DNA of 64,000 nucleotides from Haloprofundus halophilus. Lineage in GTDB: Archaea > Halobacteriota > Halobacteria > Halobacteriales > Haloferacaceae. A program made the translations under genes and the position numbers. Under the pieces are notes generated by a model. That model was not told the DNA's origin, did not search any database, and saw only the letters and a list, made by a program, of their open reading frames with translations. The stretch spans positions 558,001-622,000 of the forward strand of contig NZ_QQRR01000001.1 of NCBI RefSeq assembly GCF_003439925.1. Reading direction: 5' to 3'. This document shows positions 1 through 64,000 of this stretch, in pieces; within the stretch, counting starts at the first letter, position 1, and each line of letters starts with the position of its first letter.

Positions 1-2
1 AG

Positions 3-473
3 ATCCGCGACACTGGCAACGTCGCCGCGATGCAGGAACTGTTCGACGCGATTCCGAAGATAGACCGGGCCGAGCTCGGCGGCGATGTCTCGGTGCAGTT
101 CACCGAGAACGGCGAGGAACACCGCGAACAGCGGACGTTCGACGTGGTGCTGCGCGACCGGATGGGCAACCCGCTTCTGGTCGCCGACGTCAACGACTCG
201 CGGGCGGCGGCGTCGGAGGCGATGATGTCCTCGCTCGTCCAGAACGCCGGACAGGTCGCCGAGACGAGCGACTCGCTGGGCGCGTCGTTCCTCGTGACGA
301 CGAGTTACTTCGAGCCGGAAGCGTTAGAGACGGCCGCCGACGCGACGGGCGGTGGACTGCTCAGTCGCGGCAAGCGAAAGAGTCTGGTCCGACTCACCAG
401 AAAGCGGGGATTCCACCTCTGTCTCGTCGAGACCCGTAACGGCGACTTCCATCTGAACGTTCCGGAGCTCTGA
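3..473 (+). CDS. C-terminal part of an unrecognised haloarchaeal protein (5' end outside window)
   Basis: The reading frame is open from the left edge of the window, so the protein starts upstream and about 156 residues are visible. The first internal Met is at base 30 and need not be the start. The visible part is acidic and looks globular, with no membrane segment. It alternates predicted strands and helices and ends in a basic stretch (RGKRKSLVRLTRKRG) followed by a short strand-rich tail. I do not recognise a catalytic motif. It could be the conserved C-terminal domain of a longer halobacterial protein. It converges on the winged-helix gene, whose stop lies only 8 bases away. Confidence 0.7.
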   Translation: MRDTGNVAAMQELFDAIPKIDRAELGGDVSVQFTENGEEHREQRTFDVVLRDRMGNPLLVADVNDSRAAASEAMMSSLVQNAGQVAETSDSLGASFLVTTSYFEPEALETAADATGGGLLSRGKRKSLVRLTRKRGFHLCLVETRNGDFHLNVPEL

Positions 474-481
474 GAGAACAG

Positions 482-787
482 CTACCCTTCGACTTCGACC
501 GCGTCTTCGATTTTCATCGTGTCGAGCTTGTCGACGATCTCGTCGAGTTTGCCGTCGAGTTCGTCGACGAACTCGGCCGTTCGCTCGGTCGTGATCGCAC
601 CTTGGCTCGACGGCTCGATGAGGTTCTCCTCCTCGAGGACGCGCAGCGAGTAGCGGACCTTGTGGTGGGGGTAGCCGGTCTCGTTCGACATCTTCACGAT
701 ACCGATGGGTTCGTTCTCGATGACCATCTTCAGGACTTGGAGGTGTCGTTCGAGCATGTCCACCTCTTTTTCGAGTCTGTCTATCAT
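482..787 (-). CDS. Winged-helix transcriptional regulator
   Basis: A 101-residue acidic protein with a probable winged helix at about residues 18-62: the segment around IVKMSNETGYPHHKVRYSLR looks like helix-turn-recognition helix, followed by a wing. It is flanked by a short N-terminal coiled coil and a heptad-like C-terminal helix (about 70-95), which suggests a dimer. Small stand-alone regulators of this kind are common in Halobacteria; the target is unknown. It is divergent from purA. Its promoter shows ACTTTTAAAGG (read on its own strand) about 30 bases before the ATG, so the transcript should be leaderless or nearly so. The palindromes in the shared spacer may be its own operators. Confidence 0.8.
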   Translation of the reverse strand: MIDRLEKEVDMLERHLQVLKMVIENEPIGIVKMSNETGYPHHKVRYSLRVLEEENLIEPSSQGAITTERTAEFVDELDGKLDEIVDKLDTMKIEDAVEVEG

Positions 788-792
788 GCCAT

Positions 793-883
793 TTGTTAAC
801 TTGTCTTCGCTCCCTTTAAAAGTTGCTGTCCGGTCCGGCGAGAACGGTAGGGATTGTCATTGTACAACACGTCTATTGTTAAC
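793..883. promoter_or_regulatory. Palindromes between the divergent HTH regulator and purA
   Basis: The 237-base spacer holds TTGTTAAC at 793-800 and again at 876-883, plus the palindrome TTGTACAA at 860-867. The first copy lies between the TATA box of the regulator and its start codon; the others are nearer the middle of the spacer. The TATA-like box for purA (GGTTTAGC, 994-1001) is separate, 27 bases before its ATG. Repeated similar sites next to a regulator gene suggest operators. Binding is inferred. Confidence 0.4.
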
Positions 884-1024
884 CGTTTGGATTCGCCACG
901 AGGCGGAGGGAGATACACGTTCGTGTTCAACTCTCCTGAGGTCGGCGGTCGCCTGTGCGCACCCGTGTTCATTTTTCGACGACGGACCGTAACCGGTTTA
1001 GCGAGTGCCGCAGAATCGGCGACT

Positions 1025-2359
1025 ATGACTGTCACAATCGTCGGCTCGCAGTTGGGCGACGAAGGCAAGGGCGCGCTCGTCGACCTCTGGGGCGGCGACG
1101 CCGACGTGGTCGTCCGCTATCAGGGCGGCGACAACGCCGGACACACCGTCGTCGAAGACGGGACCGAGTACAAGCTCTCGTTGGTTCCCAGCGGTGCCGT
1201 GCGCGACAAGATCGGCGTTCTCGGGAACGGCTGCGTCGTCAACCCCGAGACGCTGTTCGAGGAGATGGACGCGCTACGCGAGCGCGGCCTCGACCCCGAC
1301 GTTCGCGTCGCCAAGCGAGCGCACGTCATCCTCCCGTATCACCGCCGACTCGACGGCATCGAGGAGGAGGCGAAGGCCGACTCGGGCGTGAAGGTCGGCA
1401 CGACCGGCCGCGGCATCGGCCCGACGTACGAGGACAAGGCGGGCCGCCGCGGTATCCGCGTCGGCGACCTGCTCGACCCCGAGATTCTGCGCGACAGACT
1501 GGAGTACGTCGTCCCGCAGAAGCGCGCCATCGTCGAGGACGTCTACGGACTCGAAGCCGGCGACGAACTCGACGTCGACGCGCTCCACGAGCGGTGCACC
1601 GAGTACGGCCGCCGACTCGCCGAGGAGGGGATGCTCGTCGACTGCGGCGACTTCCTCTACCGCCGCCGCGACGAGGGCGACAACGTGATGTTCGAGGGCG
1701 CGCAGGGCACGCTCATCGACATCGACCACGGCAACTACCCGTACGTCACCTCCTCGAACCCGACGGCCGGCGGCGCGGCCGTCGGTTCGGGCGTCGGGCC
1801 GACCGTCGTCGGCCGCGGCGAAGTCGTCGGCATCGTCAAAGCGTACCTCTCGCGCGTCGGCGAGGGGCCGCTGCCGACGGAGCTCGACGGCGACGAGCGC
1901 GAGGAGGAACTCGCCGACTTCATCCGCGAGAAGGGCGGCGAGTTCGGCACCGTCACCGGTCGTCCGCGCCGCATCGGCTGGCTCGACGTGCCGATGCTCC
2001 GCCACGCCTCGCGCACGAGCGGTTTCACCGGTATCGCCGTCAACCACGTCGACGTGCTCGCCGGCCTGGACGAACTGAAGGTCGGCCACGCCTACGAACT
2101 CGACGGCGAGGAGATTCGTACGATTCCCTCGACGACCGACGAGTGGGCGCGCTGTGACCCCGTGCTCAAGGAGTTCGAGCCGTGGCCGGAGGTCGACTGG
2201 AGCGACGTCGCCGAAGCGGGGTACGAGGCCATCCCCGAGGCCGCCCGCGACTACCTCGACTACCTGAGCGAGCAGGTCGACGCGCCCGTCTACGCCGTCG
2301 GCGTCGGTCCGGACCGCGAGCAGTCGGTCGAACTGGCGAACCCGTTCGAGTCGCAGTAG
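1025..2359 (+). CDS. purA: Adenylosuccinate synthetase
   Basis: Makes adenylosuccinate from IMP, aspartate and GTP, the first committed step to AMP. The 444-residue product has the usual family length. The N-terminal GTP loop GSQLGDEGKG is at residues 7-16, with Asp12 and the NAGHT motif (37-41, His40) of the active site. The IMP-binding KVGTTGRGIGPTYEDK segment and the C-terminal TGRPRRIGW region are intact. The frame stays open upstream for 57 codons, but I place the start at ATG 1025: homologous sequence begins there and a TATA-like box lies about 27 bases ahead, giving a near-leaderless mRNA. purK and purE are about 38 kb away in this window. Confidence 0.97.
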   Translation: MTVTIVGSQLGDEGKGALVDLWGGDADVVVRYQGGDNAGHTVVEDGTEYKLSLVPSGAVRDKIGVLGNGCVVNPETLFEEMDALRERGLDPDVRVAKRAHVILPYHRRLDGIEEEAKADSGVKVGTTGRGIGPTYEDKAGRRGIRVGDLLDPEILRDRLEYVVPQKRAIVEDVYGLEAGDELDVDALHERCTEYGRRLAEEGMLVDCGDFLYRRRDEGDNVMFEGAQGTLIDIDHGNYPYVTSSNPTAGGAAVGSGVGPTVVGRGEVVGIVKAYLSRVGEGPLPTELDGDEREEELADFIREKGGEFGTVTGRPRRIGWLDVPMLRHASRTSGFTGIAVNHVDVLAGLDELKVGHAYELDGEEIRTIPSTTDEWARCDPVLKEFEPWPEVDWSDVAEAGYEAIPEAARDYLDYLSEQVDAPVYAVGVGPDREQSVELANPFESQ

Positions 2360-2517
2360 ACGGTCGAGAGCGGCGAACCGACCGTCGCCGCCGTGTTCTC
2401 CGTAGAACCGCACGACGGCTCTCCGAACCGACACGCTCTTACTCCTTCCCGGAGTCCGGCCGCTATGTTCGTCTCATCGACGGCGAGCGGCGGGTCGGCG
2501 TCGCTCGGGGAGGTACG

Positions 2518-3357
2518 GTGAACGCGTTTCGCCTCGTCGACCTCTCGGAGACGGTTCGGGAGGCGATTCCCCCGGAACTGGTCGACTGGTTCGTCCCGCT
2601 GACGGAACTCGGCGGCGTCGCCTTCTCGGTCGGGTTCCTCTGTCTGCTGTACTGGCTCACCGACCGCGAGCGAGCGGCGACGCTGACGGCGCTCGTTCTC
2701 GGCGGGGCGGCGCTAGTCGTCGGACTGAAGGGCGCGTTCGCGCTCCCGCGGCCGCCGGTGGAGACGGCGCTGGTCGTCGAAACGGGCTACGGGTTCCCGA
2801 GCGGGCACGCCGTCATCGCAACGGTGCTGTACGGCGGTCTCGCGGCGCTCGTCGACGCCGGTCGTCGCGCGGTTCGCTACGCGGCCGCCGCCGCGCTCGT
2901 CCTCGTCGTCTCGCTGTCGCGGGTCGTCATCGGCGTCCACTACGTCGGCGACGTGCTCGCGGGCGTGGCGTTGGCGGCGGCGTTTCTGTGGATCGCACTC
3001 CGAATCACCCGGAGAGAACCCTCGCGGGCGTTCGTCCTCGCGGCCGGTCTCGGCGCGGTCGGTTACGCGCTCGCCGGGCCGACAGTCAACGCCGTGACTG
3101 TCTTCGGCGCGGCGGTCGGCGGCGCGCTGGCGTGGTACGCGCTCGAACCGACCGCGCGCCCGGCCTCTCGACTAGAAGGGGCGACGCTCGCGCTCGTCGG
3201 CCTTCCCGCGGTCGTCGGCATCCGCGTCGCCACCGAGGCGGTCGGGACGCTCTTTCCGGCGGTGTTCGCACTCAGCGTGCTGCTGGTCGGGTTCGTCGTC
3301 GCGTTTCCGGTGGTCGTCACGGAGCTCGGTGGGAAGACGGGCGTCGCGTCCCGTTGA
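2518..3357 (+). CDS. PAP2-family membrane phosphatase
   Basis: A 279-residue integral membrane protein with about eight hydrophobic segments and the three phosphatase motifs of the PAP2 superfamily: Lys71...Arg78-Pro79, Pro-Ser-Gly-His at 94-97, and Ser-Arg at 134-135 followed by His141 and Asp145. The motifs sit at the membrane surface, as in lipid phosphate or prenyl-diphosphate phosphatases. The substrate may be a polyprenyl diphosphate or phosphatidic-acid-like lipid; this is not settled by sequence. I chose GTG 2518 because the frame upstream turns into Arg-rich non-membrane sequence. GGGGAGGT lies just before it, though at short spacing, so the start is moderately sure. Confidence 0.88.
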   Translation: MNAFRLVDLSETVREAIPPELVDWFVPLTELGGVAFSVGFLCLLYWLTDRERAATLTALVLGGAALVVGLKGAFALPRPPVETALVVETGYGFPSGHAVIATVLYGGLAALVDAGRRAVRYAAAAALVLVVSLSRVVIGVHYVGDVLAGVALAAAFLWIALRITRREPSRAFVLAAGLGAVGYALAGPTVNAVTVFGAAVGGALAWYALEPTARPASRLEGATLALVGLPAVVGIRVATEAVGTLFPAVFALSVLLVGFVVAFPVVVTELGGKTGVASR

Positions 3358-3441
3358 GCGCGCTACCCTCCGCGAGACCGTCGTTCAGAAACGTCGGGTA
3401 ACCCGCACGCTTTTTATCCGACGCATCCCACCGTTCGGACG

Positions 3442-3627
3442 ATGAAGGAATCCCTCATGGACATTCTCTGCGACCCGCTCGACAAGAGCGACCTCGAACT
3501 GGAAGTCGACGAGCGAGACGACGACGAGATACTCGAAGGCCGACTCATCGGGACGGAGACGGGCGAGGTGTACCCCATCGAGGACGGCATCCCGAACCTG
3601 CTGCCGCCGGATATGCGCGACGACTGA
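3442..3627 (+). CDS. Trm112-like methyltransferase activator
   Basis: A 61-residue acidic protein of the UPF0434/Trm112 type. It has the N-terminal MDILCDPLDKSDL segment, a central GRLIGTETGEVYPIEDGIPNLLP segment typical of the fold, and a short tail. Trm112 proteins bind and stabilise several SAM-dependent methyltransferases acting on tRNA, rRNA and release factors; archaeal homologues include one studied in Haloferax. Only one Cys remains in the N-terminal part, so the zinc site of eukaryotic Trm112 is not complete. A TATA-like CTTTTTATCC lies about 25-30 bases before the ATG, indicating leaderless transcription. Confidence 0.85.
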   Translation: MKESLMDILCDPLDKSDLELEVDERDDDEILEGRLIGTETGEVYPIEDGIPNLLPPDMRDD

Positions 3628-3731
3628 GCGGCTCGCGACGGGAGTTTCCGCGGCACTCGTCCGAAGAACCCGCCCGATACGTCGCTGTAACGCCCTGTAT
3701 CTTTTTGCCGTCGCGTACTAAGTGAGGAGAC

Positions 3732-4328
3732 ATGTCACAGACGCTCCCCGTCGAAGTGAACGGTGAGCGACTCCACGCCGTGGACGCGCCCAGCGAGTTC
3801 ACGACGGCAGGGTCGTTCGTCGTCGACCTCGTCAACCGCGGCGAGGCGGTCCACGTCCACCTGCGCCTCGGCGAGGCGCTGTCTCGGGTCGCCCGACTCG
3901 ACGGCGGCAACCACTACGTCGAACGCGGGACGAACCTCCCGATTCACATCGCCGTCGACGAGTCGCTCGACCGAAGCGTGACCGACACCGTCGAGATATC
4001 GGCGGGTTACGGTGCGGAGAAGACGACGGTCAGCGTGACGGTCGAACCGCCCGAGGACGACCCCGGCGTCGACGTCGACGAACGCCTCAGTCGCCCGCCG
4101 ACCGCGGAACAGACGTCGAAATCGGGAACGACGACAGGTGCGGGAACGCTCGACGACGTCCGTGACAGCGTCGGCGACGTGGGCGTCCTCCCGCTCGTCG
4201 GCGTCGGCGTCGTCGCGCTGACCGTCGCGCTCGGCGTCGGGTTGGTGCTCAACAGTCCGGTGGTCTTCGTCGCCGTCGGCGTCGTCCTCGGCGTCGCGCT
4301 CAGTTTCGCCGCGAGCGAACTCCGCTGA
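3732..4328 (+). CDS. Haloarchaeal protein with a beta-rich domain and two C-terminal membrane helices
   Basis: 198 residues. Residues 1 to about 115 look like an immunoglobulin-like beta domain (alternating strands, many Val/Thr). A polar Thr/Ser-rich linker follows (about 115-150), then two hydrophobic helices (about 155-195). No signal peptide is apparent, so the beta domain is probably cytoplasmic or the topology is unusual. I place it with a conserved haloarchaeal family of unknown function, possibly the one labelled DUF7524, but I cannot confirm the label. GAGGAGA lies just before the ATG and a TATA-like TATCTTTTT further upstream. Its stop codon is the first base triplet of the tandem repeat that follows. 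Confidence 0.75.
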   Translation: MSQTLPVEVNGERLHAVDAPSEFTTAGSFVVDLVNRGEAVHVHLRLGEALSRVARLDGGNHYVERGTNLPIHIAVDESLDRSVTDTVEISAGYGAEKTTVSVTVEPPEDDPGVDVDERLSRPPTAEQTSKSGTTTGAGTLDDVRDSVGDVGVLPLVGVGVVALTVALGVGLVLNSPVVFVAVGVVLGVALSFAASELR

Positions 4329-4552
4329 ACGCTTCACTCGTCGGTCGGCGTCCCCGATAGATCGCACAGCCACCTTTTCTTCGGTCGCTTCGCCCCCTCG
4401 AAAAGCTGGACCAAAAACCGCCGAACGCTTCACTCGTCGGTCGGCGTCCCCGACAAATCACACAGCCACCTTTTCTTCGGTCGCTCCGCTCCCTCGAAAA
4501 GCTGGACCAAAAACCGCCGAACGCTTCACTCGTCGGTCGGCGTCCCCGACAA
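4327..4552. repeat. Tandem 96-bp repeat carrying copies of the end of the next gene and its terminator
   Basis: The 10-mer GAACGCTTCA begins at 4327, 4423 and 4519, giving two full 96-bp units (4327-4422, 4423-4518) and a third partial copy that is the real 3' end of the minus-strand DR2241-type gene. The two full units differ at five positions, all transitions. Each unit contains, on the minus strand, the last codons of that gene (Thr-Pro-Thr-Asp-Glu, stop) followed by a T-run (GGTTTTTGG), and on the plus strand CTTTTC...GAAAAG able to pair. The repeat therefore triples a gene tail plus likely terminator between two convergent genes. Confidence 0.9.
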
Positions 4553-5647
4553 GTTTCCCTCGTCGTCGAAACGCTTCGCCCGCAGGAACCGCGCTCGGTA
4601 GCGATTCGCGCCCTCGTACACGTCGGCCTCCCGAATCTCGTCGGTTCGGCCGTCGGCGACGGCGTCGATTATCTCCTCGACCTGTTCTTTCTCGCTCGGC
4701 GTGAGCTCGAACTCGTAGGTCCGCGACTCCTCGCGCTCGAGCGTCGTCCACTTGCGGGCGGCGGCGACGACGAGCGAGCAGGGTTCTCTGCACGGGAAGA
4801 CGCCGTCGCCCCGGTCGGCGTCGAGTTCGGTCTCCTCGTCGGCGTCCCACATCCGGCGCTTGAGGCACTGCGAGTCGACGCAACAGGACTCCGCAATCCA
4901 CTCGACGGCCTCCTCGTCGAGTTCGTCGACGACGTCGTAGATACCCGTCTGGCGCTCGGCCGTCTCGTTCCAGTGGCTCACGTCGAGACGACCCTCCCGT
5001 TCCCGGTACCAGTTCGGAACGGTCGCGGGGTAGACGACGTCGACCGCCTCGACGAGCGCCCGACCGTCGAGGTCCGCGAACGCCCACCCGTCGCGGAGCG
5101 TCGGCGCGGTCTTCAGCGGTCGGTACCGTCCCCTCTCGTCGTACGTGGCGATGCCGCGGGCCTCCAGGGGGTCGGTGTACACATCCAGCGACGAGAGGTC
5201 CGCGTCGGCGTCGGCGACGTGACGGAGGTGGTAGCGACGCTCGCCGTGGTCGGCGACGGTCGCGGTGACGCAGAGCTGTCCCCACTCGCGGCTGACGCCG
5301 TCGGCGAGCGCCTCGTACCGCTCCGGAACGCCGTGGTCGTCGGCGCGCTCGGCCCATCGGAGGAACGCGCGGCGCGCGCTGGCGCCGTCGCGTCGGCCGG
5401 AATCGGCCTCACCCGTCTCCCGGTCGCCGAGACCGACCTCGCGCGTCCAGTAGAACCAGTTCGAGACGAACCACGGGTTCGACTCGGCCACCTCGCGGAA
5501 CTCGGCCTCGGAGAGGCCGGTGCGCTCGGTGTGCGGGGTCCGGAACCCGTAGCCGTCGTCCCGGTGGTTCGCGTTCAGCCCGTCGAACTCGACGCCTCCG
5601 TCGGCCGCTACGGCTTCGACGAGCGCGTCGAGTTGTCCGGCGCGCAT
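4526..5647 (-). CDS. DR2241-type iron-sulfur protein, partner of CbiX
   Basis: 373 residues, translated with a TGATG stop-start overlap behind cbiX. The C-terminal half carries Cys255, Cys256, Cys261, Cys286 and Cys290, a pattern fitting a [4Fe-4S] site, followed by a helical region (about 295-360). This resembles the Fe-S plus stabilising domains of Deinococcus DR2241, a protein that as I recall also contains CbiX-like domains; here the two parts are separate genes. A role in sirohydrochlorin metalation or its redox protection is inferred from the neighbour. The last residues (SGTPTDE) and stop are copied twice downstream in the tandem repeat. Confidence 0.78.
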   Translation of the reverse strand: MRAGQLDALVEAVAADGGVEFDGLNANHRDDGYGFRTPHTERTGLSEAEFREVAESNPWFVSNWFYWTREVGLGDRETGEADSGRRDGASARRAFLRWAERADDHGVPERYEALADGVSREWGQLCVTATVADHGERRYHLRHVADADADLSSLDVYTDPLEARGIATYDERGRYRPLKTAPTLRDGWAFADLDGRALVEAVDVVYPATVPNWYREREGRLDVSHWNETAERQTGIYDVVDELDEEAVEWIAESCCVDSQCLKRRMWDADEETELDADRGDGVFPCREPCSLVVAAARKWTTLEREESRTYEFELTPSEKEQVEEIIDAVADGRTDEIREADVYEGANRYRARFLRAKRFDDEGNLSGTPTDE

Positions 5648-6522
5648 CAGTCACCCGCCGCGGGCGACCCCCGCGTTCGCTCCCGGACGGTTTCGACGGC
5701 GTCACCGACGTCCGCACCCGCCTCCGCGGCGCGTTCGAGCACCACGTCGGCCATGAGCGACTCGGTACCGACCGCCCCGGCGTACCAGATGCGGTGGCCG
5801 TCGACCTCGGCGGGCACGTCGTATCCCGTCCGGTAATCGTCGGTGAGTCCCATATCCTCGGGGATGTCCTCCTGTGTGTGGAAGCCGTCGGCGATGAACA
5901 GCGGGACCACCACCACGTCGTCGCTCTCGAAGTACTCCGTCACGTCGTCGACCTCGGGCTCTTCGTCCATGTACAGCGCCTGCACCTCGTCGAAACGGTC
6001 CATCTCGCGGATGCGCTCGGCGTGGTACTCGATTGCCTTCGCGCTGTTCTCGTTGCGCTCGGTGCCGTGACCGACGACGGCGAGGCCGAACCCCGCTCCC
6101 ACTTCGGGGTCGCCCGTCACCGACTCGGCGCGGCGGACGAGCACGTCGGTCATCGACTCGTGAGTGCCGACGGGACCGCAGTAGTGAACGCGCTGGTTCG
6201 TGTCTGCGGCGGTGAGCGTCGCGTGACTGGCGCTCAGGCCGTCGGAGTCCCACTCCGAGACGTCCCAGCCGTCGAGGCGAAGCTCGCGGGGGATGACCTG
6301 CTCGGTGAAGTAGCCCTCGCTGATGAACATCGGGACGACGAACACCTCGTCGGACTCCACGGTCCTGAGGACCTCTCTGAGCGACGGTTCTTCCTTCCAG
6401 AAACCGGTCTTCACCTCGTCGAACGCGCCGACGTCGCGGATGGTGTCCGCGTGGTCGTAGGTCGGGGCGCTCGAATCCGGATTCAGGTGAGACCCGTGGG
6501 CCACGATGACCAGCGCTTGCAT
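5647..6522 (-). CDS. cbiX: Sirohydrochlorin cobaltochelatase, two-domain CbiX
   Basis: 291 residues made of two homologous CbiX/class II chelatase modules. The first begins VIVAHGSH (His9, His12) and contains VPMFISEGYFTEQ; the second begins VVGHGTE (His152) and contains VPLFIADGFHTQED. These are the metal-binding His and the loop typical of the family. The enzyme inserts Co2+ into sirohydrochlorin for anaerobic-type cobalamin synthesis; insertion of Fe or Ni by relatives cannot be excluded. It forms an operon with the DR2241-type gene. No other cob/cbi genes are in this window. The start is ATG 6522; the next 185 bases upstream have no gene. Confidence 0.9.
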   Translation of the reverse strand: MQALVIVAHGSHLNPDSSAPTYDHADTIRDVGAFDEVKTGFWKEEPSLREVLRTVESDEVFVVPMFISEGYFTEQVIPRELRLDGWDVSEWDSDGLSASHATLTAADTNQRVHYCGPVGTHESMTDVLVRRAESVTGDPEVGAGFGLAVVGHGTERNENSAKAIEYHAERIREMDRFDEVQALYMDEEPEVDDVTEYFESDDVVVVPLFIADGFHTQEDIPEDMGLTDDYRTGYDVPAEVDGHRIWYAGAVGTESLMADVVLERAAEAGADVGDAVETVRERTRGSPAAGD

Positions 6523-6707
6523 GTCCGACGCTGAGGGCGCGACGCTCTTAGGGACTTCGGGTCCGGCAGTCCGACCCGGTTCGTTGCGGTGGTTCTCGTG
6601 CGGTTCTGCGGCGGTCGGGAGGGGAGGCGTCAGCGGGAAGTCGGTTCGCGTGCGGGTCGAGTGCTGTTCGAGTGCGGTTCGCGTGCGGTTCGTCGACCGT
6701 TGACGGT

Positions 6708-6947
6708 TCAGGCCTCTATGCAGACGCCGGTTCGCGGGATGCAGACGTGGCTGCGGCGACCCAGCGAGCGGCGCGCGGCGAGCACGGCGACCGTCACCAG
6801 CGTCGCCGCGCCGACGCCCGCTAACACGAGGAGGGTCGCCGTCGGGTAGGAGGCGACGACCATCGCGGCGAACGCGACGAGGAGGAAGACGAACGTCTGC
6901 ACCACCGATTCGACCGTCGTCGGGAGCGGTTCCGGGTGTGTTCTCAT
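6708..6947 (-). CDS. Small membrane protein, two helices
   Basis: 79 residues from ATG 6947, a better start than the longer frame, whose first 73 residues look like translated noncoding DNA. Residues about 17-35 and 38-58 form two hydrophobic helices (VVQTFVFLLVAFAAMVVA and ATLLVLAGVGAATLVTVAVL). A short basic segment and two Cys follow at the C-terminus. No family recognised. It is divergent from the next gene, and the A+T-rich stretch at about 6950-7020 holds both promoters. Confidence 0.55.
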   Translation of the reverse strand: MRTHPEPLPTTVESVVQTFVFLLVAFAAMVVASYPTATLLVLAGVGAATLVTVAVLAARRSLGRRSHVCIPRTGVCIEA

Positions 6948-7086
6948 CACAGATAGAGAGTGGACCGCCGAAGCGATAAGGATGATCTGAATGATATTTC
7001 TGTACGCGATGTTACTGAAATTCGCTTCAGTCGGCGGCGCGGCAGGGACCCTCCGGGTTTTTGTACATTCCCCGTGACCCGCGGCC

Positions 7087-7602
7087 ATGTCACTGGCCGC
7101 AGACGCCCGCGACGCCGCCCGCGAGCGACCGTTTCTGTTGACCGCGCTCCGGGCGGGCGTGGTCAACTACGCCGCCGCCGCGTCGCATCTCGACGTCGAC
7201 GGCGAGACGGACGCTATCGCCACCGCGCTCCGTCGGTACGCCGAGGAGTTGCCGCCGCTGGAGACCGAACCACGGGACGCTCGCGTGACGATGCAGAGCG
7301 GAGTCGGCGTCGTCGACGCCGCGGACGCGGAGTCGGCGAACGGAGACGCGTTGCTGACGCTCGGCGGACGAGCGGTCGTCGCCGGCGACGGGTCGCAGAC
7401 GGCCATCTTGGCCACCGGCGAGGTGGACGCCGACGCGCTGACGACGGTGCTCGGACGGTTACAGACCGCCGAGATTCCGGTCGACGCGGCGGCGACGGCG
7501 GGTGGTTCGTTGCTCGTCGTCGTGGGGCGTCGCGACGGCGTGAACGCGCTCCAGGTCGTCGAGGCGGCACTGGAGGCGGTTTCGGTCGCGAACACTCGGT
7601 AG
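7087..7602 (+). CDS. Conserved haloarchaeal protein, helical N-domain plus ACT-like domain
   Basis: 171 residues, soluble and acidic. Residues 1-60 are helical (RPFLLTALRAGVVNYAAAASHLD) and resemble a small winged-helix-like module found at the start of several haloarchaeal proteins. Residues about 65-165 alternate strands and helices with a Gly-rich turn, which fits an ACT-like regulatory fold (inferred). I place it in a conserved halobacterial family of unknown function, perhaps the one labelled DUF7523. Nothing catalytic is visible. The gene stands alone between divergent and co-directional neighbours. Confidence 0.72.
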   Translation: MSLAADARDAARERPFLLTALRAGVVNYAAAASHLDVDGETDAIATALRRYAEELPPLETEPRDARVTMQSGVGVVDAADAESANGDALLTLGGRAVVAGDGSQTAILATGEVDADALTTVLGRLQTAEIPVDAAATAGGSLLVVVGRRDGVNALQVVEAALEAVSVANTR

Positions 7603-7701
7603 ACGACGGTCCGCGTCGCTCCGGAGACGTGTCGGAACCGGTAAACGACACAACAGTTATCGAAACAGAGTCTGACTCTCCCCGGGGGCGCGGATGGGAA
7701 C

Positions 7702-8019
7702 ATGAGCACGACAAGCGAAGATACCGGCAGCACGGCAGAACAGCGGGGACAGTACGACCTCGACGGTATCCGGCAGCGCGCAGCCAGCCGCACGGAAGCG
7801 CTCACCGAGCGTCCGCTCGACAGCGTTCACGCGGTCGAGTACGACGACGAGGCGGAGCGGTGGCGCACGCTCGTCGACGTGGTAGAGCGACGGTCGGTGC
7901 CGGATACGCAAGATATCTTGGGCGTGTACAGAATCGAGTTCGACGGCCAGGGGAACGCGGTGGCGTTCGAGCGACTGCAGCGGTACCGTCGCGGGGACCG
8001 GATTTCGTTCGCTCACTGA
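7702..8019 (+). CDS. gvpO: GvpO-family protein, outside any gas-vesicle cluster
   Basis: 105 residues with the GvpO core: WRTLVDVVERRSVPDT, then DILGVYRIEFDGQGN and a basic YRRGDR near the end. GvpO is an accessory protein of gas-vesicle clusters, and in haloarchaea it affects vesicle formation and gene expression. No gvpA, gvpC, gvpN or other gas-vesicle gene is near, so this is an orphan homologue. Orphan copies are common in haloarchaea and their job is not known; a role in gas vesicles is not implied. An ATG at 7694 is out of frame; ATG 7702 is the start. ACAGTTATCG about 45 bases upstream may be the TATA region. Confidence 0.78.
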   Translation: MSTTSEDTGSTAEQRGQYDLDGIRQRAASRTEALTERPLDSVHAVEYDDEAERWRTLVDVVERRSVPDTQDILGVYRIEFDGQGNAVAFERLQRYRRGDRISFAH

Positions 8020-8187
8020 GCCGCGTTTCGCCGGGCGCGCACCGTCGCTCCGTACGACTGCGTCCGAGACATCGCCGAGAGAAATCGCGAGCGAACGACT
8101 CGGCGAAGGGGCCGAACGACACGCACCGCCGCCACCCTCTCGCACAGTTCTGAAAGGTCTAAATCCCGTCCCGGACAATCCCCGCCA

Positions 8188-9672
8188 ATGACGCTGTCCG
8201 TGACCAACACCCTGACGGGCGAACGCGAAGAGTTCGAGCCGGGCGACCCCGACGACGTTTTGCTGTACGTCTGCGGGCTGACGGTCTCGGACGACGCCCA
8301 CCTCGGCCACGCCCGGGTGTGGACCCACTCGGACGTGATGCACCGCTGGCTGGCCCACGAGGGCTACGGCGTCCGCCACGTCGAGAACTTCACCGACGTG
8401 AACGAGAAGATCGCCGCCCGCGCGGGCGAGGAGGGCCTCGGCGACACGGAGCACGAGGTCGCCGAACACTTCATGGCCTCGGTCATCGAGGACATGCGCG
8501 GACTCAACCTCCTGCGCGCGGAGGTCTACCCCCGAGTATCGGAGCACGTCCCCGAGATAATCGACCTCATCGAGACGCTCGTCGAGAAGGGCTACGCCTA
8601 CGAGTCCAATGGTTCGGTGTACTTCGACGTGACCGAGTTCCCCGACTACGGGAAACTCTCGAACCAGAGCGTCGAGGAGATGGAAGCACAGGGCGAAGCC
8701 GACGAGCGCAGCGAGAAACGCCACCCCGCCGACTTCGCGCTCTGGAAAGCCGACGGCGTCGGTGACGCCGCCATCGCCGAACACCGGAAGGATGACCGCC
8801 CCGTCGACGACTCGACCGACCGCGGCGAGACGTGGGAGTCGCCGTGGGGCGAGGGGCGTCCGGGCTGGCACATCGAGTGCTCGGCGATGTCGATGACGCA
8901 CCTCGGCGAGACGCTCGACATCCACGTCGGCGGTCACGACCTCGTGTTCCCGCACCACGAGAACGAGATCGCGCAGAGCGAGGCCGCGACGGGGAGAAAA
9001 TTCGCCCGGTACTGGCTCCACACCGGCTTGCTGGAGACCAAGGGCGAGAAGATGAGTTCGAGCCTCGGCAACTTCTTCACCGTCTCGGGCGCGCTCGACG
9101 AGTTCGGTGTCGACATCGTCCGGACGTTCTACCTCTCGACGGGCTACGGCTCGAAACAGACGTTCAGCGAGGAGGCGATGGCCGAAGCCCGAGAGCGCTG
9201 GGAGCGGCTGGAGCGCGCCTACGAGACGGCCACCGACCGCCTCGACTCGACCAGTGCGCGGACGAAAGTCGAGGACGACGAACTGCGAGCGACGGTCGAC
9301 GAGGCGCGCGAGGAGTTCACGCGGGCGATGAACGACGACTTCAACGTCCGCGAGGCGATGGCGGCGCTCCTGGAGCTCGCCGCGGGCGTCAACCGCCACG
9401 TCGAGCGTCACGACGAGTACGACTACCGAGGACTGCGAGAGGCCGTCGAGACGTTCGAGGAACTCGGCGGCGGCGTGTTCGGACTCGCCTTCGGCGACGA
9501 AGCGGGCGGCGACGTGAGCCTCGCAGACGACCTCGTCGAACTCGTCCTGGAGGTCCGCGAGTCCGAGCGCGAGGCGGGTAACTACGGACGCGCCGACGAC
9601 CTCCGGGACCGATTGGAGGCCATCGGCGTCGAAGTGCAAGACAGCGACGACGGGCCGACGTTCCGGTACTGA
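8188..9672 (+). CDS. cysS: Cysteinyl-tRNA synthetase
   Basis: 494 residues, class I aminoacyl-tRNA synthetase that charges tRNA-Cys. The zinc site includes the Cys of YVCGLTV and the Cys/His set around WHIECS and HHENE. The ATP site has the HIGH-type motif HLGH and the KMSKS-type motif KMSSS. The C-terminal helical DALR-like domain ([22 protein letters not shown]) is complete. An acidic insertion around residues 170-210 ([10 protein letters not shown]...STDRGE) fits a halophilic protein. The gene is monocistronic. TCTAAATCC about 27 bases before the ATG is a reasonable TATA box. Confidence 0.97.
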
Positions 9673-9824
9673 GCGGCCAAATTTCGATTCGTCGTGTCGC
9701 TGTCACGCGAACCGACAGCCTCTTCTCCATTGCGGCATGACAACATCCGACATTCTCATATCTACTGGGACGCCTAACCTCCGGTAAGCGCGGGCGTCGC
9801 CGGTCGGCGTCGGCGCACCACCCC

Positions 9825-10880
9825 ATGAAGTCAGACATCGACTACGAACGGTTGTACGAGGAGGTCATCCCCTCCGTCGTCTCCATCTACGTCGCCGAGC
9901 GCGGTCCGATGGGCGGCGCTGGGTCCGGCTTCGTCTACGACCGGAACCACGTCGTGACGAACGAACACGTCGTCCGCGGCGGCGACGGGGTCGAACTCCG
10001 GTTCAGCGACGGCCAGTGGCGCGAGGGCGAGGTCGTCGGCGTCGACGCCTACACCGACCTCGCCGTCGTCCGCGTCGAGCGCTTGCCCGAGACGGCCGTA
10101 CCGCTCCCCGTCGCCACCGAGAACCCGAGACCCGGTCGCCCCGTCGCGGCGCTCGGCAACCCGATGGGGCTCGACGGCTCCATCAGCGTCGGCATCGTCT
10201 CCGGGTCGAGTCGGTCGATGCCCACTTCCGGCGGCTTCGCCATTCCGGACGTGGTCCAGACCGACGCGCCCATCAACCCCGGCAACAGCGGCGGGCCGCT
10301 CGTGGCGCTGAACGGCCGCGGCGAGTCGGACGGCGGAGGCGAGAACGGCGATTCGACGACGCTCTCCTACGAAGTCGTCGGCGTCAACCGCGCCAAACAG
10401 GGCGACAACATCGGCTTCGCCGTCTCGCCGGCCATCGTCTCGCAGGTCGTTCCGGGGCTCGTCGAGGACGGCTCGTACCGCCACTCCTACCTCCGGACGC
10501 GGACGCTCGACGTGACCCCCACCGTCGCGCGGGCGAACCGCCTCGACGAGCCTCGGGGAGTGCTCGTCGTCGACGTGGCCGCCGGACCGACCGGCGGCGA
10601 CGCGCTCCGCGGGTCGCGCTACTCGCGGACCGTCCGCGGGCGGGAAGTGCCGGTCGGCGGCGACGTCATCGTCGGCATCAACGGCCGCGCGGTCAACTCC
10701 CACGAGCAGTTGATGCACTACCTCATCACGGAGACGCGCCCGGGCGAACCGGTCGAAATCGACGTGCAGCGTGACGGCGAGGCGGAGACGCTACGCGTGG
10801 TTCTCGGTGAGCGCCCGACGCCGGGCGGGAGACGCCCGCGGCGACGCGACGGACGCGGCGAGCGCATCCCCATCGACTGA
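9825..10880 (+). CDS. HtrA/DegP-like serine protease with PDZ domain, no signal peptide
   Basis: 351 residues. The trypsin-like domain (about 10-215) carries the full triad: His48 in VVTNEHVV, Asp78 in AYTDLAVV and Ser155 in NPGNSGGPLV. An acidic Gly/Asp/Glu-rich insertion follows the active Ser (about 165-178). The PDZ domain (about 220-335) ends in the usual VEIDVQRDGEAETLRVVLGE pattern. The N-terminus (MKSDIDYERLYEEVIPSVVSIYV) shows neither a Sec nor a Tat signal nor a membrane anchor, so the enzyme is predicted cytoplasmic, unlike bacterial DegP. The C-terminal tail is Arg-rich. Likely role: protein quality control, inferred. Confidence 0.88.
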   Translation: MKSDIDYERLYEEVIPSVVSIYVAERGPMGGAGSGFVYDRNHVVTNEHVVRGGDGVELRFSDGQWREGEVVGVDAYTDLAVVRVERLPETAVPLPVATENPRPGRPVAALGNPMGLDGSISVGIVSGSSRSMPTSGGFAIPDVVQTDAPINPGNSGGPLVALNGRGESDGGGENGDSTTLSYEVVGVNRAKQGDNIGFAVSPAIVSQVVPGLVEDGSYRHSYLRTRTLDVTPTVARANRLDEPRGVLVVDVAAGPTGGDALRGSRYSRTVRGREVPVGGDVIVGINGRAVNSHEQLMHYLITETRPGEPVEIDVQRDGEAETLRVVLGERPTPGGRRPRRRDGRGERIPID

Positions 10881-10940
10881 GCCGAGAGAGCGCCGGATTA
10901 CTCGAAACTGCTACAGTTTCGCGGCCGAAATTCGAGCGCC

Positions 10941-11078
10941 ATGGGCCACTGCCCCCACTGCGAGACGGAACAGCGAGAACTCGTCGAGAGCGACACCGAC
11001 CTCCGATTCAGCGACGGGACGGTCTGGGAGTGTTCGTCCTGCGGCGCGATTCTCGGCGTCAGTCGAGTCGGCGTCTGA
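10941..11078 (+). CDS. 45-residue zinc-finger microprotein
   Basis: Encodes 45 residues with two Cys pairs: Cys-Pro-His-Cys near the N-terminus (residues 4-7) and Cys-Ser-Ser-Cys-Gly (about 33-37), the knuckles of a one-domain zinc ribbon, separated by an acidic stretch. Such zinc-finger microproteins are numerous in haloarchaea and a few affect growth, swarming or biofilm formation. The paired Cys motifs and good codon use support a real gene despite its size. It lies 60 bases after the protease stop, same strand, and converges with the ABC permease gene. Function unknown. Confidence 0.72.
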   Translation: MGHCPHCETEQRELVESDTDLRFSDGTVWECSSCGAILGVSRVGV

Positions 11079-11112
11079 GGTCGTCGACGTGAGCGAGTCG
11101 GCGCCGAGGCCG

Positions 11113-11892
11113 TCAGTCCGTCCGCGGGATGGCGTACGCCCCGGCGGCGAAGAAGACGACGGCGAGCGCGGCGAGCACGGCGAGGTTGAACCAGACCGTC
11201 ATGTGTGCCTGGTACAACTCCCACCCGCCCTCGTACGTCAGCGCCCGGACGCCGCGCGAGAAGTACGTCAGCGGCGAGAGGTTCACTATCGGCCCGAACC
11301 ACTCCGGCAGCAACTCCGGCGTGACGAACGTCTCCGAGAGGAACAAAAGCGGCAGTGCGATAGTGTTGCTCGCGGCGATGACGCCGTCCTGGGAGTCGGC
11401 GACGCTGCCGAGTATCGTCCCGAGGCCGCAGAACACGACGACGCCGAGGACGACGAACGGAACCAGGAGTAGCAGGCCGGGAGTGAGCGGAATCTCCGCG
11501 CCGGTCACGACGACCATCAGCGCGAGGATGAGCAGCGCCGCGAGGCCGATGATGACGACGTTGACGAGCGTCTGCGCGAGCAACCACTCGGTGCGCGACA
11601 GCGGCGTCGTCGCCAGTTTCTCGAAGCGGCTCCCCTCGCGGTGACGGGCGATTTCGCTGCCGACGCGCGACAGCGGCGTGAACAGCACGACGGTCGCCAG
11701 ATAGCCCGGCACGTAGTACGTCTGCGGTTCGGCGAACAGGCCCCCGCCGGTCGGCTGGGTCTGCACCAGCGCGCCGAAGATGAGCACGAGGATGACCGGG
11801 AAGAAGAACGTGAAGAACACCGCCGTCCGCCGGCGGAGGAAAGAGTTCCACGCCGCGTCGAACTCCGCGCGGACCCGCCCGGTCGCTGTCAT
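11113..11892 (-). CDS. ABC-2 type transporter, permease subunit
   Basis: 259 residues with six hydrophobic segments in the ABC-2 arrangement: one near the N-terminus (AVFFTFFFPVILVLIFGAL), an external loop, a group of four in the middle and one at the C-terminus. The conserved ABC-2 feature of a proline-containing segment before the last helix (NLSPLTYFSRGVRAL) is present. It forms the membrane channel of an exporter with the ATPase encoded just upstream; the two genes overlap by 4 bases (ATGA). The substrate could be a drug, lipid or polysaccharide; the sequence does not say. Confidence 0.9.
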   Translation of the reverse strand: MTATGRVRAEFDAAWNSFLRRRTAVFFTFFFPVILVLIFGALVQTQPTGGGLFAEPQTYYVPGYLATVVLFTPLSRVGSEIARHREGSRFEKLATTPLSRTEWLLAQTLVNVVIIGLAALLILALMVVVTGAEIPLTPGLLLLVPFVVLGVVVFCGLGTILGSVADSQDGVIAASNTIALPLLFLSETFVTPELLPEWFGPIVNLSPLTYFSRGVRALTYEGGWELYQAHMTVWFNLAVLAALAVVFFAAGAYAIPRTD

Positions 11893-12899
11893 CGCTCACC
11901 TCCCGAGCCGGCGGGAGCGCCGGCGTCGACGGTCTGAGTCTCTTCCGCGCCGCCGGCGTCGGCGGTACGTCCCGCGGCGGTCGGTCGGTCGAACGCGGCG
12001 AACTCGTCGCCGGTGAGGTGCAGGTAGACGTCTTCGAGGCTCGGTTGCTTCCACGTCAGCGCGTCGTAGCGGACGCCGGCGGAGTCGAGCGCGTCGACGG
12101 CCGGGCCGATGCGTTCGGGTTCGACGTCCCGGAAGACGAGCTCCTCGCCGTCGACGGCGAGGTCGAACGCCGGGGTCGCCTTCGAGAGCGCCTCGGCCGC
12201 GGCGGACGGCGACGTTTCGGGACGGACGACGAGTCGGCTCTCGCCGCCGTACTCGGCAACCAGCGAGTCGGGCGTCCCGACGGCGACGAGTTTCCCGTCG
12301 GCGAGGAGGCCGACGCGGTCCGAGAGCCGTTCGACCTCGGCCATCGAGTGACTCGTCAGGAAGACGGTCGTCCCGCCCGCCGCGAGCCCCTCCAGGAGCG
12401 CCCAGAGCGACCGGCGACCCGCGGGGTCGATGCCGGTCGTCGGTTCGTCCAGGAAGAGCAGGTCGGGGTCGTTGACGAGCGAGATGCCGACGCAGGCGCG
12501 GCGCTGCTGGCCGCCCGAGAGGTTCTCGTACCACGTGTCGGCGGCGTCGGTCAGGCCGACGTCGGCCAGCACGGCGTCGGGGTCCCGCGACTCGTCGTAC
12601 AGGCCGGCGTAGTAGGCGACGAGTTCGCGGGCGGTGAGTCGCGCTGGCGGCGAGAACGACTGCGGAAGCAGGCTCACGCGTTGCTCGTCGGCGTCCTCGG
12701 GGTCGCCGTCGAAGACGCGAACCGTCCCGTCGGCGCGGGTCGTCCCAGTGAGCGCGCGGACGAGCGTCGTCTTCCCGGCACCGTTCGGGCCGATGAGACC
12801 GAACACCTCCCCGGCGCCGACCGACAGCGAGACGCCGTCGAGCGCGACGGTGTCACCGTACCGTTTCCGTACGTCGTCGGCGACCAGTACCTCGTCCAT
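11889..12899 (-). CDS. ABC transporter ATP-binding subunit
   Basis: 336 residues from ATG 12899; a longer frame upstream adds 27 Pro/Arg-rich residues not expected in this family. Walker A is GPNGAGKTTL, the signature LSGGQQRRACVG, Walker B LLFLDEPTTGIDP, and the H-loop His lies in FLTSHSMAEVERL. A DrrA/CcmA-like C-terminal domain (about 220-305) follows, then an Ala/Thr/Gly-rich tail. It drives the ABC-2 permease that follows in the same operon. Exporters of this type often move antibiotics or membrane lipids; assignment beyond exporter is not supported. Confidence 0.93.
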   Translation of the reverse strand: MDEVLVADDVRKRYGDTVALDGVSLSVGAGEVFGLIGPNGAGKTTLVRALTGTTRADGTVRVFDGDPEDADEQRVSLLPQSFSPPARLTARELVAYYAGLYDESRDPDAVLADVGLTDAADTWYENLSGGQQRRACVGISLVNDPDLLFLDEPTTGIDPAGRRSLWALLEGLAAGGTTVFLTSHSMAEVERLSDRVGLLADGKLVAVGTPDSLVAEYGGESRLVVRPETSPSAAAEALSKATPAFDLAVDGEELVFRDVEPERIGPAVDALDSAGVRYDALTWKQPSLEDVYLHLTGDEFAAFDRPTAAGRTADAGGAEETQTVDAGAPAGSGGER

Positions 12900-12996
12900 G
12901 GTCGGACTCGGAGCGTTCCGGCCGTAAGGATTCGGATTCCGCTTCGTCACGCGACGCGGCGCTGGCGGCCCGTCGGACACGGCCCGGCGCGTCCGC

Positions 12997-14061
12997 TCAG
13001 TCGTCGTCTCCGGGGTCGACGGCCCCCGTCGCCTCGGTCGTAGCGGCGAGAGATGCGGCCTCGTCCTCGTCGAACGCGTCGATACCGACGGTTCGTTCGG
13101 TCTCGGCTGCTTCGTACGCCGCCTCCGTGAGCGCCGTCACGCGGACGGCGTCGCTCGCCGGGATGGCGAGTTCGGCGTCGCCGCGGACGGCGTCGACGAA
13201 GTTCTCCAGTTTCGCCTCGGTCAGTTCCTCGAACTGGGGTTCGTGGGCGTCCTCGACGTCGACCTCGCCGCCGGATTCGACGGTCAGCGTGTCGTCGGCG
13301 AGGCTGATTCGGCCCTCGGTCCCCCAGAAGTGCAGGCCCTCGCCGGGAGCGGGCGTGCTCCGGCCGGCCCCCGAAACGCCGACGCTCGCGGTCACTCGGT
13401 CGCCGTCGCGGTCGAGCGTCACCGCCAGCGCGCTGTTCACGTCGACGTCGTGACCGCGGTCGTCGACCGCGGCGGCGACGGAGACGGGGTCGGTTCGCGT
13501 CGTCCACAGCAGCGCGTCGAGCAGGTGCGACCCGGAGTCGTACAGCTGCCCGCCGCCCGACAGCGCGGGGTTGCCGCGCCACTGTTCCTCGGCGAACGAT
13601 ATCCACACCTGTTCGAGGAAGCAGACGGCCATGTGCAGGTCGCCGATTGCGCCCTCGTCGACGAGGCGACGAATCTTCTGGAAGCGCCAGTCGACGTGTC
13701 GCTGGTAGCCGACCGCGAGGACGAGGCCGGCCTCGTCAGCTCGCTTCTGGAGGTCGCGGGCGTGGTCGAGGTCGGTCACCATCGGCTTCTCCAGGTGGAC
13801 GTGGACGCCTCGGTCGAGACAGGCGCGAGCCTGCTCGTAGTGCAGCGTGTGCGGCGTGACGATACAGGCGGCGTCGGCGTCCTCGGCGTCGAGCAGCTCC
13901 TCGTACGACTCGTACGTCGGGACGTCGTGCTCCTCGGCGAACGCCTCGCGGGCGTCCGGGGAGACGTCCGCCCCGGCGACGAGGTCGACCCCGTCGAGGG
14001 CGGCGAGCGTTCGGAGTTCGAGGCGGCCGAGGTCACCGAGGCCGATTCCTACGACGTTCAC
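12997..14061 (-). CDS. Gfo/Idh/MocA-family NAD(P)-dependent oxidoreductase
   Basis: 354 residues. The N-terminal Rossmann domain starts VVGIGLGDLGRLELR, and the family's EKP motif is at residues 91-93, whose Lys contributes to the active site. A DSGSHLLDALLW segment carries the catalytic-site His of the second domain. Substrates in this family are sugars, inositols or their acids; none can be assigned. The start is a GTG codon. The gene is divergent from the first aldo-keto reductase, which suggests a shared sugar or carbonyl metabolism, an inference from position only. The tail is acidic (GAVDPGDDD). Confidence 0.9.
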   Translation of the reverse strand: MNVVGIGLGDLGRLELRTLAALDGVDLVAGADVSPDAREAFAEEHDVPTYESYEELLDAEDADAACIVTPHTLHYEQARACLDRGVHVHLEKPMVTDLDHARDLQKRADEAGLVLAVGYQRHVDWRFQKIRRLVDEGAIGDLHMAVCFLEQVWISFAEEQWRGNPALSGGGQLYDSGSHLLDALLWTTRTDPVSVAAAVDDRGHDVDVNSALAVTLDRDGDRVTASVGVSGAGRSTPAPGEGLHFWGTEGRISLADDTLTVESGGEVDVEDAHEPQFEELTEAKLENFVDAVRGDAELAIPASDAVRVTALTEAAYEAAETERTVGIDAFDEDEAASLAATTEATGAVDPGDDD

Positions 14062-14175
14062 GGCCGGTGGAGCGTGGGAGCGAGTATCAATCCGTCGGAG
14101 TCGGCGCGACTGAGCGAGTCGCTCGGGGGTTTCCGGTACTCACAGCCTTTTGACCGACGGGTCCGAGCGGTCGGT

Positions 14176-15165
14176 ATGGAGTACCGACAACTCGGAGCGA
14201 CGGGAACGCGCGTCTCGTCCATCTGTTACGGCACGTGGCGATTCGGCATGAAGAGCAACGGCGAGTACGAAACCGACCGCGGGGAGGCCCACGAACTACT
14301 CGACGCCTACGAGGCCGGTGGCGGGAATTTCATCGACACCGCGAACGTCTACGGCGACCCCAACGGGACGAGCGAAGACTGGATCGGCGACTGGTTGGCC
14401 GAGCGCGACCGCGAGGAGTTCGTGCTCGCCTCGAAAGTGTACTTCCCCTTCGACAGCGAGAACCCCAACGGACGAGGCCTGTCGCGGACGCACATCAGAA
14501 ATCAAATCGAGGGCACCCTCGACCGGCTCGGCACCGACTATCTGGACCTCTACTACATCCACCGCTGGGACGAGAACACGCCTATCGAGGAGACGATGCG
14601 GACGCTCACCGGATTGGTCGAAGAGGGCAAGGTGAACTACCTCGGGGCGTCGACGATGGCGGCGTGGCAGTTGACGAAGGCGCTGTGGAAATCCGACGTC
14701 AACGACTACGCGCGCTTCGACGTGACGCAACCGATGTTCCACGCGGCGCAGACCGAGGTCGACGACTACCTCGACGTCTGCGCGGACCAGGACGTCGCGG
14801 TCTGTCCGTACTCGCCGCTGGCCGGGGGATTCCTCACCGGCAAGTACGAGCGCGACGACGACGGCAACGCCGTCGGTCCCGACGGGTCGCGCGCGAACCT
14901 CGTCGACTACTTCCAGGACGCCTACGTCTCCGAGCACGGCTGGGAGGTGCTTGACGCGATTCGAGAGGTGGCCGACGAAGTCGACGCGACGCCCGCGCAG
15001 GTCGCGCTCCGCTGGCTCGTCGACCAGCGCGAGTTCGCCTGCATCCCCATCGTCGGCGCGCGTACCGTCGACCAGATGGAGGAGAACCTCGGTGCGGTGG
15101 ACGTGAGCCTCTCCGACGACCAGTACGACCGCATCGCCGACGCGCGCACCGGCGACGAGGAGTAG
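14176..15165 (+). CDS. Aldo-keto reductase, first of a tandem pair
   Basis: 329 residues, an NADPH-dependent carbonyl reductase of the AKR fold, related to the potassium-channel-beta/YajO branch. The tetrad is complete: Asp54 and Tyr59 in DTANVYG, Lys87 in ASKVYF, His129 in YYIHRWD. The C-terminal cofactor segment (IPIVGARTVDQMEENL) is present. The gene after it is a close paralogue with stretches of near-identical DNA. ATG 14176 opens a conserved N-terminus shared by both copies (MEYRQLGATGTRVS). CACAGCCTTTTGACC just upstream is T-rich and may be promoter. Substrate not determined. Confidence 0.92.
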   Translation: MEYRQLGATGTRVSSICYGTWRFGMKSNGEYETDRGEAHELLDAYEAGGGNFIDTANVYGDPNGTSEDWIGDWLAERDREEFVLASKVYFPFDSENPNGRGLSRTHIRNQIEGTLDRLGTDYLDLYYIHRWDENTPIEETMRTLTGLVEEGKVNYLGASTMAAWQLTKALWKSDVNDYARFDVTQPMFHAAQTEVDDYLDVCADQDVAVCPYSPLAGGFLTGKYERDDDGNAVGPDGSRANLVDYFQDAYVSEHGWEVLDAIREVADEVDATPAQVALRWLVDQREFACIPIVGARTVDQMEENLGAVDVSLSDDQYDRIADARTGDEE

Positions 15166-15223
15166 TCTCCGAACCCGTTACCGCCGACTCTACACTTTTC
15201 GTTTTCGCCTCCGAAGGCTCCGT

Positions 15224-16240
15224 ATGGAGTACCGACAGCTCGGAGCGACGGGGACGCGCGTCTCCGCGCTCTGTTACGGCACGTGGCGATTCGGGCGCAA
15301 GACCGACGGGACGAACGAGACCGAGCGCAGCGAGGCGCACGACCTGCTCGACGCGTTTGCGGAGCGCGGCGGGAACTTCATCGACACCGCGAACGTCTAC
15401 GGCGACCCCAACGGGACGAGCGAGGAGTGGATCGGCGACTGGCTGGCCGAGCGCGACCGCGAGGACTACGTTCTCACCTCGAAAGTGTACTTCCCCTTCG
15501 ACGAGGACAACCCCAACGGACGAGGCCTGTCGCGCACCCACATCCGAAACCAGATAGAGGGGACGCTCGACCGGCTCGGCACCGACTACCTCGACCTCTA
15601 CTACATCCACCGCTGGGACGAGGACACCCCCGTCGAGGAGACCCTCCAGACCTTGAACGGCTTGGTCGAGGACGGCCGCGTCAACTACCTCGGCGCGTCG
15701 ACGATGGCGGCGTGGCAGTTGACGAAGGCGCTGTGGAAGTCCGACGTCAACGACTACGCGCGCTTCGACGTGACGCAACCGCTGTTTCACGCGGGCTACT
15801 ACGAGGACGTGAAGGAGTATCTCGACGTCTGCGCCGACCAGGACCTCGCGGTCTGTCCGTACTCGCCGCTGGCTGGGGGATTCCTCACCGGGAAGTACGA
15901 ACGCGCCGACGAGGACGACCCGCAGGCCGTCAGGGGACCGGACGGCTCTCGGGCGAACATCGACGAGCGCTTCGGCGACTACTACGTCTCCGAACGCGGC
16001 TGGAAGGTGCTCGACGCGATTCGGGAGGTCGCCGACGAAGTCGACGCTTCGCCCGCGCAGGTCGCGCTGCGGTGGTTGATGCAGATAGAGCAGTTCACCT
16101 GTATCCCCATCGTCGGCGCGCGCACCGAGGAGCAGTTAGAAGAGAACCTCGGCGCGGTCGACGTGAGTCTCACCCGGGAGCAACACGACCGGATACGAGA
16201 CGCCCGATACGACGAGAGCGGGAACCTCTGGGGCCACTGA
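15224..16240 (+). CDS. Aldo-keto reductase, second of a tandem pair
   Basis: 338 residues, closely similar to the preceding gene along its whole length, with the same tetrad at the same positions (Asp54, Tyr59, Lys87, His129). It differs by an acidic insertion (ADEDDPQAVRG) before the conserved PDGSRAN segment and by a C-terminal extension ending GNLWGH. The 58-base spacer before the ATG contains CACTTTTCGTTTTCG, so it may have its own promoter. DNA identity is patchy: an 87-bp block has one mismatch while other blocks are clearly diverged, which suggests gene conversion after duplication. Confidence 0.92.
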   Translation: MEYRQLGATGTRVSALCYGTWRFGRKTDGTNETERSEAHDLLDAFAERGGNFIDTANVYGDPNGTSEEWIGDWLAERDREDYVLTSKVYFPFDEDNPNGRGLSRTHIRNQIEGTLDRLGTDYLDLYYIHRWDEDTPVEETLQTLNGLVEDGRVNYLGASTMAAWQLTKALWKSDVNDYARFDVTQPLFHAGYYEDVKEYLDVCADQDLAVCPYSPLAGGFLTGKYERADEDDPQAVRGPDGSRANIDERFGDYYVSERGWKVLDAIREVADEVDASPAQVALRWLMQIEQFTCIPIVGARTEEQLEENLGAVDVSLTREQHDRIRDARYDESGNLWGH

Positions 16241-16288
16241 GTCGGGGCACTCGCCCGACGGAGTCCCCGTACGACCGCACCGGCCGCC

Positions 16289-16531
16289 TCAGGCCTCGCC
16301 GAGGCGGCTCCGGACGCCCTCGGCGATGGCGTCGACGTCGTACTCGTCGCCCTCGTCCTTGTCGAACACGACCTCGTCGTCGGCGGTGACGCGGAGGACG
16401 CCGTGGTCGCCGGTGACGAGTGCCACCGAGTCGAGTTCCCGCCCGAACTCCTCCAGCAACTGGTGTTGAATCTGTTCGGCCCGGTCGAGGTAGCCGCACG
16501 GGACGCAGTACTCGATTTCGACGGCTGTCAT
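16289..16531 (-). CDS. SelW/Rdx-family thioredoxin-like protein
   Basis: 80 residues with the Cys-x2-Cys redox motif at positions 9-12 (YCVPCGY) directly after the first strand, then a helix (RAEQIQHQLLEEFG) and two further strands, as in the SelW/SelT/SelH-like Rdx fold. Cys replaces the selenocysteine of animal SelW. Expected role: thiol redox chemistry, partner unknown. The protein is very acidic near the C-terminus. A TATA-like GATTTAACA (its own strand) lies about 25-30 bases before the ATG. It converges on the second aldo-keto reductase. Confidence 0.85.
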   Translation of the reverse strand: MTAVEIEYCVPCGYLDRAEQIQHQLLEEFGRELDSVALVTGDHGVLRVTADDEVVFDKDEGDEYDVDAIAEGVRSRLGEA

Positions 16532-16588
16532 GTGTACACGTTCGCCAGCTATCGTGTTAAATCTCCGGCGAGCGGGAGCCGTCTCCGG

Positions 16589-17245
16589 CTATCGGCCGAA
16601 CGGTCGCCAGTACAGCAGCGCGACGGTGACGACGAACACGACCGTCGAGAGGTCGTACGACAGCGCCGTCGTCGACGCGGCCAGCGCCGACCCGCTCCCC
16701 AACACGGCCGTCGCCAGCGAGGCGAGAATCGGCCACGAACAGGAGACGCAGGAGAGGAGACCTAAGATGCCCGAGACGGCCGCGCCCGCGGCGTCGATAA
16801 CCGTCGCGTAGACGAGGTACGTCAGCGCGACGTAGCCGACGACGCGCCCGGGCATCAGAATCACGTTGAGCGTCTCGCCGCCGTAGATGAGCGCCGGTCC
16901 CCATCCCGGCGGGAGCCAGCCGATGCGGAGGCCCGCGCCGCCGTGGGGTGCGGCGAGCGTCACGAGTCCGCCGGCGACGGCCAGCGCCGCGAAGTAGGCG
17001 GCGGCGACGACGGCCGCGCGGCGCTTCGTCCGGGTCGACGCGGGCGCGACGGACGTCTTCGCCACCGCGAGGACACCCACGTTTAGCCAGAGCAACCCGT
17101 ACACTGTGTACCGAGCGGGAATCAGCGTTCCGGGCGTCAACAGCCCGTACGCGAGGAGCGCGGCGAGTTCGACGTTGAACAGGACGCCGGCGTAGAGGAG
17201 CGTGTCGTGCGAGGGTCGGGGAAGTGAGCGGGCGAGAGTACTCAT
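16589..17245 (-). CDS. Polytopic membrane protein with CVSCSW motif beside the heme synthase
   Basis: 218 residues with about six or seven membrane helices. Near the sixth helix it has Cys-Val-Ser-Cys-Ser-Trp (GLLSCVSCSWPILASL), which could bind copper or act in thiol redox. It starts 12 bases after the stop of the fused ctaA-ctaB gene, same strand, so the two are almost surely co-transcribed. I recall this as a haloarchaeal family without known function (possibly DUF7546) that travels with ctaB. A part in heme-copper oxidase assembly, for instance copper delivery, is an inference from context and the motif. Confidence 0.75.
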   Translation of the reverse strand: MSTLARSLPRPSHDTLLYAGVLFNVELAALLAYGLLTPGTLIPARYTVYGLLWLNVGVLAVAKTSVAPASTRTKRRAAVVAAAYFAALAVAGGLVTLAAPHGGAGLRIGWLPPGWGPALIYGGETLNVILMPGRVVGYVALTYLVYATVIDAAGAAVSGILGLLSCVSCSWPILASLATAVLGSGSALAASTTALSYDLSTVVFVVTVALLYWRPFGR

Positions 17246-17257
17246 GGGTCAGTCGGG

Positions 17258-18658
17258 TTAGACCGCCAGCGCGTCGACGACGACCGCCAAGAGCAGCGCG
17301 CCGAGGTAGGCGTTCGAGGCGTGGAACGCCCGGAACGCCGCCGACTCCGACTGCTCGTAGTGGAGGCGGACGACCATCCAGAGGAACACGCCGCCGAAGA
17401 CGACGCCGGTGAGGACGTAGAGCCATCCGAGCGTCTCGGCCGCCGCGAGCGCCGCCGCGGCGACGAGCGTCGCGCCGAGGTACCAGAGGATGTGTTTTCG
17501 GGTGACCGTCTCGCCGCGGACGACGGGCATCATCGGGAAGCCGCCGCGCTCGTAGTCGTCCTTGTACGCCAGCGCGAGGTTGTAGAAGTGCGCGGGCGTC
17601 CACAGGAAGATGACGCCGGCGAGGACGAGGCCGCCGAGGCCGACCTCGCCGGTGGCGGCGACCCACCCGATGAGCGCGGGGAGCGCGCCCGCCGCGCCGC
17701 CGATGACGGTGTTCTGCACCGTGTTCGGTTTGAGTACGAGCGTGTAGACGACGCTGTAGAAGAGGATGGCCGCGAGGCCGAGCGCCGCCGCCAGCAGGTT
17801 CACCGACGCGAACAGCGCCAGCGAGACGAGCGAGAGGAGAACGCCCCACGCGACGGCGTTGCGGACGGGGACGAGGTCGGTCACGAGCGGTCGGTCGCTG
17901 GTGCGGTTCATCCGGCGGTCGATGTCGCGTTCGAGCACGTGGTTGAACGTGCCCGACGCGCCGATAGAGAGGGCGCCGCCGCCGAGCGTCGCGGCGACGG
18001 TCGTCGGATTGAGTCCGGGGCCGCCGGCGAGCGCCATCGCGGCGCCGGCGACCAGACAGAGGAGCCACATCAGCCGCGGCTTCATCAGCCGGAAGTAGGC
18101 GTTCGCCGTCGCCTTCGCCCGGGCGAGCGTCGACGACGGAATCTCGGGATGTCGCTCCTCGGCGGGCGGGAGGTCCCGCTCGGGCATCCGGTCGGGTCGG
18201 TCGTCGGGGTCGCCGGTCTCGGTTTCGAGCGCCCACGCGAGCGCGGCGACCAGTCCGCCGAAGATGGTCATACCGACGACGAGGTGGACGGCCGACAGCG
18301 TGGCCGTCGTCCCGTTCGTCGCGACGAACGCGCCGATAACCGCTTGGGCGGGGTACAGGAGCAGCGAGAGTCCGAGCGCCGCTTTGATGCGGGTCGACTC
18401 GCCGCGTCGCCACGCGAGGACGCCGGTGGCGGCGACGAGGACGCCGACGACGAGCGCCACGGCCCGGTGGCCGAGCGCGACGTAGCCCATCGCCGACGAC
18501 GGCAGCGAGAGGCCGTCGCCGCAGGCCGGCCACGCCGCACACGCCGTCGCCGCGTCGGTGAGCGTCGTCGTCGCGCCGACGGCGAGGAGGAGATAGACGC
18601 CCATCGCGGTGGCGGCGAGGAGTGCCGGAAACCGGTCGGGAGTGTCTGTCGATTCCAC
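17258..18658 (-). CDS. ctaB: Fused heme A synthase-like (half CtaA) and heme O synthase (CtaB)
   Basis: 466 residues with two parts. Residues 1 to about 145 form a four-helix half-size CtaA/COX15 domain with the Cys pair Cys40/Cys46 (ACAAWPACGDG) and His64 and His125 as likely heme ligands. After an acidic linker (145-180), residues about 185-466 are the UbiA-type prenyltransferase CtaB, with the prenyl-diphosphate site NHVLERDIDRRMNRTSDRP at 239-257. CtaB adds a farnesyl-type tail to heme b; CtaA oxidises heme O to heme A. The start is GTG 18658, with a TATA-like GACTAAGTACC about 27 bases before the predicted transcript start. Divergent from coxB. Confidence 0.93.
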   Translation of the reverse strand: MESTDTPDRFPALLAATAMGVYLLLAVGATTTLTDAATACAAWPACGDGLSLPSSAMGYVALGHRAVALVVGVLVAATGVLAWRRGESTRIKAALGLSLLLYPAQAVIGAFVATNGTTATLSAVHLVVGMTIFGGLVAALAWALETETGDPDDRPDRMPERDLPPAEERHPEIPSSTLARAKATANAYFRLMKPRLMWLLCLVAGAAMALAGGPGLNPTTVAATLGGGALSIGASGTFNHVLERDIDRRMNRTSDRPLVTDLVPVRNAVAWGVLLSLVSLALFASVNLLAAALGLAAILFYSVVYTLVLKPNTVQNTVIGGAAGALPALIGWVAATGEVGLGGLVLAGVIFLWTPAHFYNLALAYKDDYERGGFPMMPVVRGETVTRKHILWYLGATLVAAAALAAAETLGWLYVLTGVVFGGVFLWMVVRLHYEQSESAAFRAFHASNAYLGALLLAVVVDALAV

Positions 18659-18862
18659 TAGTAGGTCACTGACGGAAGTTAGGAAGCCCGGTACTTAGTC
18701 ACCGCGCTTTGCGGGGCCTCGACGGCGGGTCAGCGGCGTGCAACCCCCCGAGGTTCGTGGTTCGAACGTCGAACCCGGAAATCTGTCCTTCGAGGGACGT
18801 CCCGTCGGGCGAACGGGGAGTCAGCAGGTATTTACGTCGGCTTTCCCAACTCCGCAGTAGCA
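18659..18862. promoter_or_regulatory. Shared spacer between ctaA-ctaB and coxB
   Basis: This 204-base spacer holds both promoters. For coxB, TATTTACG (about 18831-18838) lies about 27 bases before the ATG. For ctaB, GACTAAGTAC on the minus strand maps to 18691-18700. Between them GGTTCGA (18759-18765) and TCGAACC (18769-18775) form a perfect inverted repeat with a 3-base spacer. It is placed to control both genes, but no regulator is identified. Confidence 0.5.
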
Positions 18863-19690
18863 ATGAAGCGTACGCGCATCGCACTCGTCTCGCTGTTCTC
18901 CGCAGTGGCGCTGGCGCTCGTCGCCGTCCCGGCGGCGGCTCAGCCGTCGGCGACTGCGGAGCTCATCAACGAGCTCAACGGGAAACTGCTGTATCTGGGG
19001 ATTCCGATCACGCTTCTGGTCGAAGTCATCCTCATCTACACAGTCATCAAGTTCCGCAACAACGACGACCCGCAACCGACCAAAGAGAACCGGCGGCTCG
19101 AGATCACGTGGACCGTCGCGACGGCCATCATCCTGCTGTTCGTCGGCGTCGCCTCCTACGGCGTGCTCGCGAACCCCAACGTCACGTACGCCGAAGAGCC
19201 CGGCGCACAGGCGCCCGGCGAGGGCGACAGCGTCCTCGTCCACGCCGAGGCGTACCAGTGGGGCTGGGAGTTCACCTACCCCGAAGAGAACGTCACCGTA
19301 GACGGAAGCGAGGCCAGCCCCGTCGTCATCCCGGCCGAGCAAGACATCTACTTCGAGGTCACCTCGCGCGACGTGATACACGCGTTCCACGTCCCGGAGA
19401 TGGGACTGAAGATAGACGCGTTCCCCGGGCAGAACCAGACCATCAAGACGGTGGCCCACTACCAGGAGAACGAGAATAACGTCTACCAGGGCTACTGCGC
19501 CGAGTTCTGCGGTGTCGCCCACTCGCAGATGTACTTCCAGGTGAAAGTCGTCCCGCAGGACGAGTACGAGCAGTGGCTGCAGGAGCAGTCCTCCGGTAGC
19601 AACTCGGGTGGCTCCGGCAACGACTCCGGCAACGCCTCGAACGCCTCCGCAGTCGGCGCCCAAGCGGAACTGACCGCCGCCGAGCACTGA
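18863..19690 (+). CDS. coxB: Cytochrome c oxidase subunit II (CuA subunit)
   Basis: 275 residues. A signal peptide (about 1-26, ending AAAQ) is followed by two membrane helices (about 43-63 and 83-103) and a periplasmic-side cupredoxin domain. The CuA ligands are present: His173, Cys212, Glu214, Cys216, His220 and Met223 (YCAEFCGVAHSQM). The aromatic YQWGWEF electron-entry patch is at 131-137. The tail is Ser/Gly/Asn-rich. Subunit II passes electrons from the donor (in haloarchaea probably a halocyanin-type copper protein) to the oxidase core. coxA and coxC are not in the window. ATG 18863 is probably leaderless. Confidence 0.96.
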   Translation: MKRTRIALVSLFSAVALALVAVPAAAQPSATAELINELNGKLLYLGIPITLLVEVILIYTVIKFRNNDDPQPTKENRRLEITWTVATAIILLFVGVASYGVLANPNVTYAEEPGAQAPGEGDSVLVHAEAYQWGWEFTYPEENVTVDGSEASPVVIPAEQDIYFEVTSRDVIHAFHVPEMGLKIDAFPGQNQTIKTVAHYQENENNVYQGYCAEFCGVAHSQMYFQVKVVPQDEYEQWLQEQSSGSNSGGSGNDSGNASNASAVGAQAELTAAEH

Positions 19691-19694
19691 ATAC

Positions 19695-19709
19695 GAACGA
19701 CCCCCGTTC
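19695..19709 (+). terminator. Hairpin after coxB
   Basis: GAACG (19695-19699) and CGTTC (19705-19709) can pair around a 5-base loop. The sequence after it, TCTATCTTTCC, is pyrimidine-rich. It begins four bases after the coxB stop. A short stem, so only suggestive. Confidence 0.4.
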
Positions 19710-19796
19710 TCTATCTTTCCGCCGCCGAGCGTCGGCGCCCGCAAACCGCGACGCAGTGCCGGCCTTTATTACTCGCGTCGGCGCAGTAGCGCACGA

Positions 19797-20453
19797 ATGA
19801 GTTCCAGCGACCGACACCGAAATCTCGAACGCATCGTCGACAGCGGCGTCGTCGCGGTCATGCGCGGCGCGGACGCCGACTCGCTCATCCAGACGGCCGA
19901 AGCGCTCGAACGCGGCGGCGTCTCGGCCATCGAAATCACCGCCGACAACCCCGGCGCGATGGAGATGATCCGAGACGTCTCGGGCGCGTTCGGCGACGAG
20001 GTCATCGTGGGCGCGGGCACCGTTCTCGACGCCGAGACGGCGCGAAGCACCCTGCTCGCGGGCGCGGAGTTCGTCGTCGGCCCGAACTTCGAACCGGACG
20101 TCGTCGAGACGTGCAACCGCTACAACGCCGTCGTCGCGCCGGGCGTCATGACGCCCACCGAGGCGGTTCGGGCGATGGAGGCCGGCTCCGACTTCGTGAA
20201 GGTGTTCCCGGCGTCAACGCTCGGCCCCGGCCACCTCAAGAGCATGAAGGGGCCGCTCGGTCAGATTCCGATGATGCCGACCGGCGGCGTCGACGTCGAC
20301 AACGCCGCCGACTTCGTCGACGCGGGCGCGATGGTCGTCGGCGCGGGGTCGGCGCTCGTCGACGGCGACGCCGTCGCCGAGGGCGATTTCGAGGCCATCA
20401 CCGAGCAGGCGCGCCGCTTCAGCGACGTCGTCGACGAGGCGCGCAACTCGTAA
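19797..20453 (+). CDS. KDPG/KHG-type aldolase (Eda family)
   Basis: 218 residues, close in length to bacterial Eda. The Schiff-base Lys is Lys135 (DFVKVFPA) and the catalytic Glu is Glu46 (AIEIT). MRG near residue 22-24 and the Gly-rich phosphate loop (PTGGVDVDN, VVGAGSAL) are intact. It cleaves 2-keto-3-deoxy-6-phosphogluconate or a similar 2-keto-3-deoxy sugar acid to pyruvate and an aldehyde, so it may serve the semi-phosphorylated Entner-Doudoroff route or galactonate-type breakdown. No sugar dehydratase or kinase is adjacent. CTTTATTAC about 30 bases before the ATG is the likely TATA box. Confidence 0.92.
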   Translation: MSSSDRHRNLERIVDSGVVAVMRGADADSLIQTAEALERGGVSAIEITADNPGAMEMIRDVSGAFGDEVIVGAGTVLDAETARSTLLAGAEFVVGPNFEPDVVETCNRYNAVVAPGVMTPTEAVRAMEAGSDFVKVFPASTLGPGHLKSMKGPLGQIPMMPTGGVDVDNAADFVDAGAMVVGAGSALVDGDAVAEGDFEAITEQARRFSDVVDEARNS

Positions 20454-20475
20454 TCGACGCGAGAGACGAGAAAGG

Positions 20476-21045
20476 TCAGCCGAGCGCCCACTCGACGCGG
20501 GTCGTCCGCTCGCCGTACACCTCGTCGCGCTCGGTGACGACGACGACGGCGGGCAGTTCGTCTTCGAAGTCGAACACCGCGTCGTAGCCGTCGACGGTCA
20601 GGCGTTCGGGGACCGACTGCGGGTTCGAGTCGTTCGCCGACCAGTTCGCCGAGAACGAGCCGTTTTCTTCGTCCGTGTCGCCGGTGACGACGGTGTCGTC
20701 CGACGCCGTCGCGGTGCCGGCACAGCCGTCGATGCCGTCGTCGCGTTCGGCGGCGACGACCATCTCGAACGTCCCTCCCTCGGCGTCGTACGTCGCCGAC
20801 GCCAGCGCGACGCGAAGACAGGCGCCCGAGCCGACGACGAGCGCGCCGGTCACGCGGATTCGGCTCCGCTGTGGCTCGAACGTCACCGACGGTCGTTCCG
20901 CGGCGTGTTCGTCGTCGTCGGGTGAGCGACGCTCGAACTCGCGGGTCTCGACCGGACCGCCAGTCGACCGGAGGCCGAGCGCGCCGACGCCGAACAGCGC
21001 TGCCGTTCCCGCTGCCGCACCGGCGAGGAGCCCGCGACGGTTCAT
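20476..21045 (-). CDS. Tat-exported haloarchaeal protein of unknown function
   Basis: 189 residues from ATG 21045, chosen because it places a twin-arginine signal at the N-terminus: NRRGLLAGAAAGTAAL, followed by a hydrophobic core and a polar region. The remainder (about 55-189) is a beta-rich acidic domain with two Cys (in SGACLRVAL and GIDGCAGTA) that could form a disulfide. No family recognised. The Tat route suits haloarchaea, which fold most secreted proteins before export. The gene converges on the aldolase gene 22 bases away. Confidence 0.75.
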   Translation of the reverse strand: MNRRGLLAGAAAGTAALFGVGALGLRSTGGPVETREFERRSPDDDEHAAERPSVTFEPQRSRIRVTGALVVGSGACLRVALASATYDAEGGTFEMVVAAERDDGIDGCAGTATASDDTVVTGDTDEENGSFSANWSANDSNPQSVPERLTVDGYDAVFDFEDELPAVVVVTERDEVYGERTTRVEWALG

Positions 21046-21157
21046 ATCCTCAGTCTCCGGCCTGCACACAAGTACTTTCCGCCAGAGAGGAGTGTTTGTT
21101 TCTCCGACTTCTTCGGGGAGACGGCACGATTATCTCCTCGGACCGAGAGCGTGGAGT

Positions 21158-21505
21158 ATGTCCGGAATCGTCTTCTTCCGCACCGAGCGACAAGACAGCG
21201 TCGTCGAGTTCTACACCGAGACGGTCGGCGCAGAGGTGTGGCTCGAACAACCGGACTGCACGGTGTTGAAGCACGGCAACATGCTGTTCGGCTTCTGCGA
21301 CCGCGACGCGACCGACGACTGCGGCATCCTCACGTTCGTTTACGACTCGCGCGCAGAGGTCGACGAGATGCACGCTACCGTCGGCGACGCCGCCCGCGAG
21401 GAACCACACGAGAACGAGAGATACGACATCTACCAGTTCTTCGCCGACGACCCCGACGGGCGGACCGTCGAGTTCCAGGCGTTTCTGCACCCCGTCGACC
21501 TGTGA
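21158..21505 (+). CDS. VOC/glyoxalase-fold protein
   Basis: 115 residues with one vicinal-oxygen-chelate unit: a first strand and helix (IVFFRTERQDSVVEFYTETVG), a middle strand pair (LKHGNMLFGF) and a C-terminal DIYQFFADDPDGRTVEFQAFL, where the last Glu is the usual metal ligand. The first ligand position does not show an obvious His, so metal binding is uncertain. Family members isomerise, open or sequester small molecules. The start ATG 21158 follows a TATA-like GATTATCTCC. The frame extends upstream but without homology. Confidence 0.85.
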   Translation: MSGIVFFRTERQDSVVEFYTETVGAEVWLEQPDCTVLKHGNMLFGFCDRDATDDCGILTFVYDSRAEVDEMHATVGDAAREEPHENERYDIYQFFADDPDGRTVEFQAFLHPVDL

Positions 21506-21593
21506 GTCGACGAGTTCCGACGCGAACGGTCGTGCGAGGGGAGAGCGAAGACGAACCGGCAGAACAAACGTCGCGCGGGTTTCGTTCCCCCAC

Positions 21594-21764
21594 ATGGACG
21601 ACAGTTCGGTTCGCCGTGGACTCGTCGGCAGCGTAGGTGGCGGAGTCGGCGGCGGTCTGGTGATGTACGTCGTCGGAGCGGGAACCGGGTTGCGCAGCGC
21701 CGCGCTGTACGCCGTCGTGTTCGCGGTCACCTTCGCGTCACTCGAACTCGTCCTCGGCGACTGA
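21594..21764 (+). CDS. 56-residue predicted membrane protein
   Basis: Encodes 56 residues: a short polar N-terminus (MDDSSVRRG), a Gly-rich hydrophobic segment (VGGGVGGGLVMYVVGAG) and a second hydrophobic helix (AALYAVVFAVTFASLELVL). Two membrane spans are likely. Charge distribution and codon use look coding, but there is no recognised family. It lies 88 bases after the VOC gene on the same strand and converges on the PH-domain gene. Confidence 0.5.
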   Translation: MDDSSVRRGLVGSVGGGVGGGLVMYVVGAGTGLRSAALYAVVFAVTFASLELVLGD

Positions 21765-21811
21765 GTCCGTCTCGACCCGCCGTGACGACGAGTCCGCAGT
21801 TCGTCTTCGCG

Positions 21812-23443
21812 TCAAGTCGTACTGGGGGTGTCGTCGTTCGGCGACTCGCTTTCGTCAGCGTCCGTCGAGTCGTCAGAGTACGCCGAATCGTCGGATACCG
21901 CCTCGCTGTTCTCGCGGTTCTCGCTGGTCCCGGCCGTCTCGCTCTCGCTCCCGTCGTCGTCGCTCTGGTCTTCGGCTGCCTCGCGTCGTCGCGCCGCGAG
22001 CGCCGCCTGCAACCGCGTTTCCAGCGCCGAGCGGAGCCGCTTCGCCTCCGCTCTGTCGATGTCGACGGCGGCAGCGTCGCGGGCCGAGAGCGAGCGCGAC
22101 CCCGCAGTGTCGGCAGTGATTGTGGCGACCCGCCAGCGGCGCTGGAAGACGGTCCGCGTGTCGATGACGGTCTGTACGCGGTGGTAGGGGACGATCCGCG
22201 TCTGGCGGTTCCAGAAGCCGTTCCGCGTCACGACGTGGCGTTCGTCCAGCCAGTAGCCGCGGTGTTTCCACTTGTAGTGCGCGGCGACCGGAATCAGGGG
22301 GAGAATGACGGCGGGGACGAACCACGGGTAGTCGCCGCCGAGCGCGTAGTTCACGCCGTACAGCGCCGCGAGAAGGACGCCGAGTGCGATGAGATACCGG
22401 CCGACGTAGCGCCGGCGGATGCGTTTCGGGGGTCGTCGAAAGTCGAACTCGCCGAACTCGTCGATGTCCCGAGCCAGTGCGAGAACTCGGTCCACGCGCG
22501 CCAGCGGCACCGCGGCCTCCGACCCGTAGCTGCCGCCCTGTCCCGGCGCGTAGCCGGCCGTCTCGATGGCGAGGGTGGCGTAGCCGAACCGTCGCTTCAG
22601 GGGGTTGTCCTCGACGGTGAGCGTCTGCACCTTGTCGAACGGAATCGACCCGTCGTAGCGCTGGACGAGGCCGCGTTCGTACCGGAGTTCGTCGCTCGTC
22701 CGGGAGAGCCGAAACCCGTAGTAGTTCAGAACCGCGACGACGACGCCGACGAGCCACGAGAACAGCAGGATACCGACGGCCAGAAGGACGCCGCCGACGG
22801 CGAGCACGGTCAGCTCCGAGAGCGACGGGACCAGCGAGGAGAGAATCGGCACCGAACTGGAGGCGAGGAAGGCGACGACACCGGGTACCCGGAGGTCGAA
22901 CGAGAGCAGGCCGACGAGCGCCAGTTCGCGGTCCGAAAGCGCGAACAGGAGGTCGGTCTCGTCGGTCGCCGACCCGTCGGCGTCCTCGGTCTCGCCTCGC
23001 TTTCGGCGGCCGATATCCCGCTGGAGGCGCTTCGCCTCCGCGAAGCTGACGTACCGTATCGCCGCCTCCGTCTCGCTGCCGCCCGCGGTCTCGAAGTCGA
23101 CGGCCGCGATGTCGAGAAACCGCTGGAAGACGTTCCGCCGGATGTCGACGTTCTGAATCCGGGCGAGCGGAATCTCGCGGGTCCGGCGGGAGAACACCCC
23201 CGACCGGATGTCGAACGTGTCGGCGGTGAGGTCGTACTCGTAGCGTCGGTAGTACGCTACCTCGTACCCGACGAGCGCGAAGCCGATGGCCAAGAGCAGG
23301 CCGAGCGCGACGAGGAGGCCGCCCGCGCCGAACGCCTCCAGCAGTCCCGTCGCCCCCGTGAACAGGAGGATGAGAAGCGAGAACAGGAGACTCCCCGCCT
23401 TCTGGGCGACGCGGTACGGTATCGACAGCGGCGAGAGCTTCAT
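21812..23443 (-). CDS. Membrane protein with bacterial PH domains, YdbT-like
   Basis: 543 residues. Two N-terminal membrane helices (about 17-60) precede a bPH2/DUF304 module (YDLTADTFDIRSGVFSRRTREIPLARIQNVD). A second helix pair and module follow (YERGLVQRYDGSIPFDKVQTLTVEDN), and a third (WLDERHVVTRNGFWNRQTRIVPYHRVQTV). The last 65 residues are a Ser/Asp/Glu-rich disordered tail. This matches Bacillus YdbT, which works with YdbS; the function in archaea is unknown. The gene overlaps its YdbS-like partner by 4 bases. Confidence 0.85.
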   Translation of the reverse strand: MKLSPLSIPYRVAQKAGSLLFSLLILLFTGATGLLEAFGAGGLLVALGLLLAIGFALVGYEVAYYRRYEYDLTADTFDIRSGVFSRRTREIPLARIQNVDIRRNVFQRFLDIAAVDFETAGGSETEAAIRYVSFAEAKRLQRDIGRRKRGETEDADGSATDETDLLFALSDRELALVGLLSFDLRVPGVVAFLASSSVPILSSLVPSLSELTVLAVGGVLLAVGILLFSWLVGVVVAVLNYYGFRLSRTSDELRYERGLVQRYDGSIPFDKVQTLTVEDNPLKRRFGYATLAIETAGYAPGQGGSYGSEAAVPLARVDRVLALARDIDEFGEFDFRRPPKRIRRRYVGRYLIALGVLLAALYGVNYALGGDYPWFVPAVILPLIPVAAHYKWKHRGYWLDERHVVTRNGFWNRQTRIVPYHRVQTVIDTRTVFQRRWRVATITADTAGSRSLSARDAAAVDIDRAEAKRLRSALETRLQAALAARRREAAEDQSDDDGSESETAGTSENRENSEAVSDDSAYSDDSTDADESESPNDDTPSTT

Positions 23444-23901
23444 ACCGCGTCGTCACCCTCGGCGCGGATGGCCAGTCGCTTGATACGCTCTTGGAGGTCG
23501 TCCGAGCCAGACGCCGAGAGACCGGGGATGGTGACGTCCGCGCCACGCGACCCGGCGGTGTAGACGACGGTGGTCGCCAGCCCGGCGAGACGTTCGACAG
23601 GCGACCGCGAGGAGTCGACGTGCTGGATACGGACGAACGGGACGACCGTTCGGACGCGAGTGAACACGCCGCGCTCCAGATACAGCGAGTCGTCGCGGAC
23701 CTCGTAGCGCCAGTAGCGGTACCGGAGGAGGGCGACGGTGACTCCGAAGAACAGCACGGCGAGAAAGACGGCGACCGGAAGCCAGAGCCCCTGCTCGAGG
23801 ACGAATCGGTCGAACACGGCGGCGAGCGCGCCGACGACGGTGGCGGCGACGACCGCCCGCAGCGACCACAGCAGTCGCACGCGGGGGTGGAGTCGCATCA
23901 T
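23440..23901 (-). CDS. Membrane protein with one bacterial PH domain, YdbS-like
   Basis: 153 residues with two membrane helices (about 12-32 and 38-58) and one bPH2 domain (YEVRDDSLYLERGVFTRVRTVVPFVRIQHVD). It precedes and overlaps (ATGA) the larger three-domain gene, the same order as ydbS-ydbT in bacteria. In Bacillus the pair has been linked to resistance to antimicrobial compounds; that may not hold here. Two consecutive ATG codons (23901 and 23898) could serve as start. Confidence 0.85.
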   Translation of the reverse strand: MMRLHPRVRLLWSLRAVVAATVVGALAAVFDRFVLEQGLWLPVAVFLAVLFFGVTVALLRYRYWRYEVRDDSLYLERGVFTRVRTVVPFVRIQHVDSSRSPVERLAGLATTVVYTAGSRGADVTIPGLSASGSDDLQERIKRLAIRAEGDDAV

Positions 23902-24056
23902 CGACGACGCACCCCGTCCCCCCGGAGGTGCGGTTCGCTCTTCGCTCGCTCGACCTCGTCGTCCCGTCGTCGTCTCGCCGACGCTGCCGTCGGCCGGAAG
24001 CCGCTCATCGCCGGTCGTTTCGAGGGAGCGAGTATAAATCCCGGTACCCGTCGGGG

Positions 24057-24842
24057 TCAGGCCGTCGCGGCCAGCCGTCGCTCGACGCGGCGGCGGGCGC
24101 GTCGAACCGCGTCGACGAGCGTCGTCACCGCCGACAACGCCGGGTACGTGTACGGTCGGTCGTGATAGAGAAACGTGGGGAGGTCGACGTCGGTGACGCC
24201 GAGTCGCTGGCGGTGGCTCCGGATCTTCGACTGGCGCTCGGCGTGGAGCGACCCCGCCCGTCGTTCGAGCGCCGAAACGCGTTCTCTGAGGTCGTGGAGG
24301 TCGTCGAACGACCGCTCGGGGAGCGGGCGGTCGTCGAGCGAGCGGAGTCGTTCGACGACAGCGTCGATACCGTCGAGTACCGTCCCCAGCGACTCGGCCT
24401 CCTCGTCGAGCAAGGCGACGAACGACTCGCGGTCGGCCGCCGCCTCCTTCGCCGCCTCCGCGACGACGCGCTGCAGTTCCGGCGTCAGTCCGTCCGTCGA
24501 GACGAGCGCGCCGCCGACGCCGGTGCCGAACTCCTCGACGATGCTTCGTCCCACGGTGTCGCCGTACTCGCTCTCGTAGTGCGGCACGGCCATCACCGTC
24601 CGTTGATAGGCGTTCAGGACGCGCCGCGTCGCGTTCGGTCCGCCCTCGCCGACGCCGCTACCTCTGACGGTCGCCGGAACCGTGCGGCCGGCGCTCGCCG
24701 GCTGTATCTGCGCCAGTCGGTCGCCGAACGCGCGAAACGCCTCGCGCTCGTCGACGGTCCGACGACGCTCTTTGCGAACGATCTGGCGGGCGTCTCGAAC
24801 CGTGTGCCCGACGGCGTCGAGCGTCGGGGCCCGCTCGGTCAT
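24057..24842 (-). CDS. Haloarchaeal coiled-coil protein of unknown function
   Basis: 261 residues, soluble and mostly helical. Long amphipathic helices span about 12-50, 110-165 and 175-215 (DLRERVSALERRAGSLHAERQSKIRSH in part). The C-terminus has FLYHDRPYTYPALSAVTTLVDAVRRARRRVERRL, a pattern I associate with a haloarchaeal family (possibly DUF7260). No catalytic motif or membrane segment. It is a single gene; 155 bases separate it from the PH-domain operon on the same strand. Confidence 0.72.
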   Translation of the reverse strand: MTERAPTLDAVGHTVRDARQIVRKERRRTVDEREAFRAFGDRLAQIQPASAGRTVPATVRGSGVGEGGPNATRRVLNAYQRTVMAVPHYESEYGDTVGRSIVEEFGTGVGGALVSTDGLTPELQRVVAEAAKEAAADRESFVALLDEEAESLGTVLDGIDAVVERLRSLDDRPLPERSFDDLHDLRERVSALERRAGSLHAERQSKIRSHRQRLGVTDVDLPTFLYHDRPYTYPALSAVTTLVDAVRRARRRVERRLAATA

Positions 24843-25227
24843 CGCCCGACGTCCTCTGTGTGGGTGCCGAACGCCATCCGCCGGTCGGGCCGCGACCGCC
24901 CGGTCCGCGCCGACAGTTCGATACGCACGCCCCCGTCAGAAGAAGGATATTCGCCGCTCACGCGCTCTCGTCTCATCGCCCTCACGAACGCCTGCCACCG
25001 AGATAAAAATATCGGCCACCGGTCGAATTGAAATAATTACCGCTCTATAGACCTATACATCCTTCTGTGCTAACATGTAACGGTGTTTCGAGGGGGTCGC
25101 AGTCCACCGCCCGAAACGTCTGCTACGGCCCGCCGCCTCCGCGTCCGACCGCGAGAGGAGGGCGGTAGGTCAAACACCTGTTTGTCCCTTGGGAAGTTTC
25201 TTTAAATGTTGCTCGTATCTGTTCGCC
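24843..25227. promoter_or_regulatory. 385-base noncoding region with promoter and inverted repeats
   Basis: No credible gene. The stretch 25000-25080 is A+T-rich with TATAG (25046-25050) and CTATA (25053-25057) as an inverted repeat. Nearer the lipoprotein gene, CAAACA (25171-25176) and TGTTTG (25179-25184) form a perfect inverted repeat with 2-base spacer. It lies just upstream of the TATA-like CTTTAAATG (25200-25208), which is about 25 bases before ATG 25228. That geometry suits a transcription factor acting on the lipoprotein promoter. Confidence 0.5.
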
Positions 25228-26115
25228 ATGCGTATCAGTTCCCGAACGATTGCGACGCTGGCGGTCGCACTCCTGTTGGTGACGGCGGGGTGTTCGGCCA
25301 GCAGCGGCGGCGACGCCGGCGGCCAGAGCACCGACCTCGTCACGTCGGCCGGCGGCGGCGACGGCGGGTCGGCGAACGACGCGGCCGCCGAAGGCGAGAC
25401 GGCGAACGCCGACAGCGACGCCCAGTTCGCCCAGCAGCGCGAGCTAATCCGCACCGGCGAACTCCGGATGGAGGTCGACGAGTTCGAGACGGCCCGCGAC
25501 AACCTCACCGCGGCCGTCGAGGCCCGCGGCGGGTACGTCAGCGACACGAGCGTCTCGAACCGCGGCGAGGGTAACGAGACGTGGTCCGAGGGTCGTATCG
25601 TCCTCCGCGTTCCGCAGGAGAACTACTCCTCGATGGTCGACGCCGCCAGAACCGAGGGAACCGTCGAGTTCGAGGAGACGACGACCGAGGACGTGACCGA
25701 CCAGGTCGTCGACCTCGAAGCGCGGTTGGAGAACCTCCGGGCCGAGCGCGACCGCCTCCGCGAACTCTACCAGCAGGCCAACGAGACCCAGGACGTGCTG
25801 GCCGTCCAGCGCGAACTCTCGGACGTCCAGACGGAGATAGAGCGCCTCGAAGGGAGACTCCAGTCGCTCGAACAGCGGGTCGCGTACTCCACGCTCACGG
25901 TCTACCTCGAAGAGCCGCGGCCCGAGGGCCTCTACGACCGCGCCGCGTGGTACGACACCGGCGTGCTCGCGGCGTTTCTCGAATCCGTCAGCGGCGTCGG
26001 CGTCACGCTCCGCGCGCTCGTGGTCGGCGTCGCCTACGCCGCCCCGTATCTACTGGTGTTCGGCTTGCCGCTCGTCGGCGCGGTAGCGCTCCTGTACCGA
26101 CGCGTCCGCGGCTGA
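25228..26115 (+). CDS. DUF4349-type lipoprotein with coiled coil
   Basis: 295 residues. A lipobox ends a short signal (LLVTAGC, Cys22), predicting a lipid anchor. A Gly/Ser/Asp-rich spacer follows. The DUF4349 domain (about 70-240) begins RELIRTGELRMEVDEFETA and contains a coiled coil (about 165-225: VDLEARLENLRAERDRLREL). One membrane helix is near the C-terminus (about 268-288), followed by a short basic tail. The protein would sit on the outer face of the membrane, anchored at both ends. Function unknown; in bacteria the family is also uncharacterised. ATG 25228 follows its TATA box at leaderless spacing. Confidence 0.87.
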   Translation: MRISSRTIATLAVALLLVTAGCSASSGGDAGGQSTDLVTSAGGGDGGSANDAAAEGETANADSDAQFAQQRELIRTGELRMEVDEFETARDNLTAAVEARGGYVSDTSVSNRGEGNETWSEGRIVLRVPQENYSSMVDAARTEGTVEFEETTTEDVTDQVVDLEARLENLRAERDRLRELYQQANETQDVLAVQRELSDVQTEIERLEGRLQSLEQRVAYSTLTVYLEEPRPEGLYDRAAWYDTGVLAAFLESVSGVGVTLRALVVGVAYAAPYLLVFGLPLVGAVALLYRRVRG

Positions 26116-26169
26116 GCGACCGTCGACCGGTCCCCGGCCCCTCCGTTTTCGCCTTCTCGGCTCGCGTCG

Positions 26170-26406
26170 CTACTCGAGTTCCGTGCCGTCCCGCGGACAG
26201 TACTCGTAGGCATCGTCGTCCGTCCGAAAACCGCAGGTCTGACACCGCCGGGTCGCTCCCGCGGCCGTCGCGCCGCGGAACAGAAACGGGACGAACGGCA
26301 GAAACAGTAAGAAGACGAGACTGTCGAAGTACCACCACAGCAGCGCGCTGACGAGGAGGCTGCCGGCGAGTCCGAGAAGCGCCGTCAGCGTCCGTGACCG
26401 AACCAT
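26170..26406 (-). CDS. Small membrane zinc-ribbon protein
   Basis: 78 residues: two hydrophobic helices (about 7-45) and a C-terminal zinc ribbon with Cys-Gln-Thr-Cys-Gly and, 13 residues later, Cys-Pro-Arg-Asp-Gly. The second knuckle has only one Cys, so the fourth ligand may be an Asp or missing. This layout (two helices plus cytoplasmic rubredoxin-like knuckle) recurs in haloarchaeal proteins of unknown function. It converges on the lipoprotein gene. Confidence 0.68.
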   Translation of the reverse strand: MVRSRTLTALLGLAGSLLVSALLWWYFDSLVFLLFLPFVPFLFRGATAAGATRRCQTCGFRTDDDAYEYCPRDGTELE

Positions 26407-26455
26407 GCGCCGACGATACGCGCTCGGCGGACAAAAGGCGGACGACCCAGCCCCG

Positions 26456-27253
26456 TCATTCCAATTTCGGTCGCACCGCCGGCGGGAGCGCCCCGACGAG
26501 CGCTTCGAGCGTCTCCCGGTCGCCCGCCGCGACGTACGTGCGCTCGGATTCGACCGACTCGACGCCCGCCTCGGCCGCCAGCAGCGAGCCCGCGTACTGT
26601 TCGTACACGTCCGGGTGGAACGAGACGAGCCCCTCGATTCGGCCCGTCGCCAACAGGCCCCAGTCGACGCAGGGCGACCACGTCTCCAGCACCCGCTTGC
26701 AGACGCCGTCGAGCGCGTCTATCATCTCCTCGCCTCGTTCACGTAACTCAGCGTCGCGGACTGCCGGGAGGCCGAGGACGAACGAGACGGTGCCGTGTTC
26801 GAGCGGCAGGTCGCTCCCGCCGCCGAGTCGAATCGGTTCGCCGTTCACCGTCGCGCCGCGGCCCCTGCGGGCGAGATACAGCGACTCGGGGAGCGGTTCG
26901 TAGATGGCCGAGACGACGGGTTCTCCGTCGTCGACGACGGCGACGGCGGAGGCGAACATCGGCAGTCCGGCGGCGAAGTTGTTCGTCCCGTCCAACGGGT
27001 CGACGACCCACTCGTAGCGGCCCGACCCGGAGCGTCCGGCCTCCTCGGTGTGGAGGGCGTGGTCGGGGAACGATTCGCGAATCACGGAGACGACCCGCGC
27101 TTCGGCGGCGCAGTCGGCGGCCGCCTTCACGTCGTCGGTGCCGAACTCGCCGTCGACGGTGCCGTTTCGGAACTCGTCGCGGAGAAACTCCCCGCCCGCG
27201 CGCACCGCCCGCTCGGCCACCGCGGCCAGGTCGTCGGCGTCGACTGCTTCCAT
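26456..27253 (-). CDS. Inositol-monophosphatase/FBPase-family phosphatase
   Basis: 265 residues with the Mg2+-dependent phosphatase signature: Glu70-Glu71 (HTEEAG), Asp85-Pro-Leu-Asp88-Gly-Thr (WVVDPLDGTNNF), and the C-terminal W-S-P-C-V-D-W metal motif. A Lys43/Asp47 pair (VKAAADCAAE) stands where the family has its threshold motif. Archaeal members act on inositol 1-phosphate and often on fructose 1,6-bisphosphate too, so either role, osmolyte/lipid or gluconeogenic, is possible. The final Cys-rich region is not conserved. Monocistronic. Confidence 0.9.
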   Translation of the reverse strand: MEAVDADDLAAVAERAVRAGGEFLRDEFRNGTVDGEFGTDDVKAAADCAAEARVVSVIRESFPDHALHTEEAGRSGSGRYEWVVDPLDGTNNFAAGLPMFASAVAVVDDGEPVVSAIYEPLPESLYLARRGRGATVNGEPIRLGGGSDLPLEHGTVSFVLGLPAVRDAELRERGEEMIDALDGVCKRVLETWSPCVDWGLLATGRIEGLVSFHPDVYEQYAGSLLAAEAGVESVESERTYVAAGDRETLEALVGALPPAVRPKLE

Positions 27254-27476
27254 GGTCGCCGATGCGGGGCGAACGGTATGAGCGGTTCGGAGTGCTTCGG
27301 CCGTCGAACCGGCCGGCGGGACGGACGGGTGGCCCGCCGGACGTACGCACGGGTGGCTGTTTAGATATCTATCTATATATCTTTCCAGAAATCTCTACAG
27401 AAATGCGGCGGACAGCCGTCGCACGCGACGTGCCGATTGGCCAACGTATTTCGGGGACCCCGGAGAGATACGACCG
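27254..27476. other. Spacer with A+T-rich island upstream of the S9 peptidase
   Basis: No gene seen. A roughly 40-base A+T-rich block (27362-27405) includes AGATAT (27363-27368) and ATATCT (27377-27382) as an inverted repeat. Next to the S9 peptidase start, GTATTTCGG is a possible TATA box and CGGGGACCCCGG (27456-27467) a short palindrome. The minus-strand phosphatase probably uses CTCATACC near its own start. Confidence 0.4.
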
Positions 27477-29615
27477 ATGAGCGAGCCCATCCCACTCGAA
27501 TCCTTCTACGACTTCACTCAGATTTCGACGGCGTTCGACGTCTCGCCGGACGGCGAGCGACTCGCCTTCGTCACCGCCGAGTCCGACCAAGCGGAGGAGA
27601 AACGACTCACCTCGCTTTTCGTCGTCCCGACCGACGGGAGCCGAGAGCCGCACCGACTGACCCGCGTCCCCGGCGGCAGTCAGCCGAAGTGGGGTCCCGA
27701 CGGCCGGCGACTCGCCTTCGTCGCCGCACGCGAGGAAGACACCGAGCGACGCGTCGGCTGGCAGGAACGCGACGAGGACGAGGAAGACGGGGAGACGGAG
27801 AGCGACGCCGACGACAACGCCAGCAACGGTAACAACGGCGACAACGGTGACGAACCCAAATCCCAAGTGTGGCTGTTCGACCTCTCGCTCGGCGGCGACG
27901 CCCGACAGGTGACCGAGTTCGACGAGGGCGTCCGCGAGTTCGACTGGTCGCCCGACGGCGACCGCCTCGTCGTCTCCGCGCGCGACCCCACCGAGGAGGA
28001 ACGGGAGTACCTCGAACGCCGCCGCGACGGCGGCCCGGTCGAGACCGAGCGCCTCCAGCACAAAGCCGACGGCGTCGGGTATCTGGACTCGGTGACGACG
28101 TACCTGTTCGTCGTCGACGCGGAGTCCGGCGACAGCGAGCGACTCGACGACGCCTACGGCGGCGGCGCGTTCGAGCCCCTGACGGGGATGAACCCCGCGT
28201 GGGGGCCGAGCGACCGAATCGCGTTCACCTCCTGCCGCCTCGACAACCCCGACGATACGATGGTTCGGGACGTGTACGCCGTCAACCCCGACGGCGGGAA
28301 CCTCGAACGGTGGACCGACTCGGATCTCGCTATCAACTCGCCGACGTGGTCGCCCGACGGCGACTCGCTCGCCTTCGTCGGCAGCGACCCCGAGAACTGG
28401 TACGTTCCCTCGCAGCTGTTCGTCCACGACGGCGACGAGTACGAGTCGCTCACCGCCGAGCTCGACCGGACGTTGGCCCGCGGTGCGAGTCCGCAGTGGG
28501 CCGGCGACGAGACGCTGTACGTCCTCGTCGGCGACGAGGGCAAGACGCGACCGGTTCGCGTCGGCACCGACGGAACCGTCGAGCGCGCCTTCGAGGCACA
28601 GGGCGACGACCGCGCGGTGAAAGGATTCGACATCGGCGGCGACGCCGCGGGGTTCCTGCTCTCGCACCCGAGTGATGGACAGGACCTGTTCGCACTCGAC
28701 GTGGCCGACCTCGGCGCGGAGTCCGAGACCGAACCGGCGTCGTTCACCCGCCTCTCGCGGGTCAACGGCGCGTTCACCGAGGAGTACGAGATGCCGCAGG
28801 TTCGGTGGGTGACGTACGACTCGGATGTGTCCGAGCGACGCTCGGACGCTCGGGAGACGGAGTCTCCCGGTGGGTGGGAGATAGAGGGAATCGTCTACGC
28901 GCCACCCGAGTTCGACTTCGAGAATCCCGAGGAACACCCCTTAGTCGTCGCCATCCACGGCGGCCCCATCTCCTACGACGAACCCGAGTTCCGCTTCACG
29001 CACGCGGCGTTCACCTCCCGCGGGTACGTCGTGTTCCGGCCCAACTACCGCGGCGGCTCCTCCTACGGCCGGCAGTTCGCCGAGACGCTCCGCGGGCGTT
29101 GGGGCACCGTCGAGGTAGAGGACATCGCCGCCGGCATCGAGGAGATGGTCGACCGCGGCTACGCCGACCCCGAGCGCGTCTTCGGCCACGGCTTCTCCTA
29201 CGGCGGCATCGCGCAGGGCTTCCTCGTCACGCAGACCGATCTGCTCACGGCCGCCGCACCCGAGCACGGCCTCTACGACCTCCGCTCGGCCTACGGAACC
29301 GACGACAGCCACATCTGGACCGAGACGGAGTACGGCGTCCCGTGGGAGGCCGGCGAGTCGCTCGACGCCTCCTCCAGCATCCTCGACGTCGGCGAGCTCT
29401 CGACCCCGCTTCTCGTGATGGCGGGCGAGGAGGACTGGCGCTGTCCGCCGTCGCAGTCCGAGCAGTTGTACGTCAGCGCGAAGAAGCAGGGCGTCGACGC
29501 GAAGTTCGTCCTCTACCCGGGCGAACACCACAACGTCGGCGACCCCGACCGCGCGATTCACCGGATTTCGGAGATTCTCGACTGGTACGAGCGGCACGAC
29601 CCGGCGTCGGAGTGA
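27477..29615 (+). CDS. S9-family (prolyl oligopeptidase-like) serine peptidase
   Basis: 712 residues. The N-terminal part is a beta-propeller with TolB/WD-like repeats such as SPDGERLAFV, WGPDGRRLAFV and WSPDGDSLAFV. The C-terminal alpha/beta-hydrolase domain (about 450-712) has the nucleophile Ser574 in GHGFSYGG, Asp653 in GEEDW and His684 or His685 in GEHHN. It belongs to the dipeptidyl/acylaminoacyl-peptidase branch, cutting short peptides. Residues about 100-130 hold an acidic Asn/Gly/Asp/Glu insertion of low complexity within the propeller. No signal peptide; a cytoplasmic peptide-recycling role is likely. Confidence 0.93.
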   Translation: MSEPIPLESFYDFTQISTAFDVSPDGERLAFVTAESDQAEEKRLTSLFVVPTDGSREPHRLTRVPGGSQPKWGPDGRRLAFVAAREEDTERRVGWQERDEDEEDGETESDADDNASNGNNGDNGDEPKSQVWLFDLSLGGDARQVTEFDEGVREFDWSPDGDRLVVSARDPTEEEREYLERRRDGGPVETERLQHKADGVGYLDSVTTYLFVVDAESGDSERLDDAYGGGAFEPLTGMNPAWGPSDRIAFTSCRLDNPDDTMVRDVYAVNPDGGNLERWTDSDLAINSPTWSPDGDSLAFVGSDPENWYVPSQLFVHDGDEYESLTAELDRTLARGASPQWAGDETLYVLVGDEGKTRPVRVGTDGTVERAFEAQGDDRAVKGFDIGGDAAGFLLSHPSDGQDLFALDVADLGAESETEPASFTRLSRVNGAFTEEYEMPQVRWVTYDSDVSERRSDARETESPGGWEIEGIVYAPPEFDFENPEEHPLVVAIHGGPISYDEPEFRFTHAAFTSRGYVVFRPNYRGGSSYGRQFAETLRGRWGTVEVEDIAAGIEEMVDRGYADPERVFGHGFSYGGIAQGFLVTQTDLLTAAAPEHGLYDLRSAYGTDDSHIWTETEYGVPWEAGESLDASSSILDVGELSTPLLVMAGEEDWRCPPSQSEQLYVSAKKQGVDAKFVLYPGEHHNVGDPDRAIHRISEILDWYERHDPASE

Positions 29616-29894
29616 CTCGGCGAGTGACTCACTGACGGCTACGCTCGAGGTACCGCTTCCCGGCGTTCTTTCTCGCCGCCGGTCTCCTCGTCTATCGGGC
29701 GTAGGGGTAGTCGACCACTGACGACAGTTCTGCGACAGAAACCAAAGACCGCGATACGAAATCCCGAGTCGTCCGAGGCGACGCGAGCAATGTCGTCTCG
29801 GACGAGCGACCGACGGTCTGAAGCATCGCCGAGCAGGCGGACGGCGCTCACCGTCGACCACAGCGTTTTGCCGCCTCCCGAGGAACGGTGAGTC
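29616..29894. other. 279-base spacer, no gene supported
   Basis: A 101-codon minus-strand frame covers this stretch but is Arg/Ser-rich, has no recognisable motif and overlaps the start of the next gene, so I do not call it. The last bases (GAGGAACGG) may serve as ribosome binding site for the flavoenzyme. Nothing else stands out. Confidence 0.5.
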
Positions 29895-31211
29895 ATGCTG
29901 CGGCTGGAAGACCCGCTCGACATCGGCGGCCTCACCCTCCCCAACCGCCTCTATCGAGCGCCGCTCCTGGAGTGCGCCGGCAACGAGGACGACGCCGTCG
30001 AGACACTCGTTTCTGACCTCGAACCCGCCGCCGCGTCGGGGGCGGGGCTGGTGTGTCAGGGCGCGACCATCGTCCGCGGCGAGGGCGGCTGCGCCGCCCC
30101 GGGGATGACGCGCGTCCACGACCCCGATTTCGTGGCCGAACTCTCGGAACTCACCGACGCCGTTCACGCCCACGGGAGTACCATCGCCATCCAACTGGAA
30201 CACGGCGGCCTGCGGAGCATGGAGACGTGGCACGCGGGCTACCGCGCCGCCAACCCCGGACTGCAACAACTGGCCGTCTCGCGGCCGCCGTGGCCGCTTC
30301 GGTTGCTCGATGCGCTCGGCTTTCTCAGCTACGATGCGCGCGTGCTCTCGACCGACGACGTGTACGAGTTGGCGGCTGACTTTGGCCGGTCGGCGGCGTA
30401 CGCCGTCGACGCCGGCTACGACGCAGTTCACCTCGCCGGGGCGAACATGGGCATCGTCCAGCAGTTCCTGTCGCCGTTCTACAACCGCCGCACCGACGAG
30501 TTCGCGGACGGCGTGCGCTTTCTCGAACTCGTCCATGACGAGGTTCGCGAGCGAGCGGGCGACGTGCCTCTCATGACGAAAGTACCCGCGGAGACGGAAG
30601 CGCCGCCGTTCGTCCGCAATCGGCTCTCCGCAGTCGACGCCGTCCGAATCTGCGAGCGACTGGACGAGATGGGCTACGACGCGCTCGTTCCGGTGAACGC
30701 CTCGGTGTTCTGGGATATGAGCATCGTCCGCGGCGAGTTTCCGACGCGAGCGTGGCGCGACGAAAGATACCGAGAGGGATACGCCGAGGCGTTCGGCGGT
30801 CGGACGCGAGCGGCGCTCGTCGAACTCGGCAACTGGGTGGAGTCGCTCGCGTACGACTTCGAACCGGCGTGGAACGCCGAACTCTGTCGCGCGGTACGAG
30901 AGCGAGTGGACGTGCCGGTACTCGCCGAGGGCGGGATTCGAGAGCGGGGACAGATGGACCGACTGCTGGGTCGCGACTGCGACGCAGTGGGGATGGCGCG
31001 GCCGTTCTACGCCGAACCCGAGTTACCCGCGCGGTTGCTCGACGGTGCGACGAGAGAGACTCGCGTCGTCTGCGAGAGCTGCAACAACTGCGCGGTGCCG
31101 CAAGCGACCGGCGAACCGGGGATCTGTCGAACGCCGCCGGTTCTCCGGCGAGTGGGCGAGTTACGGAAAGCGGGCGCGTACGAGCGAAACGACCCGTCGC
31201 GGCCGAAGTAA
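29895..31211 (+). CDS. Old-yellow-enzyme/NADH:flavin oxidoreductase with [4Fe-4S] site
   Basis: 438 residues, an FMN TIM barrel. It opens LRLEDPLDIGGLTLPNRLYRAP and has the IQLEHGG segment, the AGANMGIVQQFLSPFYNRR loop of the family, and a phosphate-binding VPVLAEGGIRERGQMD near the end. After the barrel comes CESCNNCAVPQATGEPGIC, a Cys set (x2, x2, x11) matching the [4Fe-4S] site of 2,4-dienoyl-CoA reductase and trimethylamine dehydrogenase. The second, FAD-binding half of those enzymes is absent, so this is a short form needing another electron partner. Substrate unknown. Confidence 0.88.
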   Translation: MLRLEDPLDIGGLTLPNRLYRAPLLECAGNEDDAVETLVSDLEPAAASGAGLVCQGATIVRGEGGCAAPGMTRVHDPDFVAELSELTDAVHAHGSTIAIQLEHGGLRSMETWHAGYRAANPGLQQLAVSRPPWPLRLLDALGFLSYDARVLSTDDVYELAADFGRSAAYAVDAGYDAVHLAGANMGIVQQFLSPFYNRRTDEFADGVRFLELVHDEVRERAGDVPLMTKVPAETEAPPFVRNRLSAVDAVRICERLDEMGYDALVPVNASVFWDMSIVRGEFPTRAWRDERYREGYAEAFGGRTRAALVELGNWVESLAYDFEPAWNAELCRAVRERVDVPVLAEGGIRERGQMDRLLGRDCDAVGMARPFYAEPELPARLLDGATRETRVVCESCNNCAVPQATGEPGICRTPPVLRRVGELRKAGAYERNDPSRPK

Positions 31212-31258
31212 CGAGAGGAGAGCGGGAACGTCGGCGCTGGGTTCGTCCAGCGGTCCGC

Positions 31259-31813
31259 TCAGCCGAGGACGTAGTCGAGCTTCGGGTACTTCTCGATGAG
31301 CGGCTGCCCGTCGACCTCGTACTGCTCGATGTAGGCGTCGAGGCCGAGGATGCGGCCAGCGCCGAACGCCGCGACGGCGAGGAACACGAGCGCGTAGGCG
31401 AAATCGCCGTTGATGACGCCGTGTTCGATGCTCCAGTTCCCGAAGTAGAACATGAGCATCATGAGCGCGCCGAAGAACGCCGCGAGGCGGGTCATCACCC
31501 CGAAGATGAGTCCGAGGCCGATGAGGAGTTCGCCCCACGGGACGGCGACGTTGACGAAGTCGACGAACCACGGCGTGCTGCCCATCCACGCGAACAGCCC
31601 CGCCAGCGGGTTGCCGTTCGTCGCGGCCACGTTCGTCAGGTAGCCGCCCGCGTCGAAGGGGACGACGAGTTTCTCGACGCCCGCCCACGCGAACGCGACA
31701 CCCATCATGAGGCGGAGCGCGAGGACGAACCAGGCGCTGAGGCTGTGGGCTTCACCGGTCACGGTGTAGCCGCCGATACTGCTCTGGAACGTGTTTTGGG
31801 TCGTTTGGGTCAT
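31259..31813 (-). CDS. DoxX-family membrane protein
   Basis: 184 residues with four membrane helices and the DoxX/DoxD start motif (ALRLMMGVAFAWAGVEKL). A loop (NPLAGLFAWMGSTPWF) precedes the second helix, and the C-terminal segment ends EKYPKLDYVLG. DoxX proteins occur with quinone-linked and thiosulfate or redox-stress systems, but isolated ones like this have no set role. I choose ATG 31813 over the GTG at 31822 because AAGGTG (its own strand) sits six bases before ATG 31813 and overlaps the GTG. Confidence 0.87.
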   Translation of the reverse strand: MTQTTQNTFQSSIGGYTVTGEAHSLSAWFVLALRLMMGVAFAWAGVEKLVVPFDAGGYLTNVAATNGNPLAGLFAWMGSTPWFVDFVNVAVPWGELLIGLGLIFGVMTRLAAFFGALMMLMFYFGNWSIEHGVINGDFAYALVFLAVAAFGAGRILGLDAYIEQYEVDGQPLIEKYPKLDYVLG

Positions 31814-31819
31814 CGTCTT

Positions 31820-31860
31820 CACCTTACAGTTGTACCATTGTCCGGCAACCCCATATAAAT
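31820..31860 (-). promoter_or_regulatory. Promoter and ribosome binding site of the DoxX gene
   Basis: Read on the minus strand, ATTTATATGG (31851-31860) is an excellent archaeal TATA box. Transcription would start about 25 bases on, near 31830, giving a short leader. AAGGTG at 31820-31825 is a Shine-Dalgarno-like site that decides the ATG at 31813. This gene is therefore one of the few here with a clear leadered start. Confidence 0.65.
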
Positions 31861-31937
31861 GACATCTCGTTCCCGGCGAGTGAGAACCGTGCAGGAGGGT
31901 GGCACGAACCAGCCGGTTCCGACACCTGTCACGGCGT

Positions 31938-31962
31938 CCGAGAGTCGAGAGCGAACTCTCGG
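31938..31962 (-). terminator. Hairpin after the helicase gene
   Basis: CCGAGAGT (31938-31945) and ACTCTCGG (31955-31962) pair perfectly around a 9-base loop, 20 bases past the helicase stop. It lacks a strong T-run, so it may be a processing or termination site. Confidence 0.4.
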
Positions 31963-31982
31963 AACTGCGAAGTCGCCTCGGT

Positions 31983-33893
31983 CTACAGCCTCGCGCGCAC
32001 CGACGAGAGTTCGGGCATCGAGACGCCGACGACGTTCGAGAGCGCGTCCGCGCCGCCCAGCAACCACTCGGCGCGTTCGATTCGCGATTCGAGGTCGCCG
32101 GGACCGATCCGGTAGGCGTCGACGATGTCGCGGGGGGGCACGTCCTCGGCCCAGTCGTGGAGGATGCGCGCCGTCTTCACCGCCTCCAGCCACCGCTCGA
32201 AGTTCTCGGTCTCGCCCATCTTCGTCGTGAACTCGGCGGCGTGTTTCGTCGCGTACTGGTACATCGCCGCGCGCTCGCGGTTGCCGAGGTACGTCCCGTG
32301 CATGTCGGGCGTGTCGCAGACGATTTCCAACGCCGTCAGCTCCGTCGTCGTCTCCATCCCGGCGGCGATGCGAAGCCCCGAGACGATTCGCGCGCCGGTC
32401 TCCGGCGAGAGGTACTGCCGCGACACCTGTGCGCCGAGTTCCGTCGCCGCGAGCGTCTTCTCGTCCGCGATCATCTCCATCGCCACGAGATCCGAGATGA
32501 CCGCGTCGACGACGCCCGAGAGGTCCATGTCGGGCGTCTGGTGCGCGTAAAACGTCGCGCCGAGGAGGTCGAGGATGCTCTCGCGCGAGTCGGCGAACTC
32601 GCTTGCGACGACCGACAGCACGTGCGTCCGCAGCGCCTCGCGGTCGGCGAGCTTCGACTCCACCGCTTCGGGCTCCGCCTCCACGTACCGCGTCCGCAAC
32701 TCGTCGCGGGTGTTCTCGTCGCCGACGAGGACGGCCTCGCCGTAGGGGTCGAGATGCGGGCGGCCCGCCCGCCCGCACATCTGGTGAACTTCGAGCACCG
32801 GTAGCCACGCCATCTCCGAACCCGTGTACCGCTTCTGGTCGCGGATGACCACGCGCCGCGCGGGGACGTTCACCCCGGCGGCGAGCGTCGGCGTCGCGCA
32901 GATGACCGATATCTCGCGGCTCCGAAAGCCGTTCTCGACGGCGACGCGGTGGTCGCTCCGCAGGCCCGCGTGGTGGAACGCGACCCCCGAGTCGAGCGCG
33001 TCGGCGAGCCGTTCGCCCGTCTCCGTCGCGACCGCGTCGAGCACGGCGTCGGCGACGCCGGAGGCCGACCCCAACCCATCCTGCGCGAGTCGCCGCGCGA
33101 GCGACTCGGCTTCGCGGCGCGACCGGACGAACGCGAGCGCCTGCCCGCCGTCGTCGACGGCGCCGGCGACCAAGGCCGCGGTCGCTTCGGTGTCGGCGTC
33201 GGCGCTCGGCGGCAGTTCCCCCGCGTCGCAGTCGACGGTGAGGTTCGTTCCGTCGTCGAAGTTCACTCGCTCATCGCAGTAGACGCCGGTTCTGAGGTCG
33301 ATGGGCCGCCACCGGTTCCGGACGAGTTCGGCGTCCAGCCAGTCGGCGATGTCCTCGGGGTTGTCGACGGTGGCCGACAGCGCGACGATCTGCAGGCCCG
33401 GAGCGCGGCGCTGGAGCGTCGCCAGCGTCACTTCCAGCGTCGGACCCCGGCCCTCCGCGCCCAACAGATGGACCTCGTCGACGACGACGCAGGCGAGCCG
33501 TTCGACCCACGACGCGCCGTTTCGAATCGCCGAATCGACTTTCTCGCTCGTGGCGACGACGACGTCGTAGTCGGCGAGCTCCTCGCCGGGCGAGTCGAAG
33601 TCGCCGGTGGAGATGCCCGCCTCGACTCCCGGAAGTTCGGCGAACGCCTCGTACTTCTCGCGGGCCAGCGCCCGCAGCGGGACGACGTAGAGGCCGGGAC
33701 CGTCGGCCGTGAGCATCGCCAGTTCGGCGATGAACGTCTTTCCTGACGCAGTCGGAATCGCGGCGACGACGCCGCCGCCGTCGCAGACGCCCGCCTCCAC
33801 CGCGGCCGCCTGCGGCGGGTAGAGTTCGTCGATACCCTGCGCTTCGTAGTGGGCGACCAACTCGTCGGATAGCGGCAGGTCCCGGACTCGCAT
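31983..33893 (-). CDS. Hel308-like superfamily 2 DNA helicase with short C-terminus
   Basis: 636 residues from ATG 33893. RecA-like core: Q-motif (LYPPQ), Walker A IPTASGKT (46-53), DEVH box (VVDEVHLLG), motif III SAT, motif IV/V ATPTLAAGVNVPA and motif VI HQMCGRAGRP. A winged helix and ratchet-type helical region follow (TELGAQVSRQYLSPETGARI; PDMHGTYLGNRE). Hel308 unwinds branched DNA at stalled forks. Here the protein stops inside what would be the helix-hairpin-helix domain (VSMPELSSVRARL, stop), with no continuation in another frame. This may be a second, shorter haloarchaeal Hel308 form rather than damage. Confidence 0.85.
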   Translation of the reverse strand: MRVRDLPLSDELVAHYEAQGIDELYPPQAAAVEAGVCDGGGVVAAIPTASGKTFIAELAMLTADGPGLYVVPLRALAREKYEAFAELPGVEAGISTGDFDSPGEELADYDVVVATSEKVDSAIRNGASWVERLACVVVDEVHLLGAEGRGPTLEVTLATLQRRAPGLQIVALSATVDNPEDIADWLDAELVRNRWRPIDLRTGVYCDERVNFDDGTNLTVDCDAGELPPSADADTEATAALVAGAVDDGGQALAFVRSRREAESLARRLAQDGLGSASGVADAVLDAVATETGERLADALDSGVAFHHAGLRSDHRVAVENGFRSREISVICATPTLAAGVNVPARRVVIRDQKRYTGSEMAWLPVLEVHQMCGRAGRPHLDPYGEAVLVGDENTRDELRTRYVEAEPEAVESKLADREALRTHVLSVVASEFADSRESILDLLGATFYAHQTPDMDLSGVVDAVISDLVAMEMIADEKTLAATELGAQVSRQYLSPETGARIVSGLRIAAGMETTTELTALEIVCDTPDMHGTYLGNRERAAMYQYATKHAAEFTTKMGETENFERWLEAVKTARILHDWAEDVPPRDIVDAYRIGPGDLESRIERAEWLLGGADALSNVVGVSMPELSSVRARL

Positions 33894-34034
33894 TGTCACT
33901 CTCTGTCTCCGGCTTCGGGTAAAAAGGTACGCCGCGGAGCGAGAGTGTGGCGACTCGGAACGTCGCATCGGTCGACGGCCGTTCGTGTCAACTCGGGGGA
34001 AACATCTATGTTCGCCGGGTTTGTCGTCGAAGCA

Positions 34035-34667
34035 ATGCCCGTCACACACCTCCCGCTGCGCCGCTCCGCCTCGGTCGGTGCAGTCGTGTACGCGGTCGGT
34101 TACGCGGTGGCGCTCGTTGCGACCGCCGGATACGCTGGTGCGGTCGCCGCCGTCGAAGTCGCTGGTGAGACGACGGACGCCGCCCCGCTCGGCGAGATTT
34201 TGGGTGTCGACCCCGCGTCGTGGATCACCTCCGGTTGGCTGTTCTACAACGCCCATCTCGTCCCGACGAGCGTCCCCATCGCCGACGCCGTCAATGGACT
34301 CGGCGGGTTGACGAACCGTTCGCTTCTGGCGACTCTCGGCGGACCGCTGTACGCGCTGTATCTGCTGCCGCCGCTGTTGCTCCTCGCGGCGGGCTACGTC
34401 GTCGTTCGGACGAGCGAAACGCCCGGCGAGAACGGCGCGCGAAACGCCGGGGCGAGCGTCGTCGCCGGCTATTTCCCGCTGTTTCTTCTCGGGGCGTTCG
34501 TCTTCACCGTCGGCGCGGCGGACGCGCGGACCGTCGCGTCACCCGCCGGGCTTCCGTCCGTGTTCCTCGGTCTGGTGTATCCGCTGGTGTTCGGGAGCAT
34601 AGGCGGGTTGGTGGCGGGCAGACGTGCCACGGCGTCGACGCCGACCGGAGAAGTCGCTGACGCGTAG
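34035..34667 (+). CDS. Haloarchaeal polytopic membrane protein
   Basis: 210 residues from ATG 34035 with about five membrane helices. It includes SGWLFYNAHLVPTSVP between helices one and two, a motif I associate with a haloarchaeal membrane family (possibly DUF7978). No catalytic residues evident. ATG 34008 is in frame and preceded by GGGGGAAA, so a nine-residue longer N-terminus is possible. The gene is divergent from the helicase. A hairpin with T-run lies 99 bases after its stop. Confidence 0.7.
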   Translation: MPVTHLPLRRSASVGAVVYAVGYAVALVATAGYAGAVAAVEVAGETTDAAPLGEILGVDPASWITSGWLFYNAHLVPTSVPIADAVNGLGGLTNRSLLATLGGPLYALYLLPPLLLLAAGYVVVRTSETPGENGARNAGASVVAGYFPLFLLGAFVFTVGAADARTVASPAGLPSVFLGLVYPLVFGSIGGLVAGRRATASTPTGEVADA

Positions 34668-35062
34668 CGAGACGGGTGGTGGCTCCTCGAAAGAGGACTC
34701 TACTGGGGCAGGAGCCCTCAGAACGTAACAGAACTGTCGTGCGGAATCGAGAGGACTCCTCTCTCGCGGGCCCGCTTTTTCGCATCCCGGACGTTGGACT
34801 CGCGTCGAACGGGCACGTTTGAGTTCCAGACTCGTTGCGAAATCGACATCTGGAAGTGAACGGAAGCTGTTGTTTTTGTGTGTGATTAACTGGGTCAAAA
34901 CCTCCCTTTTCCCTATCGAGCATCTACCGAACGAGTGAGAAAGTACGCACTGTACGTCCATTGTCTCGATCGACACGAGTAGGACAGTGACCTCACCGTT
35001 TGCGTCGTTAGTTACACCCATATGGAGCGTATCACGCAGTCCAGACTCGCGCCGCTTTGCCT
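34668..35062. other. 395-base noncoding stretch, lower GC
   Basis: Bases 34860-35040 are clearly less GC-rich than the surroundings. A 160-codon minus-strand frame crosses it but has no motif and mixed composition, so I reject it. A 15-base palindrome GAGAGGACTCCTCTC is at 34749-34763, just before the terminator-like hairpin. The promoter of the HalOD1 gene must lie in the last part (CATATGGAG near 35020 is a weak candidate). Confidence 0.5.
34766..34780 (+). terminator. GC hairpin followed by five T
   Basis: GCGGGCCCGC (34766-34775) is a perfect palindrome directly followed by TTTTT (34776-34780), like an intrinsic terminator for the membrane-protein gene that ends at 34667. Archaeal termination relies mostly on the T-run. 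Confidence 0.5.
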
Positions 35063-35392
35063 ATGACCAATCAGCATACGCCGAACGGCGACGACCAGCA
35101 ATGTAAATCGACAACCGCCTACCGACACACGTTCGACTGGCAGACAGACTCAGTAAGTGAAGAGCTCGTCAAGGCAGTAGCCGAGTTGACGAACTCGGAA
35201 CCGACCGAACTGCCGGTTCTCGCGGACTCCGTCGACCCCGACGCCCTCGACAACCTCTTTCGAAATCGCGCCGATGGTCGCCCCCGCGACACCGACGGTC
35301 GCCTCGTCTTCGACTACGACGGTCACCAAGTCCGGATTACGACCGACGGCACGATTGCCGTCGACGTGGCCGAATCTCCGAGTGGCGACTGA
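35063..35392 (+). CDS. HalOD1 output-domain protein
   Basis: 109 residues. After a polar N-terminus comes the haloarchaeal output domain 1: VSEELVKAVAELTNSEPTEL, LADSVDPDALDNLF and a C-terminal strand pair (LVFDYDGHQVRITTDGTIAV). HalOD1 proteins are short, very numerous in haloarchaea and often act beside sensor or regulator genes; the mechanism is unknown. Here it stands alone. Base composition is lower in GC than neighbouring genes, suggesting looser selection or recent acquisition. The ATG at 35063 is preferred over a TTG two codons earlier. Confidence 0.82.
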   Translation: MTNQHTPNGDDQQCKSTTAYRHTFDWQTDSVSEELVKAVAELTNSEPTELPVLADSVDPDALDNLFRNRADGRPRDTDGRLVFDYDGHQVRITTDGTIAVDVAESPSGD

Positions 35393-35530
35393 CCTCGATT
35401 CGTCCGTGCTGTCGTTCTACGAGTCGTCGAAATCGAGAACCGCCACTGCTCGTTCGCGCTCTGCACCGGACAAGTCGAGTCGGTCGTTCGGATGTCGCAA
35501 CGACGGAGAGCCGCCGTCGAGCGCGCCGTC

Positions 35531-36685
35531 CTACAGCATCCCGCCGTCGTCCAACCGCTCGACGGCTTCCTGTAGTCGCTCCTTGCTCGCCGCGTAGGAG
35601 ATGCGAGCGTAACCGGGTGCGCCGAAGGCGCTGCCGGGGACGGTGGCGACGTGCGCCTCCTGAATCGCGTCCTCGCACCACTGCTGGTCGTCGTCAGCGA
35701 CGGGAATCATCATGTAGAACGCGCCGTCGGGGACGGAAACGTCGACGCCGCGTTCGTCGAACATCTCGACGAGCATGTCGCGGCGCTCCTCGAACGCCTG
35801 CACCATCTGGTCGACCGCCGTCTCGGTGTTCGTGATGGCTTCGACGCCCGCGTGCTGGACGAAGTTCACCGCACACGACACCGAGTGACTGTGGAGCTTT
35901 CCTGCCTCGGAGACGAGTTCTTCGGGCGCGTGGAGGTAGCCGAGACGCCACCCGGTCATCGAGTACGCCTTCGAGAAGCCGTTGATGGTGATGGTCCGGT
36001 CTTCCATCCCCTCCAAGGTGGCGAGACTCGTGTGTTCGACGCCGTACGTGATCTGCTCGTATATCTCGTCGGAGATGACCGCGAAGTCGTGGTCGACCGC
36101 GAGGTCGCGGACGCCTTCGAGCGCCGCGTCGGAGTAGACGGCCCCCGTGGGGTTGCTCGGGGAGTTGACGACCAAGAGCTCAGTATCGTCGGAGACAGCG
36201 TCCGCAAGTTCGTCGAGCGCCGGTTCGAGTTGGAACTCGTGCGGCGAAAGGTCGACGCGTGAGAGGTCGCCGCCGGCCAACTTGACCATCGCCTCGTAGG
36301 AGACCCACGCCGGGTCGAGGAGGACGACCTCGTCGCCGTCGTCGACTACGGTCTGTATCGTCTCGTACAGCGCCTGCTTGCCGCCGGGCGTGACGATTAT
36401 CTCCCCGGCTTCGGCGTCGATGCCGTCGCCGCGGAGTTTCTCGGCGATAGCCTCGCGGAGTTCGGTGATTCCGTTCGAGGAGGTGTAGCCGGTGTGTCCG
36501 GCGGCCATCGCGTCCTGTCCCGCCTGGACGACGTTCTCGGGCGTCGGGAAGTCGGGTTCGCCGACCGAGAGGTCGACGACGTCGACGCCGTCGGCTTCGA
36601 GTTCGCCCGCGAGGTTGCTGATGGCGAGCGTCGCGCTCGGTTCGACACGGCCGACACGGTCAGAGAAATCGAATTCGTAGCTCAT
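35531..36685 (-). CDS. Class I/II aminotransferase, aspartate aminotransferase type
   Basis: 384 residues, PLP-dependent fold type I. The Schiff-base Lys is in NGFSKAYSMTGWRLGY; the cofactor Asn and Asp/Tyr sites are in NSPSNPTGAVYS and VISDEIYEQITY; the substrate carboxylate Arg is in the late GYARISYA. This subgroup usually transfers the amino group between aspartate or other amino acids and 2-oxoglutarate. The gene overlaps ribH by 4 bases (ATGA), so translation is coupled, although the pathways differ. The substrate assignment is by family only. Confidence 0.92.
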   Translation of the reverse strand: MSYEFDFSDRVGRVEPSATLAISNLAGELEADGVDVVDLSVGEPDFPTPENVVQAGQDAMAAGHTGYTSSNGITELREAIAEKLRGDGIDAEAGEIIVTPGGKQALYETIQTVVDDGDEVVLLDPAWVSYEAMVKLAGGDLSRVDLSPHEFQLEPALDELADAVSDDTELLVVNSPSNPTGAVYSDAALEGVRDLAVDHDFAVISDEIYEQITYGVEHTSLATLEGMEDRTITINGFSKAYSMTGWRLGYLHAPEELVSEAGKLHSHSVSCAVNFVQHAGVEAITNTETAVDQMVQAFEERRDMLVEMFDERGVDVSVPDGAFYMMIPVADDDQQWCEDAIQEAHVATVPGSAFGAPGYARISYAASKERLQEAVERLDDGGML

Positions 36686-37086
36686 GGAAGTTCCTCCAGT
36701 AGGTCGAGTGCGGCGTCGACGGCGTCGGCTCCCTTGCCGACGCGTTCGCGCGCTTCGGCGCCGCTCATACCCGGACCGCTGACGCCGAAGGTGACGGGTA
36801 CGTCGCGGTCGAGGCTCACCTGCGTGAGCCCCTGCGCCGTCGCGTCGGCGATGACCCGGTCGTGGTCGGTGTCGCCGGTGACGATCGCGCCGACGACGGC
36901 GACGGCGTCGACGTCGTCGCGGCGAGCGAGTCGGTCCGCCGCCAGCGGGGCGTCGTACGCGCCCGGCACGTGGACCGTCTCGGCGACCGTCGCGCCGCGC
37001 GCTTCGGCCGCGTCGCGGGCGGTCGCCTCCATCTCCTCGGTGACCGACGAGTTGAACCTCGCCGCCACCAGTCCGAGTGTGACCAT
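36682..37086 (-). CDS. ribH: 6,7-dimethyl-8-ribityllumazine synthase
   Basis: 134 residues, the archaeal-size RibH. It condenses 5-amino-6-ribitylamino-uracil with 3,4-dihydroxy-2-butanone 4-phosphate in riboflavin synthesis and usually assembles into pentamers or larger shells. Visible features: N-terminal AARFNSSVTEEM, the VPGAYDAPLAA substrate loop, VVGAIVTGDTDHDRVI with the phosphate-site and catalytic His, and late VTFGVSG. The start ATG 37086 agrees with homologues; the frame upstream is not conserved. First gene of a two-gene operon with the aminotransferase. Confidence 0.93.
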   Translation of the reverse strand: MVTLGLVAARFNSSVTEEMEATARDAAEARGATVAETVHVPGAYDAPLAADRLARRDDVDAVAVVGAIVTGDTDHDRVIADATAQGLTQVSLDRDVPVTFGVSGPGMSGAEARERVGKGADAVDAALDLLEELP

Positions 37087-37269
37087 ACGGGTGAGGTGGA
37101 GAGGCCGGCCCAAAGACCTACCGTTAGCCGCCGCGATTGCGGCGGTCGACACGGTTCGTCGACTCGGTTTATCGGTTCGATTCGTCGGACCGGTCGGTGG
37201 CCGCTCGGGGGCCGGTCGGTCTGGCGACGAACACAAGAGTTGTTATGCCCCGTGTGCGAGAGGCGAGGT

Positions 37270-39108
37270 ATGACTAGCGACGACGGGGTCGGTGCGTCGG
37301 CACCGACGAACGCCGTCAGCCGTTCGGAATCGGAGACGGCGACGCCGGAGCCGCTACTGGCCGGCGCTCGGACGCTCTACGCGGTCCTCGCCGTCACCGC
37401 CCTCGCCCTCCTCGCACGCGTCGTCGGCCTCGGCGCGCGAATCATGCACTGGGACGAAGGCAGAGTCGGCTACTGGGCGCTGCGCTACCACGAGAACGGC
37501 GAGTTCTTCTACCGCCCCATCATCCACGGCCCGTTCATCCCCGTCGTCAACGACTGGGTGTTCACGCTCGTCGGCGTCTCGGACTTCTCCGCCCGCCTCG
37601 TCGTCGCCGTCGTCGGCGGCCTCTTCCCGTTGGCGGCGTGGCTGTTCCGCGAGCACCTCGACGACACAGAGGTCGTCGGCCTCGCGCTCGTCCTCGCGGC
37701 CAACCCCCTCCTCGTCTACTACTCGCGGTTCATGCGAAACGACGTGCTCGTCGCCGCGTTCTCCGTGTTCGCGCTCGGCTTCGTCGTCCGCGCCGTCGAC
37801 ACCGGCAGACTCCGCTATCTGTACTTCGCGGCTGTGTCGATGGGACTCGCGTTCACGACGAAAGGAAACGCGATTCTCTACATCGCGTGCTACCTCGGGG
37901 CGGCGGTGCTGGTGTTCGACCACCGGCTCGTCGAACTCGCCGCTCGTGGCGACTCCGTCGGGAGCTACCTCCGTTCGCGACCGGCGTGGGCCAAGCGAAG
38001 GCTGACGAGCCGGTGGAACACGTTCGAGTACGGCGCGGGCGTCCTCGCCGTAAACGTCGTCGGCGCGCTCCTCGTGTTCCTCGCCATCGTGGCGTTCTTC
38101 TACGCGCCGCGCCCGGAGCTCGGGCAGGCGCTCGGCAATCCGGCGGCGCTGCCCGGCGTGCTCGACGAGGCGACGGTCGGCGCGGCCGAGTCGTTCTACG
38201 ACAGTTGGGGGTCGGGCGACCACCAGGACCACCCGTACCTACCGTTCTTCTACGGCCTCTCGGAGACGCTCGTCTACGGCGCGGGGCTCACGCTCGTCTT
38301 CGCCGTCGTCGGCCTCGCCGTCGACGGGTACGGCAGTCGTAGCGCACAGGTCGACGGCGGGGGCGACGGCGGAGGGCGCGGCCGCCGCGGCCGCCGGTGG
38401 CTCGTCGCGTTCGGCCTCTACTGGGGCGTCGCCAGCCTCGTCGGCTACCCCATCGCCACCGACATCGAGGCCCCGTGGGCCGCCGTCCACGTCGTCGTCC
38501 CGCTGGCGTTCCCCGCGAGCGTCGGCATCGCCTACCTCTATCGGGAGACGCGCGCCTCCGTCGTCGCCCGCGACACCGTCAGCGTCGGACTCGCCGCCAT
38601 CGTCGTCGTCGCGGCGCTGTCGGGCGTCGTCGGGGCGAACGCCGCCTACATCGACAGCACCAGTCAGGAGGACAAGGAGGTGCTCCAGTGGGCGCAACCC
38701 GACAACGATCTGAAGGCGACGATGCAGACGGTCGGACGAATCGCCGAGACGAACGAAGGCGTCGACGTGCTGTTCTACGGCAGCTACCACCCGACGACCG
38801 ACGAGACGCTGCTGTACGTCGAGAACGAGGAGAGTCTCGAACGGATGCCGCCCGGCGGCCCGGCGTGGCACAGCCGCCTGCCGCTGCCGTGGTATCTCGA
38901 ACGCGTCGACGCGAACGTGACGAGCACCGAGCCCAGCGAGAACGGAACGGAGCTACAGAACCCGCCGCCCGTCGTCGTCGCCTACGAGTGGGAGGCCGAC
39001 AACCTCCGCGAGCAGTTGCCGGGGTACACCGAACACAGACATCTGTTCCGCCTCTGGAGCGACGAAGTCGTCGTCTTCGTCGACGAGTCGGCGATACCCG
39101 AGGAGTGA
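37270..39108 (+). CDS. Agl23-type membrane protein (flippase-associated, PMT-like fold)
   Basis: 612 residues with about eleven membrane helices in the first two thirds and a soluble outer domain at the C-terminus. The first external loop has HWDEGRVGYW with Asp62-Glu63, the acidic pair typical of GT-C glycosyltransferases. The next segment (NGEFFYRPIIHGPF) and YYSRFMRNDVLVAAF are conserved in the TIGR03663/Agl23 family. Agl23 is associated with moving dolichol-linked sugars for archaeal N-glycosylation. No other agl genes flank it. The ATG at 37270 is directly preceded by GAGGCGAGGT. Confidence 0.83.
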   Translation: MTSDDGVGASAPTNAVSRSESETATPEPLLAGARTLYAVLAVTALALLARVVGLGARIMHWDEGRVGYWALRYHENGEFFYRPIIHGPFIPVVNDWVFTLVGVSDFSARLVVAVVGGLFPLAAWLFREHLDDTEVVGLALVLAANPLLVYYSRFMRNDVLVAAFSVFALGFVVRAVDTGRLRYLYFAAVSMGLAFTTKGNAILYIACYLGAAVLVFDHRLVELAARGDSVGSYLRSRPAWAKRRLTSRWNTFEYGAGVLAVNVVGALLVFLAIVAFFYAPRPELGQALGNPAALPGVLDEATVGAAESFYDSWGSGDHQDHPYLPFFYGLSETLVYGAGLTLVFAVVGLAVDGYGSRSAQVDGGGDGGGRGRRGRRWLVAFGLYWGVASLVGYPIATDIEAPWAAVHVVVPLAFPASVGIAYLYRETRASVVARDTVSVGLAAIVVVAALSGVVGANAAYIDSTSQEDKEVLQWAQPDNDLKATMQTVGRIAETNEGVDVLFYGSYHPTTDETLLYVENEESLERMPPGGPAWHSRLPLPWYLERVDANVTSTEPSENGTELQNPPPVVVAYEWEADNLREQLPGYTEHRHLFRLWSDEVVVFVDESAIPEE

Positions 39109-39285
39109 CGCGTCCGCCGCGAGCGTGGACGACCATCGCCTTACCGCGCATCGTTGCGACACGCATCGCCCCATCGCGCACCGTCACCACAGGCGTTCGT
39201 ACGCCGCGCATCGGTGCACACGTTCGTGTCTATTTCGACAGACAGTGAGCAACGTTTATGCAGTAACATCCACAACCGAGCGACC

Positions 39286-40476
39286 GTGACTCTCACGCTT
39301 CCCGGTCCGACGATAGGCGTCGTCGGCGGCGGGCAACTCGGCCGGATGCTGGCGGAGGCGGCCGCTCCCCTCGGCGTCGACGTCGTCGTCCTCGACCCGA
39401 CGCCGGACTGCCCCGCGTCGGTCGTCGCCGAACAGGTCGACGGCTCGTTCGACGACCCCGAGGGCGTCCGCGAACTCGCCGAGCGCGCCGACGTGCTGAC
39501 GTTCGAGATTGAACTGGCCGACCCAGACATTCTGGAGTCCGTGCGAGACGAGTACGGCGTCGCCGTCCACCCCTCGCCGGAGACGCTGCGGACGATTCAG
39601 GACAAACTCGTCCAGAAGCGGACGCTCGAAGACGCCGGCGTTCCGGTCCCGCCGTTCCGCCGCGTCGACGACGTCTCCGACCTGGAGGCCGCCGTCGAGG
39701 CGTTCGGCGCGGTGATGCTGAAGGCGCGCACCGGCGGCTACGACGGACGAGGGAACGTCCCCGTCCACTCCGTCGACGAGGCCGAAGACGCGCTGGCGGA
39801 ACTCGGCGGCGCGCCCGCGATGGCCGAGTCGTTCGTCGAGTTCGAGCGGGAACTGTCGGTCATCGCCGTCCGCGGCGACCGGGAGTTGAAAACGTTCCCC
39901 GCCGGCGAGAACGTCCACGAGGACGAGATTCTGCGCGAGACGGTCGTTCCCGCGCGGACCACGGACGACGTTCGAGCGCGCGCCGAGGAAGTCGCTCACG
40001 ACGTGCTGTCGCTGCTCGACGGCCGCGGCGTCTTCGGCATCGAACTGTTCGAGTCCGACGGCGAGATATCGGTGAACGAGATCGCCCCGCGACCGCACAA
40101 CTCCGGCCACTGGACTATCGAGGGAGCGCTGACCTCGCAGTTCGAGCAGCACGCTCGGTCGGTGCTCGGGTGGCCGCTGGGTGCGACGAACCGACGGGGT
40201 GTCGCCGTCAGCGCGAACCTCCTCGGCGACGTCGAGGAGACGCAACCAGCCGAGCTTCGCGGCGTCGAGACGGCGCTGTCGACGCCGGGTGCGAGCCTCC
40301 ATTGGTACGGTAAGCACGAGGTCCGCCCGCTACGGAAGATGGGCCACGTGACGCTCGTCGACGACGAGCGGGGAGACGCGACGACCGACGACCTGCTGGA
40401 AACCGCACGCGGCCTCGCGGACGAGCTAACGTTCGGCGACGGCGGATTCGGAGACACCACGGAGACGCGAGAATGA
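39286..40476 (+). CDS. purK: N5-carboxyaminoimidazole ribonucleotide synthase
   Basis: 396 residues, ATP-grasp enzyme that carboxylates AIR with bicarbonate and ATP to N5-CAIR. Visible: N-terminal GVVGGGQLGRMLAEAA, the grasp segment LKARTGGYDGRGN, MAESFVEFERELSV, and the Mg2+ site EISVNEIAPRPHNSGHWT. The start is GTG 39286; TTTATGC about 30 bases ahead is the likely TATA box, so the message is near-leaderless. It overlaps purE by 4 bases, and the product passes directly to PurE. Confidence 0.95.
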   Translation: MTLTLPGPTIGVVGGGQLGRMLAEAAAPLGVDVVVLDPTPDCPASVVAEQVDGSFDDPEGVRELAERADVLTFEIELADPDILESVRDEYGVAVHPSPETLRTIQDKLVQKRTLEDAGVPVPPFRRVDDVSDLEAAVEAFGAVMLKARTGGYDGRGNVPVHSVDEAEDALAELGGAPAMAESFVEFERELSVIAVRGDRELKTFPAGENVHEDEILRETVVPARTTDDVRARAEEVAHDVLSLLDGRGVFGIELFESDGEISVNEIAPRPHNSGHWTIEGALTSQFEQHARSVLGWPLGATNRRGVAVSANLLGDVEETQPAELRGVETALSTPGASLHWYGKHEVRPLRKMGHVTLVDDERGDATTDDLLETARGLADELTFGDGGFGDTTETRE

Positions 40477-41090
40477 CCGACGAGATACGGGACCTCATCG
40501 ACCAGTTGGAAGCGGAGGCCGAAGAGAACAAACCGGCCGCGGAGACGCCCGACGTCGGTATCATCATGGGTTCGGACTCGGACCTCGACGTGATGGCCGG
40601 CGCGTACGAAGCGCTCGAAACGCTGGGGTTCGAAGAGCAGACCGAGTACGACGACGCCCCCGATTCGCGTTTCTCGTTCGAGAGCTACGTCGTCTCCGCA
40701 CATCGGACGCCGAAGTTGATGTACGCCTACGGCGAGACGGCCGCCGCGCGCGGCGTCGAAGTCATCATCGCCGGCGCGGGCGGGAAGTCCGCGGACCTGC
40801 CCAACATGACCGCGTCCATCGCCTACCCCCTCCCCGTAATCGGCGTCCCGGTCCAAGAGAAGTCCGTGGACTCGGTCATCGGCATGCCCACAGGCGCGCC
40901 GATAGTCGCCGTCGACGCCGGAAAGTCGTTCAACGCGGGACTGTCGGCGGGCCAGATTCTCTCTCGCGCGCACGAAGAACTTGTAGACCGACTCGTCGAG
41001 TACCACGACGGTCTCCAGAGCGACGTCGCCGAGGCCTCCCGCGACCTCCACCGACTCGGCCTCGACGGCTACAGGGGCCGAAAGGGCTAA
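40473..41090 (+). CDS. purE: N5-carboxyaminoimidazole ribonucleotide mutase, with extra acidic segments
   Basis: 205 residues, longer than the usual roughly 160-170. The class I PurE core is present: GIIMGSDSD, SAHRTP, AGAGGKSADLPNMTAS, GVPVQ and the SFNAGLSAGQIL helix. Two additions explain the length: an acidic N-terminal helix (about 1-25, DEIRDLIDQLEAEAEENKP) and an insertion (QTEYDDAPDSRFSFES) before the catalytic SAHRTP. The enzyme turns N5-CAIR into CAIR. It is translationally coupled to purK. CCGACGCGTCGG at 41093-41104 follows the stop. Confidence 0.94.
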   Translation: MTDEIRDLIDQLEAEAEENKPAAETPDVGIIMGSDSDLDVMAGAYEALETLGFEEQTEYDDAPDSRFSFESYVVSAHRTPKLMYAYGETAAARGVEVIIAGAGGKSADLPNMTASIAYPLPVIGVPVQEKSVDSVIGMPTGAPIVAVDAGKSFNAGLSAGQILSRAHEELVDRLVEYHDGLQSDVAEASRDLHRLGLDGYRGRKG

Positions 41091-41177
41091 TACCGACGCG
41101 TCGGCGGCCACTCCTCGCCGAATCGCGGCCTCGGGACTCGACGGCCTCGTTTTCGCCCGAGAAAGCAACAATCAACG

Positions 41178-41185
41178 CTTATAGG
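41178..41185 (+). promoter_or_regulatory. TATA-like box of the nuo operon
   Basis: CTTATAGG about 40 bases before the nuoA ATG, preceded by AACG as a possible B-recognition element. It implies a leader of roughly a dozen bases. It is the only clear promoter before the 10.5-kb operon. Confidence 0.5.
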
Positions 41186-41222
41186 GTAGCACACCCAACC
41201 GCCGGACGTTGGAAACTCCGGT

Positions 41223-41636
41223 ATGAATCCATGGATAGCCATTGGCGCACTGGCGGTCGTCGGCATCGGCATCCCGATTGGGATGATGGCGGTGTCGGCG
41301 CTCCTACGCCCGAGTGTGCCGGAACAAGGAAAGAGCGCCACCTACGAGAGCGGTGAGATCCCGACGGGGAGCGCGCGCATCCAGTTTAACATCCAGTACT
41401 ACATGGTTGCGCTGCTGTTCGTCGTCTTCGACATCGAAACCGTCCTCATCTTCCCGTGGACCGTCATCTATCGCTCCGCGCTGGAGCAGGGTGTCAGTCT
41501 CGGAGCGGTGTTGACGCCGATGCTCGTCTTCGTCGGCATCCTCGTCGTCGGTCTCCTCTGGGCGTGGCGCAACGGCGCGGTCGAGTGGGTTAAAAGCCCG
41601 CGCGCGACCCGTCGGAAGACTGAGAGGCAATCATGA
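41223..41636 (+). CDS. nuoA: NADH-quinone oxidoreductase-like subunit A
   Basis: 137 residues, three membrane helices. The loop after helix 1 has the conserved KSATYESGEIPTGSARIQFNIQYY segment, where the Cys common in bacterial NuoA is replaced by Ser, and helix 2 reads VALLFVVFDIETVLIFPW with the conserved Asp-x-Glu. It sits at the joint between the membrane and peripheral arms. First gene of the operon; it overlaps nuoB by 4 bases. Confidence 0.95.
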   Translation: MNPWIAIGALAVVGIGIPIGMMAVSALLRPSVPEQGKSATYESGEIPTGSARIQFNIQYYMVALLFVVFDIETVLIFPWTVIYRSALEQGVSLGAVLTPMLVFVGILVVGLLWAWRNGAVEWVKSPRATRRKTERQS

Positions 41637-42331
41637 GTAGCGACCAGCCATTCGTCACAGACGATTCACAAGTACTGACCGATACCCGCGACGCCCGCTT
41701 AGCGGGCGCAGACGACCGGTTCAACTCCAAACTTCGGGAGGCGTTCGGGTCTTCGCCGTTCATCCTCACGAAGTTCGACAAGTTCATGAACTGGGTCCGC
41801 GGCTCCTCGATGTTCATGCTGCAGTTCGGTATCGCCTGCTGCAGCATCGAGATGATGCACACGTACGCGGTGAAACACGACCTCGACCGCTTCGGGTCGG
41901 GCGTGCCGCGAGCGTCGCCGCGACAGGCCGACGTCATCATCGTGCCGGGCACCATCGTCTCGAAGTTCGCGCCGCGGATGAAGCGCGTGTACGACCAGAT
42001 GCCCGAGCCGAAGTTCGTCGTCGGCATGGGCTCCTGTACGATCTCGGGCGGCCCGTTCCAAGAGGGGTACAACGTCGTCAAGGGCGCCGAGGAGGTCATT
42101 CCGGTCGACATCCACATCCCCGGCTGCCCGCCGCGCCCCGAGGCGCTCATCTACGGCGTCGTCAAACTCCAGGAGCGCATCGCTAACGGCGAGAGCTCGC
42201 CGGTCGTCGTCAAACCGTACGAACTCGAACAGTTCGGCGACCTCGAACGCGACGAAGTCGTCGACAAACTCGCCGAGGAGATCGACACCGACGACCTCGT
42301 CATGCGCTACAACTGGGCTGATTCGCCATGA
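41633..42331 (+). CDS. nuoB: Complex I subunit B, N2 cluster protein
   Basis: 232 residues. Four Cys ligands of the terminal [4Fe-4S] cluster N2 are present: Cys69-Cys70 (ACCSIEMM), Cys135 (GSCTISGG) and Cys165 (GCPPRPEA). Electrons reach the quinone from here. The N-terminal 45 residues are a polar extension beyond the bacterial core, and the C-terminus (about 185-232) is acidic, as usual in haloarchaea. Coupled by ATGA overlaps to nuoA and nuoCD. Confidence 0.96.
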
Positions 42332-43998
42332 GCCTGGAACGTCCCGAGGCGTCCGAGGGCGCGAGCGTCGAGCGGCACAGCGCCGACGAACTCGCCGACC
42401 TGCTCGGTGACCTCGTCATCGGACGCGAGGAGCACATCAACGCGCCGGGATACGTCATCCGGCCGGACTCGGTCCAGGAGACGCTCTCGCTTCTGAAGAG
42501 CGAAGCGGGGTTCGACCACCTCTCCTGCGTCACCGCCGAGGAGCGCGCCGACCGCTACGAGTCCATCTACCACCTCAAGAAGTTCGACGACCCGACCCAG
42601 GAGGTCAGCGTCGTCGTCCCCACGGCGAAGGACGAACCGGTCAGTCAGACGGCCGAACCCGTCTTCCGGACGGCGGACTGGCACGAGCGCGAGGCGTACG
42701 ACCTCGTCGGAATCGAGTACGAAGGACACCCCGACATGCGGCGCATCCTGCTGCCTGAGACGTGGCAGGGACACCCGCTGGCGAAGGATTACGACCAGGA
42801 ACGTCCGCAGGTCGTCCCCCTCCGCGAGCACGCGAATCCGCTCCAGGAGGACCACAAGGACGACCAGGACTCGGAGACGATGTACCTCAACATCGGGCCG
42901 CACCACCCGGCGACCCACGGGGTGCTCCACCTGAAGGCGACGCTCGACGGCGAGCAGGTCGCCGACGTCGACCCCGACATCGGCTATCTGCACCGCTGCG
43001 AGGAGCAGATGTGCCAGCAGGGTACGTACCGGTACCAGATCATGCCGTACCCGGACCGCTGGGACTACATCTCGGCGGGGCTACTCAACGAGTGGGCGTA
43101 CGCGCGCGCGGCCGAAGACCTCGCGGACATCGAGGTACCCGAGTACGCGCAGGTCATCCGGACGATGGGCGCGGAACTCTGCCGCATCGCCGCCCACATG
43201 CTGGCGGTCGGCACGTTCGCTCTCGACGTTTACGGCGACTTCACGGCCATCTTCATGTACGCCATCCGCGAGCGGGAGAAGGCCCAGAACATCCTCGAGG
43301 ACCTCACCGGTCAGCGGCTGATGTTCAACTACTTCCGGCTCGGCGGCGTCGTCTGGGACCTTCCCGAGCCCCGAGAGGAGTTCTTCGACAACACGCGCGA
43401 CTTCCTCGAGGAGCTGCCGGCGGCGCTCGAGGAGTTCCACGACCTCATCTCCGGCAACGAGATTCTGCAGTCGCGCACCATCGGCACCGGCGTCCTGCCG
43501 CCGGAAGTCGCGAAGAACTACGGCGCGACGGGACCGGTGCTCCGCGGCTCCGGCGTCGACTACGACCTCCGCCGCGACGACCCCTACGGCTACTACGAGA
43601 ACCTCGACTGGGACGTCGTCGTCGAGGACGGCTGCGACAACTACTCGCGGCTGCTCGTGCGCATGCTGGAGGTAGAGGAGTCGGCGAAGATCATCGAACA
43701 GTGTATCGACATCCTCGAGGACTGGCCCGAGGACGAGCGGAACATCCAGGCGAACGTGCCGCGGACGCTCCGCCCCGACGACGACACCGAGATCTACCGC
43801 GCCGTCGAAGGCGCGAAGGGCGAACTCGGCATCTACATCCGCGCCGACGGAACCGAGAAACCCGGGCGCTTCAAGATTCGAAGCCCGTGTTTCTCGAACC
43901 TCCAGACGCTGCCGGAGATGTCGAACGGCGAGTACGTCCCGGACATGATCGCGTCGCTGGGCAGCCTCGACATCGTACTCGGTGAGGTCGACCGATGA
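42328..43998 (+). CDS. nuoCD: Fused complex I subunits C and D
   Basis: 556 residues. The first about 175 residues are the NuoC (30-kDa) domain, with the signature [28 protein letters not shown] in part. The rest is NuoD (49-kDa), starting [13 protein letters not shown] with the quinone-site His pair, then [10 protein letters not shown] and [16 protein letters not shown]. The nickel ligands of ancestral hydrogenases are lost, as in all NuoD. The fusion also occurs in some bacteria. It forms the quinone pocket with NuoB. Confidence 0.96.
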
Positions 43999-45077
43999 CG
44001 CCGCTGCAGCAAGGACCGGTACTGCTCCCCGAGCGCATCGCGGACCTGCTCGGTCTCGGCGACGGCCTGCTCGGACAGGTCGTCGGCGGACTCGTCGCCG
44101 CGTTCCTCATCGCGAACATCATGCTGGCGATGACCGCCGTCGCCGGTCCGTGGGCCAAACGGAAGATCACGGCGGCGTTCACCGACCGCATCGCGGTCAA
44201 CCGCATCGGGCCGTTCGGCCTGTTCATCATCATCGCCGACGCGGTGCGTCTGCTCTCGAAGGAGCTCATCGTTCCCGAGGGCGTCGACCGCCCGGCGTGG
44301 GACCTCGCGCCCATCATCCTGCCGGCGTCGGCGCTGCTGGGCTTCGCGGTCATCCCGATGGGCAGCGGCATCCAGCTGGCCGACCCCGAGACGGGGCTGG
44401 TGTTCGCGTTCGCCGTCGCCTCCATCGCGTCGCTGTCGCTCGTGATGGGCGGCTACGCGTCGAACAACAAGTACTCGCTCATGGGCGGTCTGCGCGCCGT
44501 CGCACAGAACATCGCGTACGAGATTCCGCTCATCGTCACGGCGGCGTCGGTGGTCATCTTCACCGGCACGCTCCAGATGAGCGAGATCGTGGCCGTCCAG
44601 CGCGAGCCGCTCGTCGCTCTCGGCGGCGGCCTGACGATTCCGCAGTGGTTCGCGTTCGTCAACCCGTTCGCGTTCGTGCTGTTCCTCGTCGCCAACATGG
44701 CCGAGATCGGTCGCAACCCGTTCGACATTCCGGAAGCGCCGACCGAGATCGTCGCCGGCTACCAGACCGAGTACTCCAGCGTCTACTTCGTGCTGTTCTA
44801 CCTCGGGGAGTTCCTGCACATCTTCCTGGGCGGCGCGCTCATCGCGACGCTGTTCCTCGGCGGCCCGGCCGCGCCCATCGCGGCGCTCAACGTAATTCCG
44901 GGCTTCGTCTGGTTCCTCATCAAGATCTGGGCGGTGTTCCTGTTCACGCAGTGGGCGCGCTCGGCGATTCCGCGCGTCCGCATCGACCAGCTGCTCGACA
45001 TCGGTTGGAAGGGGATGCTCGTGCTCTCCTTCGCTAACCTGGTTCTCACGGCCATCATCGTGGGAGTGATAGCATGA
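43995..45077 (+). CDS. nuoH: Complex I subunit H
   Basis: 360 residues, eight membrane helices. It contains conserved loop motifs of the quinone channel: [45 protein letters not shown] and [23 protein letters not shown]-like residues ([19 protein letters not shown]). The Glu residues lining the E-channel are retained. It links the peripheral arm to the proton-pumping subunits. ATGA overlaps on both sides. Confidence 0.96.
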
Positions 45078-45535
45078 TCGGAATCCTGAAATCGATGGCA
45101 ACGACGATGAAACACGCCCTCGACGGCCAGACGTTCACCGTCGAGTACCCGGACGTCGCCCCCGAGGTGAGTCCGCGGTTCCGCGGCGTGCACAAGTTCA
45201 GCCAGGAGCGCTGCATCTGGTGCCGCCAGTGCGAAAACGTCTGTCCGAACGACACGATTCAGATCGTGCAGGACGACAAGCGCAACGGCGAGCAGTACAA
45301 CCTCCACATCGGTCAGTGCATCTACTGCCGACTCTGCGAGGAGGTCTGCCCCGTCGACGCCATCCTGCTGACGCAGAACTTCGAGTTCACGGCGGACACG
45401 AAAAACGAGTTCGTCTACAACAAGGAACAGCTCAAGAACGTCCCCTGGTACAAAGGAATCGACCCCCTCAACTCGCGCAACCCCGACCGGGACGCGTGGG
45501 TCGGCGAGGGAGACGGCGAGGTCGACTACCAGTAA
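45074..45535 (+). CDS. nuoI: Complex I subunit I, two [4Fe-4S] ferredoxin
   Basis: 153 residues. Two ferredoxin Cys sets bind clusters N6a and N6b: Cys47, 50, 53, 57 (CIWCRQCENVCP) and Cys82, 85, 88, 92 (CIYCRLCEEVCP). Without NuoE, NuoF and NuoG, this subunit is the likely electron entry point of the haloarchaeal complex. The C-terminus is acidic. It overlaps nuoH by 4 bases and is followed by the strong hairpin before nuoJ1. Confidence 0.96.
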   Translation: MIGILKSMATTMKHALDGQTFTVEYPDVAPEVSPRFRGVHKFSQERCIWCRQCENVCPNDTIQIVQDDKRNGEQYNLHIGQCIYCRLCEEVCPVDAILLTQNFEFTADTKNEFVYNKEQLKNVPWYKGIDPLNSRNPDRDAWVGEGDGEVDYQ

Positions 45536-45579
45536 TCGAGAGCGACGCGCCCGAAGTCGGGTGCGTCGTACGTTCTCGA
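45536..45579 (+). other. Strong hairpin between nuoI and nuoJ1
   Basis: Directly after the nuoI stop, bases 45536-45541 (TCGAGA) pair with 45574-45579 (TCTCGA), and 45543-45553 pair with 45558-45568 with one G-U pair, closing a 4-base AAGT loop; a 4-base bulge separates the two stems. No T-run follows. An operon-internal stem of this strength may mark mRNA processing or protect an end. Confidence 0.65.
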
Positions 45580-45614
45580 AACCTTCAAACGGATACCTCA
45601 AGGAGACACACACA

Positions 45615-45875
45615 ATGGTTTATGAAACCCTGGCGTTCGCGCTGTTCGCCCTCGTCACCGTGGGCTGCAGCCTGGGCGTCGTCCTCGTGCGGGACATCTG
45701 GCACTCCGCACTCCTGCTCGGGGGCGCGCTCTTGAGCGTCGCGGTGCACTACGTGATGCTGCAAGCGGAGTTCCTTGCAGCGATGCAGATTCTCGTCTAC
45801 GTGGGCGGGGTCCTCATCCTCATCACGTTCGCCGTGATGCTCACGCGGACCGACCCGGAGGTGAGTAGCACATGA
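45615..45875 (+). CDS. nuoJ1: Complex I subunit J, N-terminal half
   Basis: 86 residues with three membrane helices: MVYETLAFALFALVTVGCSL, SALLLGGALLSVAVHYVMLQAEFLAAMQIL and VYVGGVLILITFAVML. The last is the pi-bulge region of NuoJ. The bacterial single gene is split here; the rest is nuoJ2. The start ATG 45615 is preceded by AAGGAGA at about 11 bases, a good ribosome binding site that explains how translation resumes after the 79-base gap. Confidence 0.92.
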   Translation: MVYETLAFALFALVTVGCSLGVVLVRDIWHSALLLGGALLSVAVHYVMLQAEFLAAMQILVYVGGVLILITFAVMLTRTDPEVSST

Positions 45876-46312
45876 CGACCAAACCGCAGTTGAACGACGA
45901 TTCGAACTTCCTCCCGGGGCTCGCGGCTCTGGGACTGTTCGTCGTGATGGCTGTCGTATTCCTGCAGGCGGAGTTCGGTGAACCGCAGGGGTTCCCGGCC
46001 GACGTCAGCATCGTCGCCAGTATCGGCTACGCGATGTTCGACATCTCGGCGGACCAACTGCAGCAACAGATCGTGAGCGCCGAGGGCTTCCTCGCGGCGT
46101 TTCTCATCATGGCCATCGCGCTCGACGTCGCCATCGACGCCGCCGTCTACCTCGCAAAGCGCGAGGAGGCCGGCGAAGTCGTGACCGCGCTCGTCGACGA
46201 CGTTCGCAGCGACGACCCGACCAGCGGCGGGGAACCGACCGACGGACGCGGGCCCGCCGCGCGAGCGGACGGTGGCGTCGCGGACGACACGACGACAGGA
46301 GGCGATCACTGA
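45872..46312 (+). CDS. nuoJ2: Complex I subunit J, C-terminal half
   Basis: 146 residues with two membrane helices (about 14-32 and 68-92) and a long polar acidic tail (about 95-146, GEVVTALVDDVRSDDPTSGG). It supplies the last helices of NuoJ. The tail is rich in Asp, Gly and Thr and looks disordered. It overlaps nuoJ1 by 4 bases, and its TGA shares one base with the nuoK ATG. Confidence 0.85.
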   Translation: MTTKPQLNDDSNFLPGLAALGLFVVMAVVFLQAEFGEPQGFPADVSIVASIGYAMFDISADQLQQQIVSAEGFLAAFLIMAIALDVAIDAAVYLAKREEAGEVVTALVDDVRSDDPTSGGEPTDGRGPAARADGGVADDTTTGGDH

Positions 46313-46614
46313 TGGTGCCCCCGCAGTACTACCTGCTCCTCGCGGGCGCCGTCTTCTGTATCGGCCTGTTCGGCATCCTCACGCGTCGGAACGCGCTGTT
46401 GTTCCTGATGTCGGTCGAGTTGATGCTGAACGCGGCGAACATCAACCTCGTCGCCTTCTCGGTGTACTGGGGCAACGTAACGGGCCAGACGCTGAGCCTG
46501 TTCACGATGGCGCTGGCGGCCGCGGAGGTCGCCATCGGTATCGGCATCATCCTCACGCTCTACCGCAACTTCGGTGACGTGGACGTGACTGACGCAGCGT
46601 CGATGAGGTGGTAA
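46312..46614 (+). CDS. nuoK: Complex I subunit K
   Basis: 100 residues, three membrane helices, MrpC-like. The conserved Glu of helix 2 lies in FLMSVELMLNAANINLVAF and that of helix 3 in ALAAAEVAIGIGIIL; both are part of the proton path. The start is fixed by the TGATG junction with nuoJ2. The tail is short and polar. Confidence 0.95.
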   Translation: MVPPQYYLLLAGAVFCIGLFGILTRRNALLFLMSVELMLNAANINLVAFSVYWGNVTGQTLSLFTMALAAAEVAIGIGIILTLYRNFGDVDVTDAASMRW

Positions 46615-46616
46615 CT

Positions 46617-48652
<2,036 letters not shown>

Positions 48653-48656
<4 letters not shown>

Positions 48657-50188
48657 TAATCGAAGCGCTCATCGCATTCACGTTCGTCGCCGCACTGGTC
48701 GCGTTCGTCCTTCCGGACCGACTCGCCGGTCGCGGCGCGTTCGTTCTCAGTCTGGTTCCCGTCGTCGGGAGCCTCTACATGTGGTCGCAGTTCGACGCGT
48801 CCGGCAACGCCCTCCTGCAGGGCGGTCAGACCGCGTTCGAGACAGTCGTCCCGTGGCTCCAGGTCGCGGGCTACGAGATCTCGTGGTACGTCGGCGTCGA
48901 CGGCATCAGCCTGCCGCTGGTCGTGCTGACGACGGTGCTCACCTCGCTCGCGATCGTGAGCGCGTGGACGCCCATCCAGCACCGCCAGTCGCAGTTCTTC
49001 GGCCTCATGCTGTTCATGGAGGCGAACCTGCTCGGCGTGTTCACGGCGCTGGACTTCTTCCTCTGGTTCATCTTCTGGGAAGCCGTCCTCGTGCCGATGT
49101 ACTTCCTCATCGGCGTCTGGGGCGGTCCACGCCGGAAGTACGCCGCCATCAAGTTCTTCGTCTACACGAACGCGGCGTCGCTCATCATGTTCATCGGCTT
49201 CATGGCGCTCGTGTTGGGTCTCGGCGACTCGACGTCGTCGTTCGCGCTGCCCGACGTCGCACAGGCGCTGCGCGCCGGCGAACTCGGGTCGTTCTACGGC
49301 CTCGACGCGAGCACGCTCCGAGTCGTCGCCTTCGCGGCGATGTTCTTCGGCTTCGCCGTGAAGGTGCCCGTCGTCCCGGTCCACACCTGGCTGCCGGACG
49401 CTCACGTCGAAGCGCCGACGCCGGTGTCGGTGATGCTGGCGGGCGTCCTCCTGAAGATGGGGACGTACGCCCTGCTGCGGTTCAACTTCACGATGCTGCC
49501 CGAGGTCGCCGTCGAGTACGCGCCGTTCATCGCGGCCATCGCGGTGCTGAGCGTCATCTACGGCGCGATGCTCGCGCTCGCACAGCAGGACCTCAAGCGC
49601 ATCGTCGCGTACTCCTCCGTCTCGTCGATGGGGTACGTCATCCTCGGTCTCGTCGCCTACACCGCCTACGGCGTCGGCGGCGCGACGTTCCAGATGGTCG
49701 CCCACGGCCTCATCTCGGGGCTGATGTTCATGGCGGTCGGCGTCATCTACAACACGACCCACACGCGGATGGTCGGCGACATGTCCGGCATGGCGGACCG
49801 GATGCCCGTCACGACCGGCATCCTCATCGCCGGCGCGTTCGGCTACATGGGCCTGCCGCTGATGGCCGGCTTCGCCGCCGAGTTCTTCATCTTCACCGGC
49901 GCGTTCCAGTCGACGGTCATCGCGGGTAACGGCCTCGCGATCTTCACGGCGGCGGCGATGTTCGGCATCGTCATCGTCGCGGGCTACCTGCTGTTCGCCA
50001 TGCAGCGGACGCTGTTCGGACCGTTCCGTCTCGAAACCGACTACGAGGTCGGTCCGGCGCCGCTGCACGACACGCTGCCGCTGGCGGTGCTGCTCGTCTG
50101 CATCATCGCTCTCGGCGTCGCTCCGGAGATATTCTTCAGCATGATCACCGACGCAGTCGACCCGGTCATCGGAGGTGTGCTGCAATGA
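48653..50188 (+). CDS. nuoM: Complex I subunit M, antiporter-like
   Basis: 511 residues, fourteen membrane helices. It carries the NuoM pattern: LVVLTTVLTSLAIVSAWTP, FFLWFIFWEAVLVPMYFLIGVWGG with the membrane Glu, KVPVVPVHTWLPDAHVEAPTPVSVMLAGVLLKMG with the Lys, and LKRIVAYSSVSSMGYVILG. The start ATG 48653 overlaps nuoL by 4 bases and follows GAAGGAGG, a good ribosome binding site about 10 bases upstream. Confidence 0.96.
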
Positions 50189-51720
50189 CGGCACCCGCCG
50201 CACTCACCGCGCTCGCGTCGCCGCTCCAGATGGGCCAACTGCCCGAGTGGGCGGCGCTCGCGCCGGTGCTCATCCTCGCGGTGACGGGGCTCGTACTCCT
50301 GCTCATCGACAGTATCGACGCGGACACGACCAACAGCGCGCTACTGGCGGGCGTCTCGACGCTCGGTGCCGCCGCCGCGCTGGCGGCCACCGCGTGGTCG
50401 CTCGCCACCGGCGTCGGTCAGGACAACGGCGCGATCTCGCTGTTCGCCGACGCGCTCGTTGTCGACGGCATGAGCCTGTTCTTCACGGCCATCTTCACGA
50501 GCGTCGTCGTGATGGTCACTATCGCCAGCTACGACTACCTGCGCGACCACAAGCACCAGGGAGAGTTCTACTCGCTCGTGCTGTTCGCCGCCAGCGGGAT
50601 GGCGCTGATGGCGTCGGCGAACTCGCTGGCAACAGTGCTCGTCAGCCTCGAACTCGCTTCGCTCCCGTCGTACGTGCTCGTGGCGTACCTCAAGGACAAC
50701 CGCGGCAGTGTCGAAGCGGGACTGAAGTACTTCCTCATCGGCGCACTCTCGGCGGCGGTGTTCACCTTCGGCGTCAGCCTCGTGTACGCCGCCACCGGAT
50801 CGCTCATCTTCGCGGACGTCGCGGAGGCTCTTAGCGGCGGAGAGTTCGTCGGCCTCGCCGGTCTCGGCATGCTGATGGTTCTCGGCGGCTTCGCGTTCAA
50901 GACCGCCTCCGTCCCGTTCCACTTCTGGGCGCCGGAGGCGTACGAGGGCGCGCCCGCGCCCGTGTCGGCGTTCCTCTCGTCGGCCTCGAAGGCCGCCGGG
51001 TTCGCCGTCGCCTTCCGCGTGTTCGTCGAGGCGTTCCCGCTGGCGACGGTTCCGGAGGGCATCAACTGGGTGCTCGCGTTCCAGATTCTCGCCGTCGCCA
51101 CGATGACGCTCGGCAACTTCGCCGCGGCGACACAGGAGAACGTCAAGCGGATGCTCGCGTACTCCAGCATCGGTCACGCCGGCTACGCGCTCATCGGCCT
51201 CGCGGCGCTCTCGGCGGGCGGTAGCGCCAACGGCAACGTGCTCGGCGCGAGCATGGCGCACCTGTTCGTCTACGGCTTCATGAACACCGGCGCGTTCCTC
51301 TTCATCGCGATGGTGGAGCGCTGGGGCATCGGCCGGACGTTCGAGGACTACAACGGTCTGGCGACGCAGGCACCGGTCGCCTGCGTCGCGATGTCGGTCT
51401 TCATGTTCAGCCTCGCCGGCCTCCCGCCGTTCGGCGGCTTCTTCTCGAAGTACTTCCTGTTCTTCGAGGCCATCGAGAACGGCTTCTGGTGGCTCGCCGC
51501 CGTCGGCGCGCTCAACAGCGTGCTGTCGCTGTTCTACTACAGCCGCGTCGTGCGGGCGATGTGGTTCGAGGACCCGAGCGGGTCGCTCGACCTCGGCAGC
51601 CAGCCCGTCGGGCTGTACGCCGCCGTCATGATCGCCGCCGTCGGGACGCTGCTGCTCCTGCCCGGCTTCGCGCCGGTCATCGAGACGGCACAGACCGTCG
51701 CCGGAACGCTGTTCGCCTGA
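50185..51720 (+). CDS. nuoN: Complex I subunit N, antiporter-like
   Basis: 511 residues, fourteen membrane helices. Recognisable parts: FYSLVLFAASGMALMASANSL, LVSLELASLPSYVLVAY with the key Glu, FKTASVPFHFWAPEAYEGAPAPVSAFLSSASKAAGF with the key Lys, and VKRMLAYSSIGHAGYALIG. NuoN is the third antiporter-like subunit. Last gene of the operon, overlapping nuoM by 4 bases. A hairpin with T-rich tail follows its stop. Confidence 0.96.
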   Translation: MTAPAALTALASPLQMGQLPEWAALAPVLILAVTGLVLLLIDSIDADTTNSALLAGVSTLGAAAALAATAWSLATGVGQDNGAISLFADALVVDGMSLFFTAIFTSVVVMVTIASYDYLRDHKHQGEFYSLVLFAASGMALMASANSLATVLVSLELASLPSYVLVAYLKDNRGSVEAGLKYFLIGALSAAVFTFGVSLVYAATGSLIFADVAEALSGGEFVGLAGLGMLMVLGGFAFKTASVPFHFWAPEAYEGAPAPVSAFLSSASKAAGFAVAFRVFVEAFPLATVPEGINWVLAFQILAVATMTLGNFAAATQENVKRMLAYSSIGHAGYALIGLAALSAGGSANGNVLGASMAHLFVYGFMNTGAFLFIAMVERWGIGRTFEDYNGLATQAPVACVAMSVFMFSLAGLPPFGGFFSKYFLFFEAIENGFWWLAAVGALNSVLSLFYYSRVVRAMWFEDPSGSLDLGSQPVGLYAAVMIAAVGTLLLLPGFAPVIETAQTVAGTLFA

Positions 51721-51760
51721 ACTCGCCTCGACCGCCGAGTTTTCGTTTTCTCCGTTTCGC
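51721..51760 (+). terminator. Terminator of the nuo operon
   Basis: ACTCG (51721-51725) pairs with CGAGT (51736-51740), then TTTTCGTTTTC follows. The hairpin begins right after the nuoN stop. A short stem plus T-rich tail fits archaeal termination. Confidence 0.55.
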
Positions 51761-51836
51761 ACTGTGGTTCCGCCTCCGGGAGTGACGACGCTCGAAGCGC
51801 GAGGCGCGACCCGACGCCGGCGTCCGACCTGACGCC

Positions 51837-51905
51837 CGACTCGACGCACCCGTATCGCCGACGTCCGACGCGCCGACGTCCGACTCGACGACACCCGTAT
51901 CGCCG
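51837..51905 (+). repeat. Degenerate direct repeat before the DHH gene
   Basis: The 24-base unit at 51837-51860 recurs with one inserted base at 51881-51905; its core is ACCCGTATCGCCG. GCCGACGTCCGAC-like words repeat between the copies. The whole 240-base spacer after nuoN has no gene. The sequence may be remnants of slippage or sites for a binding protein. Confidence 0.55.
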
Positions 51906-51960
51906 CCCCGTCCGCCGCGAGGACGGTAGGGTTTTCCCCCGAGGCGACCGAGAGTCGGGT

Positions 51961-53427
51961 ATGGTGAGGTGGCTGCTGCTCGGCTGCGGCCCAGTCGGTC
52001 ACGCGATGCTCGAGATGCTCGCCGAGCGCTCCGGCCGCGTTCAAGTGATCACCGACGACCCCGAGCGCGTGACGTCGTTGCGCGAGGAGGGCGTCAGGGC
52101 GATACACGCCGACCCGACCAACCCCGAGAGCTATCCGACGACGGCCGAACTCATCCTCGTCGTCGGTGAAGACGCCGGTCGAAATCTCGCCGCCGTCGAG
52201 AGCGCGCGTCGCCGGTATCCGGACGCGCAGGTGACGACGTACGCGGGCGTCGACGCCGACCCGGAGTTCGTCGAGCGACTCCACGCGAGCGCCGACCGCG
52301 TCGTCGACGCGACGTCGGTGCTGACAGACCACGTCGTCGGGATGGTCGACCACGAACCCGCCCGCCGTCTCCGCAGACTGCTCACGGTGCTGCGCGAACT
52401 GGACGGTCCGCTCGCCGTCGTCACCCACGACAACCCCGACCCCGACGCCATCGCCAGCGCCGTCGCGCTCTGTCGGATCGCCGAGACGGTCGGCGTCGAG
52501 GCCGACGCGTGCTACTTCGGCGAGATATCGCACCAGGAGAACCGCGCGCTCGTCAACCTGCTGGACCTCCAGCTCCGGAATCTGGAGTCGAACGACGACC
52601 TGGAACCGTACGCCGGTATCGCGCTCGTCGACCACTCGCGCCCCGGCGTCAACGACGGCCTCGACCCCGAGACGCTGGTCGACATCGTCATCGACCACCA
52701 CCCGCCGCGGGCCCCCGTCGAAGCGCGGTTCGTCGACCTCAGAAGCGAGGTGGGCGCGACGAGCACGCTGTTGGCCGACTACCTCGAACGACTCGGCCGC
52801 GACCTCGACCGGACGGTCGCGACGGCGCTGCTGTACGGTATCCGCGTCGACACGAAGGACTTCACCCGAGAGGTGTCGAAGATGGACTTCGAGGCGACGG
52901 CGTACCTGCTCGAGCGCGTCGACGCTTCGGTTCTCGAGCGCGTCGAGACGCCGAGCATGAGCGCCGACGTGTTCGAGACCATCGCCCGCGCTATCCGCAA
53001 CCGCGAGGTTCGCGGCACGGCGCTCGCCTCCTGCGTCGGCAAGATAACCGACCGCGACGCGCTCGCGCAGGCCGCCGAGCGACTGCTCGACATGGAGGGG
53101 GTAGAGGTCTCTCTCGTCTACGGCTTCGAGGGCGGAACAGTCTACGTCTCCGGGCGCGCTCGCGGCACGGACATCGACCTCGGCGAGACGCTCAGAGACG
53201 CCCTCGGACAGATCGGCAGCGCCGGCGGTCACGCCGACATGGCGGGCGCGCAGCTCCCGCTCGGCATCCTCGAGAACGTCGAAGACGACGCCAAGGAGCC
53301 GTTAACCGAAGTGGTCCGCGGTATCGTCAGCGGTCGGTTCTTCGAGACGCTCGACACCGCGCCCTCCCTCGGCGTCGGCGATACCGAAGAGCTGACGCTG
53401 GAGTTTCCCATCGACGAGCGGAACTGA
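51961..53427 (+). CDS. TrkA_N-DHH-DHHA1 phosphoesterase
   Basis: 488 residues in three parts. Residues 1 to about 125 are a TrkA_N/RCK-like Rossmann domain with the nucleotide loop GCGPVG (8-13). About 145-300 is the DHH phosphoesterase core: motif I THDNPDPDAIAS (155-166), motif II Asp224-His225, motif III Asp245-His246-His247. About 380-460 is DHHA1 with GSAGGHADMAGA (Gly-Gly-His 422-424). DHH-DHHA1 enzymes cleave nanoRNA, pAp or cyclic dinucleotides with Mn2+. The nucleotide-binding front domain suggests regulation by, or action on, a nucleotide signal such as c-di-AMP, which haloarchaea make; this is inference. Confidence 0.9.
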   Translation: MVRWLLLGCGPVGHAMLEMLAERSGRVQVITDDPERVTSLREEGVRAIHADPTNPESYPTTAELILVVGEDAGRNLAAVESARRRYPDAQVTTYAGVDADPEFVERLHASADRVVDATSVLTDHVVGMVDHEPARRLRRLLTVLRELDGPLAVVTHDNPDPDAIASAVALCRIAETVGVEADACYFGEISHQENRALVNLLDLQLRNLESNDDLEPYAGIALVDHSRPGVNDGLDPETLVDIVIDHHPPRAPVEARFVDLRSEVGATSTLLADYLERLGRDLDRTVATALLYGIRVDTKDFTREVSKMDFEATAYLLERVDASVLERVETPSMSADVFETIARAIRNREVRGTALASCVGKITDRDALAQAAERLLDMEGVEVSLVYGFEGGTVYVSGRARGTDIDLGETLRDALGQIGSAGGHADMAGAQLPLGILENVEDDAKEPLTEVVRGIVSGRFFETLDTAPSLGVGDTEELTLEFPIDERN

Positions 53428-53496
53428 GCTGAGCGTCGGTACGGCTCGACAAGGGCGACACCACGCTTTTTGCCGCCCGCTCGCGTACCCTCCAGC

Positions 53497-54279
53497 ATGT
53501 CCGGGAACGCCACGGTGAAGGAGTACATGACCCGAGAGGTGTCGACGGTCTCGCCGGACGACACCGTCGCCGACGTCGCCCGCCGAATCGTCGAGAGCGA
53601 CGGCCACAACGGCTTTCCCGTCTGCAACGGCCGGAAGGTCGAGGGGTTCGTCAACGCCCGCGATATCCTGATGGCCGACGGCGACGCGCCCATCTTCACC
53701 GTGATGACCGACGACATCATCGTCGCGCACCCGGAGATGAAACTCACCGACGCCGCCCGCGTCATCCTCCGGTCCGGCATCCAGAAACTCCCCGTCGTCG
53801 ACGACGCGGGCAACCTCGTCGGCATCATCTCGAACACCGACGTCATCAGGAGCCAAATCGAGCGCGCGACGCCCGAGAAGGTGGGGAAACTGATGCGGAC
53901 GCTCGAACAGATTCACGACGTGCCGGTCCACGAGGAGCGCCGACTGATCTCCATCTCGTCGCTCATCCCCACGCAGGGGCGCGTCTACGCCGACGAACTC
54001 GAAGGCCGCCGGTACGAACTCGAACGTGGCCTCGCCGAACCCCTCGTCGTCATCGACAACGACGGGACGCTGCTTCTGGCCGACGGCCACCACCGCGTGC
54101 TCGCCGCCGCCCGCTCGGAGATGGACGAGATGGACGCCTACGTCATCGTCGTCGACGACGTGGTGGAACTCGGGATGCAGCGCACCGCCGAGAAAGAGGG
54201 GCTCTCCTCCATCGACGACATCGACATCGTCGACTACGCCCGCCACCCGCTCATCGAGACGACGAAGCGGTTGCAGTAG
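53497..54279 (+). CDS. CBS-pair protein with ParB/Srx-like domain
   Basis: 260 residues. Residues 1 to about 125 form a CBS pair (VKEYMTREVSTVSPDDTV; IFTVMTDDIIVAHPEMKL; LPVVDDAGNLVGIISNTDVI), a usual binding site for adenine nucleotides. About 150-235 is a ParB/sulfiredoxin-like domain with Asp196-Gly-His-His-Arg200 in LLLADGHHRVLAAA. Related archaeal proteins include SerK, the ADP-dependent free-serine kinase of Thermococcus used in cysteine synthesis; a role in DNA partition is therefore not implied. The gene starts 69 bases after the DHH gene on the same strand, making a functional pair plausible. Confidence 0.85.
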   Translation: MSGNATVKEYMTREVSTVSPDDTVADVARRIVESDGHNGFPVCNGRKVEGFVNARDILMADGDAPIFTVMTDDIIVAHPEMKLTDAARVILRSGIQKLPVVDDAGNLVGIISNTDVIRSQIERATPEKVGKLMRTLEQIHDVPVHEERRLISISSLIPTQGRVYADELEGRRYELERGLAEPLVVIDNDGTLLLADGHHRVLAAARSEMDEMDAYVIVVDDVVELGMQRTAEKEGLSSIDDIDIVDYARHPLIETTKRLQ

Positions 54280-54365
54280 TGCAGTAGCCGAGCGACGGCG
54301 AACTCCTCGCGCGTTCGTACCCGGTCCACCGAAGCTGTTATTTTCGCCCGATAAAATCGAGTTTT

Positions 54366-54635
54366 ATGGTCCTCGGAGCCCTCGATCCGCTAGGAATCTT
54401 CGTCGGTCTCTACGCCGTCGCCGTCGGTGTACTCGGCGTCGCCCGACCGCAGACGATGTTCAAGATGCGTCACTGGCTGTCGGTGACAAGCGACTCGGAG
54501 TTGAGCGAACTGGGCGTCCTCTGGTACCGGGTCAGCGGCGCGCTCGCACTCCTTCTCGGCCTCTGGCTGCTGTACGACTGGGGCAACGTCGGACTGGTCG
54601 TCGCACACTGGCTGGGGTCGTCCGCCGTACCGTAG
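54366..54635 (+). CDS. Small membrane protein, two helices
   Basis: 89 residues with hydrophobic helices at about 5-25 (LGIFVGLYAVAVGVLGVA) and 52-82 (WYRVSGALALLLGLWLLYDW), joined by a polar loop. No catalytic motif. TTATTTTCG upstream and GATAAAATCGAGTTTT right before the ATG form an A+T-rich promoter with little or no leader. No family recognised with certainty. Confidence 0.65.
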   Translation: MVLGALDPLGIFVGLYAVAVGVLGVARPQTMFKMRHWLSVTSDSELSELGVLWYRVSGALALLLGLWLLYDWGNVGLVVAHWLGSSAVP

Positions 54636-54665
54636 CCGACTGCGGCGTCCGGTGCGGACGACACC

Positions 54666-54848
54666 TCATCGACTCTTTCGCCGGTTCCGCCGCTCGAAGC
54701 CGAGAATGAGCAGGCCGATGACCGCCCACGCGAGGATGGGAATCGGCTGCGACAGCGGCCACCACGAGGCGACCGGGAGCGCCGCGAGAACGACCGACAC
54801 CAGCGCCACGACGAGGAAGAACAGTCCGACCGTCTCGTTCGGTCTCAT
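54666..54848 (-). CDS. 60-residue membrane protein
   Basis: 60 residues from ATG 54848, chosen because the 19 residues upstream in the longer frame are not hydrophobic and the helix pair starts after it. Two membrane helices: VGLFFLVVALVSVVLAAL and IPILAWAVIGLLILGF, then a basic cytoplasmic end (ERRNRRKSR). Function unknown. It converges on the preceding plus-strand gene 30 bases away. Confidence 0.6.
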   Translation of the reverse strand: MRPNETVGLFFLVVALVSVVLAALPVASWWPLSQPIPILAWAVIGLLILGFERRNRRKSR

Positions 54849-54965
54849 CGTCTCACCGTCGGCCGCCGCGAGTAAACCGTCTTCGACACGCGACGGCGGC
54901 GACACCGAGCGCGACGACTCGGCGTGCTCGGACGGTGACGGTACCGACGGTCGGCGGAGGGTCGT

Positions 54966-55199
54966 TCACCGCTCCGGCGCGTCGAACGTCTCTCGCCACT
55001 CCTCGACGAGTTCGAGCGCCGCGTCGCGCGTCTCGACGGATTCGCGGCGGTACGTCCGCCCCTCCGGGGCCTGTTCGAGTCGGTCGAGGCGAACGACCCA
55101 CCGGCCCGCGCCCGTCTCCCGCAGGCGAATCGTCGCCCATCCGTCGGCACGTTTCCACTCGGTGAGTCGCTCGGTCGTCTCGGCTCTGGTCCAGCCCAT
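54966..55199 (-). CDS. Small soluble haloarchaeal protein
   Basis: 77 residues: an N-terminal helix (RAETTERLTEWKRAD), a three-strand centre (WATIRLRETGAGRWVVRLDRLEQ) and a C-terminal helix (DAALELVEEWRETF). The strand-rich middle with two Trp is typical of a conserved haloarchaeal family without known function (perhaps DUF7543, not certain). Same strand as the zinc-ribbon gene just upstream, 27 bases apart, so they may be one transcript. Confidence 0.68.
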   Translation of the reverse strand: MGWTRAETTERLTEWKRADGWATIRLRETGAGRWVVRLDRLEQAPEGRTYRRESVETRDAALELVEEWRETFDAPER

Positions 55200-55226
55200 A
55201 CCCCCCGTTGGACGCCCGCGACTAAA

Positions 55227-55415
55227 CTACGACGCCGTCCGACTGTCGCCGTCGGCGCTCGCGTTCGAGTTGACGTTCGCGCTCGCGAGCGGACCCGTCT
55301 CGTGACCGCACGCCGGACACACCGCGTATCCGAAGCAGTCGTATTCGATGACGTCCGCTCGTTCGGCCGTTCCGCACGCGCTGCACTCGAAGTACGCCAC
55401 CCATTCGAATCCCAT
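55227..55415 (-). CDS. 62-residue zinc-ribbon protein
   Basis: 62 residues with two full zinc knuckles: Cys-Ser-Ala-Cys-Gly (11-15) and Cys-Pro-Ala-Cys-Gly (33-37), spaced 17 residues apart. An Asp/Asn/Ser-rich tail (about 42-62) looks disordered. Such zinc ribbons mediate protein or nucleic-acid contacts in haloarchaea; the partner is unknown. CATTAACTAAGG (own strand) about 25-30 bases before the ATG is a likely promoter. Confidence 0.72.
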   Translation of the reverse strand: MGFEWVAYFECSACGTAERADVIEYDCFGYAVCPACGHETGPLASANVNSNASADGDSRTAS

Positions 55416-55856
55416 GTACGGTCAGTAGACACGAGTGTCCTTAGTTAATGAGCGCCTGTTCTCGGGTACGCGAGCCTCTACGCCCTCCAGAAACGGAAGA
55501 CTGAGCGCCTATCGACTCGGTTCGATGTCGTCGTCGGGCGAACGACGTGGGAGAGGTCGTTTAGCCGCGCGTCAGAGTCGAGACAGTCGAGAGCGCGCGG
55601 GCGACGACGCCGACCGTGTACGGCGTGTAAAGCGGTGTAAAATCGGCTGCCGGCAGCCGACTCCGACGACGTTCAAACGGTGATTTACATCGGAGTCGGG
55701 CCGGCGACGGCCGTCTCTCGGCCGTAGCGTTTCCGCAAGTCGTCGGTTTCGATGGCGAGGGAGGGCATCGTCTCGACGTCTCGTCGACGCTCCAAAGAGC
55801 TACCGCCATCACCAGTACCTCGCGGGGTTTATCCACTCGCCGGCAGTATGTCAGTT
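55416..55856. promoter_or_regulatory. 441-base noncoding region with nested palindromes
   Basis: No convincing gene; the two open frames crossing it are Arg/Ser-rich and without motif. TCGGCTGCCGGCAGCCGA (55643-55660) is a perfect 18-base palindrome. CCGACTCCGA (55657-55666) pairs with TCGGAGTCGG (55690-55699), overlapping the first. GTGTAAA occurs twice just before. The TATA-like GGTTTATCC (55825-55833) serves the dehydrogenase. The cluster may be a regulator site or an RNA structure. Confidence 0.5.
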
Positions 55857-56888
55857 ATGCGCACGGCTGTACTCTCCGAGGACCTCCAGTTACAGATAGC
55901 GGAGCGTGACCGCCCCGAACCCGAGGACGACGAGGTGTTGGTCAGGATGCGGTCGGTCGGCATCTGCGGGTCGGACGTTCACTACTACGAACACGGACGC
56001 ATCGGCGACTACGTCGTCGACTCGCCGCTGGTGCTCGGTCACGAGAGCGCCGGCGAGGTGGTCGAGGTCGGTTCGGCGGTCGACGACCTCGGCGTCGGCG
56101 ACCGGGTGACGCTCGAACCGGGCGTCCCCTGCGGGCGCGACGATTGCGAGTTCTGTCGCGCGAACGAGTACAACCTCTGTCCGAACGTCCAGTTCATGGC
56201 GACGCCGCCGGACGACGGCGCGTTCGCCGAGTACGTCGCCTGGCCCGCCGACTACGCGTACCGACTCCCCGAGTCGGTGTCGCTGCGGGCGGGCGCGCTC
56301 ATCGAACCGCTGTCGGTCGGCATCCACGTCTGTCGCCGCGCGGGCATCGGACTCGGCGACGCCGTCTACATCTCCGGTTGCGGTCCCATCGGGCTGTTGG
56401 CGATGGAGGTCGCCCGCGTCGCGGGCGCAGAGCCGATTGTCGTTGCCGACGTCCTGCCCTCGAAGCTCGAACGGGCGCGCGAACGCGGCGCGACGGTCGT
56501 GAACGTCGCCGAAGAGAACCCCGTCGACGCCGTCGAGGAGGCGACTGGCGGGCGCTTCGCCGACGTGGTCGTCGAGGCGTCGGGTGCGGAGCAGGCCATC
56601 GGGGGCACGCTCGACGTGGTTCGTCGCGGCGGCACCGTCGTCCTCGTCGGTCTCGCCGCCGACGGCGTCGTCCCCTTCGACACCAACGACATCATCGACA
56701 ACGAACTCGACCTGCTGGGGTCGTTCCGTTACCGCCACACCTACCCGACGGCCATCGAGCTGCTGGCGAGCGAGCAGGTCGACGTAGAGGGGATAATCGA
56801 CTTCGAGATGGCTCTCGACGACGTCGACGAGGCGTTCCGGCGCGTCCAGGCCGGCGAAACGGTAAAAGGGATGATTTCGCTCGGCTGA
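55857..56888 (+). CDS. Zinc-dependent medium-chain dehydrogenase, sorbitol/xylitol type
   Basis: 343 residues from ATG 55857 (an in-frame ATG at 55848 adds three residues). Catalytic zinc: Cys37, His62 and Glu63 (VGICGSDVHYYEHG, LGHESAG). The structural zinc lobe has Cys92, Cys97, Cys100 and Cys108, with four residues instead of two between the first pair. The NAD(P) loop is GCGPIGLLAMEVA. The family oxidises polyols and sugar alcohols; the HYYEHG motif points to the sorbitol/xylitol branch. TATA-like GGTTTATCC lies about 27 bases before the ATG, so the mRNA is probably leaderless. Confidence 0.92.
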   Translation: MRTAVLSEDLQLQIAERDRPEPEDDEVLVRMRSVGICGSDVHYYEHGRIGDYVVDSPLVLGHESAGEVVEVGSAVDDLGVGDRVTLEPGVPCGRDDCEFCRANEYNLCPNVQFMATPPDDGAFAEYVAWPADYAYRLPESVSLRAGALIEPLSVGIHVCRRAGIGLGDAVYISGCGPIGLLAMEVARVAGAEPIVVADVLPSKLERARERGATVVNVAEENPVDAVEEATGGRFADVVVEASGAEQAIGGTLDVVRRGGTVVLVGLAADGVVPFDTNDIIDNELDLLGSFRYRHTYPTAIELLASEQVDVEGIIDFEMALDDVDEAFRRVQAGETVKGMISLG

Positions 56889-57070
56889 GGGGGGGATGGG
56901 GGGTTGCCGAGCGAAGGGAAGTCAGAACGCGAGCGCGAAAGCGGAAGCGGCGGCACTCGACCGTGCGGGTCAGACACGGTCCGTGCCGACTTCGAGACGA
57001 CGGGTGTCTCCGACGAATCGAAACGCTCGCGGGTGTCTCACCTTTGCCGGGTCTGTGGGGAACCCAGGCA

Positions 57071-57120
57071 GTTCGACGAAACCGTCGAACGATAAAAAGT
57101 GAGCCGCCTAACCGGTTAGG
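57071..57120 (-). terminator. Two hairpins at a convergent gene end
   Basis: GTTCGACG (57071-57078) and CGTCGAAC (57083-57090) form a perfect 8-bp stem with AAAC loop. CCTAACCGGTTAGG (57107-57120) is a 14-base palindrome adjoining the regulator stop. On the minus strand the latter is followed by CTTTTTATC, so it suits termination of the regulator transcript. The first hairpin faces the dehydrogenase side. Confidence 0.55.
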
Positions 57121-58719
57121 TCAGTCGACGTTCTGCGAGATGCCGTCGAAGTAGGCGGTGAGCAGTTTCCCTTGGCTGCGGCGGAGATGCTCGTGGAACG
57201 TCGGCGGCGACACGCCGAGCGCCTCGGCGACTTCCTCCGCCGTGCTCCCGCGGGGCCACTCGAAGAACCCGGCGAGAAACGCCGTCTCCAGCACCTCCTT
57301 CTGCCGTTCGGTCAGCGCTTCGTCGAGCGCGTCGCGGAACTCGACGCCGCGGCCGTTCGTGCGCTCGCGTTCGCGCTGGGCGCGGAGCGAAACGTTGGGG
57401 TACCGGTCTCGAAGCGCCGTGACGACGGAGCGAACGTCGGCGACCGCCGGGAGTTCGACGGTCATAGAGCCGTCCTCGCCGTCGGCGTGCGCCTCCCTCA
57501 GGACGCCGCCGAGGTCGGCGACGACGGACGCGACCGTGGCGTCCGGCGGCGTCAGCCGGAGGACCGCCTCGTCGTCGTACTCGGCGACGACGACGGCGTC
57601 GCCGTCGGCCTCGCGGGCGGCCTCGACGACGGTCGCCGAGTCCGCTCCCTCGACGGCGACGAACTCCGAGAGCGAGCCGTCGTCGGCCGTGACGACGCCC
57701 TCGATGGAGACCGAGGCGTCAGCGTCGGCGGCGACGGTGAGAAAGAACGGTCCGGGGACGGTCACGTCGAACTTGAGTTCGACGACCGAGTCGCTGACGA
57801 GCGCGTTCCGCTTCTCGGCGGCGTTTATCGCGTATCCGATGGTCTCGCCGAGTTCTCGCAGCACCGCGATTTCGTCCTCCTCGAACGCCGCCGAGCGAGT
57901 CGCGTATAGGCAGAGCACCCCGTAACTCGCGTCCCGGTAGACGAGCGGAACCGCCGCGGCCGAGTCGAGTCCGCGCTCGGCGGCCGTCGACTCCGGGTCG
58001 AACGCGTCGTCGTCGACGGCGTCGGCGACGCAGACCTCACCGGTCTCGACCGCTGCCAGCGCCATCTTCCCCTCGGCGTCGACCTCCTCGGGCGTCGCGT
58101 CGTCGAAGCCGCGGCCGCTGGCCCACGTTCGGGCGAGGACCGACTCGCCGTCGTAGCCGCGCTCGCCGATCCACGCGAAGCGGTACGGTCGTTCCCCGGC
58201 GAGGTGAGTACAGACCTCTCGCTCTATCTCCTCGCGGGTCGACGTCCGGACGAGCGCCTCGTTGACTTCTCGGATGACGGCGTTGATCCGGTTCAGCGTC
58301 TCGACGCGACTGGTCTGTCGCTGGAGCGCCTCGATGCGGCGCTTCCGCTCGGTGATGTCGCGGCCGATACCCGAGACGCCGACGGGGTCGCCGTCCTCGT
58401 CGTGGAGCAACGCGCCCGTGAACTCGTAGGGGATGCGCTCGTCCTCGGAGGTGAGAAGCGACGCCTCCTCCTGGGCCTTGCCCGTCTCGACGACGCGAAC
58501 GATCGCCTCCGTGATAGCCGAGCGGTCCTCAGGTGCGATGAAGTCCAACGGTATCATCTGTTCTATCTCGTCGTCGCTGTATCCGGTCACCTCCCGCAGC
58601 CGACTGTTCCACTGCAGGAACCGACCGTCGAGATCGAACAGAAAAAATACGTCGGTGAGCGTGTCGATGGCGCTGTCGAGCAGCGCCGACGCATCCTCGT
58701 CGACACCTTGTCGCTGCAT
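57121..58719 (-). CDS. PAS-GAF-HTH10 regulator of the bacterio-opsin-activator family
   Basis: 532 residues from ATG 58719. A PAS domain (about 15-125, FFLFDLDGRFLQWNSRLREVTGY) is followed by a GAF domain (about 150-290, including AAVPLVYRDASYGVLCLYA), the Bat-specific beta region (about 305-460) and an HTH_10 DNA-binding domain (about 470-525, LTERQKEVLETAFLAGFFEWPRG). Bat-like proteins sense oxygen or light and switch haloarchaeal genes; the ligand here is unknown. A TATA-like GCTTATTGTC lies about 27 bases before the ATG. No obvious target gene is linked. Confidence 0.9.
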   Translation of the reverse strand: MQRQGVDEDASALLDSAIDTLTDVFFLFDLDGRFLQWNSRLREVTGYSDDEIEQMIPLDFIAPEDRSAITEAIVRVVETGKAQEEASLLTSEDERIPYEFTGALLHDEDGDPVGVSGIGRDITERKRRIEALQRQTSRVETLNRINAVIREVNEALVRTSTREEIEREVCTHLAGERPYRFAWIGERGYDGESVLARTWASGRGFDDATPEEVDAEGKMALAAVETGEVCVADAVDDDAFDPESTAAERGLDSAAAVPLVYRDASYGVLCLYATRSAAFEEDEIAVLRELGETIGYAINAAEKRNALVSDSVVELKFDVTVPGPFFLTVAADADASVSIEGVVTADDGSLSEFVAVEGADSATVVEAAREADGDAVVVAEYDDEAVLRLTPPDATVASVVADLGGVLREAHADGEDGSMTVELPAVADVRSVVTALRDRYPNVSLRAQRERERTNGRGVEFRDALDEALTERQKEVLETAFLAGFFEWPRGSTAEEVAEALGVSPPTFHEHLRRSQGKLLTAYFDGISQNVD

Positions 58720-58952
58720 TGGTCTCCGTTCTGTCGCCGAGACAATAAGCGGCCCGTTCAATCACTGAGCCGATATCGTCCGCCGGTCGTCGCGGGCGAC
58801 GACGGCGAGGGGGGCGCCGTCGACCGTCGCCGAACGTCGGGGTCGGCGGAACCCGACCTGAGTCGCCCCCGAGAGACCGTCCGCGGTCGACGGCCGGCGC
58901 CACAGCGTTCGAGGCGACCCGCGGGGTTCGGTCCCTACGGTCGGCGTGGCGG

Positions 58953-60377
58953 TCAGACGAGCGTCGTCTCGTCGAGGGTGGCGAGGTCGCCGCCCTCCGC
59001 TCGCTCGACGGCGTCGTAGGCGTCGACGAATCCGGCGCCGGCGCTGGCCGGTTCGTAGCTCGATAGCGCGTCCTCGGCTTCGGCTTCGACCGTCGCCAGC
59101 AGTTCGCGGGCCGTGGGTCGACTCCCCTGCGCGGCGACGTGGGCGTCGACGACCAAGGCGGCGATACCCGAGACGTGCGGACAGGCCATGCTCGTCCCGC
59201 TGATGCTCGCGTAGTACAGTTCGCCGTCGTCGACCGTCGTCGCCCCCAGCGGGTCGTCCGGCGACATCGTGCTCACGATCTCGTTTCCGGGCGCGGCGAC
59301 GCCGGTCCGGTAGATACCGAGCGGTCCCGACGCTTCGCCGGACTCGTAGTACGTCGCCAGGTTCGACAGCGCCGTCTCGCGGTCGTAGTTGCTGCCGTCG
59401 TCGCGGCCGCGCGAGGAGAAGTCGGTGACTTCCTTTCGGTCGTTCGTCGCGGCGACGCCGAGGACGTGCGGCGCCTTCGCGTAGTCGTTCAGCGTGTCGT
59501 ACCCCGGTCCGGAGTTGCCTGCGGCGAACACCGGGAGGATGTCCGCTTGGTAGGCGTACCACGAGGCGACGTTGAGCGTCGCGTTCGGGTCGAAGTCGTC
59601 GGTACTCGACGCGCCGTAGGAGTTCGAGACGACCTGGTACGTCGAGCCGTCGCCGTTTTCGAGCATGTGGTCGAACGCCGCCGCCGCCTTGAGAATCGAG
59701 AGGCCCGCGCTCGTCGAGTAGGAGGTGAGCGTCGCCGCCGGTGCCATCCCCTTGTACTGGCCGTCGCTCGCGCTGCCGTCGCCGGCGACGGTGCCCGAAC
59801 AGTGGGTGCCGTGTCCGATCTCGTCGGTGTCCAACGCGCCCGCGTCGAGCCACAGCGTCTCGGTGCCGGTGAGTCCCAGGGGGTCGCCGACCCACTGGTA
59901 GTTCGCGTCGAGGTTCGCCGCCAGGTCGGGATGGTCGCCGTCGATGCCGCTGTCGATGACGACGACGTGGGCGTTCTCGCCGGCGTAGCCGAGGTCGCTC
60001 TGGACCTCGGCCGCCCGAGTCACCTCGCGGCCGTCGTCGTTGAAGTATTCGAGGTCGCGGTTCGCTTCGACGTAGCGAACTTCGTCCCAGTCGGCGACGG
60101 TCGCTATCTGCGCCCCCGTCAGTCGGCTAAAGCCCACCGGGAGCACCGAGAACTCGTGGTAGCCGTCGACGAGCTCCAGCGAGTCGAGCAGACCCACGTC
60201 GTCGTTCGACTCGAAGACGACGAGTACCTCCTGTAGCGCGTCGCTCGCCGTATCCAAGGTGTCGTCGACGAGCGAACCGAGCGTCCCCGCCCGCGCCCGA
60301 CCCGCGAAGGGGAGCAGCGATGCCGCGCCGGTCAGTTTCAGTACGGTCCGTCTTTCGAGCGTCGGTGTTTCGTCCAT
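58953..60377 (-). CDS. Subtilisin-family (S8) serine protease, Tat-exported
   Basis: 474 residues from ATG 60377. The N-terminus has a twin-arginine signal (ERRTVLKLTGAASLLPFAGRARA), then an inhibitor-like propeptide (about 45-110) and the catalytic domain with Asp142 (VIDSGID), His189 (GHGTHCSGT), oxyanion Asn288 (AAGNSG) and Ser396 (GTSMACPHVSG). It lacks the C-terminal extension of larger halolysins. It would be an extracellular halolysin-like protease, folded before export. The region upstream has a 9-bp perfect inverted repeat, suggesting regulated expression. Confidence 0.93.
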   Translation of the reverse strand: MDETPTLERRTVLKLTGAASLLPFAGRARAGTLGSLVDDTLDTASDALQEVLVVFESNDDVGLLDSLELVDGYHEFSVLPVGFSRLTGAQIATVADWDEVRYVEANRDLEYFNDDGREVTRAAEVQSDLGYAGENAHVVVIDSGIDGDHPDLAANLDANYQWVGDPLGLTGTETLWLDAGALDTDEIGHGTHCSGTVAGDGSASDGQYKGMAPAATLTSYSTSAGLSILKAAAAFDHMLENGDGSTYQVVSNSYGASSTDDFDPNATLNVASWYAYQADILPVFAAGNSGPGYDTLNDYAKAPHVLGVAATNDRKEVTDFSSRGRDDGSNYDRETALSNLATYYESGEASGPLGIYRTGVAAPGNEIVSTMSPDDPLGATTVDDGELYYASISGTSMACPHVSGIAALVVDAHVAAQGSRPTARELLATVEAEAEDALSSYEPASAGAGFVDAYDAVERAEGGDLATLDETTLV

Positions 60378-60682
60378 CGTTGGTGTCGATAACGTCGGCC
60401 GAGACGCGCCGCCTCCCGACGGCGAACGTCCCTTCGTGCCGAACGGACACACTTTCGATTGAGCTGACTAAGTACATTAACCTAATCAGATTAGGTTAGT
60501 TGTAATAAGTGTGCGAAATCAGCGTACGGTTCGCACAAATCGGTGAGTGAGGGAATATCGACGCGAACACGACAGGGCGACACCCGCCGTCGCACCGGAG
60601 TCGGCAGACGAGGCGACACACCGGGCGTCGTAACGGTGGAAAAAGGTGTCGTACCGACCGAATCCGGAGGGGTCGGCGACGA
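60378..60682. promoter_or_regulatory. Upstream region of the protease with TAACCTAAT palindrome
   Basis: No gene in these 305 bases. TAACCTAAT (60478-60486) and ATTAGGTTA (60490-60498) form a perfect 9-bp inverted repeat with a 3-base spacer, about 100 bases upstream of the protease ATG in an A+T-rich patch (60470-60520). On the minus strand ACTTATTAC (about 60503-60511) precedes it and may be the TATA box, which would put the palindrome near the transcript start, a place suited to a repressor. Confidence 0.55.
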
Positions 60683-61783
60683 CTACTCGGCGTCGGTCTC
60701 GTCGTCGGCCGCCGCCGGGACGAGCGCGTCGACGTCGGCGTGCTCGAACAGCAGTTCGCGCATCAGTTCGACGGTCCGCTCGTCGCGCGTGCGACCGCCG
60801 CGAATTATCTCCTCGGTGCGGTCGATGGCCGACAGCGTGTCCGCGTTGAGCACGAGCACCGGGACGCCCTCGGACTCGGCGCGGCCGACGACCGCTCCCG
60901 AGGGTCGGTGGCCGCCGGTGAGGACGAGACACTTCACGCCGGGTGCCTGGAGCGCGGCGGTCTGGACGTCCGCGCGGTCGCCGCCGGTGATGACGGCGGC
61001 GTCCTTCGTCCGGCGGAAGTAACGGAGCGCCTCGTCCGCGCCCATCGCGCCGACGAGGAAGCGTTCGACGTAGGCGTCGGTCGGCGCGTCGGTGACGAGT
61101 TCCGCGCCGAGTTCGTCGGCGAGGTCGGCGACGGAGATACCGGCGAGTTCGCGCTCGCGCGGGACGACGCCCAGGACGGGCACGTCGCGGCTTTCGAGGA
61201 AGGAGACGACTTCCGTCTCCAGTTCGTCGTAGGCGGCGTCGCCGACGCGATTGAACAGCACGCCGGCGAGTCGGTCGTCGCCTTCGTCGCGCACGTCGTC
61301 GACGGCGGCGAGCACGTCGTCGAGGTCCGCGGGCGTCGCGTAGTCGGCGACGAGAAGCACCTTCGCGTCGAGCAGGTCGGCGATTTCGGGGTCGGTGAGG
61401 TCGACGATGCCGCCGGTGGTGTGTTTGCCGCCGCCTTCGACGAGCATCAGATCGGTGTCGGCCGAGAGCACGTCGTAGTACTCGCGGACGATCTCGGCGA
61501 GGTCCTCGCCGCTCTCCCGGCCGCGAACCGCGCCCTGGATGAACGTCGGCGAGTAGACGATGGGTTCCATCTCGTGCATCTCGGCGTCGGTGCCGAGCAG
61601 TTCCCGCGCGAGCATCGGGTCCTCGTCGAGCGTCTTGCCGACGTTGCTCTGCAGTCGCGTCCCCTTCGGCTTCATGTAGCCGACAGAGAGGCCGCGGTCC
61701 TGCGCGAGCAAGCCGAGCGCGAGCGTCACCGCCGTCTTTCCGGTACTGTCCTGCGTCGAGGTCACCAGTAGGGTTTCGGTCAT
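60683..61783 (-). CDS. BioD-like AAA and DRTGG-domain protein (phosphotransacetylase-family)
   Basis: 366 residues. The N-terminal part is a BioD-like P-loop domain (TSTQDSTGKTAVTLALGLLAQ), with VEGGGKHTTGGIVDL later. The DRTGG domain (about 205-320) follows; the C-terminal helix is acidic. It resembles the front half of bacterial phosphotransacetylases but has no catalytic Pta domain, so it cannot transfer acetyl groups itself. It lies 25 bases after the ADP-forming acetyl-CoA synthetase, same strand, so an allosteric or regulatory role in acetate metabolism is inferred. Confidence 0.85.
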   Translation of the reverse strand: MTETLLVTSTQDSTGKTAVTLALGLLAQDRGLSVGYMKPKGTRLQSNVGKTLDEDPMLARELLGTDAEMHEMEPIVYSPTFIQGAVRGRESGEDLAEIVREYYDVLSADTDLMLVEGGGKHTTGGIVDLTDPEIADLLDAKVLLVADYATPADLDDVLAAVDDVRDEGDDRLAGVLFNRVGDAAYDELETEVVSFLESRDVPVLGVVPRERELAGISVADLADELGAELVTDAPTDAYVERFLVGAMGADEALRYFRRTKDAAVITGGDRADVQTAALQAPGVKCLVLTGGHRPSGAVVGRAESEGVPVLVLNADTLSAIDRTEEIIRGGRTRDERTVELMRELLFEHADVDALVPAAADDETDAE

Positions 61784-61808
61784 GAGTGTGTGAGGGTTTC
61801 GTGGTCGC

Positions 61809-63917
61809 TTATAGTTGGTCCGGGTCGATGGTCAGTCGCACGTCGACCGCCTGTACGCCCGTCTCGTCGCCCTCTTCGGGCAGTGCGACGAGCGGGTTGA
61901 TGTCGAGTTCGAGGATGGCCGGGAAGTCCGAGACGAGCTGCGAGAGCCGCTGGATGGTCTCGACGATGGCGTCGCGGTCCACGGGGTCGCGGCCGCGCGC
62001 GCCGCGCAGCAGCGGCGCGGTCTGAATCTCGTCGGTCATCTCGCGTGCTTCGCTCTCGGAGACGGGCGCGACGCGGAACGTCGTGTCCTCCAGAATCTCG
62101 ACGAAGATGCCGCCGAGACCGAACATCAACAGCGGACCGAACTGCGGGTCGCGGTTCATGCCGACGATGGTCTCGACGCCGTCGTCGAGGTTCACCATCT
62201 CCTGGACCTGGACGCCGAGAATCGTCGCGTCCGGCTGATAGTTCCGCGCCCGCGTGACGAGGTCCTCGTAGGCGTCGAACACCTCTCCGTCTTCGACGCC
62301 CACCTTGACACCCCCGATGTCGGACTTGTGGAGGATATCCGGGCTGACGATCTTCATCACGACGTCGCCGTCGATCTCCTGAGCGGCCGTGACGGCGTCC
62401 TCGGGGCTGTCGACGATGTCGCCCGCCGGAATCGGGATGCCGTAGGCGTCCAAGAGATCCATCGCTTCGACGCCGATGCGGGTGTCGCCGCGGTCGGCCG
62501 CCGCTTCGAGTATCGACCGGACGTGCTCGCGGTCGACGTCGAACTCGACGGGGTCGTCGTACTCGCGCTTGCGGATGTCGCTGTACTCGCCGAGGGCGTC
62601 GAGGCTCTCGACGGCGCGGGCGGGGTCGAAGTAGTTCGGGATGCCCGCTTCGCGCAGGACGCTCTCGGCGGCGTCGACGCGCTCGCCGCCCATGAAGCAG
62701 GCGGCGACCGGTTTGCCGTGTTTCTCGCGGAGTTCGACCGTCGCTTCGGCGAGTTCGCCGTAGTCGAGCACCGCGGTGGGTGCCGAGAGCACGAGCGCGC
62801 AACCGACGTTCTCGTCGGCGAGCGCGACGTCGAGGGCGTCGCGGAAGCGGTCGATGTCGGCGTCGCCGACCACGTCGACCGGGTTGTAGATGTTCCCCTC
62901 CTCGGGCAACTTCTCGCCGAAGGCGTCGAGCGTCTCGTCGGAGAACGTCGCCATCTTCAGCCCCGATTCGCCGACGGCGTCGGTCGCCATCACGCCGGGG
63001 CCGCCGGCGTTCGTGATGACGGCGATGTTCTTCGACTCCGGCAGCGGCTGGTTGGCGAGCATCTGCGCCGCGTCGAACAGCTCCTGCGGCGACGACGCGC
63101 GCAGCACGCCCGCCTGCTCCAGTCCGGCTTCGTAGGCGCGGTCGGAGCCGGCGATGGTCCCGGTGTGCGACGACGCGGCTTGCGCGCCGGCGTCGGTCTT
63201 CCCCGATTTGACGAGCAGAATCGGCGTACTCTGCGTCACCTCGCGGGCGGTGTCGATGAACTCTCGGCCCTCCTCGATGCCTTCGAGGTAGCCGATGACG
63301 ACGTCGGTGTCGGGGTCGTCGCCCCACTCGGCGACGAAGTCGGTCTCGTCCAACACGGCTTTGTTGCCGAGCGAGACGACGTCTTTGAAGCCGACGCCCT
63401 CGTCGTTGGCCCAGTCCAAAACGGCAGTGATGAACGCGCCCGACTGGCTCATGAAGGAGAGGTCGCCTTCGAGGGCGTTGTCGGGGCCGAACGTGGCGTT
63501 CATCCCGTTCGGTGTGCTCATGATTCCGAGGCTGTTCGGTCCGACGAGGTTGATGTCGTACTGCTCGGCCGCCTCGCGAAGTTCGCGTTCGCGGGCTGCG
63601 CCCTCACTACCGGTTTCGCCGAACCCGGCGGTGATGACGACGACGTTGTTCACGCCGCTCTCTCCGGCGTCTCGGACGGCGTCGACGGCGATCTGCGGCG
63701 GCACGACGACCACCGCGAGGTCGGCGTCGCTCTCGCCGACGGAGTCGACGCACGGGAGTCCGAGCACCTCGTCGTAGTTCGGGTTCACCGGCACGACCTC
63801 GCCGTCGTAGTCGTCGACGAGGTTCTGCGTGATGGCGCGGCCGATGGACCCTTCACGCGCAGTCGCGCCGACGACGGCGATGCGTCCCGGCGCGAACAGT
63901 TCAGATAGCGCTCCCAT
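61809..63917 (-). CDS. acd: ADP-forming acetyl-CoA synthetase, fused alpha-beta chain
   Basis: 702 residues from ATG 63917 (a GTG lies one codon upstream). The alpha part (1 to about 460) is a CoA-binding and ligase-CoA domain, with VVGATAREGSIG and the phosphohistidine His251 (SSHTGTIAG). The beta part (about 475-702) is an ATP-grasp domain (VMKIVSPDILHKSDIGGVKVG; ILELDINPLVA). The enzyme converts acetyl-CoA, ADP and phosphate to acetate, ATP and CoA, the ATP-yielding step in haloarchaeal acetate production. In hyperthermophiles the subunits are often separate. CTTATGCG about 25 bases upstream is the likely TATA box. Confidence 0.94.
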   Translation of the reverse strand: MGALSELFAPGRIAVVGATAREGSIGRAITQNLVDDYDGEVVPVNPNYDEVLGLPCVDSVGESDADLAVVVVPPQIAVDAVRDAGESGVNNVVVITAGFGETGSEGAARERELREAAEQYDINLVGPNSLGIMSTPNGMNATFGPDNALEGDLSFMSQSGAFITAVLDWANDEGVGFKDVVSLGNKAVLDETDFVAEWGDDPDTDVVIGYLEGIEEGREFIDTAREVTQSTPILLVKSGKTDAGAQAASSHTGTIAGSDRAYEAGLEQAGVLRASSPQELFDAAQMLANQPLPESKNIAVITNAGGPGVMATDAVGESGLKMATFSDETLDAFGEKLPEEGNIYNPVDVVGDADIDRFRDALDVALADENVGCALVLSAPTAVLDYGELAEATVELREKHGKPVAACFMGGERVDAAESVLREAGIPNYFDPARAVESLDALGEYSDIRKREYDDPVEFDVDREHVRSILEAAADRGDTRIGVEAMDLLDAYGIPIPAGDIVDSPEDAVTAAQEIDGDVVMKIVSPDILHKSDIGGVKVGVEDGEVFDAYEDLVTRARNYQPDATILGVQVQEMVNLDDGVETIVGMNRDPQFGPLLMFGLGGIFVEILEDTTFRVAPVSESEAREMTDEIQTAPLLRGARGRDPVDRDAIVETIQRLSQLVSDFPAILELDINPLVALPEEGDETGVQAVDVRLTIDPDQL

Positions 63918-64000
63918 CACATCCTACTACCCGGCCTCGGCGCATAAGTTCGGGTGTGTGTTCGCTCACGTGGTTCGACGTGTCACTCACAGACGACGGT

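Follow-up and report, generated by a model that had tools for sequence, protein, structure and literature searches.

The best overall explanation of the locus described here, to which we give a probability of a little under 60%, is that DHH1, a TrkA_N-DHH-DHHA1 protein, is an enzyme, that its haloarchaeal paralogue DHH2 is a sensor or regulator, and that the CBS-ParB protein encoded next to DHH1 is a separate protein, the two neighbouring genes having promoters of their own. DHH1 would be a catalytically competent phosphodiesterase that, with bound metal ions, most likely converts c-di-AMP to pApA and/or pApA to AMP, as its fold and motifs suggest. CBS-ParB, present in many families of the phylum, would probably bind adenine nucleotides through its CBS pair, and its ParB-fold domain carries an invariant GxxR motif predicted to bind NTP. 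The neighbourhood looks more like two housekeeping genes of adenine-nucleotide biology that have stayed side by side, with CBS-ParB perhaps sensing AMP-type products, than like a c-di-AMP enzyme with its dedicated receptor. What is new is the apparent split in residues between the two haloarchaeal paralogues, which would make DHH1 the first TrkA_N-type candidate to test and DHH2 probably no enzyme.

Gene anatomy, neighbours and promoters

The window, i.e. the whole stretch of 64,000 nucleotides of Haloprofundus halophilus DNA that was analysed, carries the two genes (Table 1) co-directionally with a gap of 69 bases (53428-53496), as the preliminary description had reported. The domain architectures that it had assigned are also borne out. 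In DHH1, TrkA_N (50.3 bits), DHH (46.8) and DHHA1 (52.5) all score over the curated Pfam cut-offs, as does the CBS match of CBS-ParB (88.8 bits, in two stretches), while the ParB/Srx-like half of the latter was recognized through its relatives and a profile match (see below). The nuoN gene ends 240 bases upstream of DHH1, and the ATG of CBS-ParB sits within a longer frame starting at TTG.

Table 1. Features of the DHH1/CBS-ParB locus (window coordinates).
Feature	Position	Strand	Basis or remark
DHH1 (TrkA_N-DHH-DHHA1, 488 aa)	51961..53427	+	ATG start; ORF list, Pfam, model, fold search
TrkA_N (Rossmann) domain of DHH1, aa 5-115	51973..52305	+	Pfam, alignment
DHH domain of DHH1, aa 152-294; HDNPDPD, VDHS and IDHH motifs	52414..52842	+	Pfam, alignment
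DHHA1 domain of DHH1, aa 354-448; SAGGH motif	53020..53304	+	Pfam, alignment
GACGGTAGGGTTTT, promoter-like conserved element of DHH1	51922..51935	+	T-run at -29 to -26 of ATG
TTTTT, TATA-like box of CBS-ParB	53467..53471	+	-30 to -26 of ATG, within the 69-base gap
CBS-ParB protein, 260 aa	53497..54279	+	ORF list, Pfam, model
CBS pair of CBS-ParB, about aa 7-121; GFVNARD and GIISNTD motifs	53515..53859	+	Pfam, structure comparison
ParB-like domain, aa 146-260; PTQ, VY.DEL and DGHHR (GxxR P-motif) invariant	53932..54276	+	alignment, profile

The DHH1/CBS-ParB neighbourhood is old in haloarchaea. The two genes were found on the same strand and within 4 kb of each other (measured between match ends, not gene ends) in 120 of 145 Halobacteria genomes and in 51 of 58 genera; the first count, with DHH matches at E ≤ 1e-120, was 116 of 145, and re-examination of five missed genomes added four. 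A survey of this kind had been proposed in the preliminary description, and the genes are indeed neighbours in other haloarchaea, including four fetched loci (L085, L091, L092 and L098) that keep the pair with no nuo match in the fetched stretch. The DHH protein was matched in 140/145 genomes of the class (E ≤ 1e-120) and CBS-ParB in all 145 (E ≤ 1e-40), so that the two genes are no chance finding. The 25 haloarchaea not counted as adjacent, including every genome of one genus (g2, 15 genomes), still keep both proteins. In two genomes excluded from the count (G023 and G068), the genes are at most about 5 kb apart on opposite strands. Some non-adjacent cases may be assembly breaks since the two matches are on different contigs in 12 of the 29 genomes that the first count left out. 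On the upstream side, nuoN precedes DHH1 in 25 of the 34 DHH1-bearing loci fetched from haloarchaea (the 25 include 17 named loci). Past CBS-ParB synteny ends, the next gene of the window (a zinc dehydrogenase) being within the 8-kb flank of 3 of the 17 named DHH1 loci. A downstream 89-aa membrane protein gave no lead as a third partner: tblastn (E ≤ 1e-8) recovered it in two further genomes of the window's genus, G021 and G099, and at no other locus searched.

A conserved TATA-like box is found about 28 bases before the start of each gene separately. T occupies position -28 in 88% of 61 distinct DHH1 upstream stretches (out of 63) and in 74% of 70 distinct CBS-ParB stretches (out of 87), its frequency at other upstream positions being mostly 1-30%. 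This suggests that these conserved neighbours may be under separate control, each with a leaderless-type promoter. The GACGGTAGGGTTTT element of DHH1 is present as a single copy in the genome at ≤1 mismatch, which disposes of a DHH1 regulon sharing this element.

DHH1, its paralogue DHH2 and the cyclase

The predicted structure of DHH1 (pLDDT 87.2) has as its best PDB folds the catalytic domain of GdpP (5xt3, 5xsp and 5xsi, E-values of 1.7e-21 to 4.6e-21), followed by the T. maritima PDE, RecJ-like proteins, DhhP, Rv2837c and NrnA, and the best PDB match by phmmer is again 5xsi (2.1e-13). Both domains characteristic of DHH-DHHA1 phosphodiesterases of the GdpP/DhhP kind are complete, with metal and DHH motifs intact: H156, D160, D162, D224, D245, H246, H247, D297 and AGGH are identical in 43/43 DHH1 rows (hand-picked, i.e. 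the window protein plus 21, 8 and 13 haloarchaeal loci). Because every catalytic residue is kept, DHH1 stands out among TrkA_N-type proteins as the candidate of choice for a phosphodiesterase acting on c-di-AMP/pApA. Its GxGxxG Rossmann motif is intact in the window protein (GCGPVG) and decaying across the DHH1 family. GdpP proper is defined by N-terminal membrane, PAS and GGDEF parts. These are absent from DHH1 by Pfam, which finds TrkA_N as the only domain preceding DHH, setting DHH1 apart from GdpP proper. A third DHH protein in the window's genome, which has no TrkA_N and seemingly intact motifs, could perform the job of DHH1.

Haloarchaea have two TrkA_N-DHH paralogues, and the residue pattern of DHH2 is a mirror image of that of DHH1. 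Among 31 hand-picked DHH2 rows (29 loci from a search of 59 genomes, plus L002 and L078), the Rossmann motif is kept in all 31 and the second DHH histidine is lost in 30. Since the Rossmann motif is kept and catalytic residues are lost, DHH2 probably serves in sensing or regulation as a pseudoenzyme whose catalysis is absent or altered. Motif counts for other archaea were made on 20 rows hand-picked from the 144 genomes with a match. In a tree of 31 DHH1, 16 DHH2 and 20 other rows, built without an outgroup and subject to warnings of uneven amino-acid composition and of long branches in DHH1, a supported branch separates each of the three sets from the rest. DHH1 and DHH2 presumably arose by duplication.

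Outside Halobacteria, TrkA_N-DHH proteins follow the c-di-AMP cyclase domain (PF02457), which was found in 58/59 genomes that have TrkA_N-DHH vs 5/19 that lack it (Fisher 1.6e-10, a value that overstates independence because genomes are related). The sample comprised 78 of 163 non-haloarchaeal genomes: every one of the 19 that lack TrkA_N-DHH, and 59 of the 144 that have it, picked in advance of the result so as to range across families. At ≥90% completeness, the figures are 52/53 vs 2/14, three of the five TrkA_N-DHH-less genomes that have the cyclase being <90% complete. The 14 double losses of cyclase and DHH include eight in one family and four in one genus. In Halobacteria, the cyclase domain is present in 144/145 genomes. 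Co-occurrence with a diadenylate cyclase, as expected of such a phosphodiesterase, has two exceptions, the haloarchaeon G128 (98% complete, one contig), which has no cyclase-domain match and keeps DHH1 with intact motifs, and the non-haloarchaeon G166, in which DHH is present and the cyclase absent. Because these two have DHH without cyclase, the substrate of DHH1 may be wider (pAp, nanoRNA). This co-occurrence links TrkA_N-DHH proteins to c-di-AMP beyond Halobacteria and, together with the GdpP fold and the invariant residues, lends support to a nucleotide-signalling role of the DHH protein.

The CBS-ParB protein and competing readings

By single-sequence Pfam search, the ParB half of CBS-ParB is a weak match (ParBc_2, 19.0 bits for a cut-off of 23.6). 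ParBc_2 was nonetheless matched at E ≤ 1 by 19/19 relatives scanned (best 1.2e-5), and a profile of the domain found the solved ParB 4umk (8.1e-4) and recovered ParB/Spo0J. With its GxxR P-motif (GHHR, within a DGHHR found in 70/70 sequences), the domain would place the protein in the ParB-CTPase fold superfamily. Residues G109, S112 and D115 of CBS2 are invariant (43/43). The whole model (pLDDT 86.4) gave a VIA-align list that spans the CBS half only, the ParB half thus lying outside this comparison. CBS-ParB was rejected as a chromosome segregation/partition protein since it has neither an HTH nor a C-terminal dimerisation domain, Pfam giving CBS, weak ParBc_2 and weak DUF1015, and as a CbpB/DarB member since it scores 29.3 bits against a family cut-off of 125. 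Outside Halobacteria, its association with the cyclase is weak (45/50 vs 18/28, Fisher 0.014): four genomes of one genus (g70) keep CBS-ParB and have neither cyclase nor DHH, and the six genomes tested of family f12 show the opposite. No DHH/CBS-ParB adjacency was seen there among the matches listed for 51 genomes (in 15 both lay on one contig, the nearest 15 kb apart, and in 36 they lay on different contigs); 20 fetched loci likewise showed none. In 72 of the 92 non-haloarchaeal genomes bearing CBS-ParB, hisE was looked for; 48 have it, and in 24 of these CBS-ParB lies directly before it.

These findings bear on what holds the pair together. That the pair is only passive local synteny behind the nuo operon is possible, if doubtful: the frequent upstream nuoN and the separate promoters fit it, but conservation stops past CBS-ParB and the pair persists in the four loci lacking a nuo match, which rejects hitchhiking behind nuo as the entire explanation. 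Conserved adjacency over 120 genomes argues for some functional link. A true two-gene signalling module, in which DHH1 degrades c-di-AMP and CBS-ParB is the receptor or is gated by the products, seems unlikely. It would account for this adjacency, with or without nuo, for the fold that the CBS pair shares with the c-di-AMP binders DarB and OpuCA, for the invariance of residues where adenylate probably binds and for the weak co-occurrence with the cyclase, but it sits badly with one TATA-like box per gene, the 25 haloarchaea keeping both proteins outside the adjacency count, the opposite patterns of g70 and f12, the lack of adjacency outside Halobacteria, hisE as partner elsewhere and the low CbpB score. 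Of the nucleotide-signal module proposed in the preliminary description, the role of the DHH protein gains support and the dedicated two-gene module does not. Setting CBS-ParB apart from the c-di-AMP pathway discards a tempting but weak lead in favour of hisE and adenylates.

As for the proteins themselves, DHH1 could chiefly be an NrnA-like nanoRNase or pAp phosphatase for which c-di-AMP hydrolysis is secondary. The Rv2837c, NrnA and RecJ-like folds that rank close after GdpP and the intact DHH1 of the cyclase-less G128 are in its favour, but we consider it rather improbable given that GdpP comes first by both sequence and fold and that, outside Halobacteria, loss of TrkA_N-DHH accompanies loss of the cyclase. 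In a quite unlikely elaboration, absent from the papers found, the three proteins would form a c-di-AMP control circuit born when haloarchaea divided an ancestral single-chain sensor-enzyme into two proteins: DHH1, its own sensor domain decaying, would hold the phosphodiesterase activity, the pseudoenzyme DHH2 would inform it of redox or nucleotide state through its strongly conserved Rossmann sensor, and CBS-ParB would read the product as an adenylate-gated NTP switch. The DGHHR motif, which we take to resemble that of SerK, would also fit a SerK-like free serine kinase under adenylate regulation. This is very unlikely: the ParB-domain profile search listed ParB/Spo0J and no SerK at E ≤ 10 (in a library that may not include SerK), and the SerK authors, in the passage concerned, report clear-cut archaeal homologues only within Thermococcales and Desulfurococcales, in four genera (PMC5120207). 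A SerK-like motif sought as a DNA pattern was found in 0/4 genomes of family f26.

Comparison with known systems

HVO_0990 of Haloferax volcanii, whose place is after the nuo genes, is presumably the DHH1 orthologue. Together with HVO_0756 and HVO_1690, it has been listed as a predicted c-di-AMP phosphodiesterase (PMC8305020, after its reference 332, PubMed 32095817), and two papers of 2021 state, in the passages concerned, that the c-di-AMP-degrading enzyme of Haloferax was not identified (PMC8305020; PMC8646023). CBS-ParB corresponds in architecture to the CBS-ParB-CTPase fusions, which Kaljevic et al. (PNAS 2025, PMC12704722) report as the most frequent archaeal fusion of this fold, with most cases in Methanobacteriota and Haloarchaea; the main-text binding section of that paper names no CBS fusion among positive binders, and gene neighbours are not treated in the part considered here. 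The preliminary description had seen in the locus a candidate undescribed system, which it is to a lesser degree, since both parts had been touched upon. A literature search covering few subscription papers found no description of the pair or of its Haloferax locus tags. With the c-di-AMP binders DarB/CbpB, CBS-ParB has in common the CBS-pair fold (Z 17.1-17.7 and ~17% identity for DarB), but it has an additional ParB domain and falls short of the CbpB family model. DHH1 shares with GdpP-type and DhhP/TmPDE phosphodiesterases, its top matches by fold and sequence, the DHH-DHHA1 core and the metal and DHH motif residues, but differs from them in its N-terminal TrkA_N Rossmann domain and in that its activity is predicted. 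The Haloferax list, as given in PMC8305020, makes no distinction between catalytic and degenerate copies; the putative division between DHH1 and DHH2 comes from the present alignment.

Gene order and transcription of the pair

The coordinates, shared strand and 69-base spacing of DHH1, a 488-aa protein, and of its 260-aa neighbour CBS-ParB were confirmed as given in the preliminary description. No NCBIfam cut-off was reached among the 18 models listed for DHH1 or the best 25 of 27 for CBS-ParB. The likening of the ParB domain to the serine kinase SerK (see the available part of PMC5120207) gained no support from sequence search: a last-domain profile of 19 haloarchaeal proteins, every one of which (19/19) matches ParBc_2 at E ≤ 1, retrieved solved ParB (4umk, E 8.1e-4) as well as Spo0J (0.039), and SerK was not among its hits at E ≤ 10. 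CBS-ParB is described, in the available text of PMC12704722, as the commonest archaeal fusion of the ParB-CTPase fold.

The idea that the two genes belong together hung on their being neighbours in other haloarchaea, and they are adjacent in 120/145 Halobacteria genomes, representing 51/58 genera and all families except f5, for which there is a single genome assembled in many contigs. DHH1 was found in 140/145 genomes (E ≤ 1e-120) and CBS-ParB in 145/145 (E ≤ 1e-40), their best matches being co-stranded within 4 kb in 116 genomes (median gap 160 bases, n = 116) and within 500 bases in 110. The five genomes below the DHH1 threshold have weaker DHH matches, which lie at most 2.6 kb ahead of CBS-ParB in four of them. 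Matches to both proteins are retained in the 25 genomes outside the adjacency count, among which are genera g2 (15 genomes) and g4 (three genomes) in their entirety. Upstream of DHH1, nuoN is present in 25/34 fetched DHH1-bearing loci at a distance of 65-805 bases (17 of these 25 are named loci), and at L085, L091, L092 and L098 the pair sits in a fetched stretch without any nuo match. The conserved stretch mostly ends with CBS-ParB, since zinc dehydrogenase, the next gene in the window, is in the flank of 3/17 named DHH1 loci.

Among the loci searched, the small membrane-like protein encoded 3' of CBS-ParB has counterparts behind CBS-ParB only in two further genomes of the same genus. A second, diverged copy of CBS-ParB (47-50% identical) exists in two haloarchaeal genera (L093 on G121:C2, G111:C22, G039:C3 and G077:C1:1790920). 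The L092 protein has a 22-residue insertion in its ParB domain, a little ahead of DGHHR, and in three further genomes of its genus (g34) the matches stop where this insertion sits.

Within the 60 bases ahead of both start codons there is a T-run near -28, which is the spacing of leaderless haloarchaeal genes, together with an A/T-richer spot at -11/-10. T occupies -28 in 88% of 61 distinct DHH1 stretches and 74% of 70 distinct CBS-ParB stretches, compared with mostly 1-30% elsewhere. These boxes make separate transcripts for DHH1 and CBS-ParB probable, with possible read-through from the former into the latter. The element GACGGTAGGGTTTT, which has a single genomic copy at ≤1 mismatch, is in many DHH1 upstream stretches conserved beyond a simple TATA box and is a possible regulator site.

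Features of the gene pair, its relatives and comparison loci
Feature	Position	Location or strand	Description
DHH1	51961-53427	window, same strand as CBS-ParB	TrkA_N, DHH and DHHA1, each over Pfam cut-off
CBS-ParB	53497-54279	window, same strand as DHH1	two CBS repeats and a domain weakly matching ParBc_2 (Pfam)
GACGGTAGGGTTTT	51922-51935	window	longer conserved element containing DHH1 box
DHH1 box	51932-51935	window	T-run
CBS-ParB box	53467-53471	window	T-run
Small membrane-like protein	54366-54635	window	89 aa; DUF6199-like match slightly below cut-off
DHH2 (L002)	C1:42325-43716	own genome	TrkA_N-DHH, 40% identical to DHH1
DHH3 (L003)		same genome	DHH-DHHA1 without TrkA_N; motifs seem intact by eye
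CBS-ParB with insertion	4914-5753	L092	
Doubled ParB domain	about 23645-24736	G259:C8	two matches in one open frame of 626 codons
Doubled ParB domain	4259-5353	G281:C1	two matches in one open frame of 513 codons
CBS-ParB then HisE-like gene directly		L162, L163, L164, L166, L169, L176-L178, L180	other archaea

Divergence of DHH1 and DHH2

The source genome has three DHH-domain relatives (DHH1, DHH2 and DHH3), and DHH2 is present in 59/59 Halobacteria genomes searched (orthologues include L103-L131). Catalytic positions are intact in 43/43 DHH1 rows. Of the 31 rows for DHH2, 30 have lost the DHH motif's second histidine, all 31 carry a glutamate in place of the motif IV aspartate, eight have a glutamate for one motif I aspartate and 28 have an alanine instead of the first GGH glycine, while the Rossmann GxGxxG is complete in 31/31; its last glycine is retained in only 31/43 DHH1. 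In 20 proteins from other archaea, DHH and GGH are intact (20/20), with the motif IV glutamate in 7/20 and GxGxxG in 19/20. A tree of 67 of these proteins, which has no outgroup and in which long DHH1 branches were flagged, sets off each of the three groups (DHH1, DHH2 and other archaea) by a branch of its own, with supports of 100/100, 100/100 and 99/88, respectively.

Mean pairwise identities of the TrkA_N and DHH-DHHA1 parts are 0.39 and 0.63 for DHH1, 0.78 and 0.78 for DHH2, and 0.42 and 0.60 for other archaea; the DHH2 sensor is therefore unusually constrained and that of DHH1 loose, slightly more so than in other archaeal proteins. The second histidine is presumably the residue altered in H103A (NrnA) and H98Q (pyrophosphatase), mutants named in the titles of solved structures, and its change in DHH2 suggests, although it does not prove, that activity was lost. 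Judged from its degenerate DHH motif and conserved Rossmann motif, DHH2 is a probable pseudoenzyme. Of these findings, the paralogue split is the one of use to the specialist.

Distribution of the cyclase and a hisE partner

Outside Halobacteria, TrkA_N-DHH (E ≤ 1e-40) was detected in 144/163 sampled genomes and CBS-ParB (E ≤ 1e-8) in 92/163. The two were never close in the 51 genomes with both places listed (15 with both on one contig, the nearest at 15 kb, and 36 on different contigs), and 0/20 fetched non-haloarchaeal CBS-ParB loci contain a DHH match. The diadenylate cyclase domain (PF02457), the maker of c-di-AMP (for DacZ of Haloferax, see the available part of PMC6741144), was found among 78 non-haloarchaeal genomes in 58/59 with TrkA_N-DHH vs 5/19 without (Fisher 1.6e-10), and at ≥90% completeness in 52/53 vs 2/14 (1.9e-10), the double losses representing few events: family f26 (eight genomes), genus g70 (four) and two other genomes (75% and 89% complete). 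For CBS-ParB the corresponding figures are 45/50 vs 18/28 (0.014) and 39/44 vs 15/23 (0.047). Within g70, cyclase and DHH seem to have been lost together because G157 still has both; CBS-ParB is retained in all four double-loss genomes. This comparative evidence argues for an action of TrkA_N-DHH on c-di-AMP or its product, and for CBS-ParB being independent of the c-di-AMP pathway.

At 9/20 fetched non-haloarchaeal loci, the gene behind CBS-ParB encodes a member of a single sequence cluster. The L162 member is HisE-like (PRA-PH, 74.9 bits), and its reading frame overlaps that of CBS-ParB by four bases. PRA-PH matches were found in 48/72 non-haloarchaeal genomes searched, and 24 of these 48 carry hisE immediately behind CBS-ParB in the same orientation, 20-97 bases past the ParB-domain match. 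In haloarchaea, hisE lies elsewhere than behind CBS-ParB (8/8 searched). The long open frames of G259 and G281 are probably tandem CBS-ParB fusions.

DHH1 as a candidate phosphodiesterase

DHH1 is the best-supported TrkA_N-type candidate for a c-di-AMP/pApA phosphodiesterase of haloarchaea. DHH3, with its apparently intact motifs, and a wider substrate range of DHH1 are possible alternatives. The cyclase domain is present in 144/145 Halobacteria; the sole exception, G128 (98% complete), has no detected cyclase domain, yet it has CBS-ParB and a DHH1 with intact motifs (L083), which makes it a useful natural test of DHH1 substrate. As for the nucleotide-signal module put forward in the preliminary description, the pairing of DHH1 with CBS-ParB is conserved and may be meaningful, but a dedicated module fits poorly with the separate promoters, with how the two proteins are distributed, and with hisE as another partner of CBS-ParB.

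Judged from gene order, DHH1 is probably the counterpart of HVO_0990. In the available portions of the literature, HVO_0756, HVO_0990 and HVO_1690 are predicted c-di-AMP phosphodiesterases, the degrading enzyme being described as unidentified (PMC8305020; PMC8646023), and HVO_0990 and HVO_1690 were up in a hypochlorite experiment (PMC10294847). The CBS-ParB model (pLDDT 86.4) matches CBS pairs, including AcuB, CBSX and, lower down, DarB with c-di-AMP, these matches concerning the CBS half and not the ParB half. The best match of the DHH1 model (pLDDT 87.2) is the catalytic domain of GdpP (E 1.7e-21, TM 0.63 by target length), followed by T. maritima PDE, RecJ-like, DhhP, Rv2837c and NrnA.
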